A stretch of DNA of 64,000 bases from Geoglobus acetivorans (lineage in GTDB: Archaea; Halobacteriota; Archaeoglobi; Archaeoglobales; Archaeoglobaceae): assembly GCF_000789255.1 (NCBI RefSeq), contig NZ_CP009552.1, positions 744,001 through 808,000 on the forward strand, written 5' to 3'. Under the pieces are notes generated by a model. It saw nothing but the letters and a program-made list of their open reading frames with translations. It was not told where the DNA came from and ran no database searches. Made by a program: the position numbers and the translations under genes. How positions within the stretch are numbered: position 1 is the stretch's first letter; the number at the start of each line of letters is the position of its first letter. This document shows positions 1-64,000 of this stretch, in pieces.

Positions 1-222
1 GTAGATCTTCCTGACCTCGTCGTAAATCGGCCCGTCAAAGAAAGAGAGTGGACAGTAGCCTTCCTCGTGCTCCACCCTGAACTTCGGTCCGTGGCTGTTG
101 TAGCCATTCCGCGTTAGCCTGCCGACCCTGCCGCACTTGGGGCAGGTGAGGACTATCGTCTCTGTGCTGCCGGCCCTTATGACCTTGTAGCTCAGCGGGA
201 CTGGCAGCTCACTCAAACTCAT
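1..222 (-). CDS. Zinc-ribbon protein of the integrated element, partial
   Basis: The reading frame is open from an ATG at 222 to the left edge, so only the first 74 residues are visible. A CPKCG pair lies near residue 27, and a further Cys and two His follow, which suggests a small zinc-binding fold. The start lies inside the end of the upstream 40-residue gene (209-331), so the two are translationally coupled. It is the last visible gene of the leftward operon that begins at 1397. I do not recognise a named family; such small zinc fingers are common in archaeal plasmids and viruses. Confidence 0.6.
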   Translation of the reverse strand, partial: MSLSELPVPLSYKVIRAGSTETIVLTCPKCGRVGRLTRNGYNSHGPKFRVEHEEGYCPLSFFDGPIYDEVRKIY

Positions 223-331
223 CACAGACCATCACTCCTGTGGTTGGATAGCTGTGCTTCACGCAGTAGCTCCCCTTGAAGTAGGTGCAGGCGGCGCAGC
301 AGTTCGCGGGCTTAAAGTTTGGAGGGATCAT
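209..331 (-). CDS. 40-residue Cys-rich micro-protein
   Basis: A complete ORF of 40 codons starts at ATG 331 and ends at TGA 209-211. It has five cysteines: a CCAAC cluster at residues 11-15, one near 23 and one near 36. This spacing suggests a small metal-binding fold. Its start overlaps the end of the gene at 312-506 by 20 bp and its end overlaps the next gene by 14 bp, the same packing as the rest of the operon. No family is recognised. The overlaps and cysteine pattern are the evidence that it is real. Confidence 0.55.
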   Translation of the reverse strand: MIPPNFKPANCCAACTYFKGSYCVKHSYPTTGVMVCDEFE

Positions 332-506
332 CGCCGCCACCCCTGGTGAAGTACATGAGCGAGCCCTCGAAGTGCGAGAAGCGGTAGCCGATGCCCGCGA
401 GCGCGTCGATGATCTCTTTTGCCTCGTCCATTGTCAGTCTCGACTTCTTGACAGTTATTACTTCGAATCCCTCCGTGTATTCATTGCAGTGAATGAGCAT
501 TGACAT
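312..506 (-). CDS. Hypothetical small protein of the leftward operon
   Basis: About 64 residues and unrecognised. The N-terminal part looks like two short strands, followed by a charged helix (DEAKEIIDALAGIGY) and an aromatic strand. This is the layout of the small alpha/beta proteins often carried by archaeal plasmids. ATG 506 overlaps the stop of the preceding gene as TGATG; a GTG three bases upstream is an alternative start. The 3' end overlaps the Cys-rich micro-gene. Confidence 0.6.
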   Translation of the reverse strand: MSMLIHCNEYTEGFEVITVKKSRLTMDEAKEIIDALAGIGYRFSHFEGSLMYFTRGGGDDPSKL

Positions 507-805
507 CACCCCAGAATTGCCTCGACCTCCAGAATCTCTCGTTCGACACTCTCAAGAAATTCCTCGATCAGGTCGTCGCTCTCTCTGAAAACATAGGTGA
601 CGTACCCATCTTTGATCGTTATGCACAAATGGAGTTCTTCAAGAAGGTTTGCGAGCTTCTTTCTGTAGTTTCTGCACTTCCTGAAGTAGTACTCTCCATC
701 CCGCTCTTCCACGAGTTTAAGCTGTTTGAGCTTCTCCAGAATGTGCGGTTTTGCCTCGACCCTGATGATCGCCAGCCCATTCTTGAGAACCGGTGCGAAT
801 GGCAT
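506..805 (-). CDS. Hypothetical protein, possible winged-helix fold
   Basis: 99 residues. The middle reads as helix, helix and beta-hairpin (HILEKLKQLKLVEERDGEYY), like the recognition part of a winged helix. The C-terminal third is an acidic helix (ESDDLIEEFLESVEREILEVE). ATG 805 overlaps the preceding stop as TGATG, with a GGGGGAG Shine-Dalgarno sequence just upstream. It belongs to the overlapping leftward operon. A DNA-binding role is only inferred from the fold-like pattern. Confidence 0.6.
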   Translation of the reverse strand: MPFAPVLKNGLAIIRVEAKPHILEKLKQLKLVEERDGEYYFRKCRNYRKKLANLLEELHLCITIKDGYVTYVFRESDDLIEEFLESVEREILEVEAILG

Positions 806-1002
806 CACTCTCCCCCTCCGAGAAAAGCCTCTCTCAGCTTCTCATCAGCCTCTTTGATCTTCTGCAGAACTTCCTCGATGTCCGTGCCGTTGTAGCTGAT
901 CTCCCAGCCGTAATCCCCTCTGGTCCCTCTCTTCAGCGTCACTTTCAGCTCCTGCTCCCTGAAGTTGTAGTGCTCGTGCCTGACAATCTGCTCGTCAGAC
1001 AT
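805..1002 (-). CDS. Hypothetical 65-residue protein of the leftward operon
   Basis: A small charged protein. A beta-rich N-terminal part (strands around residues 15-42) is followed by an amphipathic helix (DIEEVLQKIKEADEKL) and a Gly-rich end. ATG 1002 lies inside the 3' end of the RHH gene 995-1210. The C-terminal GGGE codons contain the Shine-Dalgarno sequence of the next gene, so translation is probably coupled. No family is recognised. Confidence 0.6.
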   Translation of the reverse strand: MSDEQIVRHEHYNFREQELKVTLKRGTRGDYGWEISYNGTDIEEVLQKIKEADEKLREAFLGGGE

Positions 1003-1210
1003 TGCTGTTCACCTCCAGCTCGGAATGGAGTTCGGGGTAGTACTGCCTCAGCAGATCCTCTATCGCCGTTACAATCGCATGAGACCTGCTCTTGAACTCT
1101 CCAGACTTGACAAGCTTGTCCAGCAGGTAAAGCCTGTCGAGTCTCATCTGGAAGCTGACCATGGTCTTCTCCTGACTAAGCCACCTGAAGAGCTCACTGC
1201 TGTCGGGCAT
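995..1210 (-). CDS. Ribbon-helix-helix (CopG-like) DNA-binding protein
   Basis: 71 residues with the RHH layout: a short N-terminal strand (VSFQMRLD), helix A (LYLLDKLVKSGEF), then the typical KSRSHAIVTAIEDLL turn and helix B. Such proteins bind operators as dimers of dimers and often repress their own plasmid or viral operon. It overlaps the RHH gene upstream by 17 bp and the next gene by 8 bp. The operator-like repeats at 1413-1471 are its natural candidate target, shared with the neighbouring RHH protein. Confidence 0.75.
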   Translation of the reverse strand: MPDSSELFRWLSQEKTMVSFQMRLDRLYLLDKLVKSGEFKSRSHAIVTAIEDLLRQYYPELHSELEVNSNV

Positions 1211-1397
1211 CTGTGGTCACCTCCTCCTCATTCTCCAGAACCTTATACTTCGAAACAAGCTCTCTGATTGCTGTTCTGACTGCATCGCTGACGTTCATGA
1301 ACAGCCCCCTGTCAACGAGCTCCTTCAGCGCCTCCGCATCAGCCCTTGCTACCCTCACATTCAGATACTCTCCATCCACAACTTTTGCCCGACTCAC
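1194..1397 (-). CDS. Ribbon-helix-helix (CopG-like) DNA-binding protein, first gene of the operon
   Basis: 67 residues starting at GTG 1397, with a GAGGTGAT Shine-Dalgarno sequence just upstream. The RHH pattern is clear: strand YLNVRVARAD, helix A ALKELVDRGLF, turn MNVSDAVRTAIREL and helix B. The helix-turn segment closely resembles that of the divergent RHH protein at 1614 (GYFSNVSDAVRYAIHEM), so the two are paralogues. It heads a leftward operon of at least seven overlapping genes. The upstream region has a TATA box flanked by TTACTTTAC direct repeats, so autoregulation is likely but inferred. Confidence 0.8.
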   Translation of the reverse strand: MSRAKVVDGEYLNVRVARADAEALKELVDRGLFMNVSDAVRTAIRELVSKYKVLENEEEVTTDARQQ

Positions 1398-1412
1398 GGT
1401 TTAATCACCTCA

Positions 1413-1471
1413 ATTACTTTACTATTGCTATATTAGCGAGCGCCTATATTTATACTTTACGATTACTTTAC
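1413..1471 (-). promoter_or_regulatory. Promoter of the leftward operon with TTACTTTAC direct repeats
   Basis: Three direct copies of a TACTTTAC core lie at 1413-1422, 1452-1460 and 1462-1471. They flank a leftward TATA box (GTATAAATATAGG on the minus strand, 1443-1454). Repeats of this size around a TATA box fit an operator for the RHH proteins encoded just downstream. Confidence 0.5.
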
Positions 1472-1613
1472 TTTTGTTACATGATATCTGGAATAAGCAC
1501 ACAAAGAGATTACAATTGTAAAACTATTCCAAAAATATTATGAATAGCCTAACCGACTCACAACACCGAAACACTCATTAATTATTTATACGTAGAGATG
1601 GTAAAACAATAGT

Positions 1614-1871
1614 ATGGTAAAACAAAGAGCGGTAACGGACCAAGACCGAAAATCTGTTCAAATGAATATTACAGTCTCTCCAATCCTCAAACGAGAGCTC
1701 GAAGAGCTGGTCGAGAGAGGTTATTTCTCTAATGTTTCGGATGCAGTGAGATATGCAATCCACGAGATGCTTGCAAGATTCAGAGCTGAGGGGAGACTTC
1801 CACCAGACTCAGCAGAGGAGAGAATCAGACACGCTCGACTGATAGAAGAAAGAGAAGGTGAGCTGGAATGA
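1614..1871 (+). CDS. Ribbon-helix-helix protein with a repeated C-terminal tail
   Basis: 85 residues. Residues 1-55 form an RHH domain: strand VQMNITVSP, helix A LKRELEELVERG, turn SNVSDAVRYAIHEML. The last ~22 residues are an Arg/Glu-rich tail (PPDSAEERIRHARLIEEREG) that recurs elsewhere in the element. ATG 1614 is about 29 bp after a TATA box (1581-1590), which fits leaderless transcription. An ATG at 1598 would give only a four-codon ORF. A paralogue with the same tail lies at 3374-3634. The TGA stop is directly followed by the convergent leftward gene 1874-2068. Confidence 0.8.
   Translation: MVKQRAVTDQDRKSVQMNITVSPILKRELEELVERGYFSNVSDAVRYAIHEMLARFRAEGRLPPDSAEERIRHARLIEEREGELE
1800..1871 (+). 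repeat. Tail repeat copy 1
   Basis: First copy of a ~70-bp sequence found again at 2461, 3563 and 4619, with a diverged copy at 5221. Here it encodes the C-terminus of the RHH protein. It differs from copy 2 at only about one of 67 bases. Confidence 0.9.
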
Positions 1872-1873
1872 GT

Positions 1874-2068
1874 TCACTTGGCGTCCAACTGCATCTTGGC
1901 AGTTATAACAGCCTCAAACACAACCCGTGCATTCTGAACATTCCTCTCATCGCTGAAATCCCTGTCCAGCACTTCATCAAGAATCGCTTTGAGCCTTCTG
2001 TATGTCTCTTCAAGCTTTTCATTGTCGGCTTCAATTCGAACCCCAAAAATCTCGGAAAGCTTCTCCAT
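1874..2068 (-). CDS. Small helical protein, paralogue of 3631-3789
   Basis: 64 residues, predicted almost entirely helical and highly charged. Its C-terminal 40 residues (LKAILDEVLDRDFSDERNVQ, then an ARVVFEAVITAK-like helix) align with the small protein at 3631-3789. ATG 2068 sits 26 bp from the centre of a TATA-like element (2090-2097) followed by AGTCC, the arrangement seen at four other leftward genes. No Shine-Dalgarno sequence is visible, so the transcript is probably leaderless. It ends two bases past the RHH stop codon, convergent with it. Function is unknown; the size and pairing recall antitoxins or small regulators, but this is a guess. Confidence 0.65.
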   Translation of the reverse strand: MEKLSEIFGVRIEADNEKLEETYRRLKAILDEVLDRDFSDERNVQNARVVFEAVITAKMQLDAK

Positions 2069-2086
2069 GGGCTGAGGTCTTCAATG

Positions 2087-2099
2087 GACTTTAAAAATC
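2087..2099 (-). promoter_or_regulatory. Shared leaderless promoter motif, copy 1
   Basis: Minus strand reads GATTTTTAAAGTC, centred about 26 bp upstream of ATG 2068. The same TTTWWAAAGTC motif at the same distance precedes four other leftward genes. The core is near-palindromic and also lies about 25 bp before the rightward gene at 2116. Confidence 0.65.
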
Positions 2100-2115
2100 T
2101 GGGTCGGGTGATGTT

Positions 2116-2424
2116 ATGACCAATTATCTCATGTTGCTGATCCTGTATAAAAAAGAGGGGCGATCAGAGGAGCTTGCAGATAAGTTAAAACTTGATGGAA
2201 TCAAGCTTAAAGAGCTGTATAGGGTTTTAAGCCATGAAAAATTGCCTAATTCGCATCTCGGTCGTAGAGTGGATTGTATAGCCATACTGGAAGTGGAAGA
2301 GAGAGCGATTAGGAATCAGGCACTTGTGAATCTTCTCAAAACCCTTGAGAAATACTGGGATGTCGATTGGCACATCCCAGTTCAGAAGGTGTACGATGAA
2401 GAACGCACTGAAGAATTTGTTTAG
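2116..2424 (+). CDS. Hypothetical protein, paralogue of 3834-4088
   Basis: 102 residues and unrecognised. ATG 2116 has a GGGTGATGTT Shine-Dalgarno context. It shares with the protein at 3834-4088 a KL..(D/E)GIKL....V core, a beta strand in the middle, and a C-terminal WDVDWHIPVQK segment (WKTDWYYPVKA in the paralogue). The conserved aromatic W-x-x-D-W-x-x-P-V motif is the family's signature in this element. It is the first gene of a rightward run up to 3634. Confidence 0.65.
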   Translation: MTNYLMLLILYKKEGRSEELADKLKLDGIKLKELYRVLSHEKLPNSHLGRRVDCIAILEVEERAIRNQALVNLLKTLEKYWDVDWHIPVQKVYDEERTEEFV

Positions 2425-2460
2425 AGGTGTTGTAAGTGAATAGTGGTGACTGTCAATCTC

Positions 2461-2527
2461 AGAATCAGCAGAGGAGAGAATCAGACACGCTCGACTGATA
2501 GAAGAAAGAGAAGGTGAGCTGGAATAG
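2461..2527 (+). repeat. Tail repeat copy 2, without its RHH domain
   Basis: Same ~67 bp as copy 1 with one mismatch. The tail frame here has no ATG, GTG or TTG start upstream: the frame is closed by a TGA about 17 bases before the repeat. It ends at TAG and is followed by GTTTGA and the CTG-start gene at 2546, all in one frame. It appears to be the remnant of an RHH gene that lost its DNA-binding part. Confidence 0.85.
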
Positions 2528-2545
2528 GTTTGAGGGGGTGGTAGG

Positions 2546-2938
2546 CTGGAAAAATCTGCTGCTAATCTGAGTAAGGAGGATTTTTTGAAGATGCTCGAGG
2601 GATTCAGAGAAGAAATAGACGGGATGGCTAAGATGCTCGAAGGTGCGGCCAAGCTGAGGGAATTCGAGGAGAAGACAGGTTACAGAGTTTTGACAGGAAC
2701 GCTACCAAAAGAGATTGCAAGGATGATCGAAGATGGGGCTTTAGACGAGGTGCTAAGAGGAGTCAATGTAGGTGAAGTTCTAAAGCTCTTTGACTCGCTT
2801 ATGAGAATCCTTGACCTTCTGAACGAAATACAGGAGACTGACGTGGAGTCTGTGGATTTGAAAGAACTTGAGGAAATCAAAAATTCTGCTGAAGCGATCA
2901 GGAAGACAATAAACGAGTTCGTGACACAGGTGAGTTAG
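2546..2938 (+). CDS. Helical hypothetical protein with probable CTG start
   Basis: About 130 residues, all-helical and charged, with coiled-coil-like stretches near residues 16-40 and 85-125. The frame opens after TGA at 2531. A strong Shine-Dalgarno sequence (GGGGGTGGT) lies just before CTG 2546, and an identical leader with CTG precedes the unrelated gene at 4709. Alternative starts are TTG 2585, behind its own AAGGAGG sequence, and ATG 2591. The next gene starts at the base after the TAG stop. Function is unknown. Confidence 0.6.
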   Translation: MEKSAANLSKEDFLKMLEGFREEIDGMAKMLEGAAKLREFEEKTGYRVLTGTLPKEIARMIEDGALDEVLRGVNVGEVLKLFDSLMRILDLLNEIQETDVESVDLKELEEIKNSAEAIRKTINEFVTQVS

Positions 2939-3220
2939 ATGGCAGAAGTTATCCCCATGTACAGGATGGTGCATCCAGAATTTAAATTAAAAAGTCTCTC
3001 AGAGATCATATCCAGCATGCTCAATAGAGAGAAAGAGGTTGTTTATCTCAGAACGATCCCTGTTGGTGAAGCAAAAAAGCTCGTTCTTGATTACATCGAG
3101 AGACATCCGGGCTGCTGGACAGAGGAGATATTCATGAATCTTCGCCTTGACCCGCTGCTTGTTTCTAAAGTGCTCAGAGAGCTTGAGAAGGAGGGTCTGA
3201 TTGAAGGGAGAATCGAATGA
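2939..3220 (+). CDS. Winged-helix DNA-binding protein
   Basis: 93 residues. The C-terminal half is a winged helix-turn-helix: VLDYIERHPGCWTEEIFMNL for helices 1 and 2, DPLLVSKVLRELEKEGLIEG for the recognition helix and wing. The N-terminal half (MYRMVHPEFKLKSLSEIISS) may mediate dimerisation or partner binding. It starts at ATG 2939, immediately after the preceding stop. It is a likely transcription regulator of the element; no target site is identified. Confidence 0.7.
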   Translation: MAEVIPMYRMVHPEFKLKSLSEIISSMLNREKEVVYLRTIPVGEAKKLVLDYIERHPGCWTEEIFMNLRLDPLLVSKVLRELEKEGLIEGRIE

Positions 3221-3371
3221 CATTATCTACTTCGAATCTGCACTCATAATTGCGAGGGAAATAAAGCTCGAGAAAAAGCCTGTGCATACTACGAGCAGAC
3301 ATAAAGCGATGATTGCCAAAGCCAAAAATGGGTACATCGATATCAGAAAAAGATGGTACAAGAGAGTTTGA
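3201..3371 (+). CDS. Small basic protein overlapping the winged-helix gene
   Basis: 56 residues from TTG 3201, with GGAGGG five bases upstream, overlapping the end of the winged-helix gene by 20 bp. The protein is strongly basic in its C-terminal half (HTTSRHKAMIAKAKNGYIDI, then an RKRWYKRV end), which suggests nucleic-acid binding. The next RHH gene starts three bases after its stop. No family is recognised; the Shine-Dalgarno sequence and compact packing support it. Confidence 0.5.
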   Translation: MKGESNDIIYFESALIIAREIKLEKKPVHTTSRHKAMIAKAKNGYIDIRKRWYKRV

Positions 3372-3373
3372 AA

Positions 3374-3634
3374 ATGGCGGCAAAACAAAGACAAAAATAT
3401 GAGATCAGGGGAGACAGGGCACAATTGGTGCTTGATGGATACACAAGAGCAATTCTCGAAGAACTCATGTCCACCGGCGACTTCAAGTCCACCTCCCAGC
3501 TTTTGCAGATTGCAGTGATCAACCTGTACAAGGACTACGAAGCGAAGGGTAAGCTGAGAAAACCACCAGACTCAGCAGAGGAGAGAATCAGACACGCTCG
3601 ACTGATAGAAGAAAGAGAAGGGGAGGTAGATTAG
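3374..3634 (+). CDS. Ribbon-helix-helix protein with repeated C-terminal tail, paralogue of 1614-1871
   Basis: 86 residues from ATG 3374. An in-frame ATG at 3353 is possible, but the start at 3374 aligns with the paralogue (MAAKQRQ against MVKQRAV). The RHH region is strand RAQLVLDG, helix A AILEELMSTGDF, turn KSTSQLLQIAVINL. The C-terminal 23 residues are the element's repeated tail, ending EGEVD. It closes the rightward run 2116-3634 and converges with the small gene 3631-3789, overlapping it by four bases. Confidence 0.75.
   Translation: MAAKQRQKYEIRGDRAQLVLDGYTRAILEELMSTGDFKSTSQLLQIAVINLYKDYEAKGKLRKPPDSAEERIRHARLIEEREGEVD
3563..3634 (+). repeat. Tail repeat copy 3
   Basis: Encodes the tail of the RHH protein. 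It is identical to copy 1 over about 57 bases and diverges at the last 12 (EGEVD instead of EGELE). Confidence 0.9.
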
Positions 3635-3789
3635 GAGGTTGATTCAATGTCCATCAGCCTCTTCGTTCTAACAAGAATCTTGAATAACATCTCTGCTCTA
3701 CGAATGTTCTTCGGCTCGGTAAAATCAGCATCAAAACAATCCAGTAAGCCCTGCTTAGTTCTCTCGAAAATCTCCTTCAATTCGTCCAT
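3631..3789 (-). CDS. Small helical protein, paralogue of 1874-2068
   Basis: 52 residues from ATG 3789. It is helical and charged (ELKEIFERTKQGLLDCFDAD, FTEPKNIRRAEMLFKILVRT). It aligns over most of its length with the protein at 1874-2068, including the DRDF/DADF turn and the following N(V/I)..A..(V/L)F motif. Its promoter (3812-3819) has the shared leaderless TATA plus AGTC arrangement. It sits tail to tail with an RHH-plus-tail gene, exactly as its paralogue does, so the two RHH/small-helical units are duplicates. Confidence 0.6.
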   Translation of the reverse strand: MDELKEIFERTKQGLLDCFDADFTEPKNIRRAEMLFKILVRTKRLMDIESTS

Positions 3790-3807
3790 GAGAAGCTTGG
3801 CTTTACG

Positions 3808-3820
3808 GGACTTTATAAAT
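3808..3820 (-). promoter_or_regulatory. Shared leaderless promoter motif, copy 2
   Basis: Minus strand reads ATTTATAAAGTCC, with the TATA core centred 26 bp upstream of ATG 3789. Same motif and spacing as the copies at 2087, 4595, 5199 and 5808. Confidence 0.65.
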
Positions 3821-3833
3821 CTGAGGTGAGACC

Positions 3834-4088
3834 GTGATAGTTGGAGTTGCCCTTCTATGGGAGAAGGACGAGCATTTTATGACTCCAGATAAGTTAGGGG
3901 TGGAGGGAATAAAATTGCTTAGAGTGTACAATATAGACGACGATTCAGGGTTGCAATACATTGTAGTTTTTGCTGTCGAACTGGAAAAATATCCTCAATG
4001 TCTTGTCGAATATGTTGAATTTTTGGATGAATTTTGGAAAACTGATTGGTACTATCCCGTAAAAGCTACAGAGTTTGAATGGAGGTGA
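3834..4088 (+). CDS. Hypothetical protein, paralogue of 2116-2424
   Basis: 84 residues from GTG 3834, behind a GAGGTGAG Shine-Dalgarno sequence. It begins with a hydrophobic strand (VGVALLW) and ends with the aromatic WKTDWYYPVKA motif shared with 2116-2424. The middle LQYIVVFAVELEKYP aligns with DCIAILEVEERAI of the paralogue. It is adjacent to the micro-gene at 4092, which has its own Shine-Dalgarno sequence in this gene's last codons. Function is unknown. Confidence 0.6.
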   Translation: MIVGVALLWEKDEHFMTPDKLGVEGIKLLRVYNIDDDSGLQYIVVFAVELEKYPQCLVEYVEFLDEFWKTDWYYPVKATEFEWR

Positions 4089-4091
4089 TGT

Positions 4092-4190
4092 ATGTCGGGA
4101 GATAAGGAAAAGAAATGGGAATCCAGACCCATGTATGTTGAGGTTGAGAAGGCAGCTAAAGAAAAATCAAAGAAAACAGTAGACTTATGA
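4092..4190 (+). CDS. 32-residue charged micro-protein overlapping a membrane-protein gene
   Basis: A complete ORF (M-SGDKEKKWESRPMYVEVEK and on) from ATG 4092 to TGA 4188-4190. GGAGGTGATGT lies just upstream, one of the best Shine-Dalgarno sequences in the element. It is Lys/Glu-rich and probably disordered or helical. Its last 35 bases overlap the end of the membrane protein on the other strand. The same layout is repeated at 5272-5379, whose product also starts M-(S/G)-G-D-K. The two overlaps suggest a functional pair, perhaps a regulator or antitoxin of the membrane protein (inference). Confidence 0.55.
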   Translation: MSGDKEKKWESRPMYVEVEKAAKEKSKKTVDL

Positions 4191-4575
4191 TGGAGAATAG
4201 AAACGTCCAGATTGATATCTTCAGGAATCTGGCAGATCTGGATATGTTGTGCAAATTGAACTCCTCGCAATCTCCGAGCGTTGCAACGATGGTGCGCTTT
4301 AGTTCGTCAACGTCTTCTGACTTCTTTACTTCATTGAGAACCTTGTTTATCATCAACCGTCTGTATTTCCGCACGGTTAAGGTGAGGGTTGCAAAGAGAG
4401 CTGAGACAGATGCAATAATTACGGGTAATAAGTATCCAGCGTTGCTACTTAAACCGGCGAGTATTCCAGCCGACGCCAAAATCACACTTGCTTTCTGTTC
4501 GATCTCCCGTTTATCATCCATACTTTCTTCAAATACTCTCCACGAAACATCAAGCATTACATCTTCGACGCTCAT
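4156..4575 (-). CDS. PycTM/SLATT-like three-TM membrane protein, paralogue of 5341-5790
   Basis: 139 residues. Near the N-terminus is EESMDDKREIEQKASVILAS, very like the entry to the first membrane helix of Pycsar-type TM effectors (…KA..IL..NG). Two membrane helices follow (about 28-45 and 47-66), then a cytoplasmic helical segment (74-110) with an NLHNISRSARFLK motif, then a C-terminal membrane helix (115-138). The same order is found in the paralogue. ATG 4575 has the shared promoter 26 bp upstream. No nucleotide-cyclase gene is seen in the window, so an antiviral role is only a hypothesis. Confidence 0.6.
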   Translation of the reverse strand: MSVEDVMLDVSWRVFEESMDDKREIEQKASVILASAGILAGLSSNAGYLLPVIIASVSALFATLTLTVRKYRRLMINKVLNEVKKSEDVDELKRTIVATLGDCEEFNLHNISRSARFLKISIWTFLFSIISLLFSLIFL

Positions 4576-4594
4576 AGATTTAGAATCAATCCAT

Positions 4595-4606
4595 GACTTT
4601 AAAAAC
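4595..4606 (-). promoter_or_regulatory. Shared leaderless promoter motif, copy 3
   Basis: Minus strand reads GTTTTTAAAGTC, centred about 26 bp upstream of ATG 4575. Confidence 0.65.
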
Positions 4607-4618
4607 CCAATTCGTAAA

Positions 4619-4690
4619 CCACCAGAATCAGCAGAAGAGAGAATCAGACACGCTCAACTTATTGAAGAAAGAGAAGGTGAGCTGGAATAG
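4619..4690 (+). repeat. Tail repeat copy 4, without its RHH domain
   Basis: About 72 bases matching copy 3 with a few changes (HAQLIEERE instead of HARLIEERE), ending in TAG. The tail frame is open upstream only antisense to the membrane-protein gene and its promoter, so no RHH domain precedes it. From GAGCTGGAATAG through the CTG at 4709 the sequence equals that after copy 2, apart from one base. Confidence 0.85.
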
Positions 4691-4708
4691 GTTTGAGGGG
4701 GTGATAGG

Positions 4709-5020
4709 CTGGCAGATAACACCCGTGTTGGGTTTGTATTATTCCTTAAACCAAAAACGGATGACGCCATTGAAGAGCTTAAAAAGATAATTGGGGAATT
4801 CTTCCCCGTTGCAGATGGACATTCCAAGATAAGATGTACTGTGAACCTGAACATGGTCCTAAACGCAGCAAAAGTCTTCTACGATGGAAAAATTCTTATC
4901 ATAGTCAGCGGATACCATCTGGACCTATCAAACATCCGATCATTCATTGACAGACTCTCTGAAATTGCTGAAATTGAAGTAACTATCACTAAGGACTCTT
5001 TCGAGTTTCACGAGGAATAG
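4709..5020 (+). CDS. Hypothetical alpha/beta protein with probable CTG start
   Basis: 103 residues. The frame opens at a TGA (4694) and has no ATG, GTG or TTG before the middle of the protein, so CTG 4709 is the only start that keeps the conserved-looking N-terminus (RVGFVLFLKPKTDDAIEELK). The leader GGGGGTGATAGG is a very strong Shine-Dalgarno match at the spacing used by other genes here. The pattern strand, helix, strand, strand, helix, strand (ILIIVSGYH, then IEVTITKDSFEF) suggests a ferredoxin-like fold. Its last 32 bases overlap the leftward gene 4989-5180. Function is unknown. Confidence 0.6.
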   Translation: MADNTRVGFVLFLKPKTDDAIEELKKIIGEFFPVADGHSKIRCTVNLNMVLNAAKVFYDGKILIIVSGYHLDLSNIRSFIDRLSEIAEIEVTITKDSFEFHEE

Positions 5021-5180
5021 GGGATGTCATATGAATTATCTCACCAGCGATATGTCGTGCAAGAAGCTGGTTTTTGAAAATATCGATTTCTATAAACTCT
5101 TCCACAGGATACTCATGGTAGTCATCTCTTACCACCCTACAAACAATCTTAACTGGTTCAATCTCGACATTGAGGCTCAT
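4989..5180 (-). CDS. Small leaderless hypothetical protein
   Basis: 63 residues from ATG 5180 (MSLNVEIEPVKIVCRVVRDD…). The beta-rich start is followed by an acidic helix (YPVEEFIEIDIFKNQLLARH). An ATG at 5216 would extend it, but the shared promoter (5203-5210) lies between the two, so 5180 is preferred. It overlaps the end of the CTG-start gene by 32 bp, convergent. Unlike the other leftward genes here, it has no visible paralogue. Confidence 0.55.
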   Translation of the reverse strand: MSLNVEIEPVKIVCRVVRDDYHEYPVEEFIEIDIFKNQLLARHIAGEIIHMTSPIPRETRKSP

Positions 5181-5198
5181 ACTTCTCGGACTTGGTTT

Positions 5199-5212
5199 AG
5201 ACTTTATAAATG
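5199..5212 (-). promoter_or_regulatory. Shared leaderless promoter motif, copy 4
   Basis: Minus strand reads CATTTATAAAGTCT; the TATA core (5203-5210) is centred 26 bp upstream of ATG 5180. Confidence 0.65.
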
Positions 5213-5216
5213 CCAC

Positions 5217-5261
5217 ATGAACGCTCAGATGGTTGAGGAGAAGGAGGGTGAGGTTGAGTAG
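5217..5261 (+). repeat. Degenerate tail repeat copy 5, possible 14-residue ORF
   Basis: ATG 5217 to TAG 5261 reads M-NAQMVEEKEGEVE. This aligns with the end of the tail (HARLIEEREGELE) although the DNA has diverged. It precedes the micro-gene at 5272, in the way that copies 2 and 4 precede other genes. Whether the 14-residue peptide is made is unknown. Confidence 0.5.
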
Positions 5262-5271
5262 GGGGCATGCT

Positions 5272-5379
5272 ATGGGTGGTGATAAGAAAGAAGAATCTGC
5301 TAATGTTGGTAGAATGTCTCAGGCTGTAAAAAAGATGTTCTCAAGTGAGGATAAAGACAAAAAACGAGACGGCCAGTAA
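5272..5379 (+). CDS. 35-residue charged micro-protein overlapping a membrane-protein gene
   Basis: A complete ORF from ATG 5272 to TAA 5377-5379. It begins MGGDKKEE, has a helix MSQAVKKMFSS and a Lys/Asp-rich end. It resembles the micro-protein at 4092 in its first residues, size, charge and position: its last 39 bases overlap the end of the paralogous membrane protein on the other strand. GGGGGCATGCT lies upstream as a weak ribosome site. Confidence 0.5.
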   Translation: MGGDKKEESANVGRMSQAVKKMFSSEDKDKKRDGQ

Positions 5380-5790
5380 TATGACACCAATAACAAATGA
5401 ATATATACCATACTGGAGCAACCCTGCAGACCTATTTATTTGTTTAGTGTTGAATGATTCATTATCTGCAAGATCTTCAAACAGCTCTCTTTTAAAAGCT
5501 TCAATAGTATCCTGCTCATCAAAAAACTTCAATGCTCTCTTTGGCTTTAGAGTGTGGTACTCTCTGATCTTCAATGACAATGTACAGAGTAAAATGGATG
5601 CCAGAAGGAATAAAATCGCCAAGAGTGTAAGAGGAATCCACAACACCGAATATCCATTAACAACTAACCCAAGTATAACACCATTGGCTGCCAGAATAAA
5701 GCTTGCTTTCGTCTCTATTTCACGTTTGTCTTCCATACTTTCTTCATGTCTTCTCCATGCAATTTCGAGTAAAATATCATCCCATTCCAT
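5341..5790 (-). CDS. PycTM/SLATT-like three-TM membrane protein, paralogue of 4156-4575
   Basis: 149 residues from ATG 5790. The N-terminal EESMEDKREIETKASFILAA motif leads into a short helix (ILAANGVILGLVV), then a second membrane helix (about 50-72). A cytoplasmic segment follows (EQDTIEAFKRELFEDLADNE, then FNTKQINRSAGLL), then a third membrane helix at the C-terminus (125-148). This order matches Pycsar TM effectors (formerly DUF5706), whose hallmark is a K-A-(G/S)-x-I-L-x-x-N-G entry motif. Such proteins depolarise the membrane when triggered. The paralogue at 4156 has lost the Asn-Gly. The shared promoter lies 25 bp upstream. Confidence 0.6.
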   Translation of the reverse strand: MEWDDILLEIAWRRHEESMEDKREIETKASFILAANGVILGLVVNGYSVLWIPLTLLAILFLLASILLCTLSLKIREYHTLKPKRALKFFDEQDTIEAFKRELFEDLADNESFNTKQINRSAGLLQYGIYSFVIGVILLAVSFFVFILT

Positions 5791-5807
5791 ACAACATCAT
5801 GGATGGC

Positions 5808-5820
5808 TGACTTTAAAAGT
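5808..5820 (-). promoter_or_regulatory. Shared leaderless promoter motif, copy 5
   Basis: Minus strand reads ACTTTTAAAGTCA, centred about 25 bp upstream of ATG 5790. It abuts the rightward gene at 5827. Confidence 0.65.
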
Positions 5821-5826
5821 TAGGGG

Positions 5827-6351
5827 ATGATAATCGTGTTCCTCCCCATCCCCCTCACAAAACCCCGCAAGTGGATGAACATCAAGGTCAGATACCTTGA
5901 ACATAGATGGTTCGATGACTTTGGGGAATTTTACACCTATCTATTGAAGAACGCAGTTATCGAGGAGATCGTGGACGAGGAAGAGCTCGTGTGGAGGATC
6001 ACGAGAGACCTCATCAGGGAGGAAATCTCTCCAGTCGACGCCCTTGCCATCAGGGAGTTCATTTCGAGTGTTTACGGGATCGCCGAGGAGTACATCGACC
6101 TAATCCTCGAGAAGGTGAGGCACGAACTTATTCTCTACGAATCCGAGCTCAAGAAGATGGACGAGGAGTTCGAAGAGGAGGAGCTTGACATCGAAACGAT
6201 AAGGGAGATAATGTTCGAGGTTCAGAGAATGTACCTCGAGATGAACATGGATAGAGGGACTGTAGTCAAGGAAATCTCCCTCACCTACGGCCTCTCAGAA
6301 GAGAAAGCAAGTGAAGTTGTGGGGTGGGTTGAGAGCTACATCTTCAGCTGA
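5827..6351 (+). CDS. Acidic helical hypothetical protein
   Basis: Up to 174 residues. The first 16 look atypical, and ATG 5875 (MNIKVRYLEHRWFDD…) may be the true start. The body is helical and very acidic, with an EEEFEEEEL-like stretch around residue 120 and a possible helix-turn-helix at the C-terminus (GTVVKEISLTYGLSEEKASE). No family is recognised. It is the last large gene before the attachment site. Confidence 0.6.
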   Translation: MIIVFLPIPLTKPRKWMNIKVRYLEHRWFDDFGEFYTYLLKNAVIEEIVDEEELVWRITRDLIREEISPVDALAIREFISSVYGIAEEYIDLILEKVRHELILYESELKKMDEEFEEEELDIETIREIMFEVQRMYLEMNMDRGTVVKEISLTYGLSEEKASEVVGWVESYIFS

Positions 6352-6361
6352 GGTGGTTTGA

Positions 6362-6430
6362 ATGCGGAAATTCGTTCTCATCACTGTTCTGGCTTGCGAT
6401 TGTTTGCTACAATTTGTTTTATATAAATAA
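6362..6430 (+). CDS. Possible 22-residue hydrophobic micro-ORF
   Basis: An ATG behind GAGGTGG, right after the stop of the preceding gene, gives MRKFVLITVLACDCLLQFVL-type sequence ending in TAA. The hydrophobic core could be a short membrane or signal-like helix. The ribosome site is the only support, and its 3' end overlaps the TATA box of the next gene. Confidence 0.25.
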   Translation: MRKFVLITVLACDCLLQFVLYK

Positions 6431-6447
6431 TTTCGTGGTGTTAAAAA

Positions 6448-6711
6448 ATGAAGAAGAGAACTTCGCTTTACATCGACGCTGAACTTCTCGAAAAAGCTAA
6501 ACGAAAATTCAATCTGTCTCAGTTACTGGAATGGGCTATAATCAAGGCGTTAAATGGGGAACTGGAAGAATTGAGTCCGGCCTTAAGACCCTGTCCCGAA
6601 GGGGTCCGCGGGTTCAAATCCCGCCCCCCGCATAGCTTTTCTGTACTGGAGCTGTTTGATGAGTTTGTGAAGCATTCCAGATTTGCAAGTCAGCACTCAT
6701 TTCTCACCTGA
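6448..6711 (+). CDS. Ribbon-helix-helix/antitoxin-like gene fused to chromosome through the attachment site
   Basis: The first ~40 residues form a compact RHH start: TSLYIDAELLEKAKRKFN for strand and helix A, LSQLLEWAIIKALNGELEEL for helix B. From residue 44 the frame reads straight through the tRNA-Leu fragment and into host DNA, ending 15 bases inside the convergent methyltransferase gene. The C-terminus therefore changed on integration. The original gene on the free element probably ended differently. A TATA box (TTTTATATAAA, 6418-6428) lies about 25 bp upstream, consistent with a leaderless ATG. Confidence 0.6.
   Translation: MKKRTSLYIDAELLEKAKRKFNLSQLLEWAIIKALNGELEELSPALRPCPEGVRGFKSRPPHSFSVLELFDEFVKHSRFASQHSFLT
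6582..6632 (+). other. Attachment site: 3' half of tRNA-Leu(UAA)
   Basis: The sequence runs from an anticodon loop CTTAAGA (anticodon TAA, 6584-6586) through a long class II variable arm and a T arm (GCGGG TTCAAAT CCCGC, 6608-6624). It ends with a 3' acceptor strand CCCCCGC and A73 at 6632, the leucine discriminator. There is no D arm and no 5' acceptor strand, and the bases 5' of the loop pair poorly with CCCTG. This is the duplicated end left when an element integrates into a tRNA gene near the anticodon loop. The intact gene should lie left of the window on the + strand. Confidence 0.85.
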
Positions 6712-7326
6712 GGCCACAAATATGCTGATCTCAGCATTCTCCCCACAGCATGATTGGGCACAGCAGTTCTCACCCGCACACTCCACACTCACGTTTCTGA
6801 GTCCTGCCTCCCTGAACCACCTTTCGATGTCCGCCCTCCTGAAGCCCATCCACCTGTCGTGATGCACCTCTCTCAGAAACTCATAGCTGTGCTCGTCCAA
6901 GTCCGTAACCACCAGCTTACCTCCCGGCTTGAGAATCCGCACCATCTCCTTTATCGCTTCAGGTGGTGACTCTACGTGATGGAGGCACATGTTGGCGAAA
7001 ACGTAGTCAACGGATCCATCCCGGATGGGAAGCTTTTCTGCATCTCCGACACAGCAATCCACCTCGAAATGCTCGAACTTTTTCTTCATCTCCGCCAGCA
7101 TCACTTTTGACCTGTCAACCGCGATAACTCGCAGACCTCTGCGAACCAGCCCTTCCGTAATAAAGCCCGTGCCAGCTCCAATGTCAGCGGCAATCCTGCC
7201 CTTCTCTACGCTGGCTGCTGACAGAGCCTTTTCCCTGACCTCATCTGAAAAGAAGCTCTTACGCATCTCATCCCACTGACGGGCCACTCTATCAAAATAA
7301 TGCCCGTTATCCACACCAACCACCAC
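6697..7326 (-). CDS. Class I SAM-dependent methyltransferase with a Cys-rich C-terminus
   Basis: 209 residues. Motif I ADIGAGTGFITEGL lies at about 47-60, an acidic turn AVDRSK follows, and the GDAEKLPIRDGSVDYVFANM and LKPGGKLVVTDL motifs are present, so this is a Rossmann-type (UbiE/COQ5-like) methyltransferase. The C-terminal tail has a CAGENCCAQSCCGENAEISI cluster of five Cys. Such a tail suggests binding of a soft metal or metalloid, as in arsenite methyltransferase relatives (inference). It is the first host gene after the attachment site and converges on it. Confidence 0.8.
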   Translation of the reverse strand: MVVGVDNGHYFDRVARQWDEMRKSFFSDEVREKALSAASVEKGRIAADIGAGTGFITEGLVRRGLRVIAVDRSKVMLAEMKKKFEHFEVDCCVGDAEKLPIRDGSVDYVFANMCLHHVESPPEAIKEMVRILKPGGKLVVTDLDEHSYEFLREVHHDRWMGFRRADIERWFREAGLRNVSVECAGENCCAQSCCGENAEISIFVASGEK

Positions 7327-7626
7327 TTTTTGGCTCGTGACACATGATACGCTGGAAATATGTAAGGTTTGCGGAGTGGCAGCAGTTCTACAGAATCTAC
7401 AGCGTCATTCCATTCACTCACGTCTTCTCGCAGATCACACGCATGTGCTCGGTTTTCACAGTAAATGAGAAAACGAATTGCATTCCTGATGCTGGATAAT
7501 CCCTGCTTATCTCGACGAAGAAGAGGGGGGAGTGTTGAATGGTTGCTTGACCAATTCACAAGAAAAAGTCCCGGAAAGCTGAACTACTCCGGAAGTTTCT
7601 TATTTTCCCGGAGCATACAGGATACT

Positions 7627-7806
7627 GTGAACCGGGAAAAACGGGATAAGGCAGAGGGTAAGGATGTCCCGGACGAATTCGATGAGCTTCTCGACAGAAT
7701 GGCAGAAAACCAGCTCAGGGCAAATTACAGGAAGAGTCTCGGAAGAGAATACGCCAGAAGGAGCTGGGATATAGAAATAGGAAAAATATTCAGGAAAAAG
7801 GAGTAG
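7627..7806 (+). CDS. Small charged hypothetical protein
   Basis: About 59 residues from GTG 7627, roughly 26 bp after an AT-rich TATA-like stretch (7596-7604), so a leaderless start is plausible. The frame stays open upstream to 7465, but that part reads as non-coding. The protein is helical and charged (NREKRDKAEGKDVPDEFDEL, then YARRSWDIEIGKIF). No family is recognised. It ends directly beside the end of the convergent permease gene. Confidence 0.4.
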   Translation: MNREKRDKAEGKDVPDEFDELLDRMAENQLRANYRKSLGREYARRSWDIEIGKIFRKKE

Positions 7807-9411
7807 TCACCTCTTCACATCCATCCTTCTGCATTTCCCTGCTCGCCTGAGGGCCTCCTCCTTCTCTTCAGCGCTGACAAAGTGTATGTGCAGCGGATGC
7901 TGTCTGCTGAGTTCTTTTCTGACATCCTCCTCGATTCTCCTCCTCTCCTCAGCATCGGGAACCCTGCTCGTTATGACAAGCAGGTCAACATCGCAGGCCC
8001 TGTGCAGTTCTCCTCTCGCCACACTGCCAACCAGATAGACCTCCGCATCTTCAAATTTCTGGACAATGCCGCCCACCGCCCGGTCTATCCACGATTCCCA
8101 GTTTCGTATATTCTCCTCCCACCTTTTGAAGAGGACATCAACGTAATGTCCCAGCGTCCTGCCGGTAACAGACCTGTAGCCAGCTTCAATCATGAACGAG
8201 CCGGCAATCAGCGCTGCAAGGACCTCAAGGTTCTGGGGGGAATAGGCCGCCATCCGGTAAAGCAGAACAGCAAGGGCCACCGAGGTGAGCAAAACTCCGG
8301 CAATAGCAATGGCGGGATGTGCCCCGGTCTCCCTCCTCAGCCTGTACGCTGCAAGGTTAACTGCCAGAAAAATTATCAGGAATCCTCCGCTTCCCGCAAT
8401 GGATATTGACTCCAGACTTGCGGTGTTCGCGAGAACTGCAGAAAGCAGCCCCACCAGGATCAGTCCCTCAAAAGCCTCTTTCCATACCTTCCTCTCCATC
8501 GCCTCCGGTAGCTGCCCGTATTTTGCAACCATGTAACTCGCCCTTGCAGTCCCGTAGAGGGTGGCGTTTATTGCCGAGCCTGTCGAGGCGAGGGCGGCAA
8601 ACGTAACGAGCCAGAAACCCAGGCTCCCGAGGGCTGGTTCCGCAACAGCGGACAGCGCATAGTCCCTTTCCCTCACTATGGTCTCCAGAGGCAGCGTTCC
8701 AACAGTAACGAGTGCTATCATGAAATAGACAAAAATCACAACCAGGACAGCAGAAAAGAACACCTTTGGCAGTATTTTCGGATTCTCGACGTCCTGGGCT
8801 GTGTTGGCTATCAGCTCAAATCCCTCGTATGCGAGAAAGATTATCATTCCTCCGGCAACAACCGTGATTCCGTCCGGCCACTCTGCAGGTGAAAGCCTCT
8901 GCCAGTCCATGAACATCAGTCCGGAGCCTGCAACAAGGAGCAGAACTGCAAGCTTGAACCCAACGAGCAGATCCTCCGCTTCACCACTCACGACCGCACC
9001 GTAGGCGTTGATCAGCACAAAGGCGGCTATTACAGCAGTTATGAAGATGTGCTTTAAAACCACGCTTTCCGAGAATATGCTGGATGCGTAGCTGCCGAAA
9101 GCGTAGGCGTAAAGGGAGATCATGACAACATAGCTCGAAAGAAGGAGAACGTTCAGTCCGCCTGAGAGCACGCCCGTGCCGTAGGCCTTTACCAGGTATT
9201 CGATCGTGCCACCTCTGCTCGGATACCTGACCGAGAGCTTCGCATAGGAGTATGCCGTCGTCAGTGCCACGATACCTGCAAGAAGAAACGCGAGCGGGGC
9301 GGCACCCCTGGATAGCTCAACGCTCAGACCCAGAACTGCGAATATCCCTCCCCCTATCATCCCTCCAACACCTATGCTGAAGGCCTCCCTGAACCCTATC
9401 CTGTCCTTCAT
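7807..9411 (-). CDS. APC-family amino-acid permease fused to a nucleotidyltransferase-like domain
   Basis: 534 residues from ATG 9411, behind GGGTGAGAGTGAG; a TTG at 9435 is less likely. Residues ~1-420 form about 12 membrane helices of an APC transporter. The start RIGFREAFSIGVGGMIGGGI is the family's conserved helix 1, and AYEGFELIANTAQDVENP also fits. After a linker (YVDVLFKRWEENIRNWESWI), residues ~455-534 form a minimal nucleotidyltransferase fold: VYLVGSVARGELHRACDVDLL matches the GS-x-A-R-G…(S)D-x-D-L motif, with Cys in place of Ser. The second domain should be cytoplasmic and may sense or regulate transport (inference). The substrate is unknown. Confidence 0.85.
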   Translation of the reverse strand: MKDRIGFREAFSIGVGGMIGGGIFAVLGLSVELSRGAAPLAFLLAGIVALTTAYSYAKLSVRYPSRGGTIEYLVKAYGTGVLSGGLNVLLLSSYVVMISLYAYAFGSYASSIFSESVVLKHIFITAVIAAFVLINAYGAVVSGEAEDLLVGFKLAVLLLVAGSGLMFMDWQRLSPAEWPDGITVVAGGMIIFLAYEGFELIANTAQDVENPKILPKVFFSAVLVVIFVYFMIALVTVGTLPLETIVRERDYALSAVAEPALGSLGFWLVTFAALASTGSAINATLYGTARASYMVAKYGQLPEAMERKVWKEAFEGLILVGLLSAVLANTASLESISIAGSGGFLIIFLAVNLAAYRLRRETGAHPAIAIAGVLLTSVALAVLLYRMAAYSPQNLEVLAALIAGSFMIEAGYRSVTGRTLGHYVDVLFKRWEENIRNWESWIDRAVGGIVQKFEDAEVYLVGSVARGELHRACDVDLLVITSRVPDAEERRRIEEDVRKELSRQHPLHIHFVSAEEKEEALRRAGKCRRMDVKR

Positions 9412-9460
9412 CTCACTCTCACCCTCGGCATACAATCGACCCTATCCTGACTTCATGCAA

Positions 9461-9483
9461 ACTTATATATATGGTTTATAAAC
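9461..9483 (+). promoter_or_regulatory. Divergent promoter region of tbp and the permease gene
   Basis: Two TATA-like elements, ACTTATATATATGG (9461-9474) and GTTTATAAAC (9474-9483), lie between the divergent genes. The first is ~27 bp before the tbp ATG, which has no Shine-Dalgarno sequence, so tbp is probably leaderless. Both elements are near-palindromic and could also fire leftward. Confidence 0.5.
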
Positions 9484-9493
9484 CTCTTTAAAT

Positions 9494-10045
9494 ATGGTCG
9501 ATTATAAAATCAAAATCGAGAACGTTGTTGCTTCTACCCAGATTGGGGAGAATATTGATCTTAACAAAATAGCAAGAGAAGTGAAAGATGCCGAATACAA
9601 ACCAAAGCAGTTTCCGGGGCTTGTTTTGAGGATAAAGGAGCCAAAAGCCGCGGCTCTCGTTTTCAGGAGCGGCAAGGTGGTATGCACTGGGAGCAAGAGT
9701 GTTGAGGATGCGAGAAGGGCGGTAAAGCAGGTCGTGAAAATAATAGGAAGTTTCGGAATTCCCGTGTTCGAGGACCCGGACGTCAAGGTTCAGAATATCG
9801 TCGCCTCGGCAGACCTTGGTGTCGATCTAAACCTCAACGCCATCGCAATCGGTCTGGGACTTGAAAATATCGAATACGAGCCTGAGCAGTTTCCGGGGCT
9901 TGTTTACAGGCTGAGAGACCCGCGTGTCGTCGTCCTCATATTCGGTTCAGGAAAAATGGTTGTTACCGGGGGGAAAAACCCCGAAGATGCAAGAAAGGCA
10001 GTTGAGAGGATTGCCGAGGAGCTTACCAGCTTAGGACTGATGTAG
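9494..10045 (+). CDS. tbp: TATA-box-binding protein
   Basis: 183 residues, the usual archaeal length, made of two direct repeats (1-92 and 93-183). Each contains the (V/I)xNIVAS / VENVVAST strand, the P-x-Q-FPGLV(L/Y)R core and the (V)FxSGK(V/M)VxTG stirrup region. It binds the promoter TATA box and recruits TFB and RNA polymerase. Like other archaeal TBPs it has no N-terminal extension. It overlaps the convergent Agl23-like gene by 15 bp. Confidence 0.97.
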
Positions 10046-11401
10046 CTCGAACCAGTAAACGTCATGTCCCGGCCGGATGGTGTACTTCCCATCCCTCACA
10101 TACCCTTTTTCTTTAAGGAATTCCGTGTAATCCCCGGTTGAGATGACCACCTCATACCCGCTGTAGTAGCTTGGAGAGAATCCAGCACCATAATGTCTCA
10201 GATACCATGGCAGCGGCCAGTAATCATTTCCCGGTACGAAAATCAGGGTCTTCTTACCCTCGCTGACTATTCTCTCAGCCAGTTTTTCCACGTCGGGCTG
10301 TGCCTGAATGTATATCAGGTCGTGCTTCGTATTCACATTGTCAACGTATGTGAGGTATCCCGACACCGCAACCGTGGCAATCAGAGCCGCGACGAAAACC
10401 GCCCTTCCCGCTTTTCTGTTCAGATAATGAGCATAGATTGCACCGAAAAATGCCATTGGAGCCGTGAGATGAACAAGGAGCCATGGCACCTTGTGACTCA
10501 GGACGTGGTAGATTACAAAGGCCGTTACCAGCCAGTAGAAGGCAAACAGCTCTATTTCAGTCGTCTGGCGTTCCCTGAACCTGCGTACAAACACGGGAAT
10601 ACCGGCAAGAGCCATACCCAGTGGCAGAAACTCATACTCAAAGATGAGCTTGGAGTAGTACCAGATTGGTTTCCAGTGGTCGTTTGTCTTGTGCATCTTG
10701 AACCAGTGGGCGAACGAATCTATCGTCGCCCTTTTCAGCCCTTCAGGATCGGAAAAGCCTGCAGAATACAGTGCCGAGAAGATGAAACCTGCAATTACAA
10801 GAGAAACGGCAAAGTGCTTCAGGAACCTTTTACTCACTGAAAAATCCCTTCTGTAAATTCTGTAAAATATTACAAAGGACACGAACGTGCCGAGGTACAG
10901 ATAACCGTTTTCCTTTGCGCATACCATCACTGCTGAGAATATGGTGGCCAGGTAGATGTAAACCGGTTTTTGGGAATTTCTGTAGCTGAAGTAGCTGTAA
11001 ACTGCAATTATAAAGCTCGAAAGCACTATCAGGTCATTCCTCGTGTACCGCGAGTAGTAGAGAATCGACGGAGAGAAGAGAAGGATGAGAGCGAATACGT
11101 ACGAGTTTCTGAAGAAGTTCTCAAATCTGAGTGCCACGAAAACAGCAATTATCGAAAACAGCACCGGAACGAGTCTGGCCGTGAACTTGGAATCGCCCAG
11201 CAGTCCAAAAATTCCAGCAGTTGTGAAATACAGGAAAGGCCCGTGATATGCCGGATCATAGCTGTACGTGTGATCCTTCAGCAGAACGTAGCTCAGATAC
11301 GCGTGAATGCTCTCATCATGATCCATCGGCCTCGCATCAAGAGCGTAGAACCTCGTAACCACGGCGAGGATCAGCAGGACAATGACCACTTCTTTCCTCA
11401 T
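10031..11401 (-). CDS. Agl23-like GT-C membrane protein (TIGR03663-type)
   Basis: 456 residues with ~10 membrane helices and a signature near the N-terminus: [20 protein letters not shown], then an AYHGPFLYF motif. The acidic DHDE in the first outer loop is typical of GT-C lipid-linked glycosyltransferases (PMT/ArnT-like). The family was named 'flippase activity-associated' from its link to N-glycosylation in haloarchaea. A soluble C-terminal domain (about 360-456) faces outside. It probably acts in surface-protein or lipid glycosylation. ATG 11401 starts near a TATA-like stretch. Confidence 0.8.
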
Positions 11402-11431
11402 TGGATGTAAATCTGGCCGAGGAATAATAAA

Positions 11432-13162
<1,731 letters not shown>

Positions 13163-13166
<4 letters not shown>

Positions 13167-13462
13167 TCACCCTCCTCAGGCTCACCAAAGTTCCTCTTCA
13201 GAATGTAATCCTCCTCAATCGCCTTCATGTCATCTGGCGATTCGTAAATCAGGGCGTAGCCTTCCGCCTCCATCTTCCCGAACTCGGGCTTCATCCACCT
13301 AACGATGAGGCTGTCGAGGTTTGCGTTGAGCAAACCTGAGAGTTTTTCCCTCACCTCTTTCCTCGAGGGAGTGACCTTCGTATCCTCATACTTCACCCTG
13401 AAATACACTTCCTTTCTCTTAAGCAAAGGATTGTTCCTCTGCTTTTCAATAACGAGCTCCAT
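13163..13462 (-). CDS. rps24e: 30S ribosomal protein S24e
   Basis: 99 residues. The pattern [37 protein letters not shown] and [20 protein letters not shown] is that of archaeal/eukaryotic eS24. It is the usual neighbour of S27ae and ends with the shared ATGA overlap. The gene starts directly after the stop of the DUF359 gene. Confidence 0.95.
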
Positions 13463-14029
13463 TCATCTCACCTCCAGCAGCATTTTCTTAACCCTGTCAT
13501 TTCCAACTTCTTCCATCTCTTCAACCATCTTTGATATTAGAATTTTATCCTCGCCGCTCACAACATACGCCGCTATACCCCTGGACGGGACACCGTAGAT
13601 GATCACGCTGTTCTCGGGGAGAAGTACTGATAGCGGGAGAGCGGCCATATCCTCTTCCCCATCAACAATTATGCACGTCCTTCCCTTCTCTATCCCGTGT
13701 TTCAGAGCCTCAACGAGCTCCTCACTGATGTGTCCCTGAGGGTTTGTTACCTCCAGAACTTCGTAGCCCTCTTTTTGCATGAAACCCATAATCTCTGCAG
13801 TTACCACATCTTCAAGCTCCTTTCTCTCGGTTTTGAAGTCCACCACCGCCAGATCAGGCAGAAAACCGGCCTGAAATGAGAAAAGAGTTACGAGATCACC
13901 TATTGCGGCAAAAAACCTGGCATCTTTAATCTCCTGGATTTCTCTGACCAGCTCAGGTCCTCTACCGGTGTAGAGCTTCCCTCTTGGAACTGAGAGTAGC
14001 TTTCTGTGCTCTTCGGTAATTCTCAGCAT
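13463..14029 (-). CDS. GTP-dependent dephospho-CoA kinase (DUF359 family)
   Basis: 188 residues. The fold has the family's LYTGRGPELVREI turn, AAIGDLVTLFSFQAGFLPDL, VVDFKTERKE and IIVDGEEDMAALPLSVLLPE, which hold the conserved Asp/Glu residues. This archaeal family phosphorylates dephospho-CoA with GTP, the last step of CoA synthesis. It shares no fold with bacterial CoaE. It lies between spt4 and rps24e, as in many euryarchaea. Confidence 0.88.
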   Translation of the reverse strand: MLRITEEHRKLLSVPRGKLYTGRGPELVREIQEIKDARFFAAIGDLVTLFSFQAGFLPDLAVVDFKTERKELEDVVTAEIMGFMQKEGYEVLEVTNPQGHISEELVEALKHGIEKGRTCIIVDGEEDMAALPLSVLLPENSVIIYGVPSRGIAAYVVSGEDKILISKMVEEMEEVGNDRVKKMLLEVR

Positions 14030-14030
14030 T

Positions 14031-14222
14031 TCAGCTCACTATAAGGGCGTATTTTCCCGCATACTTTACTCCGAGCTTCTTTGCAATTTCACTCCTCTCC
14101 GGATCCACGACGACCACAAAGCCGTGCCAGTCCTTTGAGAAGTCCCTGCTGCCGCAGACCTTGCAGAGTGTTGCATCCTCGGTTATGTACCTGCACTTCT
14201 TGCATGCATATTCAACCATCAC
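14031..14222 (-). CDS. spt4: Transcription elongation factor Spt4 (RpoE'')
   Basis: 63 residues. The zinc ribbon is ACKKCRYITEDATLCKVCGS (two CxxC pairs). The C-terminal half (DWHGFVVVVDPERSEIAKKL, then KYAGKYALIV) is the Spt5-binding strand. It forms the Spt4/5 clamp on RNA polymerase. It overlaps the end of rpo7 by 4 bp. Confidence 0.93.
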   Translation of the reverse strand: MMVEYACKKCRYITEDATLCKVCGSRDFSKDWHGFVVVVDPERSEIAKKLGVKYAGKYALIVS

Positions 14223-14785
14223 TCACCACTCTCCTGAAGCTTTTTCTTCTCATCGGCAATCCACTTGAGTGCTCCAAGCCATGGCTGCCTCATCGTCAGA
14301 CCAATTTTGCTCTTTTCAGGTTCTTTTTCCTTGAGCGAGAGGGCAACAATCCTCGCCCTCACCACGTCGCCCTCCTCAAGCGTTTTCTTTGACTCCCTTG
14401 ACACCAGCCTTTTGTTTTTCTCGTCAAAGTTCAGGTATTCATCGGTAATCTGGCTCATGTGCAGGAGAGCGTCCATGGGACCCAGGGAAACGAAAGCTCC
14501 GAACTCAACAATCTCGTTAACAACTCCCTCTACAACCTCCTGCATTACTGGCTTGAATGTGATTGCCGTGAAAACAACATCGAAGTAAACTCCACCGTCT
14601 CCGGCAATTATCCTGCCCTCTCCGACCTCTTCTAAATCCTCAATTCCTACGATTACACCGTATTCCTTGTCAAGCCTGCCCTCAAAGTTCTCCCAGAGGA
14701 GTTCGCTGATTACTTCCTCGATGTTCTCTCCGAGCTTTGAAGGAGGAACTCTAACGGTATCCCTAACCTTTATTCTTGCATACAT
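14219..14785 (-). CDS. rpo7: RNA polymerase subunit Rpo7 (RpoE)
   Basis: 188 residues from ATG 14785, which has GGTGATGCTC directly upstream; ORF extension to 14794 is unlikely. The N-terminal tip domain begins YARIKVRDTVRVPPSKLGEN. The S1/OB domain (about 82-165) has GVVNEIVEFGAFVSLGPMDA, and GLTMRQPWLGALKWI is at the end. With Rpo4 it forms the stalk of RNA polymerase. It heads the operon running down to bud32. Confidence 0.95.
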   Translation of the reverse strand: MYARIKVRDTVRVPPSKLGENIEEVISELLWENFEGRLDKEYGVIVGIEDLEEVGEGRIIAGDGGVYFDVVFTAITFKPVMQEVVEGVVNEIVEFGAFVSLGPMDALLHMSQITDEYLNFDEKNKRLVSRESKKTLEEGDVVRARIVALSLKEKEPEKSKIGLTMRQPWLGALKWIADEKKKLQESGE

Positions 14786-14851
14786 GAGCATCACCAGAAT
14801 CTGTTTCCCAATTTCAGCTTAAGCATATAAATTTAATCCCCTCGACAATTC

Positions 14852-16228
14852 TCAACCCACTCGCTGGTGTTTTAAAATATTCTTCAGTGCAGTCCTGACG
14901 AAGCTCAGGGCGACACTCGCGTTACCCTCAAGAACCTTCCTTATCAGGTATGAAGGCCTCAGGTAAAACCTGCGGTATGCGTAGCTCAGAATGCTCTTCA
15001 GCTCATCCGGAGAGATGTGGAAATTCTTCAAAACCGGTTTTGCAGCGGTATATCTGTCAAAATCCTTTGTCAGGATCCATCCACTCTTTTCTGCCATATC
15101 GTAAAGTTCGGTTCCGGGGTAGGGCGTGAGGAGAGAGAACTGGGCATAATCAGGGTCGAGCTTTACGGCATAGTTTATTGTCCTCATGCAATCCTCCCGG
15201 GTTTCCATGGGCGCCCCCAGAATGAACGACGCCACAACAGCTATCCCTGCCCTTTTTGTCACATCCACCGCCCTCTTTATCCCGGACAGGTCGATCCTTT
15301 TTCTGTAAAACCTCAGAATGTTCTCGTTGGCGGATTCAACCCCGTAATAGATCAGATCACACCCCGATTTCCTCATCACCTCAAGAATTTCCCTGTTGAC
15401 TGTGTCCACTCTGGACGAGCAGCTCCAGTTTATGTCCAGTCCGCGCTCTCTAATCCCCCTGCAGATTTCCTGTACCCTCTTCCGGTTGAGTGTGAACGTA
15501 TCATCGCTGATTGCGATGTTCCTCGCTCCAAACTTATCGCCCAGCCATTCCAGCTCGTCGAGGACATACTGGGCACTTTTATTTCTGAACCTGCCACCCA
15601 TAAATGCTGATGTCGCGCAGTATATGCATCCAAAGGGACACCCTCTCGATGTTACAACCGGAAAATGCTCAAGCTTCATTCCAACAACAGAATACCTCTC
15701 CATCGGAAGCAGATCGTATGCCGGAAACGGAATTTCATCCAGGTTCTCGCTGAACTGCCTCTTTCCACAGAAAACAATTCTCGAGCCCTCCCGGTAATAA
15801 AGACCCCTCACTCCATCAAGGCTTTTGGATTTTTCAATCCTCTCCGCAACCTCGACCATCGTCATCTCGCCCTCTCCAACGCACACGGCATCAACATTTC
15901 CGCTCTTCAGGGTATTCACCGGCATAAACGAGGCATGCACCCCACCGAGAACGACAAATACCTCAGGTATCGCCTTCTTTATAACCTCCGCATATTTCAG
16001 TGCGGATTTGAACGTGGGAGTTGTGGAGGTTATTCCAACGATGAGCGAGTCCCTGAGCCTTCCGATAAGCTCCTCAAAGCCGAGGTTTTCCACCATGTTG
16101 TCGATGATATTCACCCTGAAGCCAGCTTCCCTCAAACTCGAAGCAAGATAAGCAAGACCGAGAGGTGGCGTGGAAAACTGGATTTTCCTGGTTTCGACAT
16201 CAGATGATGGATTTATGAGTGTTATCAT
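14852..16228 (-). CDS. B12-binding-domain radical SAM protein
   Basis: 458 residues from ATG 16228, with CAGGTGG upstream; an extension to 16318 is unlikely. Residues ~1-140 form a cobalamin-binding Rossmann domain (ITLINPSSD…, VLGGVHASFMP; the DxHxxG His is absent). The radical SAM core has SRGCPFGCIYCATSAFMGG (CxxxCxxC, about 190-197) and FILGAPMETREDCMRTINYA. Such enzymes methylate or rearrange unactivated carbons in cofactors, lipids or natural products. The neighbours do not reveal the substrate. Confidence 0.85.
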   Translation of the reverse strand: MITLINPSSDVETRKIQFSTPPLGLAYLASSLREAGFRVNIIDNMVENLGFEELIGRLRDSLIVGITSTTPTFKSALKYAEVIKKAIPEVFVVLGGVHASFMPVNTLKSGNVDAVCVGEGEMTMVEVAERIEKSKSLDGVRGLYYREGSRIVFCGKRQFSENLDEIPFPAYDLLPMERYSVVGMKLEHFPVVTSRGCPFGCIYCATSAFMGGRFRNKSAQYVLDELEWLGDKFGARNIAISDDTFTLNRKRVQEICRGIRERGLDINWSCSSRVDTVNREILEVMRKSGCDLIYYGVESANENILRFYRKRIDLSGIKRAVDVTKRAGIAVVASFILGAPMETREDCMRTINYAVKLDPDYAQFSLLTPYPGTELYDMAEKSGWILTKDFDRYTAAKPVLKNFHISPDELKSILSYAYRRFYLRPSYLIRKVLEGNASVALSFVRTALKNILKHQRVG

Positions 16229-16539
16229 AAATTCCACCTGAATGATTATAATATACTGAACAAATTTAACAGCCTTAAAGTTTTCTGTGAACAGGGAGGG
16301 AGAAAAATACGGATTCAAAAAAGATGTCAGGCGTTCTCAGGGAAACATATTCCGCCGTTCATAATGTGGCAACCGCAAAGCAGGCCATTGCATAATTGAT
16401 CGGGAATCATGTGTTTATACTTCCAGCACCAGATGGATCTCATCGTAATGTAAAACCCGAAGAACCAATAAATACTTTGTTATTCACATTCTCGATAAAA
16501 TATAAAATATTATAAACTCATCTCCATTGATTCAGCCAG
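16229..16539. promoter_or_regulatory. 311-bp divergent intergenic region
   Basis: A leftward TATA-like element (16247-16256) lies ~24 bp before the radical SAM start. A rightward AT-rich stretch ending in TTATAAAC (16510-16517) is ~26 bp before the aspartate kinase ATG. I see no gene or hairpin in the remaining sequence. Confidence 0.5.
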
Positions 16540-17931
16540 ATGAGAATCGTAATGAAGTTCGGCGGTGCAAGCGTAAAGGACGGGAAAAACATACTCCATT
16601 GCGCTAATCTCGTTAAAAAATTCGCCAGGGGTAACGAAATAGTTGTGGTCACATCGGCAATGTATGGTGTTACAGATTCACTGCTTCACGCTGCCAAAAA
16701 ATGCTGTAACGACCCGTCACCCGGGTTCATAAAACTCTTCATAGCAGAAATGACCAAAAAACACTACGATGCGGTGAATGAAGCAGTCAAAAACGAAGAA
16801 ATCAAATCAAAAGTCCTCTCAAGAATCGACAAACTTCTCGACGAGCTTGAAAAGGTTCTGCTCGGTATCAACTACCTGGGGGAGCTGACTCCGAGAAGGC
16901 TCGATTACATCCTGTCTTTCGGGGAGAGGCTAACAGCTCCGATCCTCTCAGCTTCGCTCCTCTCAACAGGTGTGGACTCCCTCTCGCTTGAGGGTGGTGA
17001 TGCAGGGATAATCACCGATGATAACTACGGAAGAGGAAAGCCCCTGCCCGACACATACGGGACGATAAAGAGCCGCATAGAGCCACTTCTCACGATCAAA
17101 AAAACAATACCGGTCGTGACGGGATTCATAGGTGTAACCAAGCATGGCACAATCACAACCCTCGGACGGGGTGGCAGTGACCTGTCTGCCACGCTAATAG
17201 CCGCTGCACTGAACGCTGACGAGGTGTGGCTGTGGAAGGAAGTTGACGGGGTCATGACCACCGATCCAAAGATAGTGCCGGAGGCGAGGCTCATCCCAGA
17301 GATCAGCTACCAGGAAGCGATGGAGCTGTCCCACTTCGGAGCGAAGATCCTCCATCCAAGAGCCCTTGAGCCGGTGATGAAGAAGAGAATCCCCGTGAGA
17401 ATAAAGAATACATTCAATCCGGATGCTGAGGGGACCGTTATCAAGGAGAGAGTCTCATCGACGAAGGACATAGTAAAGGCCCTCAGCCTTATTGAGAAGG
17501 TTGGGATCGTGAACATAAGCGGTGCCGGTTTCGATTTCGCAGATGTCATGGCTGATGTCTTCAAAAGGCTGTCGGAGGAGAGAGTTAACGTCATAATGGT
17601 GTCCCAGAGTTCTTCAGAACTGAACCTGTCAATAGTTGTTGACGAGGCAGACATAGACCGGGCGATAAAGGCTCTCGGAGACCTCGTGAACGGTATCAGC
17701 AGCGTATCCAAGATAGAGAACATTGCAGTAATAAGTGCTGTGGGGGCGGGGATGGCAGGTACGCCCGGAGTGGCGGGAAGAATTTTCTCGGCTCTCGGTA
17801 AAAACAGGATAAACGTGATCATGATCAGCCAGAGCTGCAGCGAGTTCAACGTCAGCTTTGCGGTTACTCAGGAGGACGGGAAGAGGGCAGTAAAGATACT
17901 CCATGACGAATTCGGACTGGCAAGAAGATAA
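16540..17931 (+). CDS. lysC: Aspartate kinase with two ACT domains
   Basis: 463 residues. The kinase domain starts MKFGGASVKDGKNI, has TSAMYGVTDSLL, the active-site region TTLGRGGSDLSATLIAAALN and VDGVMTTDPKIVPEARLIPE. The two ACT domains are at about 320-390 and 400-463 (INVIMISQSCSEFNVSFAV). It phosphorylates aspartate, the first step to Lys, Met and Thr; the ACT pair suggests feedback by Lys or Thr. No other pathway genes are adjacent. A TATA box sits 26 bp upstream of the ATG, so it is probably leaderless. Confidence 0.95.
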   Translation: MRIVMKFGGASVKDGKNILHCANLVKKFARGNEIVVVTSAMYGVTDSLLHAAKKCCNDPSPGFIKLFIAEMTKKHYDAVNEAVKNEEIKSKVLSRIDKLLDELEKVLLGINYLGELTPRRLDYILSFGERLTAPILSASLLSTGVDSLSLEGGDAGIITDDNYGRGKPLPDTYGTIKSRIEPLLTIKKTIPVVTGFIGVTKHGTITTLGRGGSDLSATLIAAALNADEVWLWKEVDGVMTTDPKIVPEARLIPEISYQEAMELSHFGAKILHPRALEPVMKKRIPVRIKNTFNPDAEGTVIKERVSSTKDIVKALSLIEKVGIVNISGAGFDFADVMADVFKRLSEERVNVIMVSQSSSELNLSIVVDEADIDRAIKALGDLVNGISSVSKIENIAVISAVGAGMAGTPGVAGRIFSALGKNRINVIMISQSCSEFNVSFAVTQEDGKRAVKILHDEFGLARR

Positions 17932-17981
17932 CTTTCGCACCACGGACAACAGTTATTTATCCCTTTCAGCTCAATCAGCAT

Positions 17982-18488
17982 GTGAAATATCCCGCATCGT
18001 GGGTATTCAGATGCCCTTTCCAGATATACCTGGCGGGAAAGTATCCGGAATACAGCCGAATCGAGGCTGAGGCTATCGAAAGGGGACGAAAAGCTGAGGT
18101 CGAATTTGAGCGGATGCTGAAGATCCTCAGAACTCCTTACAGGAAGCAGAAACCTCTGAACTACCGGACAAAATACTACACGATATACGGGAGGGCAGAT
18201 TTTGTAACTCACACAGAGGTTTACGAGGTCAAGAGTGTGAGGACATTCCGCAAGCCCACAAAAAACTGGGTCGGACAGCTGAACCTCTACCTCGCAATGT
18301 CCGGAAGAAAAAAAGGGTTCCTCGTGGAGTACAATGGTGAGAAATTCAGGAAATACGAGATAAATTACAGCGACAGGCTCTTTCGTGAGAGCATTGAGTT
18401 CTTCAACTACCTGCATTCCGGGAAATACTACAGAGACACATCGTACTGCCAGTGGTGTTCATACTCGTTTATCTGCGAGGAACTTTAG
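17982..18488 (+). CDS. Solo Cas4-like (DUF83) PD-(D/E)XK nuclease
   Basis: 168 residues from GTG 17982. An N-terminal Cys (WVFRCPFQIYL) and a C-terminal CQWCSYSFIC triplet form the Fe-S site of Cas4/AddB-type nucleases. The PD-(D/E)XK motif is GRADFVTHTEVYEVKSVRTF and QLNLYLAM is the RecB motif III (QxxxY). No CRISPR array or other cas gene is in the window, so it is a free-standing Cas4, possibly in DNA repair. Its 3' end overlaps the FTR gene on the other strand by 30 bp. Confidence 0.85.
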   Translation: MKYPASWVFRCPFQIYLAGKYPEYSRIEAEAIERGRKAEVEFERMLKILRTPYRKQKPLNYRTKYYTIYGRADFVTHTEVYEVKSVRTFRKPTKNWVGQLNLYLAMSGRKKGFLVEYNGEKFRKYEINYSDRLFRESIEFFNYLHSGKYYRDTSYCQWCSYSFICEEL

Positions 18489-18812
18489 CAGCTCTTCTGC
18501 ATGTCTGTCCGGTATTACTGCAGGCATTTCCCCTGCACTGCTGTAAACTTCCCGGGTCACGTAAAGCCCGCAGAAACACCTCCCGTATTCGGATATGTCC
18601 TGCCCGGCATAAACACATGGGCAGATTATCTTCCTGTCAAGCTCCTCATTTCCAGCCACAACCCTGCACGGACAGTAACTCTTCCCGTACCTCCTCCTGT
18701 TTTCCAGCAGGCCTTTCACCAGCTCAAGAACAAGCTCTTTGTCGGGGTTCAGTTCCCACCCCTTACTCTGAGCGATCCTTCTGGCTGTTTGCACATACTC
18801 CTCAGGACTCAC
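18459..18812 (-). CDS. Ferredoxin-thioredoxin reductase catalytic subunit
   Basis: 117 residues. The [4Fe-4S]/disulfide core is intact: SYCPCRVVAGN (CPC), IICPCVYAGQDISEYGRCFC (CPC, CFC), GLYVTREV. It reduces a thioredoxin or glutaredoxin disulfide with electrons from ferredoxin. No variable chain is encoded nearby, as in other archaeal FTR homologues. It overlaps the glutaredoxin gene just upstream by 11 bp, which makes that protein its likely partner. Confidence 0.9.
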   Translation of the reverse strand: MSPEEYVQTARRIAQSKGWELNPDKELVLELVKGLLENRRRYGKSYCPCRVVAGNEELDRKIICPCVYAGQDISEYGRCFCGLYVTREVYSSAGEMPAVIPDRHAEELLKFLADKRV

Positions 18813-19059
18813 CCTTTATCATCTCCACGAGCTTTTCGAGCTTCCCCTTATCAAAGCCCGCAATCACCACATCTCCGTAAACCACGACCGGCACGGCGTA
18901 CATGCCAGCATAGCTGTAGGCCTCCCTCATGGCCATTTCCTTTTTCTCCATGTCGAGCAGGTCAATGAATACCACATCAGCCTCAATGCCGTTCTCCTCA
19001 AGAAACTTCAGAGTCTTTTTGCAGTAGGGACAGGTTGAAAGGGCATAGACCCTCAGCAT
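18802..19059 (-). CDS. Glutaredoxin-like redox protein
   Basis: 85 residues from ATG 19059; the frame is open to 19191 but that part is unlike the family. The active site is YALSTCPYCKKTLKFL, followed by the cis-Pro AVPVVVYGDVVIAGFDKGKL. It forms a two-gene unit with ferredoxin-thioredoxin reductase and probably carries electrons from it to disulfide targets. Confidence 0.88.
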   Translation of the reverse strand: MLRVYALSTCPYCKKTLKFLEENGIEADVVFIDLLDMEKKEMAMREAYSYAGMYAVPVVVYGDVVIAGFDKGKLEKLVEMIKGES

Positions 19060-19223
19060 AAAATCAGAGGTAAAAAGATCAAGATAAGTTTTTCCATTCT
19101 CGAAACCCGCGATACAGAATTCGTCCATTTCAGACACGCAGGCACAGGACAAACGATACTGAAAGATACCGGAATCTATCAAAAATAGCAACTTTTAAAA
19201 ACAAATTTCAGCCATTATTAATA

Positions 19224-21128
19224 GTGATAAAAATGAAAGGGATATATCCATCCAAGGAATTCGTCCTGAGTGCCAACGTCAGAGACCCTGCAATCTACTC
19301 ACGCGCCTCGGAGAACTGGGTTGAGTTCTGGGAGGACTTTGCAAGAGAGCTTGAGTGGTTTGAACCGTGGTACAGCTTTCTGGACGATTCCAGAGCGCCA
19401 TTCTACAGATTCTTTGTTGGAGGGAAGATAAACGCATGTTACAACTGCGTTGACAGGCATGCCGAGAAGAAGAACAAGGCCGCAATAATATGGGAGGGTG
19501 AAAACGGTGAAAGCAGAATCATCACATATTATCAGCTTTACAAAGAAGTCAATGCTTTTTCATCCGCTCTGAAGGAGCTTGGAGTTAAACAGGGGTCGAA
19601 AGTTGCACTGTACATGCCAAATCTGGCAGAGGCAGTCATAGCTATGCTCGCATGCGCGAGGATAGGTGCGACACACATATACATTTTCGAGGGTTTCAGC
19701 GCCAAATCCGCTGCATACAGGCTCAGGGACAGCAGAGCCGAGTATTTAATAACTGCAGACGGATATTTCAGGCGGGGCAGGCTCATTAACCTGAAGGAGA
19801 AGGCTGACGAGGCATGTGACGAATACGGGAAAATAAAAAAGGTCATTGTGGTCAGAAGGGCGAAAAATGAGGTCAGCATGGTCGAAGAAAGAGACCACTG
19901 GTATCATGACCTCCTGATCAAGAAGGACGCCTCTCCCGAAGTTCTCGATTCAAATCATCCACTCTTCATAATGTACACGAGCGGATCAACAGCAGAACCA
20001 AAGGGTATAGTCCACTCCACAGGCGGATACCTCGTCCACGTTTACGCCACATCCAAAATGGTTCTCGACCTCAAGCCAGACGACATAATATGGACAACCG
20101 CAAGCCTTGGATGGATTACCGGGCACAGCTACGGCGTTTACGGACCTCTGGCTGTTGGGGCCACGACGCTCCTGTATGAGGGTGCCCCGGATTATCCGGA
20201 CATTTGCCGGATTTTCGACATAATTGAAAAGTACGGTGTTACGGTGTTTTACACAGTTCCCACGCTCGCCAGAATGATCAACGGGTGTGATATCAGCGGA
20301 TACGACCTGAGTTCTCTCAGGTTAATAGGCTCGGTCGGCGAGCCGATAGACCCGGAAACCTGGAGCTGGCTGTACGGTGAGCTCGGGAGGAAGAAGATTC
20401 CCCTCGTCAACACGTGGTGGCAGACCGAGACAGGAGGGCATGTCCTGTCCCAGATACCGGCTCTTACCCCAATGAAACCGGCCTCTGTGGGAAAGGCCCT
20501 GCCGGGTATTGAGGTGGACATAATAGACGATGGTGGAAAAAAGGTCAAACCCTTCGAAATCGGGAATCTCGTAATCAAAAAACCATTTCCCGGGATTATG
20601 CTTGAAATAAACGGCGATACATCAAGCTACATAAAATTCTACTGGACCAAATACGGAAAGAGAGTTTACTTTACCGGGGACTCGGCATACATGGATGACG
20701 AGGGCCACATCTGGATCGTTGGAAGGGTTGATGACGTTATCAACATAAGCGGCCACAGGGTTTCACTGATCGAGCTTGAACATGCGGTCATGGAGATTCA
20801 GGACATCAGGGAGGTCGCGGCGGTTGGTCTGCCGGACAGAGTTAAGGGAAGCGCCATAGCACTTTTCGTCGTTTCCAGCAATCCCGGAAAAGAGGTGGCA
20901 GAAAAAATCACGGAAAAAATCGAAAGGGATATTGGAAAGATTGCACACCCCGCACTGATAGTCTTCACTCCGGAACTGCCGAGGGCGGGCGGAAAGATAC
21001 TCAGGAGGGCTATTTACGAGGCCGTCGTCAACAAGAAGATTTCATCCGTGGTCAGCAACCCCGATTCCGTTGAGAAGCTCATGAAGCTGAAGCCAAGTGA
21101 TAGGGGTGTGATTGTTATTCAGCAGTAA
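19224..21128 (+). CDS. acs: Acetyl-CoA synthetase (AMP-forming)
   Basis: 634 residues. GTG 19224 is ~27 bp after a TATA box (19193-19201); ATG 19233 is an alternative. The motif order is that of Acs: FFVGGKINACYNCVDRH, MYTSGSTAEPKGIVHSTGGY (A3), NTWWQTETGGH (A5, with the Trp that limits the acyl chain), YFTGDSAYMDDEGHIWIVGR (A7/A8), and GGKILRR with the acetylation/catalytic Lys. The A3 loop has TAEPKG instead of the common TGKPKG, and the C-terminal PRAGGK differs from PKTRSGK, so propionate or another short acid is possible. It activates acetate for assimilation. Confidence 0.9.
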   Translation: MIKMKGIYPSKEFVLSANVRDPAIYSRASENWVEFWEDFARELEWFEPWYSFLDDSRAPFYRFFVGGKINACYNCVDRHAEKKNKAAIIWEGENGESRIITYYQLYKEVNAFSSALKELGVKQGSKVALYMPNLAEAVIAMLACARIGATHIYIFEGFSAKSAAYRLRDSRAEYLITADGYFRRGRLINLKEKADEACDEYGKIKKVIVVRRAKNEVSMVEERDHWYHDLLIKKDASPEVLDSNHPLFIMYTSGSTAEPKGIVHSTGGYLVHVYATSKMVLDLKPDDIIWTTASLGWITGHSYGVYGPLAVGATTLLYEGAPDYPDICRIFDIIEKYGVTVFYTVPTLARMINGCDISGYDLSSLRLIGSVGEPIDPETWSWLYGELGRKKIPLVNTWWQTETGGHVLSQIPALTPMKPASVGKALPGIEVDIIDDGGKKVKPFEIGNLVIKKPFPGIMLEINGDTSSYIKFYWTKYGKRVYFTGDSAYMDDEGHIWIVGRVDDVINISGHRVSLIELEHAVMEIQDIREVAAVGLPDRVKGSAIALFVVSSNPGKEVAEKITEKIERDIGKIAHPALIVFTPELPRAGGKILRRAIYEAVVNKKISSVVSNPDSVEKLMKLKPSDRGVIVIQQ

Positions 21129-21160
21129 ACCTTTAAATACCCTATTTTTCCTCGTCAAGC

Positions 21161-22420
21161 ATGGGCAAAACCATTGCCGAGAAAATCTTCTCAGAGAAAA
21201 GCGGTGAAGACGCTTACGCAGGAGACATCGTCATAGCCAGAGTCGACCAGATTGCTCTGCAGGATGGTACCGCTCCTCTCGCAATAAGACAGATACAGGC
21301 TCTGGGAATAGATGAGAAAAACATCAAAGGTGCTGAAATCACCCACTTCTTCGTGGATCACGCTGCACCTTCGCCGAGAAAAGAGCTGAGCAATGACCAC
21401 AGGTTCATATGCGAATTTGCAAGGAAGTCCGGTGCCGATTTCAGCAAACCCGGAAATGGAATAATCCACCAGATAATGGTCGAGAGATACGTGAACCCCG
21501 GAGACCTTGTTGTGGGAGCAGACAGTCACACATGCACCTACGGCGCACTTGGGGCTTTTTCAACCGGTATGGGGTCAACCGACGTTGCGATTGCCGTTGC
21601 CCTCGGTAAAAACTGGTTCAGGGTTCCGGAAACGTTCAGAGTTGAAGTGAATGGAAAAATGCCTGAAGGGGTGTATCCAAAGGACCTGATGCTCACGATA
21701 ATCGGAGAGCTCGGGGTTGATGGTGCAACGTACAAGGCTCTGGAGTTCCACGGAGACACAATAGACGGCATGCACATCGACGGCAGACTGACGATGGCCA
21801 ACATGGCAATCGAGTGCGGGGCAAAAGCCGGACTGTTCAAGAGCGACGGGGAAACAAAAAGGTATCTGACTGAAAGAGGCAGGGCCGACAGGTTCAGGGA
21901 GATCAGGCCCGACAGCGATGCAGAATACGAGAGGGAACTGTATTTCGATGCCGGAGATCTCGAACCGGTGGTCTCGAAACCCCACAATGTGGACAATGTC
22001 GCTCCTGTTTCAGAGGTTGAGGGAACTCCAGTCGACCAGGTGTTCGTGGGGACATGCACGAACGGGAGGCTGAGCGACATAGAGATCGTGGCCAGAATGC
22101 TCAAGGGGAAGAAGGTCTCAGAGAACGTGAGGCTGATCGTTGGGCCGGCAAGCAGGGAGATATACATTCAGGCCGACGAGAGAGGATACCTGAAAACCAT
22201 TGTCGAGGCGGGCGGAATCGTGATCCCTCCGGGATGCGGTCCCTGCGTCGGAATACACATGGGCATACTCGCCGACGGTGAGGTGTGCGTCTCAACACAG
22301 AACAGAAACTTCAAGGGTAGAATGGGCAACCCGGAGGCCGAGATCTACCTCGCATCCCCGGCGACTGCAGCAGCAACGGCCATCGAGGGCAGAATCACGG
22401 ACCCGAGAAAATACCTCTAA
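21161..22420 (+). CDS. leuC: LeuC-type hydro-lyase large subunit (isopropylmalate dehydratase/homoaconitase family)
   Basis: 419 residues. Cluster ligands are in GTCTNGRLSDIE (Cys ~301) and PPGCGPCVGIHMG (CxxC ~361-364). The substrate loops include VVGADSHTCTYGALGAFSTG and MGSTDVAIA. The short archaeal type works with a separate small (LeuD) subunit, which is not nearby. It could serve leucine synthesis or act as aconitase/homoaconitase; substrate choice lies in the missing small subunit. Confidence 0.88.
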   Translation: MGKTIAEKIFSEKSGEDAYAGDIVIARVDQIALQDGTAPLAIRQIQALGIDEKNIKGAEITHFFVDHAAPSPRKELSNDHRFICEFARKSGADFSKPGNGIIHQIMVERYVNPGDLVVGADSHTCTYGALGAFSTGMGSTDVAIAVALGKNWFRVPETFRVEVNGKMPEGVYPKDLMLTIIGELGVDGATYKALEFHGDTIDGMHIDGRLTMANMAIECGAKAGLFKSDGETKRYLTERGRADRFREIRPDSDAEYERELYFDAGDLEPVVSKPHNVDNVAPVSEVEGTPVDQVFVGTCTNGRLSDIEIVARMLKGKKVSENVRLIVGPASREIYIQADERGYLKTIVEAGGIVIPPGCGPCVGIHMGILADGEVCVSTQNRNFKGRMGNPEAEIYLASPATAAATAIEGRITDPRKYL

Positions 22421-22493
22421 TTTCCATTTTATTGCACAAACTTCATTTCGGAAATCAGTATCTTTTTATTAAGCAGGTAACCATTCCCATCCA

Positions 22494-23558
22494 ATGGACA
22501 TTCATCAGGAAATAAAGAGGCTTGAAGAGGAGATACGGAAAACACCGTACAACAAAGCCACCGAGCACCACATAGGCAGGCTGAAGGCCAAGCTCGCCAG
22601 GCTTAAAGAGGAGGCAGAGAAGCAGAGAAAGAAGACCGGCGGAGAACAGTACGCAATTAAAAAGGAAGGAGATGCTACGGCCGTTCTTGTTGGCTATCCC
22701 TCAGTAGGCAAGTCCACGATACTCAACGCCCTGACGGGGGCAAAAAGCGAGGTTGGGGATTACGATTTCACTACCCTCAAACCCGTTCCGGGAATGCTTG
22801 AATACAACGGTGCAAAGATTCAGATTGTCGATGTTCCCGGACTGATTGAAGGGGCATCCAGAGGGAGAGGCAGGGGCAGGGAGATTCTCGCAGCCGTCAG
22901 AAATGCGGACATCATAATAATCGTCGTTGACGTTTTCACCCTCGAAAATATAGATGTATTGAAAAATGAGCTTTACGAGGGCGGTATTAGGCTTGATGAA
23001 AAACCTCCAGATGTTGTTATAAAAAAGAAGGCCACGGGTGGGCTTAGCATAAAATCCACAGTGGATCTATCCATCGACGAGCAGACAATACGGAGCATTC
23101 TCAGGGAATACAAGATACACAACGGCGAGATCCTGATAAGAGAGGACATAACGATCGACAGGTTGATCGATGCGATTCTCGGAAACAGAGCGTACATACC
23201 CTCAATAACAGTTGTCAACAAGATAGACCTGTATCCTGACGCCCAAATTCCAGAAAACGCCATAGCAGTGTCTGCAGAGAAAAAGATTAACCTTGATAAG
23301 CTTGTAGAAGAAATCTACCGCAAACTGGACTTCATAAGGGTTTACCTCAAACCTCCCGGCGGAAAGATGGAAGAGGAGCCAATGATTCTCAGAAGGGGGG
23401 CGAGGGTCGAGGATGTCTGCAGAAAAATCCACAGAGACCTTCTTGAAAACTTCAAGTACGCCAGAGTGTGGGGCAGGAGCGTGAAATTTGAGGGGCAGAA
23501 GGTCGGACTGGAGCACGAGCTTGAAGACGGAGACGTAATAACAGTATATGCAAGATAA
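22494..23558 (+). CDS. DRG-family Obg-like GTPase with TGS domain
   Basis: 354 residues. A helical N-terminus (~1-60) leads into the G domain: GYPSVGKSTILNALTG (G1), DFTTLKPVPG (G2), VDVPGLIEGASRGRG (G3), TVVNKIDLYPD (G4, NKxD) and AVSAEK (G5). The TGS domain occupies the C-terminal ~70 residues (VYLKPPGGKME to VITVYAR). DRG proteins bind ribosomes or RNA. An insert of ~90 residues between G3 and G4 is usual for the family. Confidence 0.93.
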   Translation: MDIHQEIKRLEEEIRKTPYNKATEHHIGRLKAKLARLKEEAEKQRKKTGGEQYAIKKEGDATAVLVGYPSVGKSTILNALTGAKSEVGDYDFTTLKPVPGMLEYNGAKIQIVDVPGLIEGASRGRGRGREILAAVRNADIIIIVVDVFTLENIDVLKNELYEGGIRLDEKPPDVVIKKKATGGLSIKSTVDLSIDEQTIRSILREYKIHNGEILIREDITIDRLIDAILGNRAYIPSITVVNKIDLYPDAQIPENAIAVSAEKKINLDKLVEEIYRKLDFIRVYLKPPGGKMEEEPMILRRGARVEDVCRKIHRDLLENFKYARVWGRSVKFEGQKVGLEHELEDGDVITVYAR

Positions 23559-23566
23559 AAATAGGA

Positions 23567-23998
23567 TTATTCAATCCTGATTATTTTCCTATCGCTCTTG
23601 GTCTTTGGAGCCTCGATTTCAAGAACACCGTTGTTGTACCTTGCTTTTATCCTGTCCTCCTGAACGTCGGCAGGCAGGCTGATCCTCCTGTACACCTCGC
23701 CAAAACTTCTCTCTCTTCTGAGGAAGTTTCTGTCCTTCTCCTCTTTTTCTTCCTTTCGGACTGCCCTTATGACGAGGTCGCCGTCTTCAATGTAGATCTC
23801 GATGTCGTTCTTGTCGAAACCGGGAAGGTCTGCCACGATCCTGAATTTGTCTCCCTCATCTATCACGTCAACCGGCATTCCAAGCCTCTCAATCAGTTTC
23901 TCAGCTGCCGGAGCTGCAAACCTGTCAAACTCGTCAAGCAGCCTCACCATCCTCTCCTGAAGCCGCCTCACCTCATCAAACGGGTCAAATGTTCTCAT
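23567..23998 (-). CDS. hsp20: Small heat-shock protein Hsp20
   Basis: 143 residues. The alpha-crystallin domain (~47-143) has VDVIDEGDKFRIVADLPGFD, FLRRERSFGEVYRRISLPAD, the conserved RYNNGVLEI, and ends KSDRKIIRIE. The start ATG 23998 has AAGGAGGTGATG upstream. The promoter carries the HSR1-type palindrome at 24026-24040, linking the gene to the heat-shock operon at 37771. Confidence 0.95.
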   Translation of the reverse strand: MRTFDPFDEVRRLQERMVRLLDEFDRFAAPAAEKLIERLGMPVDVIDEGDKFRIVADLPGFDKNDIEIYIEDGDLVIRAVRKEEKEEKDRNFLRRERSFGEVYRRISLPADVQEDRIKARYNNGVLEIEAPKTKSDRKIIRIE

Positions 23999-24025
23999 TC
24001 ACATCACCTCCTTAACTTGTGTTTC

Positions 24026-24040
24026 CTAACTTTTAGTTAG
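24026..24040 (-). promoter_or_regulatory. HSR1-type operator of hsp20
   Basis: CTAAC-TTTTA-GTTAG, a perfect palindrome with five-base spacer. It lies ~21 bp downstream of the leftward TATA box (24051-24058) and so over the transcription start. It has the same half-sites as the site at 37763. Confidence 0.85.
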
Positions 24041-24167
24041 TATATCCCATATTTAAAATTTTCTCAGCATGGAGTGGAGACAGAGGCTCCGGAGAGATGA
24101 GAGGGGAGAAAGAGACGGTGAATTTGCTCAGAGCTTCAAAAATTTTAATCAGGTCTGGTCGATAATT

Positions 24168-24647
24168 TCATTCCATGCCAAGATACCTGTTCTTGAGCCG
24201 TATGTAGTTCTTCCAGCTTCTCTCTATGAACTCAAGCTCGGAATCGGTGAGCTCTCTAACAACCTTTCCCGGAACGCCCAGTATGAGCGAGTGCTCCGGA
24301 TACTTCTTACCGGTAAGAACAGAACCTGCCCCTACGATCGTGTATTCACCAACCTCCGCCCCGTTCAGAACAATCGCACCCATGCCTATGAGAACATTGT
24401 CGGCTATCCTGCATGCATGAACAACAGCAGAGTGGCCAACCGTAACCCTGCTCCCGATTTCACACGGCTCACCCTCATCCACATGGACGACGACATTGTC
24501 CTGAATGTTCGTCTCGCTGCCTATCCTTATGTAATCCACGTCTCCCCTGACCACAGCATTGTACCAGATGCTTGAATCGTCTCCAATCTCCACGTCCCCT
24601 CTGACAACTGCAGTTTCTGCGATGAATACACCGTTTCCAACTTTCAT
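24168..24647 (-). CDS. Gamma-class carbonic-anhydrase-like hexapeptide-repeat protein
   Basis: 159 residues forming a left-handed beta-helix of hexapeptide repeats (VEIGDDSSIWYNAVVRGDVD, IGSETNIQDNVVVHVDEGEP). The zinc-ligand His pattern VVVHVD…VGHSAVVHAC is preserved. The acidic loop of archaeal Cam is absent, which places it with the CamH/YrdA subgroup. Carbonic anhydrase activity is likely but not certain. Confidence 0.85.
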   Translation of the reverse strand: MKVGNGVFIAETAVVRGDVEIGDDSSIWYNAVVRGDVDYIRIGSETNIQDNVVVHVDEGEPCEIGSRVTVGHSAVVHACRIADNVLIGMGAIVLNGAEVGEYTIVGAGSVLTGKKYPEHSLILGVPGKVVRELTDSELEFIERSWKNYIRLKNRYLGME

Positions 24648-24718
24648 GGAGAACCGTGCATCACCATCAAATATGATTTTTTCGAAAATAATATGTTCTC
24701 ACCTTTCCAGCTTAAGCT

Positions 24719-25651
24719 GTGAAGATATTGGACATCGCGATGAATGCTGAAAGGGCACTTCTGATAGGCATAGGTGGAGGAGGGGACATCATAAGCACGA
24801 TTTACGTGAAAAACTTCCTCGAAAAATTTGGAGTGGAGTGCATATGCGGCGGAGTCGTGTGGGAAAGGTACAGAAGGGACAGGAAGGTTGGCCCAAGGAG
24901 TCTGGATGAAATAGAGGGAGTTGAGAGAATATCCAGAACGCTCGGGTACGTTTCGGGCGGTGAAAGGCTGGGCAGCATAACGCCAATTGTCTCCCAGGTC
25001 GCAGACTTTCTGAAGGAAAGGGTGCTTGCTGTCAGCATCACAGAGGGTGTCTTTACCCTGAAGGACGATTTGCAGGAATTTATCAATGCCAGCGAAATAG
25101 ACATCGTTTTTGGAGTTGATGCGGGCGGAGACTCTCTTGCAAGGGGGAACGAAAGAGGCCTTACGAGCCCGCTCGCAGACTCAGTTATGCTTTCAGCCCT
25201 TTCCGACCTGAACTCCATCCTTGCCGTTGTGGGATTCGGGAGTGATGGGGAGCTGAGCAGAAGGGAGCTTGAAACCTATCTTTCAGAACTTCACAGTGCA
25301 GTGTATGGCGTAAGCATTGTGGAGGTCAACGGCGAGATTATCGAGTTTCTCATGGGTGTTGAGAGCGAGGCCTCAAAAATCCCGGCAATCGCAAGAAATG
25401 GATACTTCGGAAAATACAGCTTCTGGGGGGAGCTTGAGCTTGAAATTTCAATCCTCAATTCTCTGATATTCTATCTGGATCTGAAGGAGGTTTACATGCG
25501 AAGCCCCATGGCCAGAGCAATTTACAGCACAAAGAGCATAGTGGAGGCAAACGAAATACTCAACAGGATGGGCATAAAAACCGAGTACGACCTGGAAAAG
25601 GAAATGGAAAGAGCGGACAGAATCACAGCAGCGAAAAATCCCTCAGAATGA
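24719..25651 (+). CDS. DUF1152 family protein
   Basis: 310 residues. It has a Gly-rich nucleotide-loop-like start, LLIGIGGGGDIISTIYVKNF, and the family segments CGGVVWERYRRDRKVGPRSL and IVFGVDAGGDSLARGNE. Function is unknown; the family is mostly archaeal. The start is GTG 24719 or ATG 24740. The 3' end overlaps the convergent FAD-enzyme gene by 29 bp. Confidence 0.75.
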   Translation: MKILDIAMNAERALLIGIGGGGDIISTIYVKNFLEKFGVECICGGVVWERYRRDRKVGPRSLDEIEGVERISRTLGYVSGGERLGSITPIVSQVADFLKERVLAVSITEGVFTLKDDLQEFINASEIDIVFGVDAGGDSLARGNERGLTSPLADSVMLSALSDLNSILAVVGFGSDGELSRRELETYLSELHSAVYGVSIVEVNGEIIEFLMGVESEASKIPAIARNGYFGKYSFWGELELEISILNSLIFYLDLKEVYMRSPMARAIYSTKSIVEANEILNRMGIKTEYDLEKEMERADRITAAKNPSE

Positions 25652-26843
25652 TTTCAGCCGCTTTTTTGCCTGCGAGAAGGCTGCCATTCATGCTCCTTTC
25701 CGGATAGTTTGTATCGGAAGTCATTCCAGCCATGTAAAACCCGTCCGCTACCCTGTAGGGTGTTATCTTGCTCCTGAAGTCTTTCTCATAAACTGGCCCG
25801 CTGAATTTGGCTCTGAAAACCCTCCACCACCTTATCGAATTTTCATCCAGCCCGTATTTCCTGAGAGCTGAGAGGTAAAGCCTGAAAATCTCGCTGTCGG
25901 TAAGGGAATAAACCCTATCGGGGGTCGTGTATGATGCAACATACATCAGGTGCTCCCCGTAATCCTCAGGGGGCATGAAGTTTGTGTGCTCTATTGTCGC
26001 GCCAAACGGTTCTGCATCATAGTTGATCCAGTAAAGATCATCCGTGAACGGAGAATCCATTGAAATCAGGAGACAGATACTGCTCTGATATCTGACATCC
26101 TGAATGCCCATCCTCCTTCCAAGCTCTCCAAGCTCCGGGAGTGGCGCCGTGAAAACAACAGCATCATAGTCAGTACCGTTGACATTCCACCGCCCGTCCT
26201 TTCTGATCCTCGCCCTCTCACCAATTATCTCAAGCCCATCAGACAACCTGTCGATCAGCTGGTGAAACCCACCCCTAAGGTATCCCAGCTCCTCTCCGCT
26301 CAGCTTTCTGTTACTCCTGAGAGTTACCCGGGCGAGGAGCCACGCGTAGCTGACATCACTGTAATTCTCACCAAACTTGGATTTCAGCAGAGGGAGGAAA
26401 AACCTCTCGATGAGCCTGTCTCCCGCATCCCTCCTCAGGCCATCAATAACACTGGTACTGTCAAAAAGCTCGTATTTCCTTTTCTTTGCGGTAACAGTAA
26501 ATTTTGCGAGCCGGATTTTATCCAGCAGGCTCATTCCGGGATACCTGAGAATCTCAAGAGGCGTGTTGAGAGGGTAAATTGTCCCTCTGAATGCCTGTCC
26601 GACTCTTGAAGTATTCCAGACAACCCTGTTCCCGAGCTTCAGCTCATCCAGCAGATCAATCAGATAGCTGTCCTGCCTGAAAAAGTGATGATAAAACACC
26701 TCTATGCAGTAATCATCGGTGCAGAACGAGCCTGCAAGTCCTCCCTTCGCAGTGCTTTCGTAAACATCAACATCCACATACTCTGAAAGTATCCTGCCGG
26801 CATTCAGCCCGGCAAGCCCAGCCCCGATTACAGCCACTTTCAA
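25623..26843 (-). CDS. FAD-dependent amine-oxidase/protoporphyrinogen-oxidase-like protein
   Basis: 406 residues. The dinucleotide-binding N-terminus VAVIGAGLAGLNAGRILSEY is followed by a GGLAGSF motif, and the C-terminal FAD segment is VADGFYMAGMTSDTNYPERS. It resembles COG1232 oxidases and desaturases; the substrate is unknown. It is the last gene of a six-gene leftward operon and overlaps the antiporter gene by 4 bp. Confidence 0.8.
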   Translation of the reverse strand: MKVAVIGAGLAGLNAGRILSEYVDVDVYESTAKGGLAGSFCTDDYCIEVFYHHFFRQDSYLIDLLDELKLGNRVVWNTSRVGQAFRGTIYPLNTPLEILRYPGMSLLDKIRLAKFTVTAKKRKYELFDSTSVIDGLRRDAGDRLIERFFLPLLKSKFGENYSDVSYAWLLARVTLRSNRKLSGEELGYLRGGFHQLIDRLSDGLEIIGERARIRKDGRWNVNGTDYDAVVFTAPLPELGELGRRMGIQDVRYQSSICLLISMDSPFTDDLYWINYDAEPFGATIEHTNFMPPEDYGEHLMYVASYTTPDRVYSLTDSEIFRLYLSALRKYGLDENSIRWWRVFRAKFSGPVYEKDFRSKITPYRVADGFYMAGMTSDTNYPERSMNGSLLAGKKAAEIILRDFSLL

Positions 26844-27958
26844 TCTCTCACCACCTTTCTGAACATTACAGGAAATATGAACGCGGACAGAATCGTCCAG
26901 AGAGCAATCCCCGCAGCCTCTCCGGAGGAAATTATTCCGAGCTCTCTCGCTATCTCGGCTCCAGCCAGAGTGAGACCGAGTTTCGAGCTCTGAATTGTTC
27001 CAAATGCTAGCGAAGCCCTGACTCCAATCTCCCTGACGAACACAGCGGAGGGCAGCAGCTTTACAGCGAACCCCGCCAGCAGCAGCACTAACGGCAGGGT
27101 CAGGGTTAGCTCAGATATGCTGAAGTACATATCCGCACCGGTCTTGATGAAGAAGAACGGTATGAAAATCCCGTATCCTATGCCCATCAGACTTTCCTCA
27201 AGTTTGCCGGCACCCCTGAATGTCAGTGACACCAGAGAGCCTGCGAGAAACGCCCCGAGAATGGCCTCGCTGCCAAGAATAAACGCGAGACCTGAAAAGA
27301 GGATCATGATTGCAAAGCTCCCTCTGACGCCGAGCTCCATAGGGTCGTCGAAAAACCTGGCCATGAAATCCGGAAAGTGCCAGATAAGATACCTCCCGAG
27401 ATGGTACGCAAACACGAACAGAGGTACGAGTGCAGCTGGCAGCAAAAGCTCCAGGTAGCTCCCGGACACCCTGTAACCAATTGCAATCCCGGATAGCAGA
27501 GATATGGTTATGAGATCGGTCAGAAAGGTCGCAAAAAGGATTTTCTGGCCAAAATTAGTGGAGACCAGGTTCATTTCTCTCATAACAGGCATAACAATGC
27601 CGAGAGACACGTTGGCAAGGAAAACTGCATAAATTGTCGCCATATTGAAGACTTTCACAAAAACGAATGACAGGATTAACGAGAGAAAGACGTAGAGTGG
27701 TACCCTCCAGTACTGCCTGATTTTCTTGAAAAGGAGTGAAAAATCTATTTCCAGCCCGGAAAGGAACATCAGAAATATCAGGCCAATTGAAGAAAAGAAG
27801 TGAAACCACTCAGATCGAATCAGGTCTGCGAGGAAGTATGCCAGAACGAAGCCTGCCATGATCTCAACGATGACGGCCGGAGCGCCTATCCTTTCAGATA
27901 TTATTGGTGATGCGAAGGCTATGATTGCCACTGCCGAAATCTGGAAAATGTCGTTCAT
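26840..27958 (-). CDS. Kef/CPA2-type cation:proton antiporter membrane domain
   Basis: 372 residues with ~11 membrane helices. It has no TrkA domain of its own; the RCK protein encoded just upstream (4-bp overlap) must supply it. Family features include the early RIGAPAVIVEIMAGFVLAYF and FLSGLEIDFSLLFKK helices. It exchanges K+ or Na+ for protons, with gating by the partner's nucleotide-binding domain. Confidence 0.88.
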   Translation of the reverse strand: MNDIFQISAVAIIAFASPIISERIGAPAVIVEIMAGFVLAYFLADLIRSEWFHFFSSIGLIFLMFLSGLEIDFSLLFKKIRQYWRVPLYVFLSLILSFVFVKVFNMATIYAVFLANVSLGIVMPVMREMNLVSTNFGQKILFATFLTDLITISLLSGIAIGYRVSGSYLELLLPAALVPLFVFAYHLGRYLIWHFPDFMARFFDDPMELGVRGSFAIMILFSGLAFILGSEAILGAFLAGSLVSLTFRGAGKLEESLMGIGYGIFIPFFFIKTGADMYFSISELTLTLPLVLLLAGFAVKLLPSAVFVREIGVRASLAFGTIQSSKLGLTLAGAEIARELGIISSGEAAGIALWTILSAFIFPVMFRKVVRD

Positions 27959-29163
27959 CTTACCACCAGCACAGAGGATTCAGTGTCGATTATAAATTTC
28001 CAGAGGAACTCAGCATCGAGATTGCCCGCAGAGTTCGAGATAGAGAATATGATCAGGTCGTAGCCCTTCCTGACCTCCCTGACCACCTCTATCAGAGGGT
28101 TGAATTCTGCTGTCCTGACCTCAACTGTCGGGGATTCTATGGCAGAGGGGACAGACTTCAGCTGTTCCCTGTCGAGGAAAAGCACGACACACTTTCCGAA
28201 TCTGTTTGCAAAGGATGTCGCGTATGTCAGCACCTCCTCTGGAGTTTCTGTGTTCACCACGGCCAGAATGCTGTCGTATGATTCCTTACCTTTTGCAAGA
28301 AGAACCGGAAACTTGCGGAAAACATCCATCCTGATCTCGATTTTCTTTGCGGGAGATTCGGTTACAATGAGATCGACCTTGTCTTCCAGATCGATCAGGA
28401 GTTCCATTGCCTCTCCTATGCTCATGTACTCCACCCTGGGGGCTGAAAGAGAGCACATAACCTTTCCATCTTCCTTGTGGAGAATCAGCAAATCTGCCTC
28501 GAACCTGTCGGCTATTATTCTCGCCTCCCTCATAACCGCCTCAAACTTCTCCGGATGCCGGATTATTGCGAGTATCTCGTCAAACGGATTCTTTGTCTTC
28601 TTTATTTCTCTCCCGCACAGAATCCCGATGAGGTCTCCGGTTTCAAGAACAAGGTCGGGATGGGGCCTCAGGATCTTCCCCTCCCTGAAGACGAGTATGG
28701 CCGTGCAGTTGTCACCGGTGTCAATGTCCGCAAGTCTTTTTCCCGCAAAATTATCCTGACTAACCCTGATCTCGAAATACCTCCTTCTTGACTCGGCTAT
28801 CTCGCTGAGCAGTTCTGATGCGATTGTTTTTCCACAGCTTATTCCCCTCACACCCAGATTGAGGTATTCCTTAGAATACTCTTCGGACTCGATCCGGGCG
28901 ATGATGTCGCTGGGTTCAAATTCCTTGAGAATTCCTGCAATCCTCAGGTTCACCTCATCATCGTTTGTGGCAAGAATCACGGTCGAGCCTTCCACAGGCA
29001 GCTCTTCCCAGAGGTGTCTGTTCGTTGCATCCTCCAGCACAACACTGAACCCGAGATTTTCGAGCTCTTCAGCAGTCCTCCTGTCCTTTTCCACAATAAT
29101 TACATCTCCAAGCCTCTCGGCAAGCTGTCGTCCCACTCTTCCTCCACCAACAATTATGTGCAT
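27955..29163 (-). CDS. RCK (TrkA-N/TrkA-C) regulator with C-terminal USP-like domain
   Basis: 402 residues from ATG 29163; GTG 29172 is an alternative that overlaps the argJ stop as GTGA. RCK-N (1-115) has HIIVGGGRVGRQLAERL and an acidic IIVEKD ribose site. RCK-C is at ~120-200 (ADIDTGDNCTAILVFREGKI, then LETGDLIGILCG). Residues ~210-400 read as two universal-stress-like alpha/beta repeats (FEAVMREARIIADRFEADLL; YDSILAVVNTETPEEVLTYA). It should bind NAD(H) or a nucleotide and gate the antiporter encoded next. Confidence 0.85.
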   Translation of the reverse strand: MHIIVGGGRVGRQLAERLGDVIIVEKDRRTAEELENLGFSVVLEDATNRHLWEELPVEGSTVILATNDDEVNLRIAGILKEFEPSDIIARIESEEYSKEYLNLGVRGISCGKTIASELLSEIAESRRRYFEIRVSQDNFAGKRLADIDTGDNCTAILVFREGKILRPHPDLVLETGDLIGILCGREIKKTKNPFDEILAIIRHPEKFEAVMREARIIADRFEADLLILHKEDGKVMCSLSAPRVEYMSIGEAMELLIDLEDKVDLIVTESPAKKIEIRMDVFRKFPVLLAKGKESYDSILAVVNTETPEEVLTYATSFANRFGKCVVLFLDREQLKSVPSAIESPTVEVRTAEFNPLIEVVREVRKGYDLIIFSISNSAGNLDAEFLWKFIIDTESSVLVVR

Positions 29164-29168
29164 CGAAA

Positions 29169-30296
29169 TCACGTTGTGTAGGCAGAATTCAGCTCAACGT
29201 AGTCGTGCGTGAGATCACACCCGATTGCAAATCCGTAACCATCCCCTTTATGCAGGTCAAGGATTATCTCGAGTTTTCTGGCCTTCATAACCCTCTCCGC
29301 CTGCCCGATGTTTTCCTCGGCAACCCTGCCCCTGTCAACAATCACAGCCTCACCATAACCGCTCCTGAGTTTCAGGGTTATGACATCATCCACCTCAGCC
29401 CCTGAATATCCCGCCGCTGCGATTATCCTTCCAAAGTTTGGATCCTCTCCGTAGATGGCGGTTTTGACAAGCAGAGAGTTTGCCACCGCCCTTGCAACCC
29501 GGTCTGCATCCTCATCACTTTTTGCACCATAAACATGCACGTAAAAAAGCTTCGTCGCACCTTCGCCGTCCATAACAATCATCTCAGCAAGCTCGAGCAT
29601 CACATCCCTCATCAAACTTTCGAGCTTTTCCCGGGGAACCTCAATCTCCTCCGTCGTTACGAGAAAAACCGTGTCGTTGGTGGAGGTGTCACCATCAACG
29701 GTTATCCTGTTGAACGTCTCGTCCACACATTTTCTGAAAACAGCATCCATTTCCGAGGTTTTTGCGTTTGTGAATATGAAGGCCAGCATTGTCGCCATGT
29801 TTGGAGCAATCATGCCTGCCCCCTTGGCAATCCCGAGCACCCTGACTCTGTCCACCTCCCTGAAAGAAATCTTCGGATATCTGTCTGTTGTCATGATTGC
29901 CCTGGCAAAAGCTTTTACACCAGCCTCAGAGCTTTCAAGCCTTTTCAGAACCTCCTCTGCCAGCTGCTCGATTTTTTCCATGTCGGGAAGGACGCCTATC
30001 ACTCCTGTTGAGGCGATCGCAACCTCACTGACATCACAACCGAGCTTTTCTGCGAGAAACGCTGCCATTCTTTCAGCCATTCTCATTCCCTCATCTCCGG
30101 TAAATGCATTGGCGTTTCCAGAATTCACTATAATTCCCCTGATCCTCTCACAAAGATTATTCTGATTGAAAATGACCGGGGCTGCTTTAATTCTGTTTTT
30201 CGTGTAAACCGCATGGATTTTCCCGTCAATAACAGCCACACCAACTCCGTATTTCCCTTCCTTTATCCCGTAACACTTCAGGGGCTTAAAATCCAT
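29169..30296 (-). CDS. argJ: Glutamate N-acetyltransferase / ornithine acetyltransferase
   Basis: 375 residues from ATG 30296; extension to 30338 would overlap hdrB but is unlike the family. VNSGNANAFTGDEG and the self-cleavage site APNMATMLAFIF (between Ala and the nucleophile Thr, ~residue 180) are intact. The end is DLTHDYVELNSAYTT. It recycles the acetyl group in arginine synthesis. It follows hdrB in the operon although the function is unrelated. Confidence 0.95.
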   Translation of the reverse strand: MDFKPLKCYGIKEGKYGVGVAVIDGKIHAVYTKNRIKAAPVIFNQNNLCERIRGIIVNSGNANAFTGDEGMRMAERMAAFLAEKLGCDVSEVAIASTGVIGVLPDMEKIEQLAEEVLKRLESSEAGVKAFARAIMTTDRYPKISFREVDRVRVLGIAKGAGMIAPNMATMLAFIFTNAKTSEMDAVFRKCVDETFNRITVDGDTSTNDTVFLVTTEEIEVPREKLESLMRDVMLELAEMIVMDGEGATKLFYVHVYGAKSDEDADRVARAVANSLLVKTAIYGEDPNFGRIIAAAGYSGAEVDDVITLKLRSGYGEAVIVDRGRVAEENIGQAERVMKARKLEIILDLHKGDGYGFAIGCDLTHDYVELNSAYTT

Positions 30297-30327
30297 AAAA
30301 ATCCTGTAGGAGTTATAGGATAAAAAT

Positions 30328-31149
30328 TTAGTCCTCAACCTTTTCTCCTTTCACGAGCTTTTCTATAAAGCTGTGGCTCACAATCGCATGCCTTTCCAGG
30401 CCAGTGTCCTCGACGTCCATACCCATGGCAATCGCAAGGAGCTGTACGTAGTGAATCACCGGGATACCGTAATCCTCGCCAACAAGCTCACTCAGCTCCT
30501 TCTGACCGTTGTCGAACTGATTCATGCACAGAGGGCAGATTACAGCGATTGCATCAACGTCCGCCTCGACAATACCGTCCATCTTTCTCCTGAGAAGGTC
30601 ATGGGAGACTTCAGTTGCGCCGGCTCTAACGCCCCCACCACCACCGCAGCACATGAACTTGTATCTGTAATCCACGCTCTCAGCGCCAAAAACCTCCACA
30701 AGCTCGTCAAGCATTTTCGGCCTCTCAGGAGACGTGAACTTCTTGTGCTTGCTTGGCCTGAAGAAATGGCATCCGTAGTGGATTGCAAGCTTTAAGGGGA
30801 GTCTTTTTTCCACATATCTCTTCAGCTCTTCGACCCCAATTTCAGTATAGAAGAACTCAGCCACATGCCTCACGTCTCCGGTTCCAGACTTCTCAGAGAC
30901 CTCAAGAAGGGTCGTGAAACAGCCGTTGCATGCAGTAATTACTGTCTCCCCGTCCGCGAGCTTCAGATTTCTCTGTGCAAGCTCTTCCCACAGCTCACTG
31001 CTAACAGACCTGGTTATGGAGGGAGCCGGACAGCACGAAGACCCTTCGAGCGGGGATATATCAATGCCGAGTTTTTCAAAAACATAATAAAGAGCCTTCT
31101 CGATTCCAGGGTACCGGTTGTGAATCATGCAGCCTGGAAAAAACTTCAC
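30328..31149 (-). CDS. hdrB: Heterodisulfide reductase subunit B-like protein
   Basis: 273 residues with both CCG motifs: FFPGCMIHNR…SSCCPAPS…ACNGC (~7-93), and IHYGCHFFRP…FMCCGGGGGVR…CPLC (~125-210). These hold the non-cubane [4Fe-4S] clusters that cleave heterodisulfides in methanogen HdrB. It overlaps hdrC by 4 bp. No hdrA is in the window, so its electron donor is encoded elsewhere. Confidence 0.92.
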   Translation of the reverse strand: MKFFPGCMIHNRYPGIEKALYYVFEKLGIDISPLEGSSCCPAPSITRSVSSELWEELAQRNLKLADGETVITACNGCFTTLLEVSEKSGTGDVRHVAEFFYTEIGVEELKRYVEKRLPLKLAIHYGCHFFRPSKHKKFTSPERPKMLDELVEVFGAESVDYRYKFMCCGGGGGVRAGATEVSHDLLRRKMDGIVEADVDAIAVICPLCMNQFDNGQKELSELVGEDYGIPVIHYVQLLAIAMGMDVEDTGLERHAIVSHSFIEKLVKGEKVED

Positions 31150-31595
31150 CTGACAACCCCTCCCAGGTGTTTCCTGACGATTTCAACAACCTCATCTCTT
31201 GCCCCGTCCACAAACTGGGAGTGATACAGGGGCAGTCCAAGCTCTTCCCTGAGCTTTGCGTGCTCATCCCTTGCGGGAACGAGGGCAGAGTATTCTGCAA
31301 GAAAGCCAAATGCATTTTTAAGCCTTCCGGGAAGACCCTTCTCTTTCACAAGCTCCTTTCTTGCCTCAATGAGAATGTCAGTGAGGGGAATCCCGCGAGG
31401 ACACCTCTCCTGGCAGGCATAGCAGGTTACACAGAACCAGATGGTATCATCTTCCTTTACAGGTTTTCCCTTAGCAAGATATTCCATCAGAATTTTTCGG
31501 GTGTTGAGGGCGGTAACCTTTCCTGAAAAACAGCTTCCAATGCAGGTCCCGCACTGAATGCAGGTATTCAGTTTCCTGAGGTACTCTTCATTCAT
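31146..31595 (-). CDS. hdrC: Heterodisulfide reductase subunit C-like iron-sulfur protein
   Basis: 149 residues from ATG 31595, ~26 bp after a TATA-like TTTTAATAA (31617-31626); 31613 is an upstream ATG option. It has two [4Fe-4S] motifs: NTCIQCGTCIGSCFSGKV and FCVTCYACQERCPRGIP. It passes electrons to HdrB. It is the first gene of the operon hdrC-hdrB-argJ-RCK-antiporter-FAD enzyme. Confidence 0.92.
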   Translation of the reverse strand: MNEEYLRKLNTCIQCGTCIGSCFSGKVTALNTRKILMEYLAKGKPVKEDDTIWFCVTCYACQERCPRGIPLTDILIEARKELVKEKGLPGRLKNAFGFLAEYSALVPARDEHAKLREELGLPLYHSQFVDGARDEVVEIVRKHLGGVVR

Positions 31596-31697
31596 CGCCT
31601 CAATTTCGCCCATTAATTATTAAAAGATGTCGGAGTTTCATCTGGATTTTCAAAAACTGTCGATAAAAATTTTATAACCGGCCTTTGATGTCAGCTT

Positions 31698-32936
31698 ATG
31701 AACTTTGAGAAAATAACGCCTCCAGAAAACGGAGAAAAAATAACATACAGTGATGGAAAGCTCACAGTCCCGGATAGCCCGGTAATACCCTATTTTGAGG
31801 GAGACGGGATAGGAAAGGACGTTGTTCCCGCTGCAAAAATGGTAATCGATGCGGCTGTTGAAAAAATCGGTAAGGAGATTGTCTGGTTCAAAACCTATGC
31901 TGGAGAGGACGCTCACAGAATTTACGGGACGTATCTGCCTGAAGACACACTTAACGCTGTAAGGGAGTACAGGGTGGCTTTCAAGGGCCCGCTGACGACC
32001 CCGGTTGGAGGAGGGTTCAGAAGTCTGAACGTAACAATCAGGCAGGTGCTTGACCTCTACGCAAACGTCAGGCCTGTTTACTACCTGAACGGTTTCCCAA
32101 GCCCGTTGAAGAATCCCGAAGTGGTTGACCTCGTCATTTTCAGGGAAAACACCGAGGACGTTTACGCCGGCATAGAATGGCCCAGGGGGAGCGAGGAGGC
32201 AAACAAGATAATAAAATTCCTGTCTGACGAGCTTGGAGTCAGCATAAGGAACGACTCCGGAATTGGAATAAAACCCATCAGCGAATTCGCCACAAAAAGG
32301 CTCGTCAGGCTTGCGATCCAGTACGCAATAGATAACGAGAGAAGAAGCGTAACCCTCGTACACAAGGGGAACATCATGAAGTACACGGAAGGGGCCTTCA
32401 GGGACTGGGGGTATGAGGTTGCGAAGGACGAATTCGGAGACAGGGTGATAACGGAAGACGAGCTATGGAACAACTACAACGGAGAGCTTCCCAAGGGGAA
32501 GATACTCATCAACGACAGGATTGCAGACAACATGTTCCAGCAGCTCCTCACCCGAACGGCCGAATACGACGTCCTCGCCATGCCCAACCTCAATGGAGAT
32601 TACATGAGCGATGCCGCAGCCGCATTAGTCGGAGGGCTTGGAGTTGCTCCGGGAAGCAACATAGGGGATGGCATGGGCGTCTTTGAACCTGTTCACGGTT
32701 CGGCTCCAAAGTACGCCGGGCAGAACAAGGTAAACCCCACCGCACAGATTCTCACAGGTGTTCTCATGCTTGAATACCTGGGATGGAAGAAGGCAGGAGA
32801 GATGATAAAGAAGGCAATTGAGCTCACAATAGCAGATAAGATCGTGACCTACGACCTGCACAGACACATGGGTGGCAACCTGGTCGGAACAAGAGAGTTC
32901 GCCCAGGCAGTCGTTGAAAGGCTTGAAAGCGTCTGA
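31698..32936 (+). CDS. icd: Isocitrate dehydrogenase (NADP)
   Basis: 412 residues, a homodimeric decarboxylating type. It has [20 protein letters not shown], the isocitrate motif [32 protein letters not shown], and the metal Asp residues in [34 protein letters not shown] is the coenzyme loop, and its Lys-Tyr points to NADP. It makes 2-oxoglutarate, which gdhA (45448) can aminate. Confidence 0.95.
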
Positions 32937-33012
32937 ACTTCCACAATTTCATTCCATTTTTGCTCAAGCAGAATAGTGGCAAGTTTTAAATTTACCGGAG
33001 TGTAAATCTAAT

Positions 33013-34644
33013 ATGCTCGACCTGAATTTTTCGCCATTGCCTTCAGCACTCGACGTTTTTAAAGGTCTGTTTCTGAATATTGCTGTAACTGCAATACTGG
33101 TGGCTGCAGCTTGGTTCAAAGATGAACTGTTCAGAACCCTGAACATCCTCCACACATACGGCAGATACATCACGGACAGAAAGCCGATGGTTCTCGTCTG
33201 GGTTGATGACGGTTTTCTGCTTGCTAAATTATCCTCAAACCTGGAGAGGGAGCTGGGTGACAGGTTCAGGGTCCTCCCCCTGGAATCTCCGGAAGATGTG
33301 TTCAGATACCCTCGAAACAGCAGAATAATTCCTGCAGTGCTGTTCACTGTGACGGATGTTACGAAGCTGTCTGAGGACGAAAACAAAAGGGTGAAAATTC
33401 AGGAATGGCTGAAGAAATACGTCGAAAACGGTGGGGGATTGATAGGTGGGCATGACATAATATACAGAAGAACCAGAAACGAGATCCTGAAAAAGGTATT
33501 TGGTGGGGAGATGACCGAGTTCCACAGGACCGGAGTGGTCAGGTACGTCAAAAACGGAGATATGGGAAGCCACATCATTTTCAGAGACCTCCCGGATGAG
33601 TTCGAGCTTGAAGATGGTGAAATTGTCTGGGGCAATTGGGATGAGGACGTTGCAGTCCTGTACAGAACCCCACCACCGGAATCCCTGCCCCTCGTAACAT
33701 GCAGGGACTACGGAAGGGGGAAGGCGATCTGGATAAACAGCTGCGACAGGCGCGAAGGGTTGAAGAACTCGATATCAAGCAGCAACCCCTACCTGATAAA
33801 ACTCATACGAAATGCAGTGTTATGGGTCTCGCAGAAATCACAGGCCAGAGGAGATGTGCCGGTAGTGCTTGCCCACAGAGGGTATTCGGCAAAATACCCG
33901 GAAAACACGATCATCTCATTTGTGGAGGCAGTATATGCCGAAGCGGATGGGGTTGAGCTGGATGTGTGGCTTTCCCGGGATGGCGTAGCTTTCGTGTTCC
34001 ACGACAGCACGCTTGAGAAAGTGAACGGAGACTCCAGAAAGGTCAAGGAGCTGACGTTCGACGAACTGAAGAGCGTGAGCCTCGAGATGGGGCAGAGAAT
34101 CCCGTCCCTTGAGGATGTTCTGAACGCCATTCCCAAATACGTAATCGTTGACATTGAGATAAAGGACAGAGATGCGGTCGAGGAGGTCATGAGAATCATA
34201 GACCAGCACGATCATGACAGGGTCCTGATCACATCCTTCGATCCCCAAACCCTCAGAGACTGCAGGAAGATGAACGGTGGAATAAAGCTCGGATTGCTCA
34301 GAGACCTTGAAGAGACTGCAAAACTCATCAGGATGGATTATCAACTGTCTGACTTCCTCTCTCTGGCCGATGAACTGGGGCTCTGGTGTATTGCCATACC
34401 GGTTGAAAGTGCCGCGGAGGCCGGTGGTGACAGATTCGGAGAATTCCTCGACAGGGTGAAGGCCTCGGGGCTGAAGGTGTTTTTCTGGGCTTACCGGGAC
34501 GAAACATTTTATCAGGAAGCCCTGCTGGACAGACTGTCAGGCAGATATGACGGCGTGATTACCGACGATCCGAAAAGGATGAGAAAATTCTTAATGGTTA
34601 ATCGAGATGGAATGCACTGCACACCGTCAGCTCTGAGAGGGTAG
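33013..34644 (+). CDS. Membrane-anchored GATase-like domain fused to glycerophosphodiester phosphodiesterase
   Basis: 543 residues. A single N-terminal membrane helix lies at ~13-35. Residues ~58-270 look like a class I glutamine-amidotransferase/ThuA-type alpha/beta domain (KYVENGGGLIGGHDIIYR, CRDYGRGKAIWINSCDRREG). Residues ~285-535 form a complete GDPD domain: VVLAHRGYSAKYPENTIISF, GVELDVWLSRDGVAFVFHDS, IPSLEDVLNAIPKY and the final DGVITDDP. The GDPD part cleaves glycerophosphodiesters; the role of the first domain is unknown. Confidence 0.85.
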   Translation: MLDLNFSPLPSALDVFKGLFLNIAVTAILVAAAWFKDELFRTLNILHTYGRYITDRKPMVLVWVDDGFLLAKLSSNLERELGDRFRVLPLESPEDVFRYPRNSRIIPAVLFTVTDVTKLSEDENKRVKIQEWLKKYVENGGGLIGGHDIIYRRTRNEILKKVFGGEMTEFHRTGVVRYVKNGDMGSHIIFRDLPDEFELEDGEIVWGNWDEDVAVLYRTPPPESLPLVTCRDYGRGKAIWINSCDRREGLKNSISSSNPYLIKLIRNAVLWVSQKSQARGDVPVVLAHRGYSAKYPENTIISFVEAVYAEADGVELDVWLSRDGVAFVFHDSTLEKVNGDSRKVKELTFDELKSVSLEMGQRIPSLEDVLNAIPKYVIVDIEIKDRDAVEEVMRIIDQHDHDRVLITSFDPQTLRDCRKMNGGIKLGLLRDLEETAKLIRMDYQLSDFLSLADELGLWCIAIPVESAAEAGGDRFGEFLDRVKASGLKVFFWAYRDETFYQEALLDRLSGRYDGVITDDPKRMRKFLMVNRDGMHCTPSALRG

Positions 34645-34691
34645 CGGAAAACTACAAAGATTTTTTATAAACTCCATCTTTCCTGCATACA

Positions 34692-35348
34692 ATGAAGGTT
34701 GCGCTCATTGGTGGAACAGGTAACATAGGTGAGGGTCTCGCTTTCAGGCTAAAGCTGGCAGGGTATGATATTATAATAGGCTCAAGAAGTGAAGAGAAGG
34801 CAAGGTCAAAGGCCGAACACTTTAACAGTCTCGTTGAAAGTCTTGGTGGAAAGGGGAACATAGAGGGCAGGCTGAACGATGAAGCCGCAGAACTGGCGGA
34901 CGTGGCGGTCATAACGATTCCCTGGCAGCATGCCTTTGAGACGGCGGAAAGACTCAAAAGCAAGCTGAAAGGGAAGATAGTAATCTCGCCCATTGTGCCA
35001 ATGGTCGTGGAAAACGGCATTTTCAAATACGCACCACCAGAGGAGGGCTCTGCAGGACTGAAGCTTCAGAGAATTCTTGCCGAGAGCAGCGTTGTCGTTG
35101 CGTTCAACAACATTCCCGCAAAGAGGTTCGCCAATCCTGCAGAGAAATTCGAGTGGGATGTTGCGGTATGTTCAGACGATGATGATGCGAAAAGAGTTGT
35201 AATGGAAATCGTCTCGAGCATAAAGGGTCTTAGGGCTTTTGACGCTGGCAGTCTCGACAGTTCACGGGTTATTGAGGCACTGACCCCCATGCTTATAACT
35301 CTGGCAAAGAAAAATAAAACAGTGGAACTGGGAGTGAGATTTGTCTGA
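34692..35348 (+). CDS. fno: F420H2:NADP+ oxidoreductase
   Basis: 218 residues. The NADP-binding start is VALIGGTGNIGEGLAFRL followed by IIIGSRSEEKA, whose Ser-Arg pair binds the 2'-phosphate. VVAFNNIPAKRFANP lines the F420 site. It transfers hydride between reduced F420 and NADP+. The A. fulgidus enzyme is the structural type of this family and has about the same length (close to 212 residues). Confidence 0.95.
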   Translation: MKVALIGGTGNIGEGLAFRLKLAGYDIIIGSRSEEKARSKAEHFNSLVESLGGKGNIEGRLNDEAAELADVAVITIPWQHAFETAERLKSKLKGKIVISPIVPMVVENGIFKYAPPEEGSAGLKLQRILAESSVVVAFNNIPAKRFANPAEKFEWDVAVCSDDDDAKRVVMEIVSSIKGLRAFDAGSLDSSRVIEALTPMLITLAKKNKTVELGVRFV

Positions 35349-36689
35349 TCAGTGAAGCAGTTTCTCCTCCCATTCTTTCAGGTAAGCAGAGCTTTTAGAC
35401 ACGTCAGCAAACAGCTTTTCTGCCCGATCTACGTCCTGAACTTCAATTTTTCCGGAGTTTCTGACCTTCGCTATTTCGTTTGACGGGGCGAGAAGCTGTA
35501 TGGCATACCTGAGACTGTACTTCTCACCGATCTCGGTCAGCCTTTCGAGCGCTTCGTCGTCCACAAGCAGACCCATCTCTGCCGCTCTTGTTTCCACAAT
35601 CAGCCTTATCTCATCCCTGCTGTACGGCTCGGTTGTTATGATCAGGAGCCTGTCAAGCAGGTCGAGAGGAATTCCGTGGGGAGATACCTCATCCGTCCCC
35701 CTTATCCTCGCAAAACCTCTGTTGGACGCGAGAATTATTATGGGTGCCATTTCGCTCTCCATTGCCCTGTTCATGAAGGCAAACAGCTCGATATCCATGA
35801 GATGTGTCTCATCGATGAAAAGCACACCGGGAATCAGTTCCGCAGTTCCCTGCTCGATCCACTCCTTGACCTGCTGGTCAACAGCCTCCCTGATTTCGTT
35901 GTCTATCTCCCTCGATTCTGAGCTGAACAGACTGAATATGCTTCCCCTTCTTGCTCTCGCCTCATCCAGGTCATGGAGAGTTACCACAAACGTGTATTCC
36001 TTGTCCTTCTCTATGTACCCATCAGGCCTTTCCACGAAATCGTATTCATCAATGTCGTATTTCTTCGACTCCTTACTTCTCCCAACCCTCGAGATCCTTC
36101 CGGTTTCCCTGTCGATTATTATGACATCACCTTCAGAGATTCCGGAGTACATGAACTGCATTGCAAGCCTGCTGCCCACACTGAACGTCTTCTTTTCCTT
36201 CTTTGTTGCCAAGGTTATCGTTGCAGACTCCGGAACCTTCTGGGTCGGATTGTAGGGGTTGGGGACCATGTTGTAGTTTATCTCCACAACTTCACCTTCA
36301 AGCACTCTCCTCGTCTCCCTGATCCTCACCCCGATTGCCTTACGCATTGTCTGGAGGAGCGCCTCGGTCTTCTTCATTTCACTGCTGTAAAATTCGCTTG
36401 CAGAAATCTGGACAAACGGGATATCCTTCCCCAGCTCCTTGCTTATCGCAACAGCTATTGCTGTTTTACCCGTACCCGGCGGACCGGCTATGAGTATTCC
36501 CCTGCCAGCCATTTTTCCTTCCCTGATCAGCCTCACGATTATGCCTGCAGCCTCCCTTGCTTTCTTCTGCCCAACAAGTCCACCTCCAATATCCCTTGCC
36601 ACAAGATTCTCGTCAAGTCCGAGGCCTGTGATATGTGAATGGGCGCTGTATCGCTCAAATTTCTTGGCAATCTCCCTGATCTCCTCCAT
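35349..36689 (-). CDS. TIP49/RuvB-like AAA+ ATPase
   Basis: 446 residues from ATG 36689; the open frame further upstream lies in the promoter and IS end. Walker A is [20 protein letters not shown], Walker B is VLFIDETHLMDIELFAFMN, sensor 1 is ILASNRGFARIRGT. An OB-type insertion (~115-250) separates Walker A and B, as in RuvBL1/2. The eukaryotic relatives act in chromatin remodelling and snoRNP assembly. The TATA box (36721-36732) lies between the gene and the IS element, so the promoter is intact. Confidence 0.93.
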   Translation of the reverse strand: MEEIREIAKKFERYSAHSHITGLGLDENLVARDIGGGLVGQKKAREAAGIIVRLIREGKMAGRGILIAGPPGTGKTAIAVAISKELGKDIPFVQISASEFYSSEMKKTEALLQTMRKAIGVRIRETRRVLEGEVVEINYNMVPNPYNPTQKVPESATITLATKKEKKTFSVGSRLAMQFMYSGISEGDVIIIDRETGRISRVGRSKESKKYDIDEYDFVERPDGYIEKDKEYTFVVTLHDLDEARARRGSIFSLFSSESREIDNEIREAVDQQVKEWIEQGTAELIPGVLFIDETHLMDIELFAFMNRAMESEMAPIIILASNRGFARIRGTDEVSPHGIPLDLLDRLLIITTEPYSRDEIRLIVETRAAEMGLLVDDEALERLTEIGEKYSLRYAIQLLAPSNEIAKVRNSGKIEVQDVDRAEKLFADVSKSSAYLKEWEEKLLH

Positions 36690-36754
36690 GAGAATCACCC
36701 GGCTTTCAATGGATATGAGTTTCAATATAAATTTTTCTGTACATCCGGTGCGGT

Positions 36755-37716
36755 GTAGTTTCCTAAAATCATTTCCCACCATCAAACCACCTCCACGAAT
36801 AACTCAATATTCTCTCAGGAGTCAACTTTCTCAAAAATGCTTTATAGGGAGTCTCCAGTTCATCTAAGTTGAGACTCATGTGGGGTCTTTTGTGATTGTA
36901 CCACTCCATGAATTCATCTACTGTATCGAAATACTTGATTTTAGCTTCCAGCGTTCCATAGAACCTCTCTATCTTTCCATTCGTTTGTGGGTGATTCACC
37001 CTACCCACAATATGCTTAATTTCATTCTCTGCAAGGAATTTCTCAAATTTAGATACTCCTTTAGCCTTCTTCTCCCCTGCAGATGCGTAGAACTGAGTAC
37101 CTCTATCCGTCAGGATTGATTCCGGCCTGCCATAATCATCCATGGCTTCTTTTAGCACTTTTATGGCATTCTCAGATGTTGCTTTATCAAATACTCCGTA
37201 ACCAGTAATCAGACGGGAAGCATCGTCCAGATAAGCAATTATCCACTTCCCGTTATAGAAAAACCAGTCTGCATGCCATAATTCCATAGAGTGCTTTCTC
37301 TCATACCTTATCCACTTTTTACGCTTTTTCTTGTTCTTCTCCTCCTTAGCATAGCCGTTCATTCTCAACACTTCGTGTATTTTGTTCTTGCTTATTCTGT
37401 AACCTCTTTCCTTTAAGATTGTTTGGAGAACTACTGCATTACACCTGTACTCTTCATAGGCTTCTTTTATGGCTTCTATTTCTTCTTCTGATAGTTCTTT
37501 TTTAGGTCTACCTGGTTTCTTTGGCTTTGGTATTTCTCCAGTATCTTTGTATTGCTTGTAGATCTGATTTACTCTTCTTGGTGTTATGTTTTCGATCTCT
37601 GCTATCTCCTTTGTCGGTGTACCCTTCTCTTTCTCTCTGATAATCCATTTTATCGCTTTCTCGTCAAGTTTCACATGGGGGTTTGTTGAAGTGGGAAATA
37701 ATTTCGGGAAAAGACA
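36755..37716 (-). mobile_element. IS481-type insertion sequence
   Basis: 962 bp with imperfect ~26-bp terminal inverted repeats: TGTAGTTTCCTAAAATCATT… at the left (from 36755) and, read inward, TGTCTTTTCCCGAAATTATT… at the right (to 37716). Both end in the shared ATTTCCCAC. TGT…ACA ends are typical of IS481/IS3-related elements. One transposase gene is inside. I cannot see a clear target duplication (flanks TGCGG and AAATG). It sits between the divergent TIP49 and hsr1 genes, upstream of both TATA boxes. Confidence 0.85.
36769..37674 (-). CDS. IS481-family DDE transposase
   Basis: 301 residues. Two N-terminal helix-turn-helix parts (TPTKEIAEIENITPRRVNQI; YRISKNKIHEVLRMNGYAKE) are followed by an rve integrase core. 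The catalytic triad is W-HADWFF (first Asp), ILTDRGTQF (second Asp) and HPQTNGKIERFYGTL (Glu). The frame is intact, so the element may be active. Its stop lies inside the left terminal repeat, which is usual for compact IS elements. Confidence 0.92.
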   Translation of the reverse strand: MKLDEKAIKWIIREKEKGTPTKEIAEIENITPRRVNQIYKQYKDTGEIPKPKKPGRPKKELSEEEIEAIKEAYEEYRCNAVVLQTILKERGYRISKNKIHEVLRMNGYAKEEKNKKKRKKWIRYERKHSMELWHADWFFYNGKWIIAYLDDASRLITGYGVFDKATSENAIKVLKEAMDDYGRPESILTDRGTQFYASAGEKKAKGVSKFEKFLAENEIKHIVGRVNHPQTNGKIERFYGTLEAKIKYFDTVDEFMEWYNHKRPHMSLNLDELETPYKAFLRKLTPERILSYSWRWFDGGK

Positions 37717-37762
37717 AAATGAGCCGATACAGAAAACTTTATATATTAGATACTCAAAAATA

Positions 37763-37777
37763 CTAACCAGATGTTAG
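37763..37777 (+). promoter_or_regulatory. HSR1 operator across the hsr1 start codon
   Basis: CTAAC-CAGAT-GTTAG, a perfect palindrome with five-base spacer. It contains the ATG (37771) of hsr1 and lies ~29 bp downstream of the TATA box (TTTATATA, 37738-37745), so over the expected leaderless start. This is the A. fulgidus HSR1 motif. Confidence 0.9.
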
Positions 37778-38460
37778 TAAGAAACAGTAACGATAAAGAC
37801 CTCGGAGCGCTGTTGGAACTGCTGGCGAATGAGGGTAGAAGGAGAATACTCGAACTGCTCACAAAGAAGCCGTGCTACATAAGTGAAATTTCCTACTCCC
37901 TCAGAATGGCTCCAAAGGTCGTTCTGGAACATCTCGAAAAGCTCGAAAGAGCCGGGATAGTTCGAAGTTACGAAGACGGCAGGAGGAGGTACTACTACAT
38001 AGACAGGACGATCAGCATAAGCATAACACTGTCGCCGCACAGGTTCAAAATTGAAAGTGTGGAGCGAAGTGGCGACATGTCTGAGGTGTTCAGGGATCTC
38101 AGAGAAATGTTCGAACAATCAATCAACCAGAATAGCCGGGATTTATTCGAAAAACTTTCGAAAATGGAAAAAGCGTTCAGAGACATTCAGAGAGACATAT
38201 CCGACAGAATAGACGAGCTGATAGACAGAATGATACTCAAAATAGATGAAACCCTGACAGAAGACCTCGAAAAGATTGTCCTGTATGGCCTGATCAAGGG
38301 CCTCGATACTCCTGAAAAAATATCCAGAATATTTGGTATTCCACATGAAGAGGTGATTGCAGTCTTGAACAGTCTTGAAAAAAGAGGATTGGTCGCGAGA
38401 ATGGAAGATGATGGTGTTATCAGGTTCATACCCACATTTGGAGGTGTTGTAAATGAGTGA
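37771..38460 (+). CDS. hsr1: Heat-shock regulator HSR1 (ArsR-like winged helix)
   Basis: 229 residues. An ArsR-type wHTH fills ~8-70: [40 protein letters not shown] and the wing [11 protein letters not shown] long coiled-coil (~105-165) follows, and a second winged-helix-like domain ([20 protein letters not shown]) is at the C-terminus. It matches the A. fulgidus regulator, which represses its own operon with cdc48 and hsp20. The ATG is embedded in the operator, and the last 8 bp overlap cdc48. Confidence 0.92.
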
Positions 38461-40828
38461 GGAGGTGTATCTCAGGGTTGCTGAGGCATACCACCGGGAT
38501 GTTGGCAGAGGGATAGCGAGAATCGATCCCGAAGTGATGTCAGACCTGAAGCTTCAGAGCGGTGACATAATCGAAATTGTTGGAAAAAGCAGGGTTCCAG
38601 CAATAGTCTGGCCCGGATACCCTGAAGATAGGGGCAAGAAGATCATAAGAATTGATGGAAACATCAGAAGCAATGCTGGCGTTGGGATAGATGACAAGGT
38701 GAAAATAAGAAGGGTGGATGCAAAGCCTGCTGAGAAAATCACACTCGCCCCAACCGAGCCGGTAAGACTGATGGGTGGCGAGGCATATTTAAAAAGGCTG
38801 CTGGAAGGGAGACCCGTTATAAAGGGGCAGAGGATAAGAGTAGAAGTCTTCGGACACGTTCTGACCTTCGTGATAACAGTAACGAAACCATCCGGCGTAG
38901 TGATAGTTGGCAGAGGAACACAGGTCGAGCTAAGGGAGAAGCCGGCTGAAGAGGAGAAAAGGCAGGTACCCAACATCACCTATGAGGACATTGGTGGCCT
39001 GAAGAGGGAGCTGAGACTGGTAAGAGAAATGATCGAACTGCCACTTAAACACCCGGAGCTTTTCCAGAGACTCGGCATAGAGCCGCCAAAAGGAGTCCTG
39101 CTCTACGGACCGCCAGGCACAGGAAAAACGCTCATGGCAAAAGCTGTTGCCAATGAGGTTGATGCACACTTCATATCACTCAGCGGACCGGAAATAATGA
39201 GCAAGTATTACGGCGAAAGCGAGCAGAGGTTGAGGGAAATATTCGAGGAGGCGAAGGAGAACGCCCCGAGCATAATATTCATCGACGAAATCGACAGCAT
39301 TGCACCTAAGAGGGAAGAGGTCACGGGTGAGGTAGAGAGAAGAGTGGTTGCCCAGCTCCTTACGCTGATGGACGGGCTCGAGACGAGGGGACAGGTTATT
39401 GTCATCGGTGCAACAAACAGGCCGGATGCAGTAGATCCTGCTCTGAGAAGGCCCGGAAGGTTTGACAGGGAAATTGAAATCGGCGTACCGGACAAGGAGG
39501 GAAGAAAGGAAATCCTCCAGATACACACGAGAGGCATGCCCATAGAACCCAGATACACAAGGAGGGACGTGATTGGCGCCTTTAACGAACTGAAGACTCT
39601 TGGAAGATTCGATTCGGCGAGAATAGACAGCATGATCGAGAGAGTTGAAAAAACTCCTGAGAATGAGGAGGACATACTCAAGGTCCTCAGAGAGGATGAG
39701 GAGCTGCTGAACGAGGTGAAGAGCAAACTTACAGACGTGATGTTCGACTATCTCGCAGAGAAGACGAACGGTTTCGTCGGTGCTGACCTTGCGGCACTCG
39801 CAAAGGAAGCTGCAATGCACGCCCTGAGAAAGAGGATTGAGACCGGAGAGATTGACGTTGAGGCAGAGGAGATTCCAGCAGAGGTCCTCGAAAGCCTGAG
39901 GGTTACACTTGAGGACTTTGAAGAGGCACTCAAGAACATTGAGCCTTCGGCGATGAGAGAGGTTCTGGTGGAGGTTCCGAACATTAAATGGGACGACATT
40001 GGTGGGCTTGAGAAGGCAAAGCAGGAGCTTAAAGAGGCTGTCGAATGGCCAATGAAGTATCCGGAGCTGTTCATAACTGCAGGAATCAAACCGCCAAGGG
40101 GCATACTGCTTTACGGACCGCCAGGCACAGGAAAAACTCTCCTCGCAAAGGCTGTTGCAAACGAGAGCAACGCCAACTTCATAAGCGTGAAGGGTCCAGA
40201 GCTGCTCAGCAAGTGGGTGGGAGAGAGCGAGAAACACGTCAGGGAGATGTTCAGAAAGGCAAGACAGGTCGCCCCGTGTGTTATATTCTTCGATGAAATT
40301 GACAGCCTTGCACCGAGACGTGGAGGCACAGGGGATTCACATGTGACAGAGAGAGTTGTCAGCCAGCTTTTAACCGAGCTGGACGGTCTCGAGGAGCTGA
40401 AAGATGTTGTCGTAATAGCCGCAACAAACAGACCGGACATGATAGACCCGGCACTGCTGAGACCCGGAAGAATAGAGAGACACATATACATACCACCGCC
40501 GGACATAGAGGCGAGGAAAGAGATTTTCAGGGTTCACACAAGAGACATGCCTCTCTCAGACGATGTTTCGTTTGACAGACTTGCAGAGATGACCGATGGC
40601 TACAGCGGTGCTGACATAGAGGCTGTGTGCAGAGAGGCAGGCCTTACGGCGATAAGAGAGGTTGTGCAGAAGTACAGCGAGGAAGAAATCAAAGAAGCGG
40701 TCAAACAGCTTAAGGTTACGATGGATCACTTCAGGAAGGCCATAGAAAAGGTCAGGCCAAGCCTGACGGAAGATGACCTCGAAAGGTATGAAAAAATAGT
40801 TAAGGATTTCCACAAAATGTATTCCTAA
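38453..40828 (+). CDS. cdc48: Cdc48/VCP-type AAA ATPase (VAT) with enlarged D1 lid
   Basis: 791 residues. The N-domain is ~1-185. D1 has Walker [21 protein letters not shown] and Walker [14 protein letters not shown]2 repeats the set ([36 protein letters not shown]). Archaeal Cdc48 is usually ~730-750 residues. The extra ~55-60 lie after HTRGMPI of D1 (~365-425: [20 protein letters not shown], then an acidic [20 protein letters not shown] stretch) before the normal [15 protein letters not shown]. It unfolds proteins for the proteasome and is heat-induced through hsr1. Confidence 0.96.
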
Positions 40829-40856
40829 ATTTTTTGTTTGAAAGGAGGTGAGTGAC

Positions 40857-41390
40857 ATGCCCTGGAGAAGGAGGAAAAAGGACTGGGATGAGGATGACTG
40901 GTTCAATGACTTTTTCAGATTCCCGTTTGAAGAATTTGACGAGATATTCAGGAAAATGATGAAGGAGTTCGACGAGATATTCAGAGCGGCTGAGCTTTCA
41001 GAAGGAAAGCCAATAGTGAGGGGTTTCAGCATCAGAATAGGACCGGATGGCAAACCGGAAATCAGGGAATTTGGAACAAAGCCGACGATCAAGGAGGAAG
41101 ACCTGGATCAGAGGAAACCACTCGTGGATGTTATTGAGACCGACGAGGAAATACAGGTTATCGCAGAGATGCCAGGAGTCAGCAAGGAAGACATCGAGCT
41201 GAACGCAAGCGAGTCTAAGCTCGAGATCAAGGCAGAGGGAGAAAACAGGAAATACTACGAGATCGTTGACCTGCCAGACGAGGTTGATCCGGACTCTTCA
41301 AGGGCAAGATACAACAACGGAGTCCTTGAGGTCATACTGAAGAAGAAACATCCAAAAAGAGAGAACAAGCGAAAGATTGACATCGAATAG
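40857..41390 (+). CDS. hsp20: Small heat-shock protein Hsp20, third gene of the heat-shock operon
   Basis: 177 residues from ATG 40857, behind AAAGGAGGTGAG. The N-terminal arm is unusually charged and aromatic (WRRRKKDWDEDDWFNDFFRF, then repeated EFDEIF). The alpha-crystallin domain is ~95-177 (VDVIETDEEIQVIAEMPGVS; RYNNGVLEVILKKK). It follows cdc48 by 28 bp, the same order as in A. fulgidus. Confidence 0.94.
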   Translation: MPWRRRKKDWDEDDWFNDFFRFPFEEFDEIFRKMMKEFDEIFRAAELSEGKPIVRGFSIRIGPDGKPEIREFGTKPTIKEEDLDQRKPLVDVIETDEEIQVIAEMPGVSKEDIELNASESKLEIKAEGENRKYYEIVDLPDEVDPDSSRARYNNGVLEVILKKKHPKRENKRKIDIE

Positions 41391-41434
41391 TCTGCCTGCA
41401 ATTTTTTAAAGCTTCTCTCTATTTTTTATGCTCC

Positions 41435-41989
41435 CTACAGCCCGCCAACTACAGGCGTGATGTATGTCTCGATCAGAGCTGCAATGAGCAGCATTGGAAG
41501 AGGTATTTTAATGAACTTTTTCAGATGGTCCAGAACCACGGTATCAAGTCTGACCTGCTCTCCTTTAAGCAGCCTGTAAAACGCAATTCCCATTTCGAAG
41601 CCGTATGTGCAGCTGACCAAGATTGCGGGAATCTCAAGTATGCCGTGAGGTATCAGCAGCAGCAGGGTTCTGAGAAGACCTATCTCCATACCCACATATC
41701 CGACCACAACTCCAATCACGATTCCATTGAATATGACAAACAGCAGGGGAACAATGCCCAAAAACACTCCCAGCATCATTGCCGAAAAGGCCTTCAGAGT
41801 GTTGTTGAGGAATATGAATGCGAATACCTCATAATGCTTCAGGCTTCCCACAAAACCAAACTCCGAAAACAGATTTTCCACCATGTTCTTCGTGAGCGGT
41901 TCATATTTCAGAGCAAAGAGATACCCAATTGCAATGGATATTAAAAAAACAAATGTCAGCGAAATCAGAATTGTTCTGCCTGTCTTCAT
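41435..41989 (-). CDS. SpoIIM/DUF95 family membrane protein
   Basis: 184 residues with about five membrane helices. Family motifs are FIFLNNTLKAFSAMMLGVFL and LLIPHGILEIPAILVS (polar residues within the membrane). Function is unknown in archaea. It follows the DUF63 gene by 4 bp and is probably cotranscribed with it. Confidence 0.85.
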   Translation of the reverse strand: MKTGRTILISLTFVFLISIAIGYLFALKYEPLTKNMVENLFSEFGFVGSLKHYEVFAFIFLNNTLKAFSAMMLGVFLGIVPLLFVIFNGIVIGVVVGYVGMEIGLLRTLLLLIPHGILEIPAILVSCTYGFEMGIAFYRLLKGEQVRLDTVVLDHLKKFIKIPLPMLLIAALIETYITPVVGGL

Positions 41990-41993
41990 GGCT

Positions 41994-42782
41994 CTACACC
42001 CCGAACATCATCCTCAGTCCATTTCTGATGCCTGGAGCAAAGCCGAGGGTAAAAACCACGAACTTTATGAATCCCAGAAGGTTTTCGTCCTCCTTTGTTC
42101 TCTCAGAGTCGATGAGGTACAGCAGTGGAACGATTACCGCGAGCTTGAGAGGTATCATAACCCAGGGTCCGGCCAGATCGATGAAGAACCTGGGAAGGAC
42201 ATGAAGCTCCCAGTATCCAAGGTACTGAATTCCGAGAAAGCTTGATGCTCCATCGAGAAGCTGCCCGAAAAGCACAAACTTGCTGAACGTATCTGCATGC
42301 AGCCTGTCAGAGAACATGTGGTAAATCAGAACAGCCGTTCCTGCTATGGTGATTGCTGCAGGGAATATCCACCAGTTTTCAACCCTCAAATTGAGAAGAA
42401 GAAACGCCAGAACCGACAGCGAGAGAACCGCTCCGGGAAGAGGGTAGTACCTGTATTTCGTCCTCAGCGCAATCATCAGCGACGAAAACGTGATCAAGAA
42501 AATCAAAATGTAGATGAATGGAGTCATGAGAATATATGAAAACGGTGGTTTGACGAAGCCCGCATCCTCAACAACCCGTGTGGAGGAACCGAGGAGAATA
42601 TAGGGGAATGTGTAAAGAGCAAACCTGACGTCAAACCTCACTCTCGGGCTGAGATATCGGTAGATGAGATAAACGGAGACTATCAGCAGTATGGCGAATG
42701 TCAGGGTGTTCACGGGATTGTACCCCTGCTTGTACACTATCGAGTCGATATAGTATTTTTTTATAAACTCGTAAAGTCCCAT
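41994..42782 (-). CDS. DUF63 family membrane protein
   Basis: 262 residues with about eight membrane helices. The archaeal family's N-terminal marks are present: FIKKYYIDSIVYKQGYNPVN and LLGSSTRVVEDAGFVKPP. The C-terminal part has a polar LLDGASSFLGIQY and PRFFIDLAGPW. No function is established. It starts at ATG 42782 and forms a pair with the SpoIIM-like gene. Confidence 0.85.
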   Translation of the reverse strand: MGLYEFIKKYYIDSIVYKQGYNPVNTLTFAILLIVSVYLIYRYLSPRVRFDVRFALYTFPYILLGSSTRVVEDAGFVKPPFSYILMTPFIYILIFLITFSSLMIALRTKYRYYPLPGAVLSLSVLAFLLLNLRVENWWIFPAAITIAGTAVLIYHMFSDRLHADTFSKFVLFGQLLDGASSFLGIQYLGYWELHVLPRFFIDLAGPWVMIPLKLAVIVPLLYLIDSERTKEDENLLGFIKFVVFTLGFAPGIRNGLRMMFGV

Positions 42783-42893
42783 TGTTCTGCTCCATATCTG
42801 AAAATGTATTTAAAGCTACTGCATCGGCCACCGAAAAGTTAAAATTAGGTAGATATCAAAAATCCAAAAACAAAAAGGAGGTTAGATAAAAAG

Positions 42894-43202
42894 ATGGGCT
42901 TGGACATATGTAATGTTTGCGGTCTCCCTAAGGATCTCTGCGTTTGCGAAGAGGTCGCAAAAGAGCAGCAGCAGATAACAATAAAGGTTGCAAAGAGGAG
43001 GTACGGGAAAGAGGTTACCGTGATAGAGGGCATTGACAAATCAGAGATAAACCTTGACGAGCTTGCGAAGTACCTCAAATCCAAGCTGGCCTGTGGCGGG
43101 ACGGTAAAAAATGGGGCGATAGAACTTCAGGGGAACCATGTGAGTCGTGTTAAGGAGCTTCTCATAAAGAAAGGATTCAACCCGGACAGGATTAAAACCT
43201 GA
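42894..43202 (+). CDS. sui1: Translation initiation factor aIF1 (SUI1)
   Basis: 102 residues. A short Cys-containing N-terminus ([13 protein letters not shown]) precedes the SUI1 fold: [58 protein letters not shown]. It helps select start codons on the 30S subunit. Shine-Dalgarno AAAGGAGGT lies upstream. It overlaps the convergent TraB gene by 11 bp. Confidence 0.96.
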
Positions 43203-44364
43203 TCAGGCTGAATATTACCTCTTTTATGTCCACCCCGTAGTGGGTGGACAAATACCATATTCCATAAAACGTTCCTATTGTGCTTCCTATGTTCGTCATG
43301 GCAGCGACGAATAGAACCCTGAACGCTCTGTTTCTGTAAAGCGCTCTCAGAGAATCCACGCTCAGCATTTCCTCGAGATCATGCTGTGTGGGCTTCCTAA
43401 CAATGAACTCCGTCAGACCCGAAAACCAGCCTGCTGCCAGGAATGGAGACAGGGAGGTGAGCCATGCCATGAGAAAAGCCACAAGAATTGAAAGAGGGTG
43501 GGCACCGGCAATCCCGGCAAAAATCGCAGAGAGGATTCCATTGGCGAGGAACCAGACTGCGAAAGCTGAAAGAAATTCCGAGGTGCCGAGCTTCACAAAG
43601 ATTGTGAACATTATGCCCAACACGAGAAGGGTTATGCCAAAGCCCAGGAGTTTAAGCGAGCTGAACCTTTTCCTCCTGACCTCGACGAGAGATGCCATAT
43701 CCGGCAATTCCTGAGGGTTCGAAAGAAGTTTTTCGATACCCTTTTTATGGCCAGCCCCCACCACAGCCACGATCTTGCTGTACCTCTGCATCGCTCTCAG
43801 AAGATTGTGGGTCATGTACGCGTCCCTCTCATCTATGAGAACCTCTGCTGTTTTGGGTGAAATTTTTCTGAACTCTTCTGTCAGCATGTCGAGGATATCC
43901 TTCTCGAGCAGGTCGTCCACCTCAATGTCGTCGGATTCAAAAAGTCCCCTAACTATGTGAAAAAAGAGCTTTAGCTTTTCAAAAAAACCCAGGGAGCTCC
44001 AGAGTCTGTTAAATGTCACGGCAAGGTCCCTGTCTATCAGAAGAACGTCGGCACCGATTTCTTTAGCCTTCTCTATTGCAGAGAGCATCTCCTCCCCGGG
44101 CATTACGCCCGTCTCCCTTCCAATCCTCCTCTGGAAATTTGATAAAACGAGCTGAAAAAGCAGGAGAAATACGTTCCCCCTTTTTATCACATCGAGAAGA
44201 TTTATCTCCTCTCTTTCACCCTCAAGAGCCTTATACCTTCTCAGATCAAGTTCCACGGCAACAGCATCGGGCTTTTCTTCCTCAATCGTTCTCACGACCT
44301 CCTCAACGCTTTTCCTTGAAACGTGTGCCGTGCCAACGATGACAAGCTTTTTTTCTTCACTCAA
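43192..44364 (-). CDS. TraB/PrgY family membrane protein
   Basis: 390 residues. The metal-binding TraB fold has [14 protein letters not shown] near the start, [25 protein letters not shown] and [16 protein letters not shown]. Five membrane helices follow (~240-385). Bacterial relatives block pheromone signalling; the archaeal role is unknown. It overlaps the end of the protease gene by 8 bp. Confidence 0.9.
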
Positions 44365-45409
44365 GCCTCAGCACCTCCTGTATCTGCATCAACCTTATCA
44401 GGTCTGTTTTTGTAATTATGCCCACAAGCTCACCATGCTCAACAATGGGTATTCTGCCAACACCCGTTGAATTCATGACCTCGAAAGCTTTCATTGCAGG
44501 TTCATCAGGTAAAAGGGTTATGAGCTTCCTGTTCATATACTGCGAAATCCTGTCCTCAGGATTTCTTCCGGTTACATCGTGGAGAGTTACAATCCCCACA
44601 AGCCTTCCGGACTCCATAACAGGGTAACCCAGGTGCTTGTTTCTGAAGGCAAATTCTATGAACTCCCTCACGGTCATATCCGGAGAAACTGTCTTCAGCT
44701 CGGTTGTCATTATGTCTCTCACCCTGAATCTGCTCAGCAGGGCCTCCATTCGGGAATACTTTAGTTCCTCTGCCGCACCGAGATAGATGAATATCGCAAT
44801 GAAGGTGAGCCACAGATTGTAAACGAGTCCCGCAATTCCCATGAAGATTGCTATTGCCTTTCCGGCCTCGGCCGAAAAGTAGGTTGCCTTCCGATAGCCG
44901 ATTTTTTCAGACAGCAATCCCCTCAGGACCCTGCCACCATCAAGAGGAAATGCAGGAATCAGGTTGAAGATTGCAATAATCAGGTTGATCCTGTAAAAAA
45001 CAGCCGAAAACTCAGAAAGAGGTTCCAGAGAACTTCCGGACAGAAAGTAAAATACCACGGCTATGAATACACTGACTGCTGGCCCTGAAAGGGAGATCAT
45101 CGCCTCCCTCATACCTCTCGGTGGTTTTTCTATGAGTGCCAGTCCACCGAATATGAAAAGTATGATCTCCCGAACATTATGGCCAAATCTTTTGCTGACG
45201 ACGGCATGACCCAGCTCATGTAAAAATACGGCCAGAAACAGCGATACCGCTGCCACAATGGCAAGCATTACCGAGTATTCGCTCCCCCTGAAGCCGTAAG
45301 GATACTCCTGTATGTAGAAAATATACGCCAGAAAGGCTATGACTATGAAAAGAGAGTAGTGGACCTTGACGTCAATCCCCCATATCCTGAACAGTCTTAT
45401 CGATGCCAT
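44357..45409 (-). CDS. Site-2 protease (M50) with CBS domains
   Basis: 350 residues. Membrane zinc-protease motifs are VFLHELGHAVVSKRFG (HExxH, ~64-68) and LIPAFPLDGGRVLRGLLSEK (DG, ~157). A CBS pair (~230-350) follows: RDIMTTELKTVSPDMTVREF and MNSTGVGRIPIVEHGELVGI. It cleaves membrane-anchored proteins, and the CBS pair suggests control by adenine nucleotides. Confidence 0.93.
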   Translation of the reverse strand: MASIRLFRIWGIDVKVHYSLFIVIAFLAYIFYIQEYPYGFRGSEYSVMLAIVAAVSLFLAVFLHELGHAVVSKRFGHNVREIILFIFGGLALIEKPPRGMREAMISLSGPAVSVFIAVVFYFLSGSSLEPLSEFSAVFYRINLIIAIFNLIPAFPLDGGRVLRGLLSEKIGYRKATYFSAEAGKAIAIFMGIAGLVYNLWLTFIAIFIYLGAAEELKYSRMEALLSRFRVRDIMTTELKTVSPDMTVREFIEFAFRNKHLGYPVMESGRLVGIVTLHDVTGRNPEDRISQYMNRKLITLLPDEPAMKAFEVMNSTGVGRIPIVEHGELVGIITKTDLIRLMQIQEVLRLE

Positions 45410-45447
45410 AAAAAAAGTGGTTCAGGAGGATAATTAATTTTTCATTC

Positions 45448-46686
45448 TCAGGGAAATATTCCCCTGATCTTTATCGCATCTACAACCCTTTTCAGAGCTG
45501 CGATCATCGCAGCGTCTCTCCAGAGTATGCTGTCATATTCCCTCTTGATTGAAAGCAGTTCGTTGAAGGCCTTTACCAGAATCTTTTCAAGCTCATGATT
45601 GACCTTCTCTATGTCCCAGAAGTATCTCTCGAGGTCCTGCACCCATTCGAAGTAGCTGACCACAACACCGCCCGCATTCGCAAGAATGTCCGGAACAATA
45701 AGCTCACACCTGTTGTCAAGATGTTCCTCCGCTTTTGGTGAGACGGGTCCGTTTGCACCCTCGACAATCATTCTGGCCCTGACGTTCTTTACATTATCCT
45801 CATTTATGACGTTCTCCACCGCGGCAGGAATTAAAATGTCCACCTCCAGTTCGAGAAGCTCCTCATTTGTGAGGAACGTGTCTGTACAGCCCACAACACT
45901 GCCGGTTTTCTTCTTGTGTTCAAGCACCCTGTCCGGATCAAAGCCTTTTTCGTCAAAAATCCCCCCTCTGCTGTCAGATACCGCAACGATTTTCGCACCC
46001 ATCTCATGCAGGGTTTTTGCTGCCCAGTAACCCACATTTCCGAACCCCTGAATGGCAACACTCGCTCCTTCAAGCTCAAGCCCGATAGCTTTGGCGGATT
46101 CCCTTGTGATTATTGCAACACCCCTTCCCGTTGCAGAGTTTCTCCCAAACGACCCTCCGAGGTCAACCGGTTTTCCGGTTACGATACCGGGGACAGCATA
46201 CCCCTTGAAGTTGCTGTAGGTGTCCATTATCCAGGCCATGACCTGCTCGTTCGTGTAAACGTCCGGAGCAGGAATGTCCCTTTTAGGACCCACAAATGGA
46301 ATCAGAGCGGTTGTGTACCTCCTCGTCAGTCTCTCAAGCTCCCGGATGCTCAGTTTTTTCGGATCCACTCTGACTCCGCCCTTTCCACCACCGAACGGTA
46401 TGTTGACGAGGGCGCATTTCCATGTCATCCACATTGCCAGAGCCTTTACCTCGTCCAGATTAACCGAAGGGTGGTATCTTATCCCACCCTTGTACGGTCC
46501 CCTGACGCCACAGTGCTGCACTCTGTATCCCGTAAACACCCTGAGCGAACCATCGTCCATTTTCACCGGAATTTTTACCTCCACAGCCCTGTCCGGATAT
46601 TTCAGATACTCCACTATATCCTCTTCAATTCCAGCAATTTCCCCGGCCCTTTCCAGCTGATAACAGGCCATTTCATACGGATTCAT
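45448..46686 (-). CDS. gdhA: Glutamate dehydrogenase
   Basis: 412 residues. The substrate and catalytic Lys motif is WMTWKCALVNIPFGGGKGGV, followed by DIPAPDVYTNEQVMAWIMD. The coenzyme domain has VAIQGFGNVGYWAAKTLHEM with AVSDSRGG after it, whose Asp favours NAD while Ser-Arg may allow NADP. It interconverts glutamate and 2-oxoglutarate. It overlaps the DUF357 gene by 14 bp. Confidence 0.96.
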   Translation of the reverse strand: MNPYEMACYQLERAGEIAGIEEDIVEYLKYPDRAVEVKIPVKMDDGSLRVFTGYRVQHCGVRGPYKGGIRYHPSVNLDEVKALAMWMTWKCALVNIPFGGGKGGVRVDPKKLSIRELERLTRRYTTALIPFVGPKRDIPAPDVYTNEQVMAWIMDTYSNFKGYAVPGIVTGKPVDLGGSFGRNSATGRGVAIITRESAKAIGLELEGASVAIQGFGNVGYWAAKTLHEMGAKIVAVSDSRGGIFDEKGFDPDRVLEHKKKTGSVVGCTDTFLTNEELLELEVDILIPAAVENVINEDNVKNVRARMIVEGANGPVSPKAEEHLDNRCELIVPDILANAGGVVVSYFEWVQDLERYFWDIEKVNHELEKILVKAFNELLSIKREYDSILWRDAAMIAALKRVVDAIKIRGIFP

Positions 46687-46912
46687 CCAACCACCTCACA
46701 AACCCGTATTCCTTTCCAATTTCAAGCCATGCCCATGCCCAAACAACACATTCAAAAGCCCTTATAAGGTCGTTTATCTCCAGAAAGTACTTTGAGTCGG
46801 AAATATACGCTTTGATGTTCTCCACAAAGTGATTATCACCTTCAAAATCAATGTTTTCGATTTTCTCCAGCCATTTGAGCGTTTCCTTTTTCAAATCTTC
46901 CTCCAGACTCAT
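46673..46912 (-). CDS. DUF357 family protein
   Basis: 79 residues, two long helices: the first acidic (DLKKETLKWLEKIENIDFEG), the second YFLEINDLIRAFECVVWAWA. This is the archaeal DUF357 helical hairpin. Function is unknown. It overlaps the genes on both sides (4 and 14 bp), in one operon with NfeD and gdhA. Confidence 0.8.
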   Translation of the reverse strand: MSLEEDLKKETLKWLEKIENIDFEGDNHFVENIKAYISDSKYFLEINDLIRAFECVVWAWAWLEIGKEYGFVRWLDESV

Positions 46913-48171
46913 GCCTTTTTCACCCTCAGTTTCAGACCCTCTCTTTCAATTACCTCAACTGCATCCCCTCTCTCAAGCACATCATCGCTCTCTATGTTCC
47001 ACAGCTCGCCATGAATTCTCGCCACACCTTTTCCATTCGAGAAACTGAGAACCTCTCCCCTCTCGCCAATCAGAGCCTCGGCACCCACCTTCTTTCTCTC
47101 ATTTTTCAGCTGGACTATCTTTATCATCGCATAGGTGACCACACCACCGAGACCGAGGGCTATTCCGCCCGCAAGCATGTAAAAGCCCCTGTAAAAGTCT
47201 TTGGGCATCAGTGGCTCCTCATATAGAGTCAGAATCCCGAGAACAATGCAGATTACCGATGCAGCTCCAAGAACGCCGTATGTGGGTGTAACCATTTCAG
47301 CAACGAAAAGCACAATTCCCAGCAGAATGAGAAGTGCTCCGAGGTAATTTATGTTTATGACTCCAAGTCCAAAAAGAGCAAGTATGAGGGACACAACTCC
47401 CACAATCTCTGCCCCCATTCCAGGGGATGTGAGTCCGAAGACAAGAGCGTAGATGCCTATGATCAGCAGGATCGATGCAAGCTCTGGAGACGACAGCACC
47501 TCATAAATTCTCGCATTTGCAGGTTTTTCAAACACAACAATCTCCTCACCCGAAAGCTTCAGCACCCTTTCACCACTGGCAGTCACAACCACCATGCCAT
47601 CCGCATTCTCAAGGAACTCGTCCCTGCTGTCGGCGAGAATATCAATTATGCCGTAATCGTAAGCCTCTTTTGCTGATGCGGTATAAGCTTCTGTGACGAA
47701 CTTTTCAATTGCAGTCTCGTTTCTGTCCCTTTTCTCTGCTATGGACTTCGCATATTTGGCCAGGTAATTGACAGTTTTCTGCTCAACCTTCTGGTCTGTA
47801 ACTCCGATAGATATCGGCGTTGCCGCACCAATGGAAGTCCCGTTGGACATTCCGAGAACGTTTGCCGAAACCGCGATGAGTGAGCCAGCAGATGCACAGA
47901 AAGCTCCCGGAGGGACATAGGCAAGAACAGGAATCTCAGAGTTCAGGATCAGGGATACTATCTTCTCGGTTGAGGAAACCAGACCTCCCGGAGTGTTGAT
48001 CAAAACAAGTATGGCGTCGAAATTTTCCTCCTCGGCCTTGGTGAAGGCAGACTGAAGGGTGAGATAGGTGCCTTCATTAATGGTACCATCAATTCTGACC
48101 TCGAGAATTTGAGCGCCTGAGACCTGAGTGAGGAGAGTCAAAGCCAAAAGAAAGTAAAGGCACTTCTTCAT
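46909..48171 (-). CDS. NfeD/ClpP-class membrane serine protease
   Basis: 420 residues. A signal peptide (1-20) is followed by a ClpP-like domain (~22-220): LINTPGGLVSSTEKIVSLIL, the Ser in AFCASAGSLIAVSANVLGMS and the Lys region AYTASAKEAYDYGIID. This matches the Ser-Lys dyad of the Pyrococcus 1510 stomatin protease. Four to five membrane helices (~230-345) and a C-terminal NfeD OB domain complete it. Its usual partner stomatin is not in the window. Confidence 0.93.
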   Translation of the reverse strand: MKKCLYFLLALTLLTQVSGAQILEVRIDGTINEGTYLTLQSAFTKAEEENFDAILVLINTPGGLVSSTEKIVSLILNSEIPVLAYVPPGAFCASAGSLIAVSANVLGMSNGTSIGAATPISIGVTDQKVEQKTVNYLAKYAKSIAEKRDRNETAIEKFVTEAYTASAKEAYDYGIIDILADSRDEFLENADGMVVVTASGERVLKLSGEEIVVFEKPANARIYEVLSSPELASILLIIGIYALVFGLTSPGMGAEIVGVVSLILALFGLGVININYLGALLILLGIVLFVAEMVTPTYGVLGAASVICIVLGILTLYEEPLMPKDFYRGFYMLAGGIALGLGGVVTYAMIKIVQLKNERKKVGAEALIGERGEVLSFSNGKGVARIHGELWNIESDDVLERGDAVEVIEREGLKLRVKKA

Positions 48172-48201
48172 GGAATGGATAACGAAATAAAAGTTAAAAA
48201 A

Positions 48202-50994
48202 TTATTCGATATAAATGGCCGGCTTGCCCGGCATTGAAACCTTCCTCTTCTGCTCGGGAACCTTCGAAATGTCGAACTCCACAGTGAGTCCGGTTTCACG
48301 TTCGATGAAACTTTTCGCATTTTTCACGATTCTTTCTTCGTCGAGGTTTGCAAGCTCAAAGCCCTCCCTGAATATCCTTTTCAAAAAGGCCTGAACTTCC
48401 TTTGCCATCGTCCTGAGCCTTTCATCTTTCATCAGCTCCTTCATCGCATCTTTCATGCTTCCAGCGTTCTGTGCGGTCTCAACAGCTTTCTTCTTCCACT
48501 CTTCGGCAAAAACGATGTAAACCCTTTCCGGATTTTCAATGAATTTTTTAACCTCGTTGATGTCGTCGATGAGAGATTTGAGGTACTCTTCAGCAATTTC
48601 AGCTCCGTCATCAACTTTTGTTTCGTCATATTCTGGATAGCTCTCAAGCGAAATGAACGTATCGTGCTTCCAGTGCCATATTTCCTCACAGAGGTGTGGT
48701 ATGAAAGGCGTGAGCAGCTTTAGCCAGTCGTCAAAGATTATGGCCAGATTTTCCCCACCCCTTCTAAGGTACCATCTGACGATGTTCATCGCCTCAAAGA
48801 AGGCGGTGTTTATGGCCCTTCTTGTCTGTAATGCATCCATTGCCTCTCTGGTCTCCCTGATTATTTTCTGGAACTTGCTGACGAGCCACCTGTCAAGCTC
48901 TGTAATTTCACCCGGCTCTTTGAGGTAGTATTTTTCTGCAAGACTGTAAAACCTCCTCAGGTGGACTGAGACGTTCTCAACTTCCTTTCTCTTCCAGTCT
49001 GCATCACTCTCATACTCTGAAGCGTGGAGGATGTAGAGTCTCGTAACATCCGCACCAAATTCCCTGACAGCCCTTTTCAGGGTCAGCAGGGGGCCTTTGC
49101 TCTTGCTCATCTTCCTGCCCTCAAGACTGACAAATCCGTTTACGGCTATCGCTCTTGGCCAGTAATCTTTCGGGAAGAGTGCTATGTGATGGAAGAGGAA
49201 GAAGAGCAGATGGTTGGCCACAAGGTCCTTACCGCTGCTTCTGAGATCGACGGGATACCAGTAATCGAATTCAGCCCTCAGCTTCTCGAGGAAACCGACA
49301 TCAAGACCTGTTTTTTCAGCCACCTCCTCAGCATCCCCTTTTCCGAGGAAAACGTAGTCGAAAAACTCTGGAATGAGATTCTCAGCCTTCAGAGTTCCGT
49401 CATTAATATACCTGGCTATTATGTAATATGCCATGTACACTGTCGAATCTGAAAGGCTTTCGATGAGCCATTCCCTGTCCCATGGAATCTTCGTTCCGAG
49501 ACCCTTTCTTCTCGCACAGGCCTTGTCTTTAAGCCATTCAATTTTATTTCTGAATTCTTCTTTGTAGTAATCCGGGATTATGGCCATTTCTTCAAGCCAT
49601 TCAAGAACCCTCTCCTTCCATTCCGGGTTGGAATAGTTCAGGAACCACTGATCCCTCACAACCTTCACAACACACTTGGTCCCGCATCTGCAGATGACGG
49701 GTTTTTCACTGAACTCAAAGAAAACATCCCCGTTGCCCGAATTTACCAGGTCTTCATGAACCCTGTCCTTTGCGATGGAGACTTTGAGCCCGGCATACCT
49801 GCCAGTGTTTTCGAGCATCACGCCCTTGTGGAATTCCTTCTTGTAAACGGTCTTCGTGGCCTTTTCCAAGAGTTCCGCATCATTCTGGCTTTCAACGCCA
49901 AGTTCCTCAACAACATCCTTTGCGGGAATTTCGAAGTCCTCACCATCAATTTCTATTAACACGATGGGTCTGATATCCTTCAGAATATCCTTCGAAATTC
50001 CGTATTTTTCAAGAAGATCGCTTTTTTCGAGGTCCTTAAGCGCAACATAGTCAAATGGAGCGTGAGCAGGAACGCTCATGACAACTCCGGTGGCGTTATC
50101 GGGATCAACAAATTCGGCAGGAAGCACCGGGACCTCGGTACCGGTAACGGGGTTTACGGCATATTTTCCAAAGAGCTTGGAAGCTTCAATATCCTCCAGA
50201 AATCTAACGTCCTTGTCAGTGAACCTGAGTTTCTCATAAGCCTCCCTGCTCACAACCCACTTTTCGCCGTTAACCTCCACCACAGCGTACGTGGATGGCT
50301 TGAGCCAGAGGTTTGTAACCCCAAACACCGTCTCAGGCCTCAGGGTTGCGGCCGGCAGAATAAGATCACCAATCCTGAACTTTATTACCGTGAATTCGAC
50401 AATTGTGGCATCCTCTCCGGCCAGGAGGTCATGATCCTCAACCGGGTTGTCGTCATTGGGACAGTACCTCACCGGGTGCGACCCCTTCACAATGAGCCCC
50501 TTCTCCTTCAGCTTCCAGTACTGCCACTCTATGAATTTCTGATAGGTTTCATCCATTGTCGTGAACTTTCTCCTCCAGTCTATTGAATATCCAATGATCT
50601 TCAGCGCCTTCTCTGCCTCTTTCGAGAAATATTCAACGATTTTTTCGGGGGTTGTTAGCTGAACAAGTTCCTCAAAAGGAACATCATGATACTTGGTGTA
50701 AACTTCAACCGTCCTCTCGTTCCTTTTCGCTATAAGCTCCGCCAGACCGATTATAGGTGTGCCGGTTACATGAAAGCCCATCGGAAAGAGGACATTGTAT
50801 CCCAGCATCCTCTTGTATCTCGCAACGGCATCACCTATGGTGAATGTTCTCGTATGCCCGGCATGCAAATTTCCATTGAGGTAAGGATACGGAATGGTTA
50901 TGAAGAACTTTCTCCTATCAGACATTTCGGGCTGAAACGCCCTTCCTTCCTCCCACGCTCTCTGCCATTTCTCCTCAATCCCGTGAAAGTCCAT
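48202..50994 (-). CDS. leuS: Leucyl-tRNA synthetase
   Basis: 930 residues of archaeal/eukaryotic type, starting at ATG 50994 (a TTG at 51000 is in frame). HIGH-like PYLNGNLHAGHTRTFTIGDA and GRKMSKSKGPLL (KMSKS, ~595) mark the catalytic core. The editing CP1 insert is ~170-430 (AATLRPETVFGVTNLWLKP). It charges tRNA-Leu. Confidence 0.97.
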   Translation of the reverse strand: MDFHGIEEKWQRAWEEGRAFQPEMSDRRKFFITIPYPYLNGNLHAGHTRTFTIGDAVARYKRMLGYNVLFPMGFHVTGTPIIGLAELIAKRNERTVEVYTKYHDVPFEELVQLTTPEKIVEYFSKEAEKALKIIGYSIDWRRKFTTMDETYQKFIEWQYWKLKEKGLIVKGSHPVRYCPNDDNPVEDHDLLAGEDATIVEFTVIKFRIGDLILPAATLRPETVFGVTNLWLKPSTYAVVEVNGEKWVVSREAYEKLRFTDKDVRFLEDIEASKLFGKYAVNPVTGTEVPVLPAEFVDPDNATGVVMSVPAHAPFDYVALKDLEKSDLLEKYGISKDILKDIRPIVLIEIDGEDFEIPAKDVVEELGVESQNDAELLEKATKTVYKKEFHKGVMLENTGRYAGLKVSIAKDRVHEDLVNSGNGDVFFEFSEKPVICRCGTKCVVKVVRDQWFLNYSNPEWKERVLEWLEEMAIIPDYYKEEFRNKIEWLKDKACARRKGLGTKIPWDREWLIESLSDSTVYMAYYIIARYINDGTLKAENLIPEFFDYVFLGKGDAEEVAEKTGLDVGFLEKLRAEFDYWYPVDLRSSGKDLVANHLLFFLFHHIALFPKDYWPRAIAVNGFVSLEGRKMSKSKGPLLTLKRAVREFGADVTRLYILHASEYESDADWKRKEVENVSVHLRRFYSLAEKYYLKEPGEITELDRWLVSKFQKIIRETREAMDALQTRRAINTAFFEAMNIVRWYLRRGGENLAIIFDDWLKLLTPFIPHLCEEIWHWKHDTFISLESYPEYDETKVDDGAEIAEEYLKSLIDDINEVKKFIENPERVYIVFAEEWKKKAVETAQNAGSMKDAMKELMKDERLRTMAKEVQAFLKRIFREGFELANLDEERIVKNAKSFIERETGLTVEFDISKVPEQKRKVSMPGKPAIYIE

Positions 50995-51014
50995 GTCCAA
51001 AAAATGATTCCTGA

Positions 51015-51590
51015 TTAAAAATATTTACCCATTTTATCATAGAAAGGCGGTGAGATCAAATAAAGAAGATTCAAAACGAAGAGAACATACACTGCAGGGG
51101 TGTAAAAAACGGACAGGACCAGAATTATGGCCGTCATCGACAGCAGGGCGGTGTTCCGAACCTTCTTGTAGATTATGTTGCTTATCATGAAAAACGAAAG
51201 GATGATGCTGAAAAAGCCTGCAGTAAACTCTCCAAAAATGATGGCTGAGGTTATCACCGCCAGAGAGGATGAGGTTATTGGGAACCCTGTGAAGTCTTCA
51301 GTGTCCTCGGCCGTGAACCTTGCGAGCCTGTACATTCCAGCAAGCAGATACGGCAGCGAGAAATAGGGTATGAAAAACGCCGTTGCAAGTCCAAACGATA
51401 CGAAATCAGCCAGCGAATCGACAAACTTGCCGTACTTACCCGAATAACCTTTTCTTGCGAAGTACCCATCAAAACCGTCCATAAGTGCGGCGATGAATAT
51501 GAAACGCATGTCATTGAGGATTATCGCAAGAAAGCCAGCAACGACATTCGAAAAGGAAAAATAGTCTGCAAAGTCAAGATGGCGCTTCAT
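51015..51590 (-). CDS. pssA: Archaetidylserine synthase (CDP-alcohol phosphatidyltransferase)
   Basis: 191 residues with ~6 membrane helices. The CDP-alcohol motif is ALMDGFDGYFARKGYSGKYG followed by KFVDSLAD (D-G-x2-A-R…G-x3-D-x3-D). It joins serine to CDP-archaeol. It overlaps the decarboxylase gene by 4 bp, and the archaeosortase gene precedes both, an arrangement known from other euryarchaea. Confidence 0.92.
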   Translation of the reverse strand: MKRHLDFADYFSFSNVVAGFLAIILNDMRFIFIAALMDGFDGYFARKGYSGKYGKFVDSLADFVSFGLATAFFIPYFSLPYLLAGMYRLARFTAEDTEDFTGFPITSSSLAVITSAIIFGEFTAGFFSIILSFFMISNIIYKKVRNTALLSMTAIILVLSVFYTPAVYVLFVLNLLYLISPPFYDKMGKYF

Positions 51591-52153
51591 TCCATCACCG
51601 CCACAGTCTGACCCGCCTTTATCTTCTGTCCCTTTTCCACCACAAACCTGAAGCCTTCGGGAATCTCCAGAGCCACTCTTGAGCCAAATACGATCATGCC
51701 AAGCTTCTGGCCCTTTTCGATGGCATCACCTTCACCAACATAGCACAATATCCTTCTCGCAAACACACCGGCTATCTGTTCCACTGTAAAAACGCCCTCA
51801 TCACTTGAAATTACTATTCTGTTCATTTCATTCTCTGACACTTTTAAAAAAGCTGGTTTAAACCTTCCCGGCCTGTATTCGATTTTTTTCACAACTCCAT
51901 CCCATGGTGAGAGGTTGACATGGCTGTCGAAAAGACTCATGAAAATCTCAATTCTCCTGCCATCAATGACCACAACCCTCCCATCTGCAGGTGAAACCAC
52001 ACCCTCCTGAATCTCTCTATCCGGGTCTCTGAAAAAGAAAAGCGTGAACGCTATGAAAAAAAGTGGAGCTGCAGCAAGGTAGGGGTTCAGCAGATAGCAC
52101 AGAGGAGTGATGAGAAGCAGTGCTGCAACTACTCTCTTTCCTGCCGGCTCCAT
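51587..52153 (-). CDS. asd: Archaetidylserine decarboxylase
   Basis: 188 residues from ATG 52153; the longer open frame upstream overlaps artA and is not family-like. Two membrane helices (~10-48) precede the decarboxylase: VSPADGRVVVIDGRRIEIFM, SLFDSHVNLSPWDG, and the self-cleaving MIVFGSRVALEIPEG, where Gly-Ser splits to give the pyruvoyl group. It makes archaetidylethanolamine. Confidence 0.92.
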   Translation of the reverse strand: MEPAGKRVVAALLLITPLCYLLNPYLAAAPLFFIAFTLFFFRDPDREIQEGVVSPADGRVVVIDGRRIEIFMSLFDSHVNLSPWDGVVKKIEYRPGRFKPAFLKVSENEMNRIVISSDEGVFTVEQIAGVFARRILCYVGEGDAIEKGQKLGMIVFGSRVALEIPEGFRFVVEKGQKIKAGQTVAVME

Positions 52154-52884
52154 GCTCTCACGACCTCGTCCTTGAGATTGAAAATCATGTCCGCAAATTC
52201 TGGAAGGAATCTGAATACTGTTAGCGAGATAACAATTAAAGCTATTGTTGCGAGAACCTTGGATATTATGTGGTGTGCAATGTAAAAACTCTCCGGCCCA
52301 AACCATTCTCCACCAAATGCCGCAACTATGAAGACGTTTCTGAGAAGGTTGAGAACATATATTACAGGAACTGAAGCCATGAATGCGTATAGCCTTCGTT
52401 TCAGTTCGGCACTTGTGGATATTGCAATGCCTGCAAAAAGCGCCATGCTCTCGATACCGGTGCACGCCAGAATTATTTCAACATATTTGCCCATGTACTC
52501 GATGAGGTTGTAGCCAAATGGTGTGAATTCAAACCCCAGATTTCGGGCAAGCCAGACCGTCGTGTCCCGGGTATGCTCTATCAGGATCGCTTTGAGGGGT
52601 GTCAGAGAGAAAGAAAAGTAAACGAAGGACGATATGAGCGCCACGGATGTTGCAGAAAGGAAAACCTCAAGCCGATCGGTTCTGAAGATCGTCAGACCGA
52701 GAAACGTGAAAGTCAGAAATGCAAGAACCATAACGCCGGTGTTGAAGTAGTCCGAGATCTCGAGGTAGTGGGGGACTTTAAAGAGCCAGGAAAGCCCGAA
52801 GAAATGCCATCCAAGAAAACCCATTAGCCTGTTTCTCGTAAAAATGAATATTGCCATGAATGCCAGCGACAGGAATTCAAACAT
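52129..52884 (-). CDS. artA: Archaeosortase A-like transpeptidase
   Basis: 251 residues with ~8 membrane helices. The exosortase/archaeosortase catalytic set is ILACTGIESMALFAG (Cys), YVLNLLRNVFIVAAF (Arg) and FYIAHHIISKVLA (His). ArtA cuts PGF-CTERM proteins and attaches a lipid. It is clustered with asd and pssA, which make the lipid head group required for ArtA action in haloarchaea. It overlaps asd by 25 bp. Confidence 0.92.
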   Translation of the reverse strand: MFEFLSLAFMAIFIFTRNRLMGFLGWHFFGLSWLFKVPHYLEISDYFNTGVMVLAFLTFTFLGLTIFRTDRLEVFLSATSVALISSFVYFSFSLTPLKAILIEHTRDTTVWLARNLGFEFTPFGYNLIEYMGKYVEIILACTGIESMALFAGIAISTSAELKRRLYAFMASVPVIYVLNLLRNVFIVAAFGGEWFGPESFYIAHHIISKVLATIALIVISLTVFRFLPEFADMIFNLKDEVVRAWSRQERE

Positions 52885-52924
52885 AACCGGGAAAATTTAT
52901 TTACTGAATTTAAGTCATTCGGAT

Positions 52925-53578
52925 GTGGACCTTCACATACACAGCATATACTCGGATGGCACCGCAGGCATCGATGAGATTGCGCGGAAAGCAAAGGAAA
53001 GGAATTTAAAGATAATCGCCATTGTCGACCACTCCGTGGAGCATCCGAAGGGATTGAATGAAAGAAAAGCAAGAAAAAGGAAGGTCGAGATAGAACAGGC
53101 AGAATCAAAATACGGAATCAGAATTCTTGACGGAATAGAATGTGGCATTCTGGAAGACGGAAAGATAATCCTGCCAAAACACGATTTTGAGCTTGTAATA
53201 GCGTCAATCCACACGATTTTACCTCAAAAGGAGATGTACAGGAGACTGAAGAGAGCTGTAGAAGAACATGATTTCCACATCCTCGGCCATCTTCACTCCA
53301 GCATATTCTCTCTTGATGGAAGAGTTGAGGAATACGATCTTGAGATACTTGATCTGCTGGAAGAGACGGGAAAAGCCCTTGAACTGAATTCACACCACAG
53401 CGCACCACCCGAGGAAACTCTGAAACTCTGCCTCGGCAGAAATATCACATACTCTTTCGGAAGTGATGCCCACACGGTCTCGAGAGTTGGAGACATTAAC
53501 CGCGCGAAAAGGATGGCAAAGATTTTTCTGAAAAATGGCAGATTTATTCTGGATGAGATGCATAACATTGACGGTTGA
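52925..53578 (+). CDS. PHP-domain phosphoesterase
   Basis: 217 residues from GTG 52925, ~27 bp after a TATA-like AATTTATT (52894-52901). An ATG at 52844 would lie antisense inside artA. The motifs VDLHIHSIYSDGTAGIDEIA (HxH), IAIVDHSVEHP, GIECGILEDGK, HILGHLHSS and YSFGSDAHTVSRVGDI hold all metal ligands. It resembles histidinol-phosphatase and 5'-3' phosphoesterase relatives; the substrate is unknown. Confidence 0.88.
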   Translation: MDLHIHSIYSDGTAGIDEIARKAKERNLKIIAIVDHSVEHPKGLNERKARKRKVEIEQAESKYGIRILDGIECGILEDGKIILPKHDFELVIASIHTILPQKEMYRRLKRAVEEHDFHILGHLHSSIFSLDGRVEEYDLEILDLLEETGKALELNSHHSAPPEETLKLCLGRNITYSFGSDAHTVSRVGDINRAKRMAKIFLKNGRFILDEMHNIDG

Positions 53579-53966
53579 TGCAATAATACCATACGGCAAT
53601 GGAATAGTGCTTGTAAAAAGAAAAAACGAACCATTCAAGGGCTGCTATGCTCTACCTGGTGGGATCGTGGAATACGGAGAAAGCGTTGAGAATGCGGTAA
53701 TCAGAGAGGTAAAGGAGGAGACCGGCCTTGACGTTGTAATTGAAAAACTCGTGGGCGTGTATTCCAATCCGCAGAGGGACCCGAGGGGGCACTTTGTCAG
53801 CATCTGTTTTCTGGCCAGGGTCGTGGGAGGTGTGTTGAAAGCAGGAAGCGATGCGAGAGAGGTAAAGATATTTAAATTGAATGAACTTCCTGAACTTGCA
53901 TTTGACCATTCAAAAATGATTGGTGATGCTGAGGTGATGATCAGTGGAATTCTGTCCGAAATGTAA
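53553..53966 (+). CDS. Nudix hydrolase
   Basis: 137 residues. The Nudix box is intact: GGIVEYGESVENAVIREVKE followed by ETGLD. The family removes nucleoside-linked diphosphates. ATG 53553 overlaps the PHP gene by 26 bp, and its end overlaps tfs by 23 bp. Substrate is not predictable. Confidence 0.92.
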   Translation: MRCITLTVDAIIPYGNGIVLVKRKNEPFKGCYALPGGIVEYGESVENAVIREVKEETGLDVVIEKLVGVYSNPQRDPRGHFVSICFLARVVGGVLKAGSDAREVKIFKLNELPELAFDHSKMIGDAEVMISGILSEM

Positions 53967-54255
53967 AAGCATAATGATATATCAGGGAGACAAGGCAGTT
54001 TGCAGAAAATGTGGCTATGAGAAGGAAGCAGATGACAGCATTAACCTCGTTACGGTTGCGAAAAGGAAGGAGGACGAGATACCGGTTATAGAAGGAGAGA
54101 ACGTCAAAACCCTGCCAACAACAAATGCAATATGTCCTGCGTGCGGACATAGAGAAGCTTACTGGTGGCTTAGACAGCTGAGAGCAGCAGATGAAAGCGA
54201 AGTGAGGTTTTTCAGGTGTACAAAATGCGGAAAAACCTGGAGGGAGTACGACTGA
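53944..54255 (+). CDS. tfs: Transcription factor S (TFIIS/Rpo9-like)
   Basis: 103 residues from GTG 53944. The N-terminal zinc ribbon CPKCKSIM…CRKCGYEK and C-terminal ribbon CPACGHREAYWWLRQLRAAD-ESEVRFFRCTKCGKTW are both present. The Asp-Glu (RAADESE) that enters the polymerase channel to cleave backtracked RNA is intact, so this is an active TFS. Confidence 0.95.
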   Translation: MEFCPKCKSIMIYQGDKAVCRKCGYEKEADDSINLVTVAKRKEDEIPVIEGENVKTLPTTNAICPACGHREAYWWLRQLRAADESEVRFFRCTKCGKTWREYD

Positions 54256-54828
54256 CTACTGGCTGAACCCTCCAGATATTATTACCTTCATTGCGTCCTC
54301 GACGCTCATGTCCAGATAGATAAGTTCCTCTTCGGGAACGAGTATCACAAAACCCGAGGTCGGATTTGGAGACGTTGGAACAAATACATTCACGAGCTTT
54401 TTTCCCGTGTTCTCGCAGGCCTGAGATATCTTCGTTCCGGAAGTGAATCCGAGAGCATACATCCCCTTCCTCGGATATTCCACAAGTACCACGCCCTTCA
54501 GCCTCTCTATGTCTGACTGCAATAGCGTTCTGAGTGCCTCCTTTGTTCCAACGTAGATCGTTCTGATAAGGGGGATCTTCTTTATCCAGCCTTCAAACAC
54601 ATCAATCGCTCTCTGGCCAAAGGTCCTCGTACCGACGAAACCGAGGCCAAGGATCACCAAGGCGAGAATGATGAGACTCATCCCCGGAAAGTAATAGGGG
54701 CTTTTTGACGCAAAAGGCTTCAGAAAATCCTCGACAAAGCCAACCGCCCAGTAGATTATCAGAAAAGTTGCTGCCAGAGGAAGAAATATCACAACACCGG
54801 TTATGAACATCCTCTTCAACCTTTCCAT
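54256..54828 (-). CDS. DUF502 family membrane protein
   Basis: 190 residues from ATG 54828. Two N-terminal membrane helices (FITGVVIFLPLAATFLIIYW; SLIILALVILGLGFVGTRTF) are followed by a soluble domain with IPLIRTIYVGTKEALRTLLQ and a VNVFVPTSPNPTSGFVILVP motif, typical of the family. Function is unknown. Confidence 0.88.
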   Translation of the reverse strand: MERLKRMFITGVVIFLPLAATFLIIYWAVGFVEDFLKPFASKSPYYFPGMSLIILALVILGLGFVGTRTFGQRAIDVFEGWIKKIPLIRTIYVGTKEALRTLLQSDIERLKGVVLVEYPRKGMYALGFTSGTKISQACENTGKKLVNVFVPTSPNPTSGFVILVPEEELIYLDMSVEDAMKVIISGGFSQ

Positions 54829-55032
54829 AGCCCCATACATTCTGGATAGTGTATAACTTTTCCGCAGTCGTTCTCAGATTATTACAATTATAATCAGTAC
54901 CACTACGTTATTATATGGCATGCCGTGATGATAAAGCCAGATAAATTCAATTCCATGATTATAATGAAAATTATAATTTCAGAAAAATATAAATATTTTA
55001 TACTATCATGATTATTCTGGAGGTGAAAAGAT

Positions 55033-55110
55033 ATGGAAAAGAAGGTCGAGAGAAGGGAGAAGGAAGTTGAGGAAGTGTTCAAGGGGATGAAGCTGCACTT
55101 CCTGACATGA
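55033..55110 (+). CDS. 25-residue charged micro-ORF upstream of a prenyltransferase gene
   Basis: ATG 55033 follows GGAGGTGAAAAGAT, a very strong Shine-Dalgarno sequence. The peptide (MEKKVERREKEVEEVFKGMK…) is a single amphipathic charged helix ending at TGA 55108-55110. The UbiA gene starts 8 bp later without its own clear ribosome site, so it is probably translated by coupling. A TATA-rich stretch (54986-55005) lies upstream. The peptide could be a leader or a short regulatory protein. Confidence 0.5.
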   Translation: MEKKVERREKEVEEVFKGMKLHFLT

Positions 55111-55117
55111 AGCGAGA

Positions 55118-55981
55118 ATGTTTTTAAAAGTGCTTGAATATTCGGCCAAACCCCGAAATATTATATTTCCCATTCCTATTATACCTGTTATTGTTGGCCT
55201 GTACGCCAGCCAAGGTGTGATTTCAGAAATATTAAAGCCTATACTGCTGACATTCATGCTCTATCCAGCAATAAATCTTTGGAACCATATAAACGATGCC
55301 GAAGATGATGCTATTTCTGGCCGAGACACCCCATTCACAATTGAACCAATAAGGAAGTATACTGTGTTCTCCATTCTCGCACTATATATCCTATCCCTTG
55401 CTTTCGTGTACATTAATGCGAAGATACATGGGTTGATTGCATACATGCTTGTTTTAACAATGACGTTCATCTATTCTGACACAATGATCACCAAACTCAG
55501 ACTGAAACGCCATTACATTGGCGAAATTATCGTATATATGATCACAATACCTGCATACATTCTAATGCTCTACTCAGTTACATCCTCCTTAACAATCGAC
55601 GCCATTAAACTTGCAACAGTGCTGACACCATTACTTATCTCCTCCCTATTCATCAAGGACCTTAAAGATATCTCGTCTGACAAAAAGGTCGGACTGAAAA
55701 CTCTTGGAACAGTATTCAGTCCGGAGTCACTCGTTAAAACATACTCATTTTTGCTTCTGGTATATTTCATAATTGGTACTTTTGTTTTCAAAGAAGAGAT
55801 GTCTATCTTACCCTTCATACCAGTAATTGGGGTAATCTATGGCATCTATAAGTTTCATCGCAGCGGGTGGAGAATTGCGAGAGATACGGTGAAATATTTC
55901 ACAATGATTACTTACTCTGGCTTGCTTTCTCTGGTTCTGATAATTGCGTATCTGGCAGGCAAAACGCTGCTACTCCTTTAA
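55118..55981 (+). CDS. UbiA-family prenyltransferase
   Basis: 287 residues with ~8-9 membrane helices. The two Asp-rich motifs are INLWNHINDAEDDAISGRD (NxxxDxxxD, ~60-68) and FIKDLKDISSDKKVGLKTLG (DxxxD, ~185). It transfers a polyprenyl group to an aromatic or lipid acceptor; the substrate is not clear. The sequence is more AT-rich than its surroundings. It overlaps the convergent gene by 12 bp. Confidence 0.88.
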   Translation: MFLKVLEYSAKPRNIIFPIPIIPVIVGLYASQGVISEILKPILLTFMLYPAINLWNHINDAEDDAISGRDTPFTIEPIRKYTVFSILALYILSLAFVYINAKIHGLIAYMLVLTMTFIYSDTMITKLRLKRHYIGEIIVYMITIPAYILMLYSVTSSLTIDAIKLATVLTPLLISSLFIKDLKDISSDKKVGLKTLGTVFSPESLVKTYSFLLLVYFIIGTFVFKEEMSILPFIPVIGVIYGIYKFHRSGWRIARDTVKYFTMITYSGLLSLVLIIAYLAGKTLLLL

Positions 55982-57310
55982 CTCAACCATGAGCGAAGTT
56001 CCAGAGCTGAAATAGCATATTCCTCCATCAATCTCGGAAAGAAACTTTTTCGAATTGTAATCCTTAATCATTTTGGCAGATGACGCAGATGTAAAAATTA
56101 ATAGCCAATCTCCTTTACAGGTGTCGCACAAGAAATCATACATCCTATATGTATCTCCTCTGTAAGCAAGGAGTGTCGTTGAATCCACAAAGAAAATCCT
56201 GAAACAGGCATTATTGCCAACAATACTGTCAAAAAACACAAATTCCTCTGGTGATTCCACAAAAATTTCTCCAAGAATTAAACCACTATCTTCAAAAACA
56301 TCCAAATCTAGAAAATATGGATAAAAGTTTAGAGGATATCCTGTCAACCCAATAACGGATGTTCCAAACGTTTTTCTACTGATCAAGGCAAGTCCATATG
56401 GAGATATGCCTGAAAAATTGCCCCCTTCCACTCTTTCAATAAATTCTTCTTGAGTTATTTCAAACCCCAGTTTCTCCCTTATATAATCCTTAACCGGCAT
56501 CCCGTTTATCTCCCCAATCACGTTGCCTTCCTTAATCACCCTAACCTCGTCCTTCAGGGCGAAGAAACTGCTGAGTATCTTCCTGGTTTCTTCAACACTG
56601 TTGCCTCTCTCCGGAAATATGTCCTTGAAGTGAAGTTCCGCATCCTTTATGGCGAGAACGAGAACATTCTGCCCAATGGGCCTGAAGTTATACAGAATCA
56701 GCGGCGTTTCTTCGTGAACCTCAAGGGGTACGAGATTGATCGAGCCCACAGGGATGCCAGATTTGCCAAGGATTCTCAGCACCTTGTTTACGGGTATGAA
56801 CAGCCTCTCTTTCTGAACCCAGTTCGAGTAGGCCTTCAAAATCCTTCTCTTTCTACCCTCATCCTTGCATCTCCTGTATCTGAACCAGTAAAGCCGGTCC
56901 CTCAGAAAACCCTTGAACAGAGCCATCTTTCCGGGGAAGTAAAGGGCGGGATAGATTGCAAGGGCAACGTCATGGCCTTTAATTTTACCGGCAATTTTTT
57001 CAAGCTCCTTTTCCAGGTTTCCCCTGCCCGTAACATAGATGTCGTGGTCAATTTCAAGCAGAACAATGGCAATCCCATGCATGAATATGCCCTCATTCGT
57101 CCCGAAACCATCCACGAAGAAAATAATGCTGTTGAAAACCAGCAGTTTTTTCAGAAAATCTATCAGCTCGTTCCTGTTTTCAAACAGAGACTGAGTGATA
57201 ATCACCACACTGAGATTCGGGCTAAAATCGACTTTTTTGAGCTTGTGCTCGATATCCGCAATTATTGATTTCACGTCCTTTGAGGATGAGGACAGTACGC
57301 TATATTTCAT
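55970..57310 (-). CDS. FIST-like two-domain sensory protein (tentative)
   Basis: 446 residues, with no signal peptide or membrane helix. The N-terminal part has alternating strands and helices (LSVVIITQSLFENRNELIDF; FFVDGFGTNEGIFMHGIAIV). A basic helical insert lies at ~135-175, and the C-terminal part has GISPYGLALISRKTFGTSVI and WLLIFTSASSAKMIKDY. The layout resembles FIST N + FIST C small-ligand sensors but no diagnostic motif is certain. It is the third gene after a KaiC-like ATPase and a Roadblock-like protein (11-bp overlap), so a signalling role is likely. Confidence 0.45.
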   Translation of the reverse strand: MKYSVLSSSSKDVKSIIADIEHKLKKVDFSPNLSVVIITQSLFENRNELIDFLKKLLVFNSIIFFVDGFGTNEGIFMHGIAIVLLEIDHDIYVTGRGNLEKELEKIAGKIKGHDVALAIYPALYFPGKMALFKGFLRDRLYWFRYRRCKDEGRKRRILKAYSNWVQKERLFIPVNKVLRILGKSGIPVGSINLVPLEVHEETPLILYNFRPIGQNVLVLAIKDAELHFKDIFPERGNSVEETRKILSSFFALKDEVRVIKEGNVIGEINGMPVKDYIREKLGFEITQEEFIERVEGGNFSGISPYGLALISRKTFGTSVIGLTGYPLNFYPYFLDLDVFEDSGLILGEIFVESPEEFVFFDSIVGNNACFRIFFVDSTTLLAYRGDTYRMYDFLCDTCKGDWLLIFTSASSAKMIKDYNSKKFLSEIDGGICYFSSGTSLMVELKE

Positions 57311-57656
57311 TCAGTAAAATTGGTTTTAGAGAGTTTATTACTCTTTTGGCTTCGATTTCAAGTCTGTACTCGGCTATGGGCAGAAACAAAATGCTCAGAA
57401 CCAGAGTTCTGGTTACAGGAAGAAGAAGAATTTTTATATTACCGACTTTTATTGAAACGTCCTCAAGTTTACGGTTAAAGATGTAATCGAGAAGAGATTT
57501 GATGTGTTTCTCGAGGAAGTAAAGATGAATCAGCACAGCCCGTTCATCCTTGATTTCGGCATAGATAGGGGTGCCATCCACCCTGTAAAGAATGACACCC
57601 TTCACTGAGGGGTCGTTTGACAGCTCTTTTATCAGCTTACTTACTCTCTGACTCAT
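57300..57656 (-). CDS. Roadblock/LC7-like protein
   Basis: 118 residues: N-terminal helix (SQRVSKLIKELSNDPSVKGV), strand pair (VILYRVDGTPIYAEI), a long helix, then strands (VSIKVGNIKILLLPVTRTLV) and a final helix. This is the profilin-like Roadblock/LC7 layout. Such proteins dimerise and control small GTPases or KaiC-like ATPases. It overlaps both neighbours (20 and 11 bp), so it is cotranslated with them. Confidence 0.6.
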   Translation of the reverse strand: MSQRVSKLIKELSNDPSVKGVILYRVDGTPIYAEIKDERAVLIHLYFLEKHIKSLLDYIFNRKLEDVSIKVGNIKILLLPVTRTLVLSILFLPIAEYRLEIEAKRVINSLKPILLNEI

Positions 57657-58467
57657 AGATCCTCAGCACCCTTTCTATGAGAGACTTTGTTACAGGCACA
57701 TTTCTGTCAATCATGAACCTGAGCCGCTCTCTAAGGCTATCATCGACCCTTGAATCCTTAATAGTCGCTTCAACATCTTCAGCACCCCTGTATTCATCGA
57801 TGTCGCTTTCAACCACAATGCCAAGTCCGGGGAATATCCTGTAGGGAAACACGCCATCGGCATGCCAGGATGCACGGTGTTTTATGACCTGTATTGTCCT
57901 GCTGAAAGCCTCGCCGTATCCAATATTCTTGAGATACACCGCAGAATCTCCAAGGAAAATGGGCAGGGCCACATCGGGCTTGCTGAGTGTTGATGTGAAA
58001 GGCTCTTCGACGGTTACTATGGACGTTCCGCTTGCCCTGAGCTGATCAAAGAACCAGTTAATGTCCTTCCTGACTGTAAAATCCAGCGATGAGATGAGCG
58101 GAGTGAACGAATCAATAACAATCCTGGCATTACCATCCGAATTGTTCTCTATATAACCTATAATATCTTCGTTGAGATATGAAATCGAGTCGGCATGACT
58201 TCTGGTAACGAGCAGTGTACCATCCTCGATGGCCTTCACCAGCTCATACCATCCAAGAGACTCAGCCAGAACCATGATGGCCTTCCCATCCATATCAAAA
58301 GAAACGTAAATCCCTTTCTCACCATTTTCGATACCTTTAAGCAGAAACTGAAGGGAAAATATGGTTTTTCCAGTTCCGGATGCGCCTACCACAATATTTA
58401 CAGTGTTGGGTCTGTAGCCACCTCCGATTATGGTATCGAAACCTATAATCCCCGTCTTTATCCTCAT
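57637..58467 (-). CDS. KaiC-like RecA-superfamily ATPase, single domain
   Basis: 276 residues from ATG 58467. Walker A is VVGASGTGKTIFSLQFLLKG (~27-35), preceded by FDTIIGGGYRPNTVNI. The Glu of typical KaiC (YVSFEE) is replaced in IYVSFDMDG. Walker B is ARIVIDSFTPLI. A KaiC-type HRxxWH-like IKHRASWHADGVFPYRI follows, and a C-terminal helical tail (~225-276) is extra. It probably switches the adjacent Roadblock and FIST-like proteins. Confidence 0.85.
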   Translation of the reverse strand: MRIKTGIIGFDTIIGGGYRPNTVNIVVGASGTGKTIFSLQFLLKGIENGEKGIYVSFDMDGKAIMVLAESLGWYELVKAIEDGTLLVTRSHADSISYLNEDIIGYIENNSDGNARIVIDSFTPLISSLDFTVRKDINWFFDQLRASGTSIVTVEEPFTSTLSKPDVALPIFLGDSAVYLKNIGYGEAFSRTIQVIKHRASWHADGVFPYRIFPGLGIVVESDIDEYRGAEDVEATIKDSRVDDSLRERLRFMIDRNVPVTKSLIERVLRIYESESK

Positions 58468-58558
58468 TATAACAAGAAGAAGGCATATTCCTATTTAAAT
58501 TTTTGGTAGCCCATGACTGCAGAGCAGGGAGTAAACACGCATCAGAATTGAAAAGCAA

Positions 58559-58599
58559 GCTCAAAATTCCAGAGCGAGACCGTAGCTTGGAATTTGAGC
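58559..58599 (-). terminator. Hairpin downstream of initiator tRNA
   Basis: Inverted repeat GCTCAAAATTCCA (58559-58571) and TGGAATTTGAGC (58588-58599), 12 pairs with one bulge and an inner AGC/GCT pair. On the tRNA strand it is followed by TTGCTTTTC. It lies 32 bp past the tRNA 3' end and could end transcription or be a small structured RNA. Confidence 0.45.
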
Positions 58600-58630
58600 C
58601 TACATCGAGGTGGGGTGATTTTAGGGATTA

Positions 58631-58705
58631 TAGCGGGGCGTGGATTTGAACCACGGATCTGCGGGTTATGAGCCCGCCGGGATTACCTGACTACCCCACC
58701 CCGCT
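58631..58705 (-). tRNA. Initiator tRNA-Met (CAU)
   Basis: 75 nt on the minus strand, without encoded CCA. It starts AGCGGGGTGGGGTAGTCAGG and the acceptor ends CCCCGCT-A. The anticodon stem-loop is GCGGG-CTCATAA-CCCGC; the three G:C pairs next to the loop and the A1:U72 pair mark it as initiator. The T arm is CGTGG-TTCAAAT-CCACG. There is no intron. A TATA-like TATTTAATA (58731-58739) lies upstream. Confidence 0.95.
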
Positions 58706-58783
58706 TCACAGTCTCTACCTCAGGTGCTGTATTTAATACTTATGGCCAAAAAGACATAAATAATCCGGATTTTACATTCAGTC

Positions 58784-59686
58784 GTGCAATCCAATTTCAG
58801 GGGCAGTTTACTTGGCCTCGCAATAGGTGATGCTCTTGGCATGCCTGTCGAAGGCATGACTTACGAGGAAATCAAACAGAGATTTGGCGAGATCAGGGAC
58901 TTCATGCCGTCTGAGGACGGGTTATCAGAAGGCGAGTGGACGGACGATACCGCCCAGGCATTGATTCTTGCAGAATCACTTTTGGAAACCGTGTACTTCT
59001 CTCCGGAAAATTTTGCGGAAAAACTGGCAGGGCTGAGCATAAGCCACAGATTCGGACCCACATCTTCACAGGCGATCCGCCTGCTGAGGCAGGGGTATTC
59101 CTGGAGAGAGAGCGGAATAAACTCTGACACAAACGGTTCAGCCATGCGAGTTGCGCCCATTGGCCTTCTGTACAATCACAACTATAACCTCGTAGAGGAT
59201 TATGCTGTTATTGCCTCGTCGATAACGCACAAAGGCTCCGCGGCAATTGCAGGATGTGTTGCCGTTGCCATCGGGGTTGCCTGTGCCGCAAATGAAGACG
59301 AAGAACTGGTAAGCGAGGTGGTCAGAAGAGCAGAGAAATACGACACGCTTGTTGCTGAAAAGATAGAATATGCATACCAGATACGAAAATCAGGACTGGA
59401 AAAGGCAATAAAAGAGCTGGGAAATTCAATCATGGCATTTGAATCGATACCCTTCGCATTTTACTGCTTCTTTTCATCTAAAAATTTCGAGCAGGCAGTT
59501 ATACGGGCCGTAAATGCTGGAGGCGATGCCGACACTGTTGCTGCGATTTCAGGTACGCTGAAGGGGGCTGAAACAGGTATAGAGGGCATACCAGAAAGAC
59601 TAAGAAAAATAAAGGATTATGATATCATCTTAGACATCGCAGACAGACTTTACGAAGCACATCTGAAGATTACGAGGGTCGGTTAG
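58784..59686 (+). CDS. ADP-ribosylglycohydrolase family protein
   Basis: 300 residues from GTG 58784. Magnesium-site motifs are LLGLAIGDALGMPVEGMTYE, EGEWTDDTAQALILAESLLE and AVNAGGDADTVAAISGTLKG (GGDxDT). It removes ADP-ribose from proteins or nucleic acids, as DraG/ARH3 relatives do. The frame is complete. It overlaps the convergent trxB gene by 4 bp. Confidence 0.93.
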   Translation: MQSNFRGSLLGLAIGDALGMPVEGMTYEEIKQRFGEIRDFMPSEDGLSEGEWTDDTAQALILAESLLETVYFSPENFAEKLAGLSISHRFGPTSSQAIRLLRQGYSWRESGINSDTNGSAMRVAPIGLLYNHNYNLVEDYAVIASSITHKGSAAIAGCVAVAIGVACAANEDEELVSEVVRRAEKYDTLVAEKIEYAYQIRKSGLEKAIKELGNSIMAFESIPFAFYCFFSSKNFEQAVIRAVNAGGDADTVAAISGTLKGAETGIEGIPERLRKIKDYDIILDIADRLYEAHLKITRVG

Positions 59687-60645
59687 CTTTTCATCATTTT
59701 AATGTACTCGAAGGCTGAATTTGCCGCAATTGCCCCTTCAGCACATGCGGTTACCACCTGCTTCAGAGGGTTCTCTGTGCAGTCACCTGCTGCATAGACC
59801 CCATCCACATTTGTTCTCTGCTTCCTATCCACTCTGATGTATCCGGCCGAGTCCCGTTCCACTCCCAGATCCATTACGATGTCAGTTGCTGGCCTGATAC
59901 CCACCGCAATGAAGATGCCATCAACCTCAACAACCTGCTCCTCCCCGGTAGCTCTGTTGAGCAAAACAACCTTCTCTACCTTCTCACCCCCCTCAATTCT
60001 TTCGACTACGCTGTTCCAGATTACTGGGATCTCCCGTTTGAAAAACTCTTCCTGCAAAGCTCTATCAGCCCTCAGTTCGTCCCTTCTATGCACGAGCGTT
60101 ACATCACATCCCGTTTCTTTAAGGTAAATCGCATCGGTCAGGGCAGTGTTCCCACCACCAACAACGAGAACCTTCTTCCCCCTGAAGAAGTGGCCGTCAC
60201 AAGTTGCACAGTAACTCACTCCCCTGCCCACAAACTCCCTCTCTCCGGGAACTCCGAGTTCCTTATGTTTTCCACCCGTAGCGATGATGATGGCCCGGGC
60301 ATAATATGTTCCGCCATCGGCAACAACCTCGAATTTTCCGTTCGCTTTTCTCACCCTTTCCACGTTCTCAAATTTGTGCACCGCTCCGAATTTAAGTGCC
60401 TGGTTCTTCATCCTCTCAAGAAGCTCAAATCCGCTTCCCTCGTACCCGGGATAGTTTTCAATCCAGGGTGTTAAGGAAAGCTGGGAAACAGGGTCCACGC
60501 TTTCGAAAAAAGCAGTCTTCAGACCGTATCTCGCCGAATATATGGCCGCAGTCAGCCCTGCGGGTCCTGCACCGATAATTATCACATCATATTCGCTGAC
60601 ATCCTCTACTTTCCCCATCAGATCCGAGCTTAGCATGACCTGCAT
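59683..60645 (-). CDS. trxB: Thioredoxin reductase
   Basis: 320 residues from ATG 60645, which has GGAGGTGAACATA upstream; the frame runs on to 60726. FAD motif IIIGAGPAGLTAAIYSARYG, redox centre SYCATCDGHFFRG (CATC, ~145-148), NADPH motif VLVVGGGNTALTDAIYL, and ending YAAGDCTENPLKQVV. The HRRDELRA arginines favour NADPH. It reduces thioredoxin. Confidence 0.94.
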   Translation of the reverse strand: MQVMLSSDLMGKVEDVSEYDVIIIGAGPAGLTAAIYSARYGLKTAFFESVDPVSQLSLTPWIENYPGYEGSGFELLERMKNQALKFGAVHKFENVERVRKANGKFEVVADGGTYYARAIIIATGGKHKELGVPGEREFVGRGVSYCATCDGHFFRGKKVLVVGGGNTALTDAIYLKETGCDVTLVHRRDELRADRALQEEFFKREIPVIWNSVVERIEGGEKVEKVVLLNRATGEEQVVEVDGIFIAVGIRPATDIVMDLGVERDSAGYIRVDRKQRTNVDGVYAAGDCTENPLKQVVTACAEGAIAANSAFEYIKMMKS

Positions 60646-60847
60646 TATGTTCACCTCCTTCCAGTCTGAAAGTATTGCAGTAAAATAAACTTTTTCAGGT
60701 TTTAGCCTCCCTGTCCAATTCGACAAGTATGTTTCTACCTGAAAAATTTACATCCAGGTTCTAAGTCTTTCTGAAATGATGCCCAAGTTTTATTTAGTCG
60801 CAGTAAGGATACTAATCAATAGCTGTCAGCACGTAAAGGTGGTGCAG

Positions 60848-61789
60848 GTGAACTTCCTGAGTAAAAATGAATTGACGGAAAAATACGGTAAAATTCCGTG
60901 GATCTCACCCTACAGGAAGCTTGTAGCAGTGACCGATGGAGAGTTTATCGAGCTTCACGAATACCATGCGAGGGGAAAGTGCATTGGTGGGTCTGCATGG
61001 GAGATTTATCATTATCCGAGAGTGAGCGACCTGATAATATCCGCAAGAAGAGAAGGCGCAAGAAACATTTTCGTGCTGAAAAAAGGCGAGACAGAGCTGA
61101 GACTGATACCCGGAATTGCCGGGGCCGGAATCGAGTCAGCCATAATTAAAGACAGTAGTATAGAGATAACATATTCGGGTCTTGCGGGTGGAGGAATTGC
61201 CGCAACTGTTTGCAGAGGTCTTGCCGAGGGGGTTGACGGTATTGAAATTATCAATCTCGGAGGTGGGGCTGAACTCGGCAGAGCAAAAATAAGGTTAAAA
61301 CCTTACAGAAAGGTTGTCATAGGCATTGATGACACGGACAGCAGGGAAGGAGGAGCCACTTGGGCGCTGGCAAACGAGATAGCGCATGCCCTCGAGCAGG
61401 ATGGCTTCGGTCACTACCTGTCCCATGCAATCGTGCAGCTCTACACCAGAACACCGGAGAAAACGACGAACTGCGTTTCAATTGCAGTAACATTCGCAAC
61501 AGAAAACAAAGAAAAGCTCGTATCTGAATTCGCCACGCGGCTCAGAGAGACCACTCTAAGCGACGAAACTGCCATGGCTGTGTGGGATAAAGTCCTCATC
61601 CCGGATGAGTTGAAGAAATACGCGGAGAATGCAAAGAGCAGGGTGGTGCAGATTGACGAGGCCATGAAAGTCGCTGAGAAGCTAAACATACAGGTGGTGG
61701 AGATAACGGGCAAGAGAGGTGTGATAGGGGCGATAGCATCGCTTGGTTTTGCAGACGATCCAGACGGGGCTGTGATGGTCTATGCTTGA
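60848..61789 (+). CDS. Methanogenesis marker protein 11-like protein
   Basis: 313 residues from GTG 60848, behind AAGGTGGTG; an ATG at 60776 would add 24 atypical residues. The N-terminal part has LSKNELTEKYGKIPWISPYR and AVTDGEFIELHEYHARGKCI. The C-terminal half carries VVIGIDDTDSREGGATWALA, the IDDTDS nucleotide-binding motif also found in TiaS. This matches the family listed as methanogenesis marker 11, whose role is unknown. The radical SAM gene overlaps it by 8 bp. Confidence 0.75.
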   Translation: MNFLSKNELTEKYGKIPWISPYRKLVAVTDGEFIELHEYHARGKCIGGSAWEIYHYPRVSDLIISARREGARNIFVLKKGETELRLIPGIAGAGIESAIIKDSSIEITYSGLAGGGIAATVCRGLAEGVDGIEIINLGGGAELGRAKIRLKPYRKVVIGIDDTDSREGGATWALANEIAHALEQDGFGHYLSHAIVQLYTRTPEKTTNCVSIAVTFATENKEKLVSEFATRLRETTLSDETAMAVWDKVLIPDELKKYAENAKSRVVQIDEAMKVAEKLNIQVVEITGKRGVIGAIASLGFADDPDGAVMVYA

Positions 61790-62816
61790 TCCCGAACTGA
61801 AGCTGAAGCTCCTAATCCTTGGAGTGAGAAGTCCAAGGGGCCCACTAAGGAAAGGCGGCGGCGGGCCGAATGGAGGAGTTGGATTCAGAGTGGAGAAATC
61901 AGTAGTATCAGCACCAGTACGGCAGAGCTACGCCAGAAACTCGCCATTCAAAATCATTCAGGATGGCGAAAAATATGTCCTTTACGAGTTTGAACACAGG
62001 ATAGGTTATGTGGAATACCCTGAGCCGGGCTATTACGGGACGAATATTGGAGGTGTTCCAGCAGAGAGATATGTTGCTTTGGATGGATACGACACCCTTG
62101 TTTCTGCAGTTTCAAGAAAATGCATCCACTGGGAACTCGGCAAAAAATGTTCATTCTGTAACATTCAGAAGGGGCTTAAAGAATCCATAGACATGAAGGA
62201 TCCGGAACTGCTGGCTCAGGCCGTAAAAATAGCCCATGAAAAGGACAGGAAAAGGCATCTCACACTGACAACGGGAACCGTGAACACGACAGACAGGGGT
62301 GCCGAACTTCTTGCAGCAGCAGTTAAAGCAATAAAAAAAGAAGTGGATATTCCAGTTCATGTTCAAATCGAACCTGTAAACCGGCACTGGATAGAGAGAC
62401 TGTATGAAAGCGGTGCAGACACGATCGGGATACACGTTGAGGTATTTGACGATGAGATCAGACCAAAGGTCATTCCAGGAAAATTATCCCTCGATGACTA
62501 CCTTGATGCGTGGAAAACTGCCATTGGCGTGTTTGGAGAATGGAATGTTTCGTCATGGCTCCTAACCGGGCTCGGAGAGAGACCCGACAGCATAACCAGA
62601 GGTCTTGAAACAATGCTCAGCATGGCTGTTTACCCGTTCATAGCTCCGTACAGGCCTCCACCTGGAGAAGAACGCGGACCACCAGACCTGAATTATCACA
62701 CAAATCTGCTCGAAAAAATTGAAGAAACGCTCGGTGATCTGCAGATTCACCCACCGGAATTTAAATCCGGATGTCCCAGATGTGGTGGCTGCTCGTTCAT
62801 TCCCGAATTGTTCTGA
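61782..62816 (+). CDS. Radical SAM protein of uncertain subfamily
   Basis: 344 residues. The start is rich in Gly (RSPRGPLRKGGGGPNGGVGF). The cluster motif is unusual in its lead-in: SRKCIHWELGKKCSFCNIQ (two CxxC-forming Cys plus one nine residues before). A C-terminal SGCPRCGGCSF could bind a second cluster. It resembles the MSMEG_0568-type radical SAM family, but I am not sure. It overlaps the marker-11-like gene by 8 bp and is probably coexpressed with it. Confidence 0.65.
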   Translation: MLDPELKLKLLILGVRSPRGPLRKGGGGPNGGVGFRVEKSVVSAPVRQSYARNSPFKIIQDGEKYVLYEFEHRIGYVEYPEPGYYGTNIGGVPAERYVALDGYDTLVSAVSRKCIHWELGKKCSFCNIQKGLKESIDMKDPELLAQAVKIAHEKDRKRHLTLTTGTVNTTDRGAELLAAAVKAIKKEVDIPVHVQIEPVNRHWIERLYESGADTIGIHVEVFDDEIRPKVIPGKLSLDDYLDAWKTAIGVFGEWNVSSWLLTGLGERPDSITRGLETMLSMAVYPFIAPYRPPPGEERGPPDLNYHTNLLEKIEETLGDLQIHPPEFKSGCPRCGGCSFIPELF

Positions 62817-63526
62817 ATTTTAATCCCCTTTTTGCCGGTCCAATTAACACTCACATTGCGACTCACGTTCCAATTAAATTTACCAAGTTTTATTAAATTG
62901 AGATAATCTTAATTATTAACATAATTAACTTTAAATTATTTGATTATTATTTTGATTTTTTAATTTATTTCATAGTAACATTTCGATTGAATTAAATGTT
63001 CTTAAACATATATTTTTAACCCTAAAAGTAATTCAAGTTATATTAAAATATCTTAATAAAACTATTCCACAATTACTGAAATAGAAATAAATTAGGCAAC
63101 CCTAAAAAAGGGGATTTCAGGATTTCGGCTGTTCCAAAATATATGTGAATACGGGGTATACGGTGTGTTCAAGGGGGGGTAACTGCATCAACCACCCGAA
63201 GTCATGAAAAAACGGGTGAAATGGTGATCGTGTGTTACAAAAATTGTGGAATTGACTATTTTACGATAAGTGATTAATATTAAAAATATTATTTAATTAA
63301 TTGAATGTTTGAAATGTGATAAATACAACTGTGTAGTATATACTGCAATAAAATCATTAAAATCTAAGTATATTAAAGTTTAATTAAACTAATTCTAAAA
63401 TAATATTAAATTTAATTAATTTAATAAAAATAAATGCGATTAAATAATCGCGAAAAATTGTGAGTCTTAAATGCGGAAGGATAAAAAAGAAAAAATTAAA
63501 ATCAGTTCATAAAAGATATAGAATCA
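62817..63526. other. 710-bp AT-rich gene-free region
   Basis: This is strikingly AT-rich, with many TTAATTAA-like tracts and no ORF that looks coding. A GC-richer island lies at about 63090-63240. The last ~45 bases before 63527 hold the probable promoter of the next gene. Confidence 0.7.
63064..63252. other. Possible structured RNA or small inverted-repeat element
   Basis: An 11-bp perfect inverted repeat (ATTCCACAATT at 63064-63074, AATTGTGGAAT at 63242-63252) encloses the GC-richer island. Inside are a hairpin CACCCG/CGGGTG (63193-63198 and 63213-63218) and a run of eight bases GGGGGGGT before it that could pair alternatively with ACCACCC. In hyperthermophiles such GC islands often mark structured RNA; a non-autonomous transposon is the other option. 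Confidence 0.35.
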
Positions 63527-64000
63527 ATGAAATATGCTCTTCACTGCCCGATGTGTGGCAAACAGTTCAGAGATAATGGATTCACGCTCAGATGCCCGGA
63601 TGGCTGTAATTCCATCGTGAGAACGACCTATTTTGAAAAACTCAGCCCTCAGGGTAAAGGTTTGTGGAGGTATATCAACCACCTCCCGGTCGGATCACTG
63701 TTCAGCTATGAGGATTACCCGGCCATCCTCAAAAGTGAGGAGTATTCATCAATGTATGAAAGCGAGATATACTTCATCATCAACGGATATTCTCCAGATT
63801 TCGATGTGAGGATGAAAACGTGCACATTCAAGGAAATTGAAGCAATTGTTTCGTTAAAGTATGCTGAAGAGTGGAGAAGGAACATAACTCTTGCATCCGT
63901 GGGAAATACGGCAACAGCATTTCTTGAGCTTGGAAAGTATGCTGAAAATACCAGTGTTGTGCTGTTTGTCCCTGAGAAAGTGTTTGACTGCACATTCGAA
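63527..64000 (+). CDS. Cysteate synthase/threonine-synthase-like PLP enzyme, partial
   Basis: The first 158 residues are present; the gene runs off the right edge. A four-Cys zinc knuckle (LHCPMCGKQF…LRCPDGCN) is followed by SPQGKGLWRYINHLPVG, the region of the family before the PLP site, and by VGNTATAFLELGKYAENTSV, the GN-T phosphate-loop region. This pattern is closest to cysteate synthase, which makes cysteate from phosphoserine and sulfite for coenzyme M synthesis in Methanosarcinales and Methanomicrobiales. A threonine synthase is the alternative. Confidence 0.65.
   Translation, partial: MKYALHCPMCGKQFRDNGFTLRCPDGCNSIVRTTYFEKLSPQGKGLWRYINHLPVGSLFSYEDYPAILKSEEYSSMYESEIYFIINGYSPDFDVRMKTCTFKEIEAIVSLKYAEEWRRNITLASVGNTATAFLELGKYAENTSVVLFVPEKVFDCTFE

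Follow-up and report, generated by a model that had tools for sequence, protein, structure and literature searches.

A minimal nucleotidyltransferase domain fused to an ApcT-like permease in Geoglobus acetivorans: a candidate cis regulatory module whose catalytic motif is kept in archaeal-type copies and lost in bacterial-type copies

The C-terminus of APC transporters lies on the cytosolic side of the membrane. For ApcT of the APC superfamily (MJ0609; PDB 3gi8/3gi9/3gia), the solved chain, 444 residues in the deposited, tagged form, stops where the permease does and is without a nucleotidyltransferase domain. For KimA, the available part of PMC10284832 describes c-di-AMP binding by a cytosolic domain of PPAT-like fold, which holds the transporter trapped in an inward-occluded state. 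For MntA, a minimal nucleotidyltransferase (MNT), the available part of PMC7641770 describes D39 and D41 of the GSX10DXD motif, together with D71, as holding two Mg ions, and AMP transfer as being abolished by changing GS or the Asp residues. Here, a gene of Geoglobus acetivorans in which an ApcT-like permease is followed by an MNT domain is described. It lies in the window, that is, the whole 64,000-nucleotide stretch that was analysed (positions 744,001 to 808,000 of contig NZ_CP009552.1). Such a fusion was not found in the open-access literature searched, a statement that extends to that literature and not to absence from print, and the available part of PMC2701414 makes no mention of one. 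What is new here is that the catalytic motif is kept in archaeal-type copies of the fused domain and lost, with the fold kept, in bacterial-type copies.

An earlier note, made from the sequence alone, had described one uninterrupted frame joining an APC transporter to a nucleotidyltransferase domain, and this was borne out by a 534-aa protein in which Pfam recognises both parts (Table 1). An alternative TTG start is possible at 9435; the majority of relatives align from the ATG. Residues 5-388 match AA_permease_2 (PF13520; E 4.7e-31, 108.6 bits against a cut-off of 27), the sequence match to ApcT MJ0609 covers residues 4-423 (E 7.3e-67), and the LeuT-type fold of the permease is indicated by comparison of the model with 3gia (Z 52.4, rmsd 2.2 over 424 residues). 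Twelve transmembrane segments were assigned by homology to ApcT (PDB 3gia) rather than by a topology predictor. Lys153 of the window protein aligns with Lys158 of ApcT, a residue with a role in that transporter. The window protein is predicted to transport amino acids as a member of the ApcT branch of the APC superfamily, and it is probably proton-coupled.

Table 1. Features of the fused gene, in window coordinates
Feature	Position	Strand	Basis or remark
Complete ORF, APC permease + MNT domain	7807..9411	minus	ATG, 534 aa, without internal stop
ApcT-like (AA_permease_2) transporter part, residues 1-416	8164..9411	minus	Pfam, ApcT alignment, structure match
Lys153, pairs with ApcT Lys158	8953..8955	minus	Alignment (position hand-counted); invariant in 23/23 fused proteins
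Linker helix, residues 423-436	8104..8145	minus	Structure model (residues 422-425 pLDDT <50) and conservation
Minimal nucleotidyltransferase (MNT) domain, residues 438-524	7840..8100	minus	Pfam, model, PDB 1ylq match
Catalytic motif GS-X10-DXD, residues 462-476 (G462-S463-X10-D474-V-D476)	7984..8028	minus	Exact in window; invariant in 23/23 rows
His508, inferred third metal ligand position	7888..7890	minus	Equivalence to MntA D71 inferred from strand position

Within the C-terminal part, residues 448-519 match NTP_transf_2 (PF01909; E 1.9e-12, 47.8 bits against a cut-off of 21), and the best PDB sequence match of the fused domain in a profile search is 1ylq (E 3e-6). The G-S...D-x-D motif that had been pointed out from the sequence is present at residues 462-476 in the exact form GS-X10-DXD. 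The structure model of the window protein, built on an alignment of 23 rows (mean pLDDT 81.9, pTM 0.81), places after the permease helices a helix at 423-436, a second helix at 438-452, strands at 457-461 and 475-481, a helix at 487-500, a strand at 507-513 and a final helix at 514-524; a structure search with the whole model returned only transporters among the 50 matches listed. The linker helix is among the best-kept stretches of the C-terminal region in the archaeal and bacterial branches alike, with D425 present in 98%, L428 in 97% and E432 in 92% of the 88 fused rows; the window protein itself has F428. As to the surrounding DNA, a TATA-binding protein gene (window 9494-10045, plus strand; PF00352, E 5.8e-68) is transcribed away from the fused gene, the ORF at 6448-6711 (plus strand) matches the CcdA antitoxin family weakly, though over the cut-off (24.0 bits against 22.4), and two small membrane-type ORFs at 4156-4575 and 5341-5790 (both minus strand) resemble paralogues, with a similar stretch near the N-terminus.

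The protein was found to have a match in 302 of 392 genomes of the same phylum, with up to three candidates per genome scored in most. Matches reaching residue 513 or beyond came from at least 26 genomes, all in the window's own family, which is represented by 55 genomes. A search for the same architecture elsewhere had been advised in the earlier note, and it recurs in these genomes as well as in Thermoproteota and in bacteria. Both parts occupy one open frame at 25 of the 26 fused same-family loci, several of which are single-contig assemblies, and this argues against an error of sequencing or assembly and against two genes having been merged into one. The exception, L049, carries an in-frame TGA inside the permease part, away from the junction, and nothing was found in favour of an artefact, the probability of which we regard as negligible. 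Separate genes with a frameshift at the junction, which the same note had named as the case against a true fusion, were not found at any of the 26 loci. The 23 complete fused proteins of a single family can be aligned over their whole length, more than chance would give; the fused copy at L051 has a disturbed N-terminus, and that at L048 (497 aa) has a shortened domain, yet retains GS, DXD and the DIHF strand. Between the window protein and L033 the C-terminal domain is 52% and the permease 81% identical. Unfused relatives from Archaeoglobaceae and other families of the phylum (L053-L069) share 49-59% permease identity with the match ending at about residue 420, and a separate copy of the domain was not found by tblastn with the window domain at the 17 unfused-permease loci (L063 being a fragment). 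At L049 (6272-10081, G024) and L052 (2797-6002, G208), the gene immediately upstream, abutting or overlapping the fused one, encodes a longer APC permease whose C-terminus looks UspA-like by eye, so that two APC permeases with different cytosolic domains stand in tandem.

Beyond the family, a contig search with the single window protein as query gave no match. A search of genome contigs with a profile of the fused protein returned 278 relatives, and the best 80 of the 278 were studied; all 80 match to residue 486 or beyond, which is not a frequency, since ranking by score favours full-length matches. The archaeal taxon labels among these best 80 of 278 include Archaeoglobales, Desulfurococcales, Acidilobaceae, Pyrodictiaceae and Hydrothermarchaeota, and the bacterial labels include Aquificota, Thermodesulfobacteriota, WOR-3, Thermotogota and the strain Thermodesulfatator autotrophicus S606 (L187). 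The labels are those of MAG records, some of them likely mis-binned; L124, labelled WOR-3, falls beside Geoglobus and was counted as archaeal-type. When further genome sets were searched, counting only matches at E 1e-60 or better, a single-frame fused copy was found in 27 of 121 Aquificota genomes (the phylum of L184), with pieces in two more, in 6 of 200 Thermoproteota genomes (the phylum of L156) and in 1 of 148 genomes of the phylum of L187; in 10 further genomes of that phylum the match goes no further than residue 425. The lineages named here are known as thermophiles.

The relationships of the fused proteins were examined with a tree of the permease part comprising 106 rows (88 fused, 2 outgroup, and 16 unfused relatives without any sequence past the permease), in which the 88 fused rows form one side of a single branch (SH-aLRT 100). 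In a second tree, to which six domain-less bacterial rows and seven Aquificota rows were added and from which 13 near-copies were removed, all 82 fused rows again form one clade without an intruder (SH-aLRT 87). Both are quick searches without bootstrap and contain some long branches. These trees point to a single origin, in which an ApcT-branch permease acquired the MNT domain at its C-terminus. The bacterial-type rows nest among archaeal-type rows in the permease-part tree, which suggests that the fused gene moved from archaea to bacteria.

For comparison of the catalytic motif, the term bacterial-type was applied to 23 rows that make up exactly one bacterial-labelled clade of the permease tree, so that the grouping is independent of the motif, and the other 65 fused rows were termed archaeal-type. 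The motif can be read in 64 of the latter, L049 being cut by its own stop before the motif region. G[SG] and DXD occur together in 63 of these 64 (strict GS in 57; exception L146), at a spacing of 10 in 62 of the 63, and by single positions G462 and D476 are present in all 64 and D474 in 63, with Ser at position 463 in 58 rows and Gly in 6. Conversely, neither G[SG] nor DXD is present in any of the 23 bacterial-type rows, where G462 survives in 7, D476 in 4 and D474 in none, and the G[SG]-DXD pattern is likewise found in none of 20 Aquificota loci, some of which are the same genes as tree rows. DXD is commonly replaced by K-L-H with Lys at 508 in the Thermodesulfobacteriota group and by H-I-N with His at 508 in Aquificota. 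One change from live to dead motif is needed on the tree, and in the second tree all 29 rows with a dead motif fall into one clade (SH-aLRT 95). The Cys that the earlier note had remarked on before the first catalytic Asp is indeed there, in a column that is variable (H 32, N 15, G 8, C 3, S 2, D 2, Q 1 and T 1 among the 64 archaeal-type rows), and Cys473 therefore carries no signal and was dropped as a meaningful substitution.

Nucleotidyltransferases act as switches in nitrogen metabolism, as in GlnE and GlnD, and by analogy the archaeal domain could be an active enzyme that turns transport on or off by AMPylating either the transporter itself or a partner, the bacterial branch having lost the activity. 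The near-complete retention of the motif in archaeal-type rows, including the shortened domain of the 497-aa L048 protein, is in keeping with this, and the available part of PMC7641770 has the same motif needed by MntA for AMP transfer. A motif kept whole exceeds the needs of simple binding, and could mean real AMP transfer. However, the domain persists in bacterial-type copies in which the motif is found in 0 of 23, and at the position taken to be equivalent to MntA D71, namely 508 on the third strand, the window protein and 24 other archaeal-type rows have His rather than Asp. The 64 readable archaeal-type rows divide there into 38 Asp, 25 His and one Arg, with 8 changes on the tree; some stand-alone MNTs seem by eye to have Asn at the third-ligand position. 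His does not preclude metal binding, and the window copy could be catalytically active or inactive. AMPylation as the main role of the archaeal domain seems to us rather doubtful. The pair of alternatives offered by the earlier note, nucleotide sensing or protein modification, remains a fair one, with loss of the motif in bacteria favouring binding or regulation as what the two branches have in common and its retention in 63 of 64 rows keeping catalysis a possibility in the archaeal branch.

Whether the bacterial C-termini are the same domain was examined by profile and structure comparison. An HMM of the archaeal-type rows finds 22 of the 23 bacterial C-termini at E 1.8e-8 or better (database size 177,635), L195 being missed (E 9.7), and comparison of the archaeal-type with the bacterial-type profile gives a probability of 99.7 (E 3.1e-26). 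The bacterial profile and model were made from 21 of the 23 rows, omitting a near-copy (L176) and the most diverged row (L195). The resulting domain model (pLDDT 88) matches 2rff (Z 10.3, rmsd 5.9) and 1ylq (Z 9.5, rmsd 2.7 over 89 residues) in VIA-align, the top rows of which are nucleotidyltransferases, including polymerase beta and MntA structures. Foldseek gave no match under E 0.001 (best 0.015), with MntA, 1ylq and HI0073 among its top rows; given this weak result, assignment of the bacterial fold rests on the VIA-align Z scores and the profile comparison. Among four bacterial relatives put through Pfam, NTP_transf_2 is unlisted in L188, L184 and L187 and scores 15.8 bits in L175, against a cut-off of 21. 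On these comparisons the bacterial domain is a pseudo-nucleotidyltransferase, with the fold retained and the motif lost.

Selection on the two parts was estimated by Nei-Gojobori dN/dS in 23 pairs, in which sequences are shared and several dS values exceed 1, so that the ratios are only a rough guide. The C-terminal domain gave values of 0.049 to 0.335 in 17 of the 23 pairs, six giving no value; for the permease, 22 pairs gave values, which ran from 0.012 to 0.252. As far as this rough guide goes, the C-terminal domain appears to be under purifying selection in both branches and to evolve faster than the permease. That faster evolution, with the domain ratio above that of the permease in 15 of the 17 comparable pairs, would fit a tail that is only structural or stabilising, for instance dimer-forming or thermostabilising, and binds no ligand. 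The strong drift of the Aquificota domains and the failure of the HMM to find L195 would also fit such a tail, as would the lack of a docking signature: residues that mark fused from unfused permeases are not enriched at cytosolic positions (3 of 10, against 112 of 424 positions overall, the loops having been delimited on the model by eye), and hence no docking surface is seen. The active-site residues of the archaeal-type rows are nearly invariant, though, which a pure scaffold would not need, and a merely structural role is considered improbable.

Neighbouring genes were compared, and no widely shared partner emerged, the commonest cluster being present at 9 of 41 loci and 6 of 24 fused loci and none across the wider set; regulation in cis is therefore the simplest reading. 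Shared neighbours were confined to local groups: in four of seven Aquificota loci (L181, L184, L191 and L192) a gene just upstream in the same direction resembles a P-type ATPase, which is what we take its DKTGT stretch to indicate. Among stand-alone proteins, the phylum search gave its highest scores to small MNTs, for example L102 and L103, which line up by eye with the fused domain in the N-terminal helix, the GS and DXD motif and the HPFEFH strand, and L103 adjoins a HEPN gene (PF05168, E 5.1e-35). We infer that the fused domain may have been captured from a HEPN/MNT pair. A reverse-strand ORF at L111 (4564-5178, 204 aa) has a HEPN-like N-terminus seemingly joined to an MNT domain.

This kinship raises the question of whether the fused MNT could serve as an antitoxin, tethered to the membrane, against a free HEPN toxin that it neutralises. 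Apart from the HEPN neighbour of L103, small upstream ORFs adjoin several other stand-alone relatives, and the window's genome holds one full-length HEPN (L238) beside which neither a PF01909 match nor a recognisable MNT was found. However, Pfam detects no HEPN among the five window ORFs around the gene, none of the HEPN genes of the window's genome falls within the window, no neighbour is conserved at the 24 fused loci, and AMPylation of a toxin would be beyond the dead bacterial copies. We regard an antitoxin role as very improbable. The full-length HEPN itself lies at 1992-2381 of its locus (G000:C1, about 246491-246880), with transposase-like ORFs upstream as judged by eye.

The reading preferred here is that the domain is a cis regulatory module, in which nucleotide binding through GS-X10-DXD would tune ApcT-type amino-acid transport in archaea, a proposal for which confidence and doubt are about equal. 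The archaeal domain would bind a nucleotide, probably Mg-ATP, through this motif, its bound or free state would be relayed through the conserved linker after TM12, and the relayed state would tune the transport cycle. Nucleotide binding, gating, the direction of the effect and the transport substrate are all points that we infer. Against the proposal count the lack of a docking surface, a motif kept more completely in archaea than simple binding would call for, and the drift of the Aquificota domains and of L195. Archaeal copies would bind nucleotide and possibly transfer AMP. Bacterial copies would have a non-catalytic role: with metal-dependent catalysis gone, their site would serve another purpose, for instance to bind a ligand without metal or to support the structure. 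Retention of the domain without catalytic residues in the bacterial copies suggests a built-in regulator and not only an enzyme. A bolder and rather unlikely variant is that the domain of thermophilic archaea sets transport activity by AMPylating either the transporter or a partner bound to it and that, after transfer to bacteria, the acidic metal site was rebuilt with basic or amide residues (mostly K-x-H plus K in one group and H-x-N plus H in the other) as a ligand sensor without metal or catalysis; if true, a single transporter would show a natural progression from enzyme to sensor. As it stands, the change from enzyme to pseudoenzyme maps to one branch inside one transporter family, where live and dead versions can be compared directly, and Pfam can overlook a C-terminal domain on the amino-acid permeases of Aquificota and Thermodesulfobacteriota, as in the four tested.

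With regard to known systems, the window protein resembles ApcT in its permease part, with 33-34% identity, the same fold and the pairing of Lys153 with Lys158, and differs in what follows it. The longer APC permease of the same genome (L002, 732 aa) is alike in superfamily and in the position of its added cytosolic domain, whereas that domain is a different one, presumably UspA-like from the look of the sequence in permeases of this type, and the permease part is only 28% identical. MntA-type MNTs of HEPN/MNT pairs (PF01909; PDB 1ylq AF0614, 2rff and 5yep/7bxo) belong to the same domain family and share the exact GS-X10-DXD of the window copy; unlike them, the window domain is fused to a transporter, has His at the inferred third ligand and has no adjoining HEPN, so that the gene is not part of an adjacent HEPN/MNT (type VII) toxin-antitoxin pair, and the motif is lost in the bacterial branch of the fused family. 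KimA, of the KUP family within the APC superfamily, likewise combines an APC-fold transporter with a C-terminal cytosolic domain of nucleotidyltransferase-like fold, which in the available part of PMC10284832 binds a nucleotide and controls transport. There, the fold is PPAT-like and not MNT, potassium is transported and not amino acids, and the ligand is known to be c-di-AMP; the window domain is MNT-type by Pfam and sequence profile, and not PPAT-like. For regulation in cis, KimA is the nearest working precedent, and the fusion described here, if it works in this way, would add a second type of nucleotidyltransferase-like cytosolic domain on APC transporters beside the PPAT-like domain of KimA.
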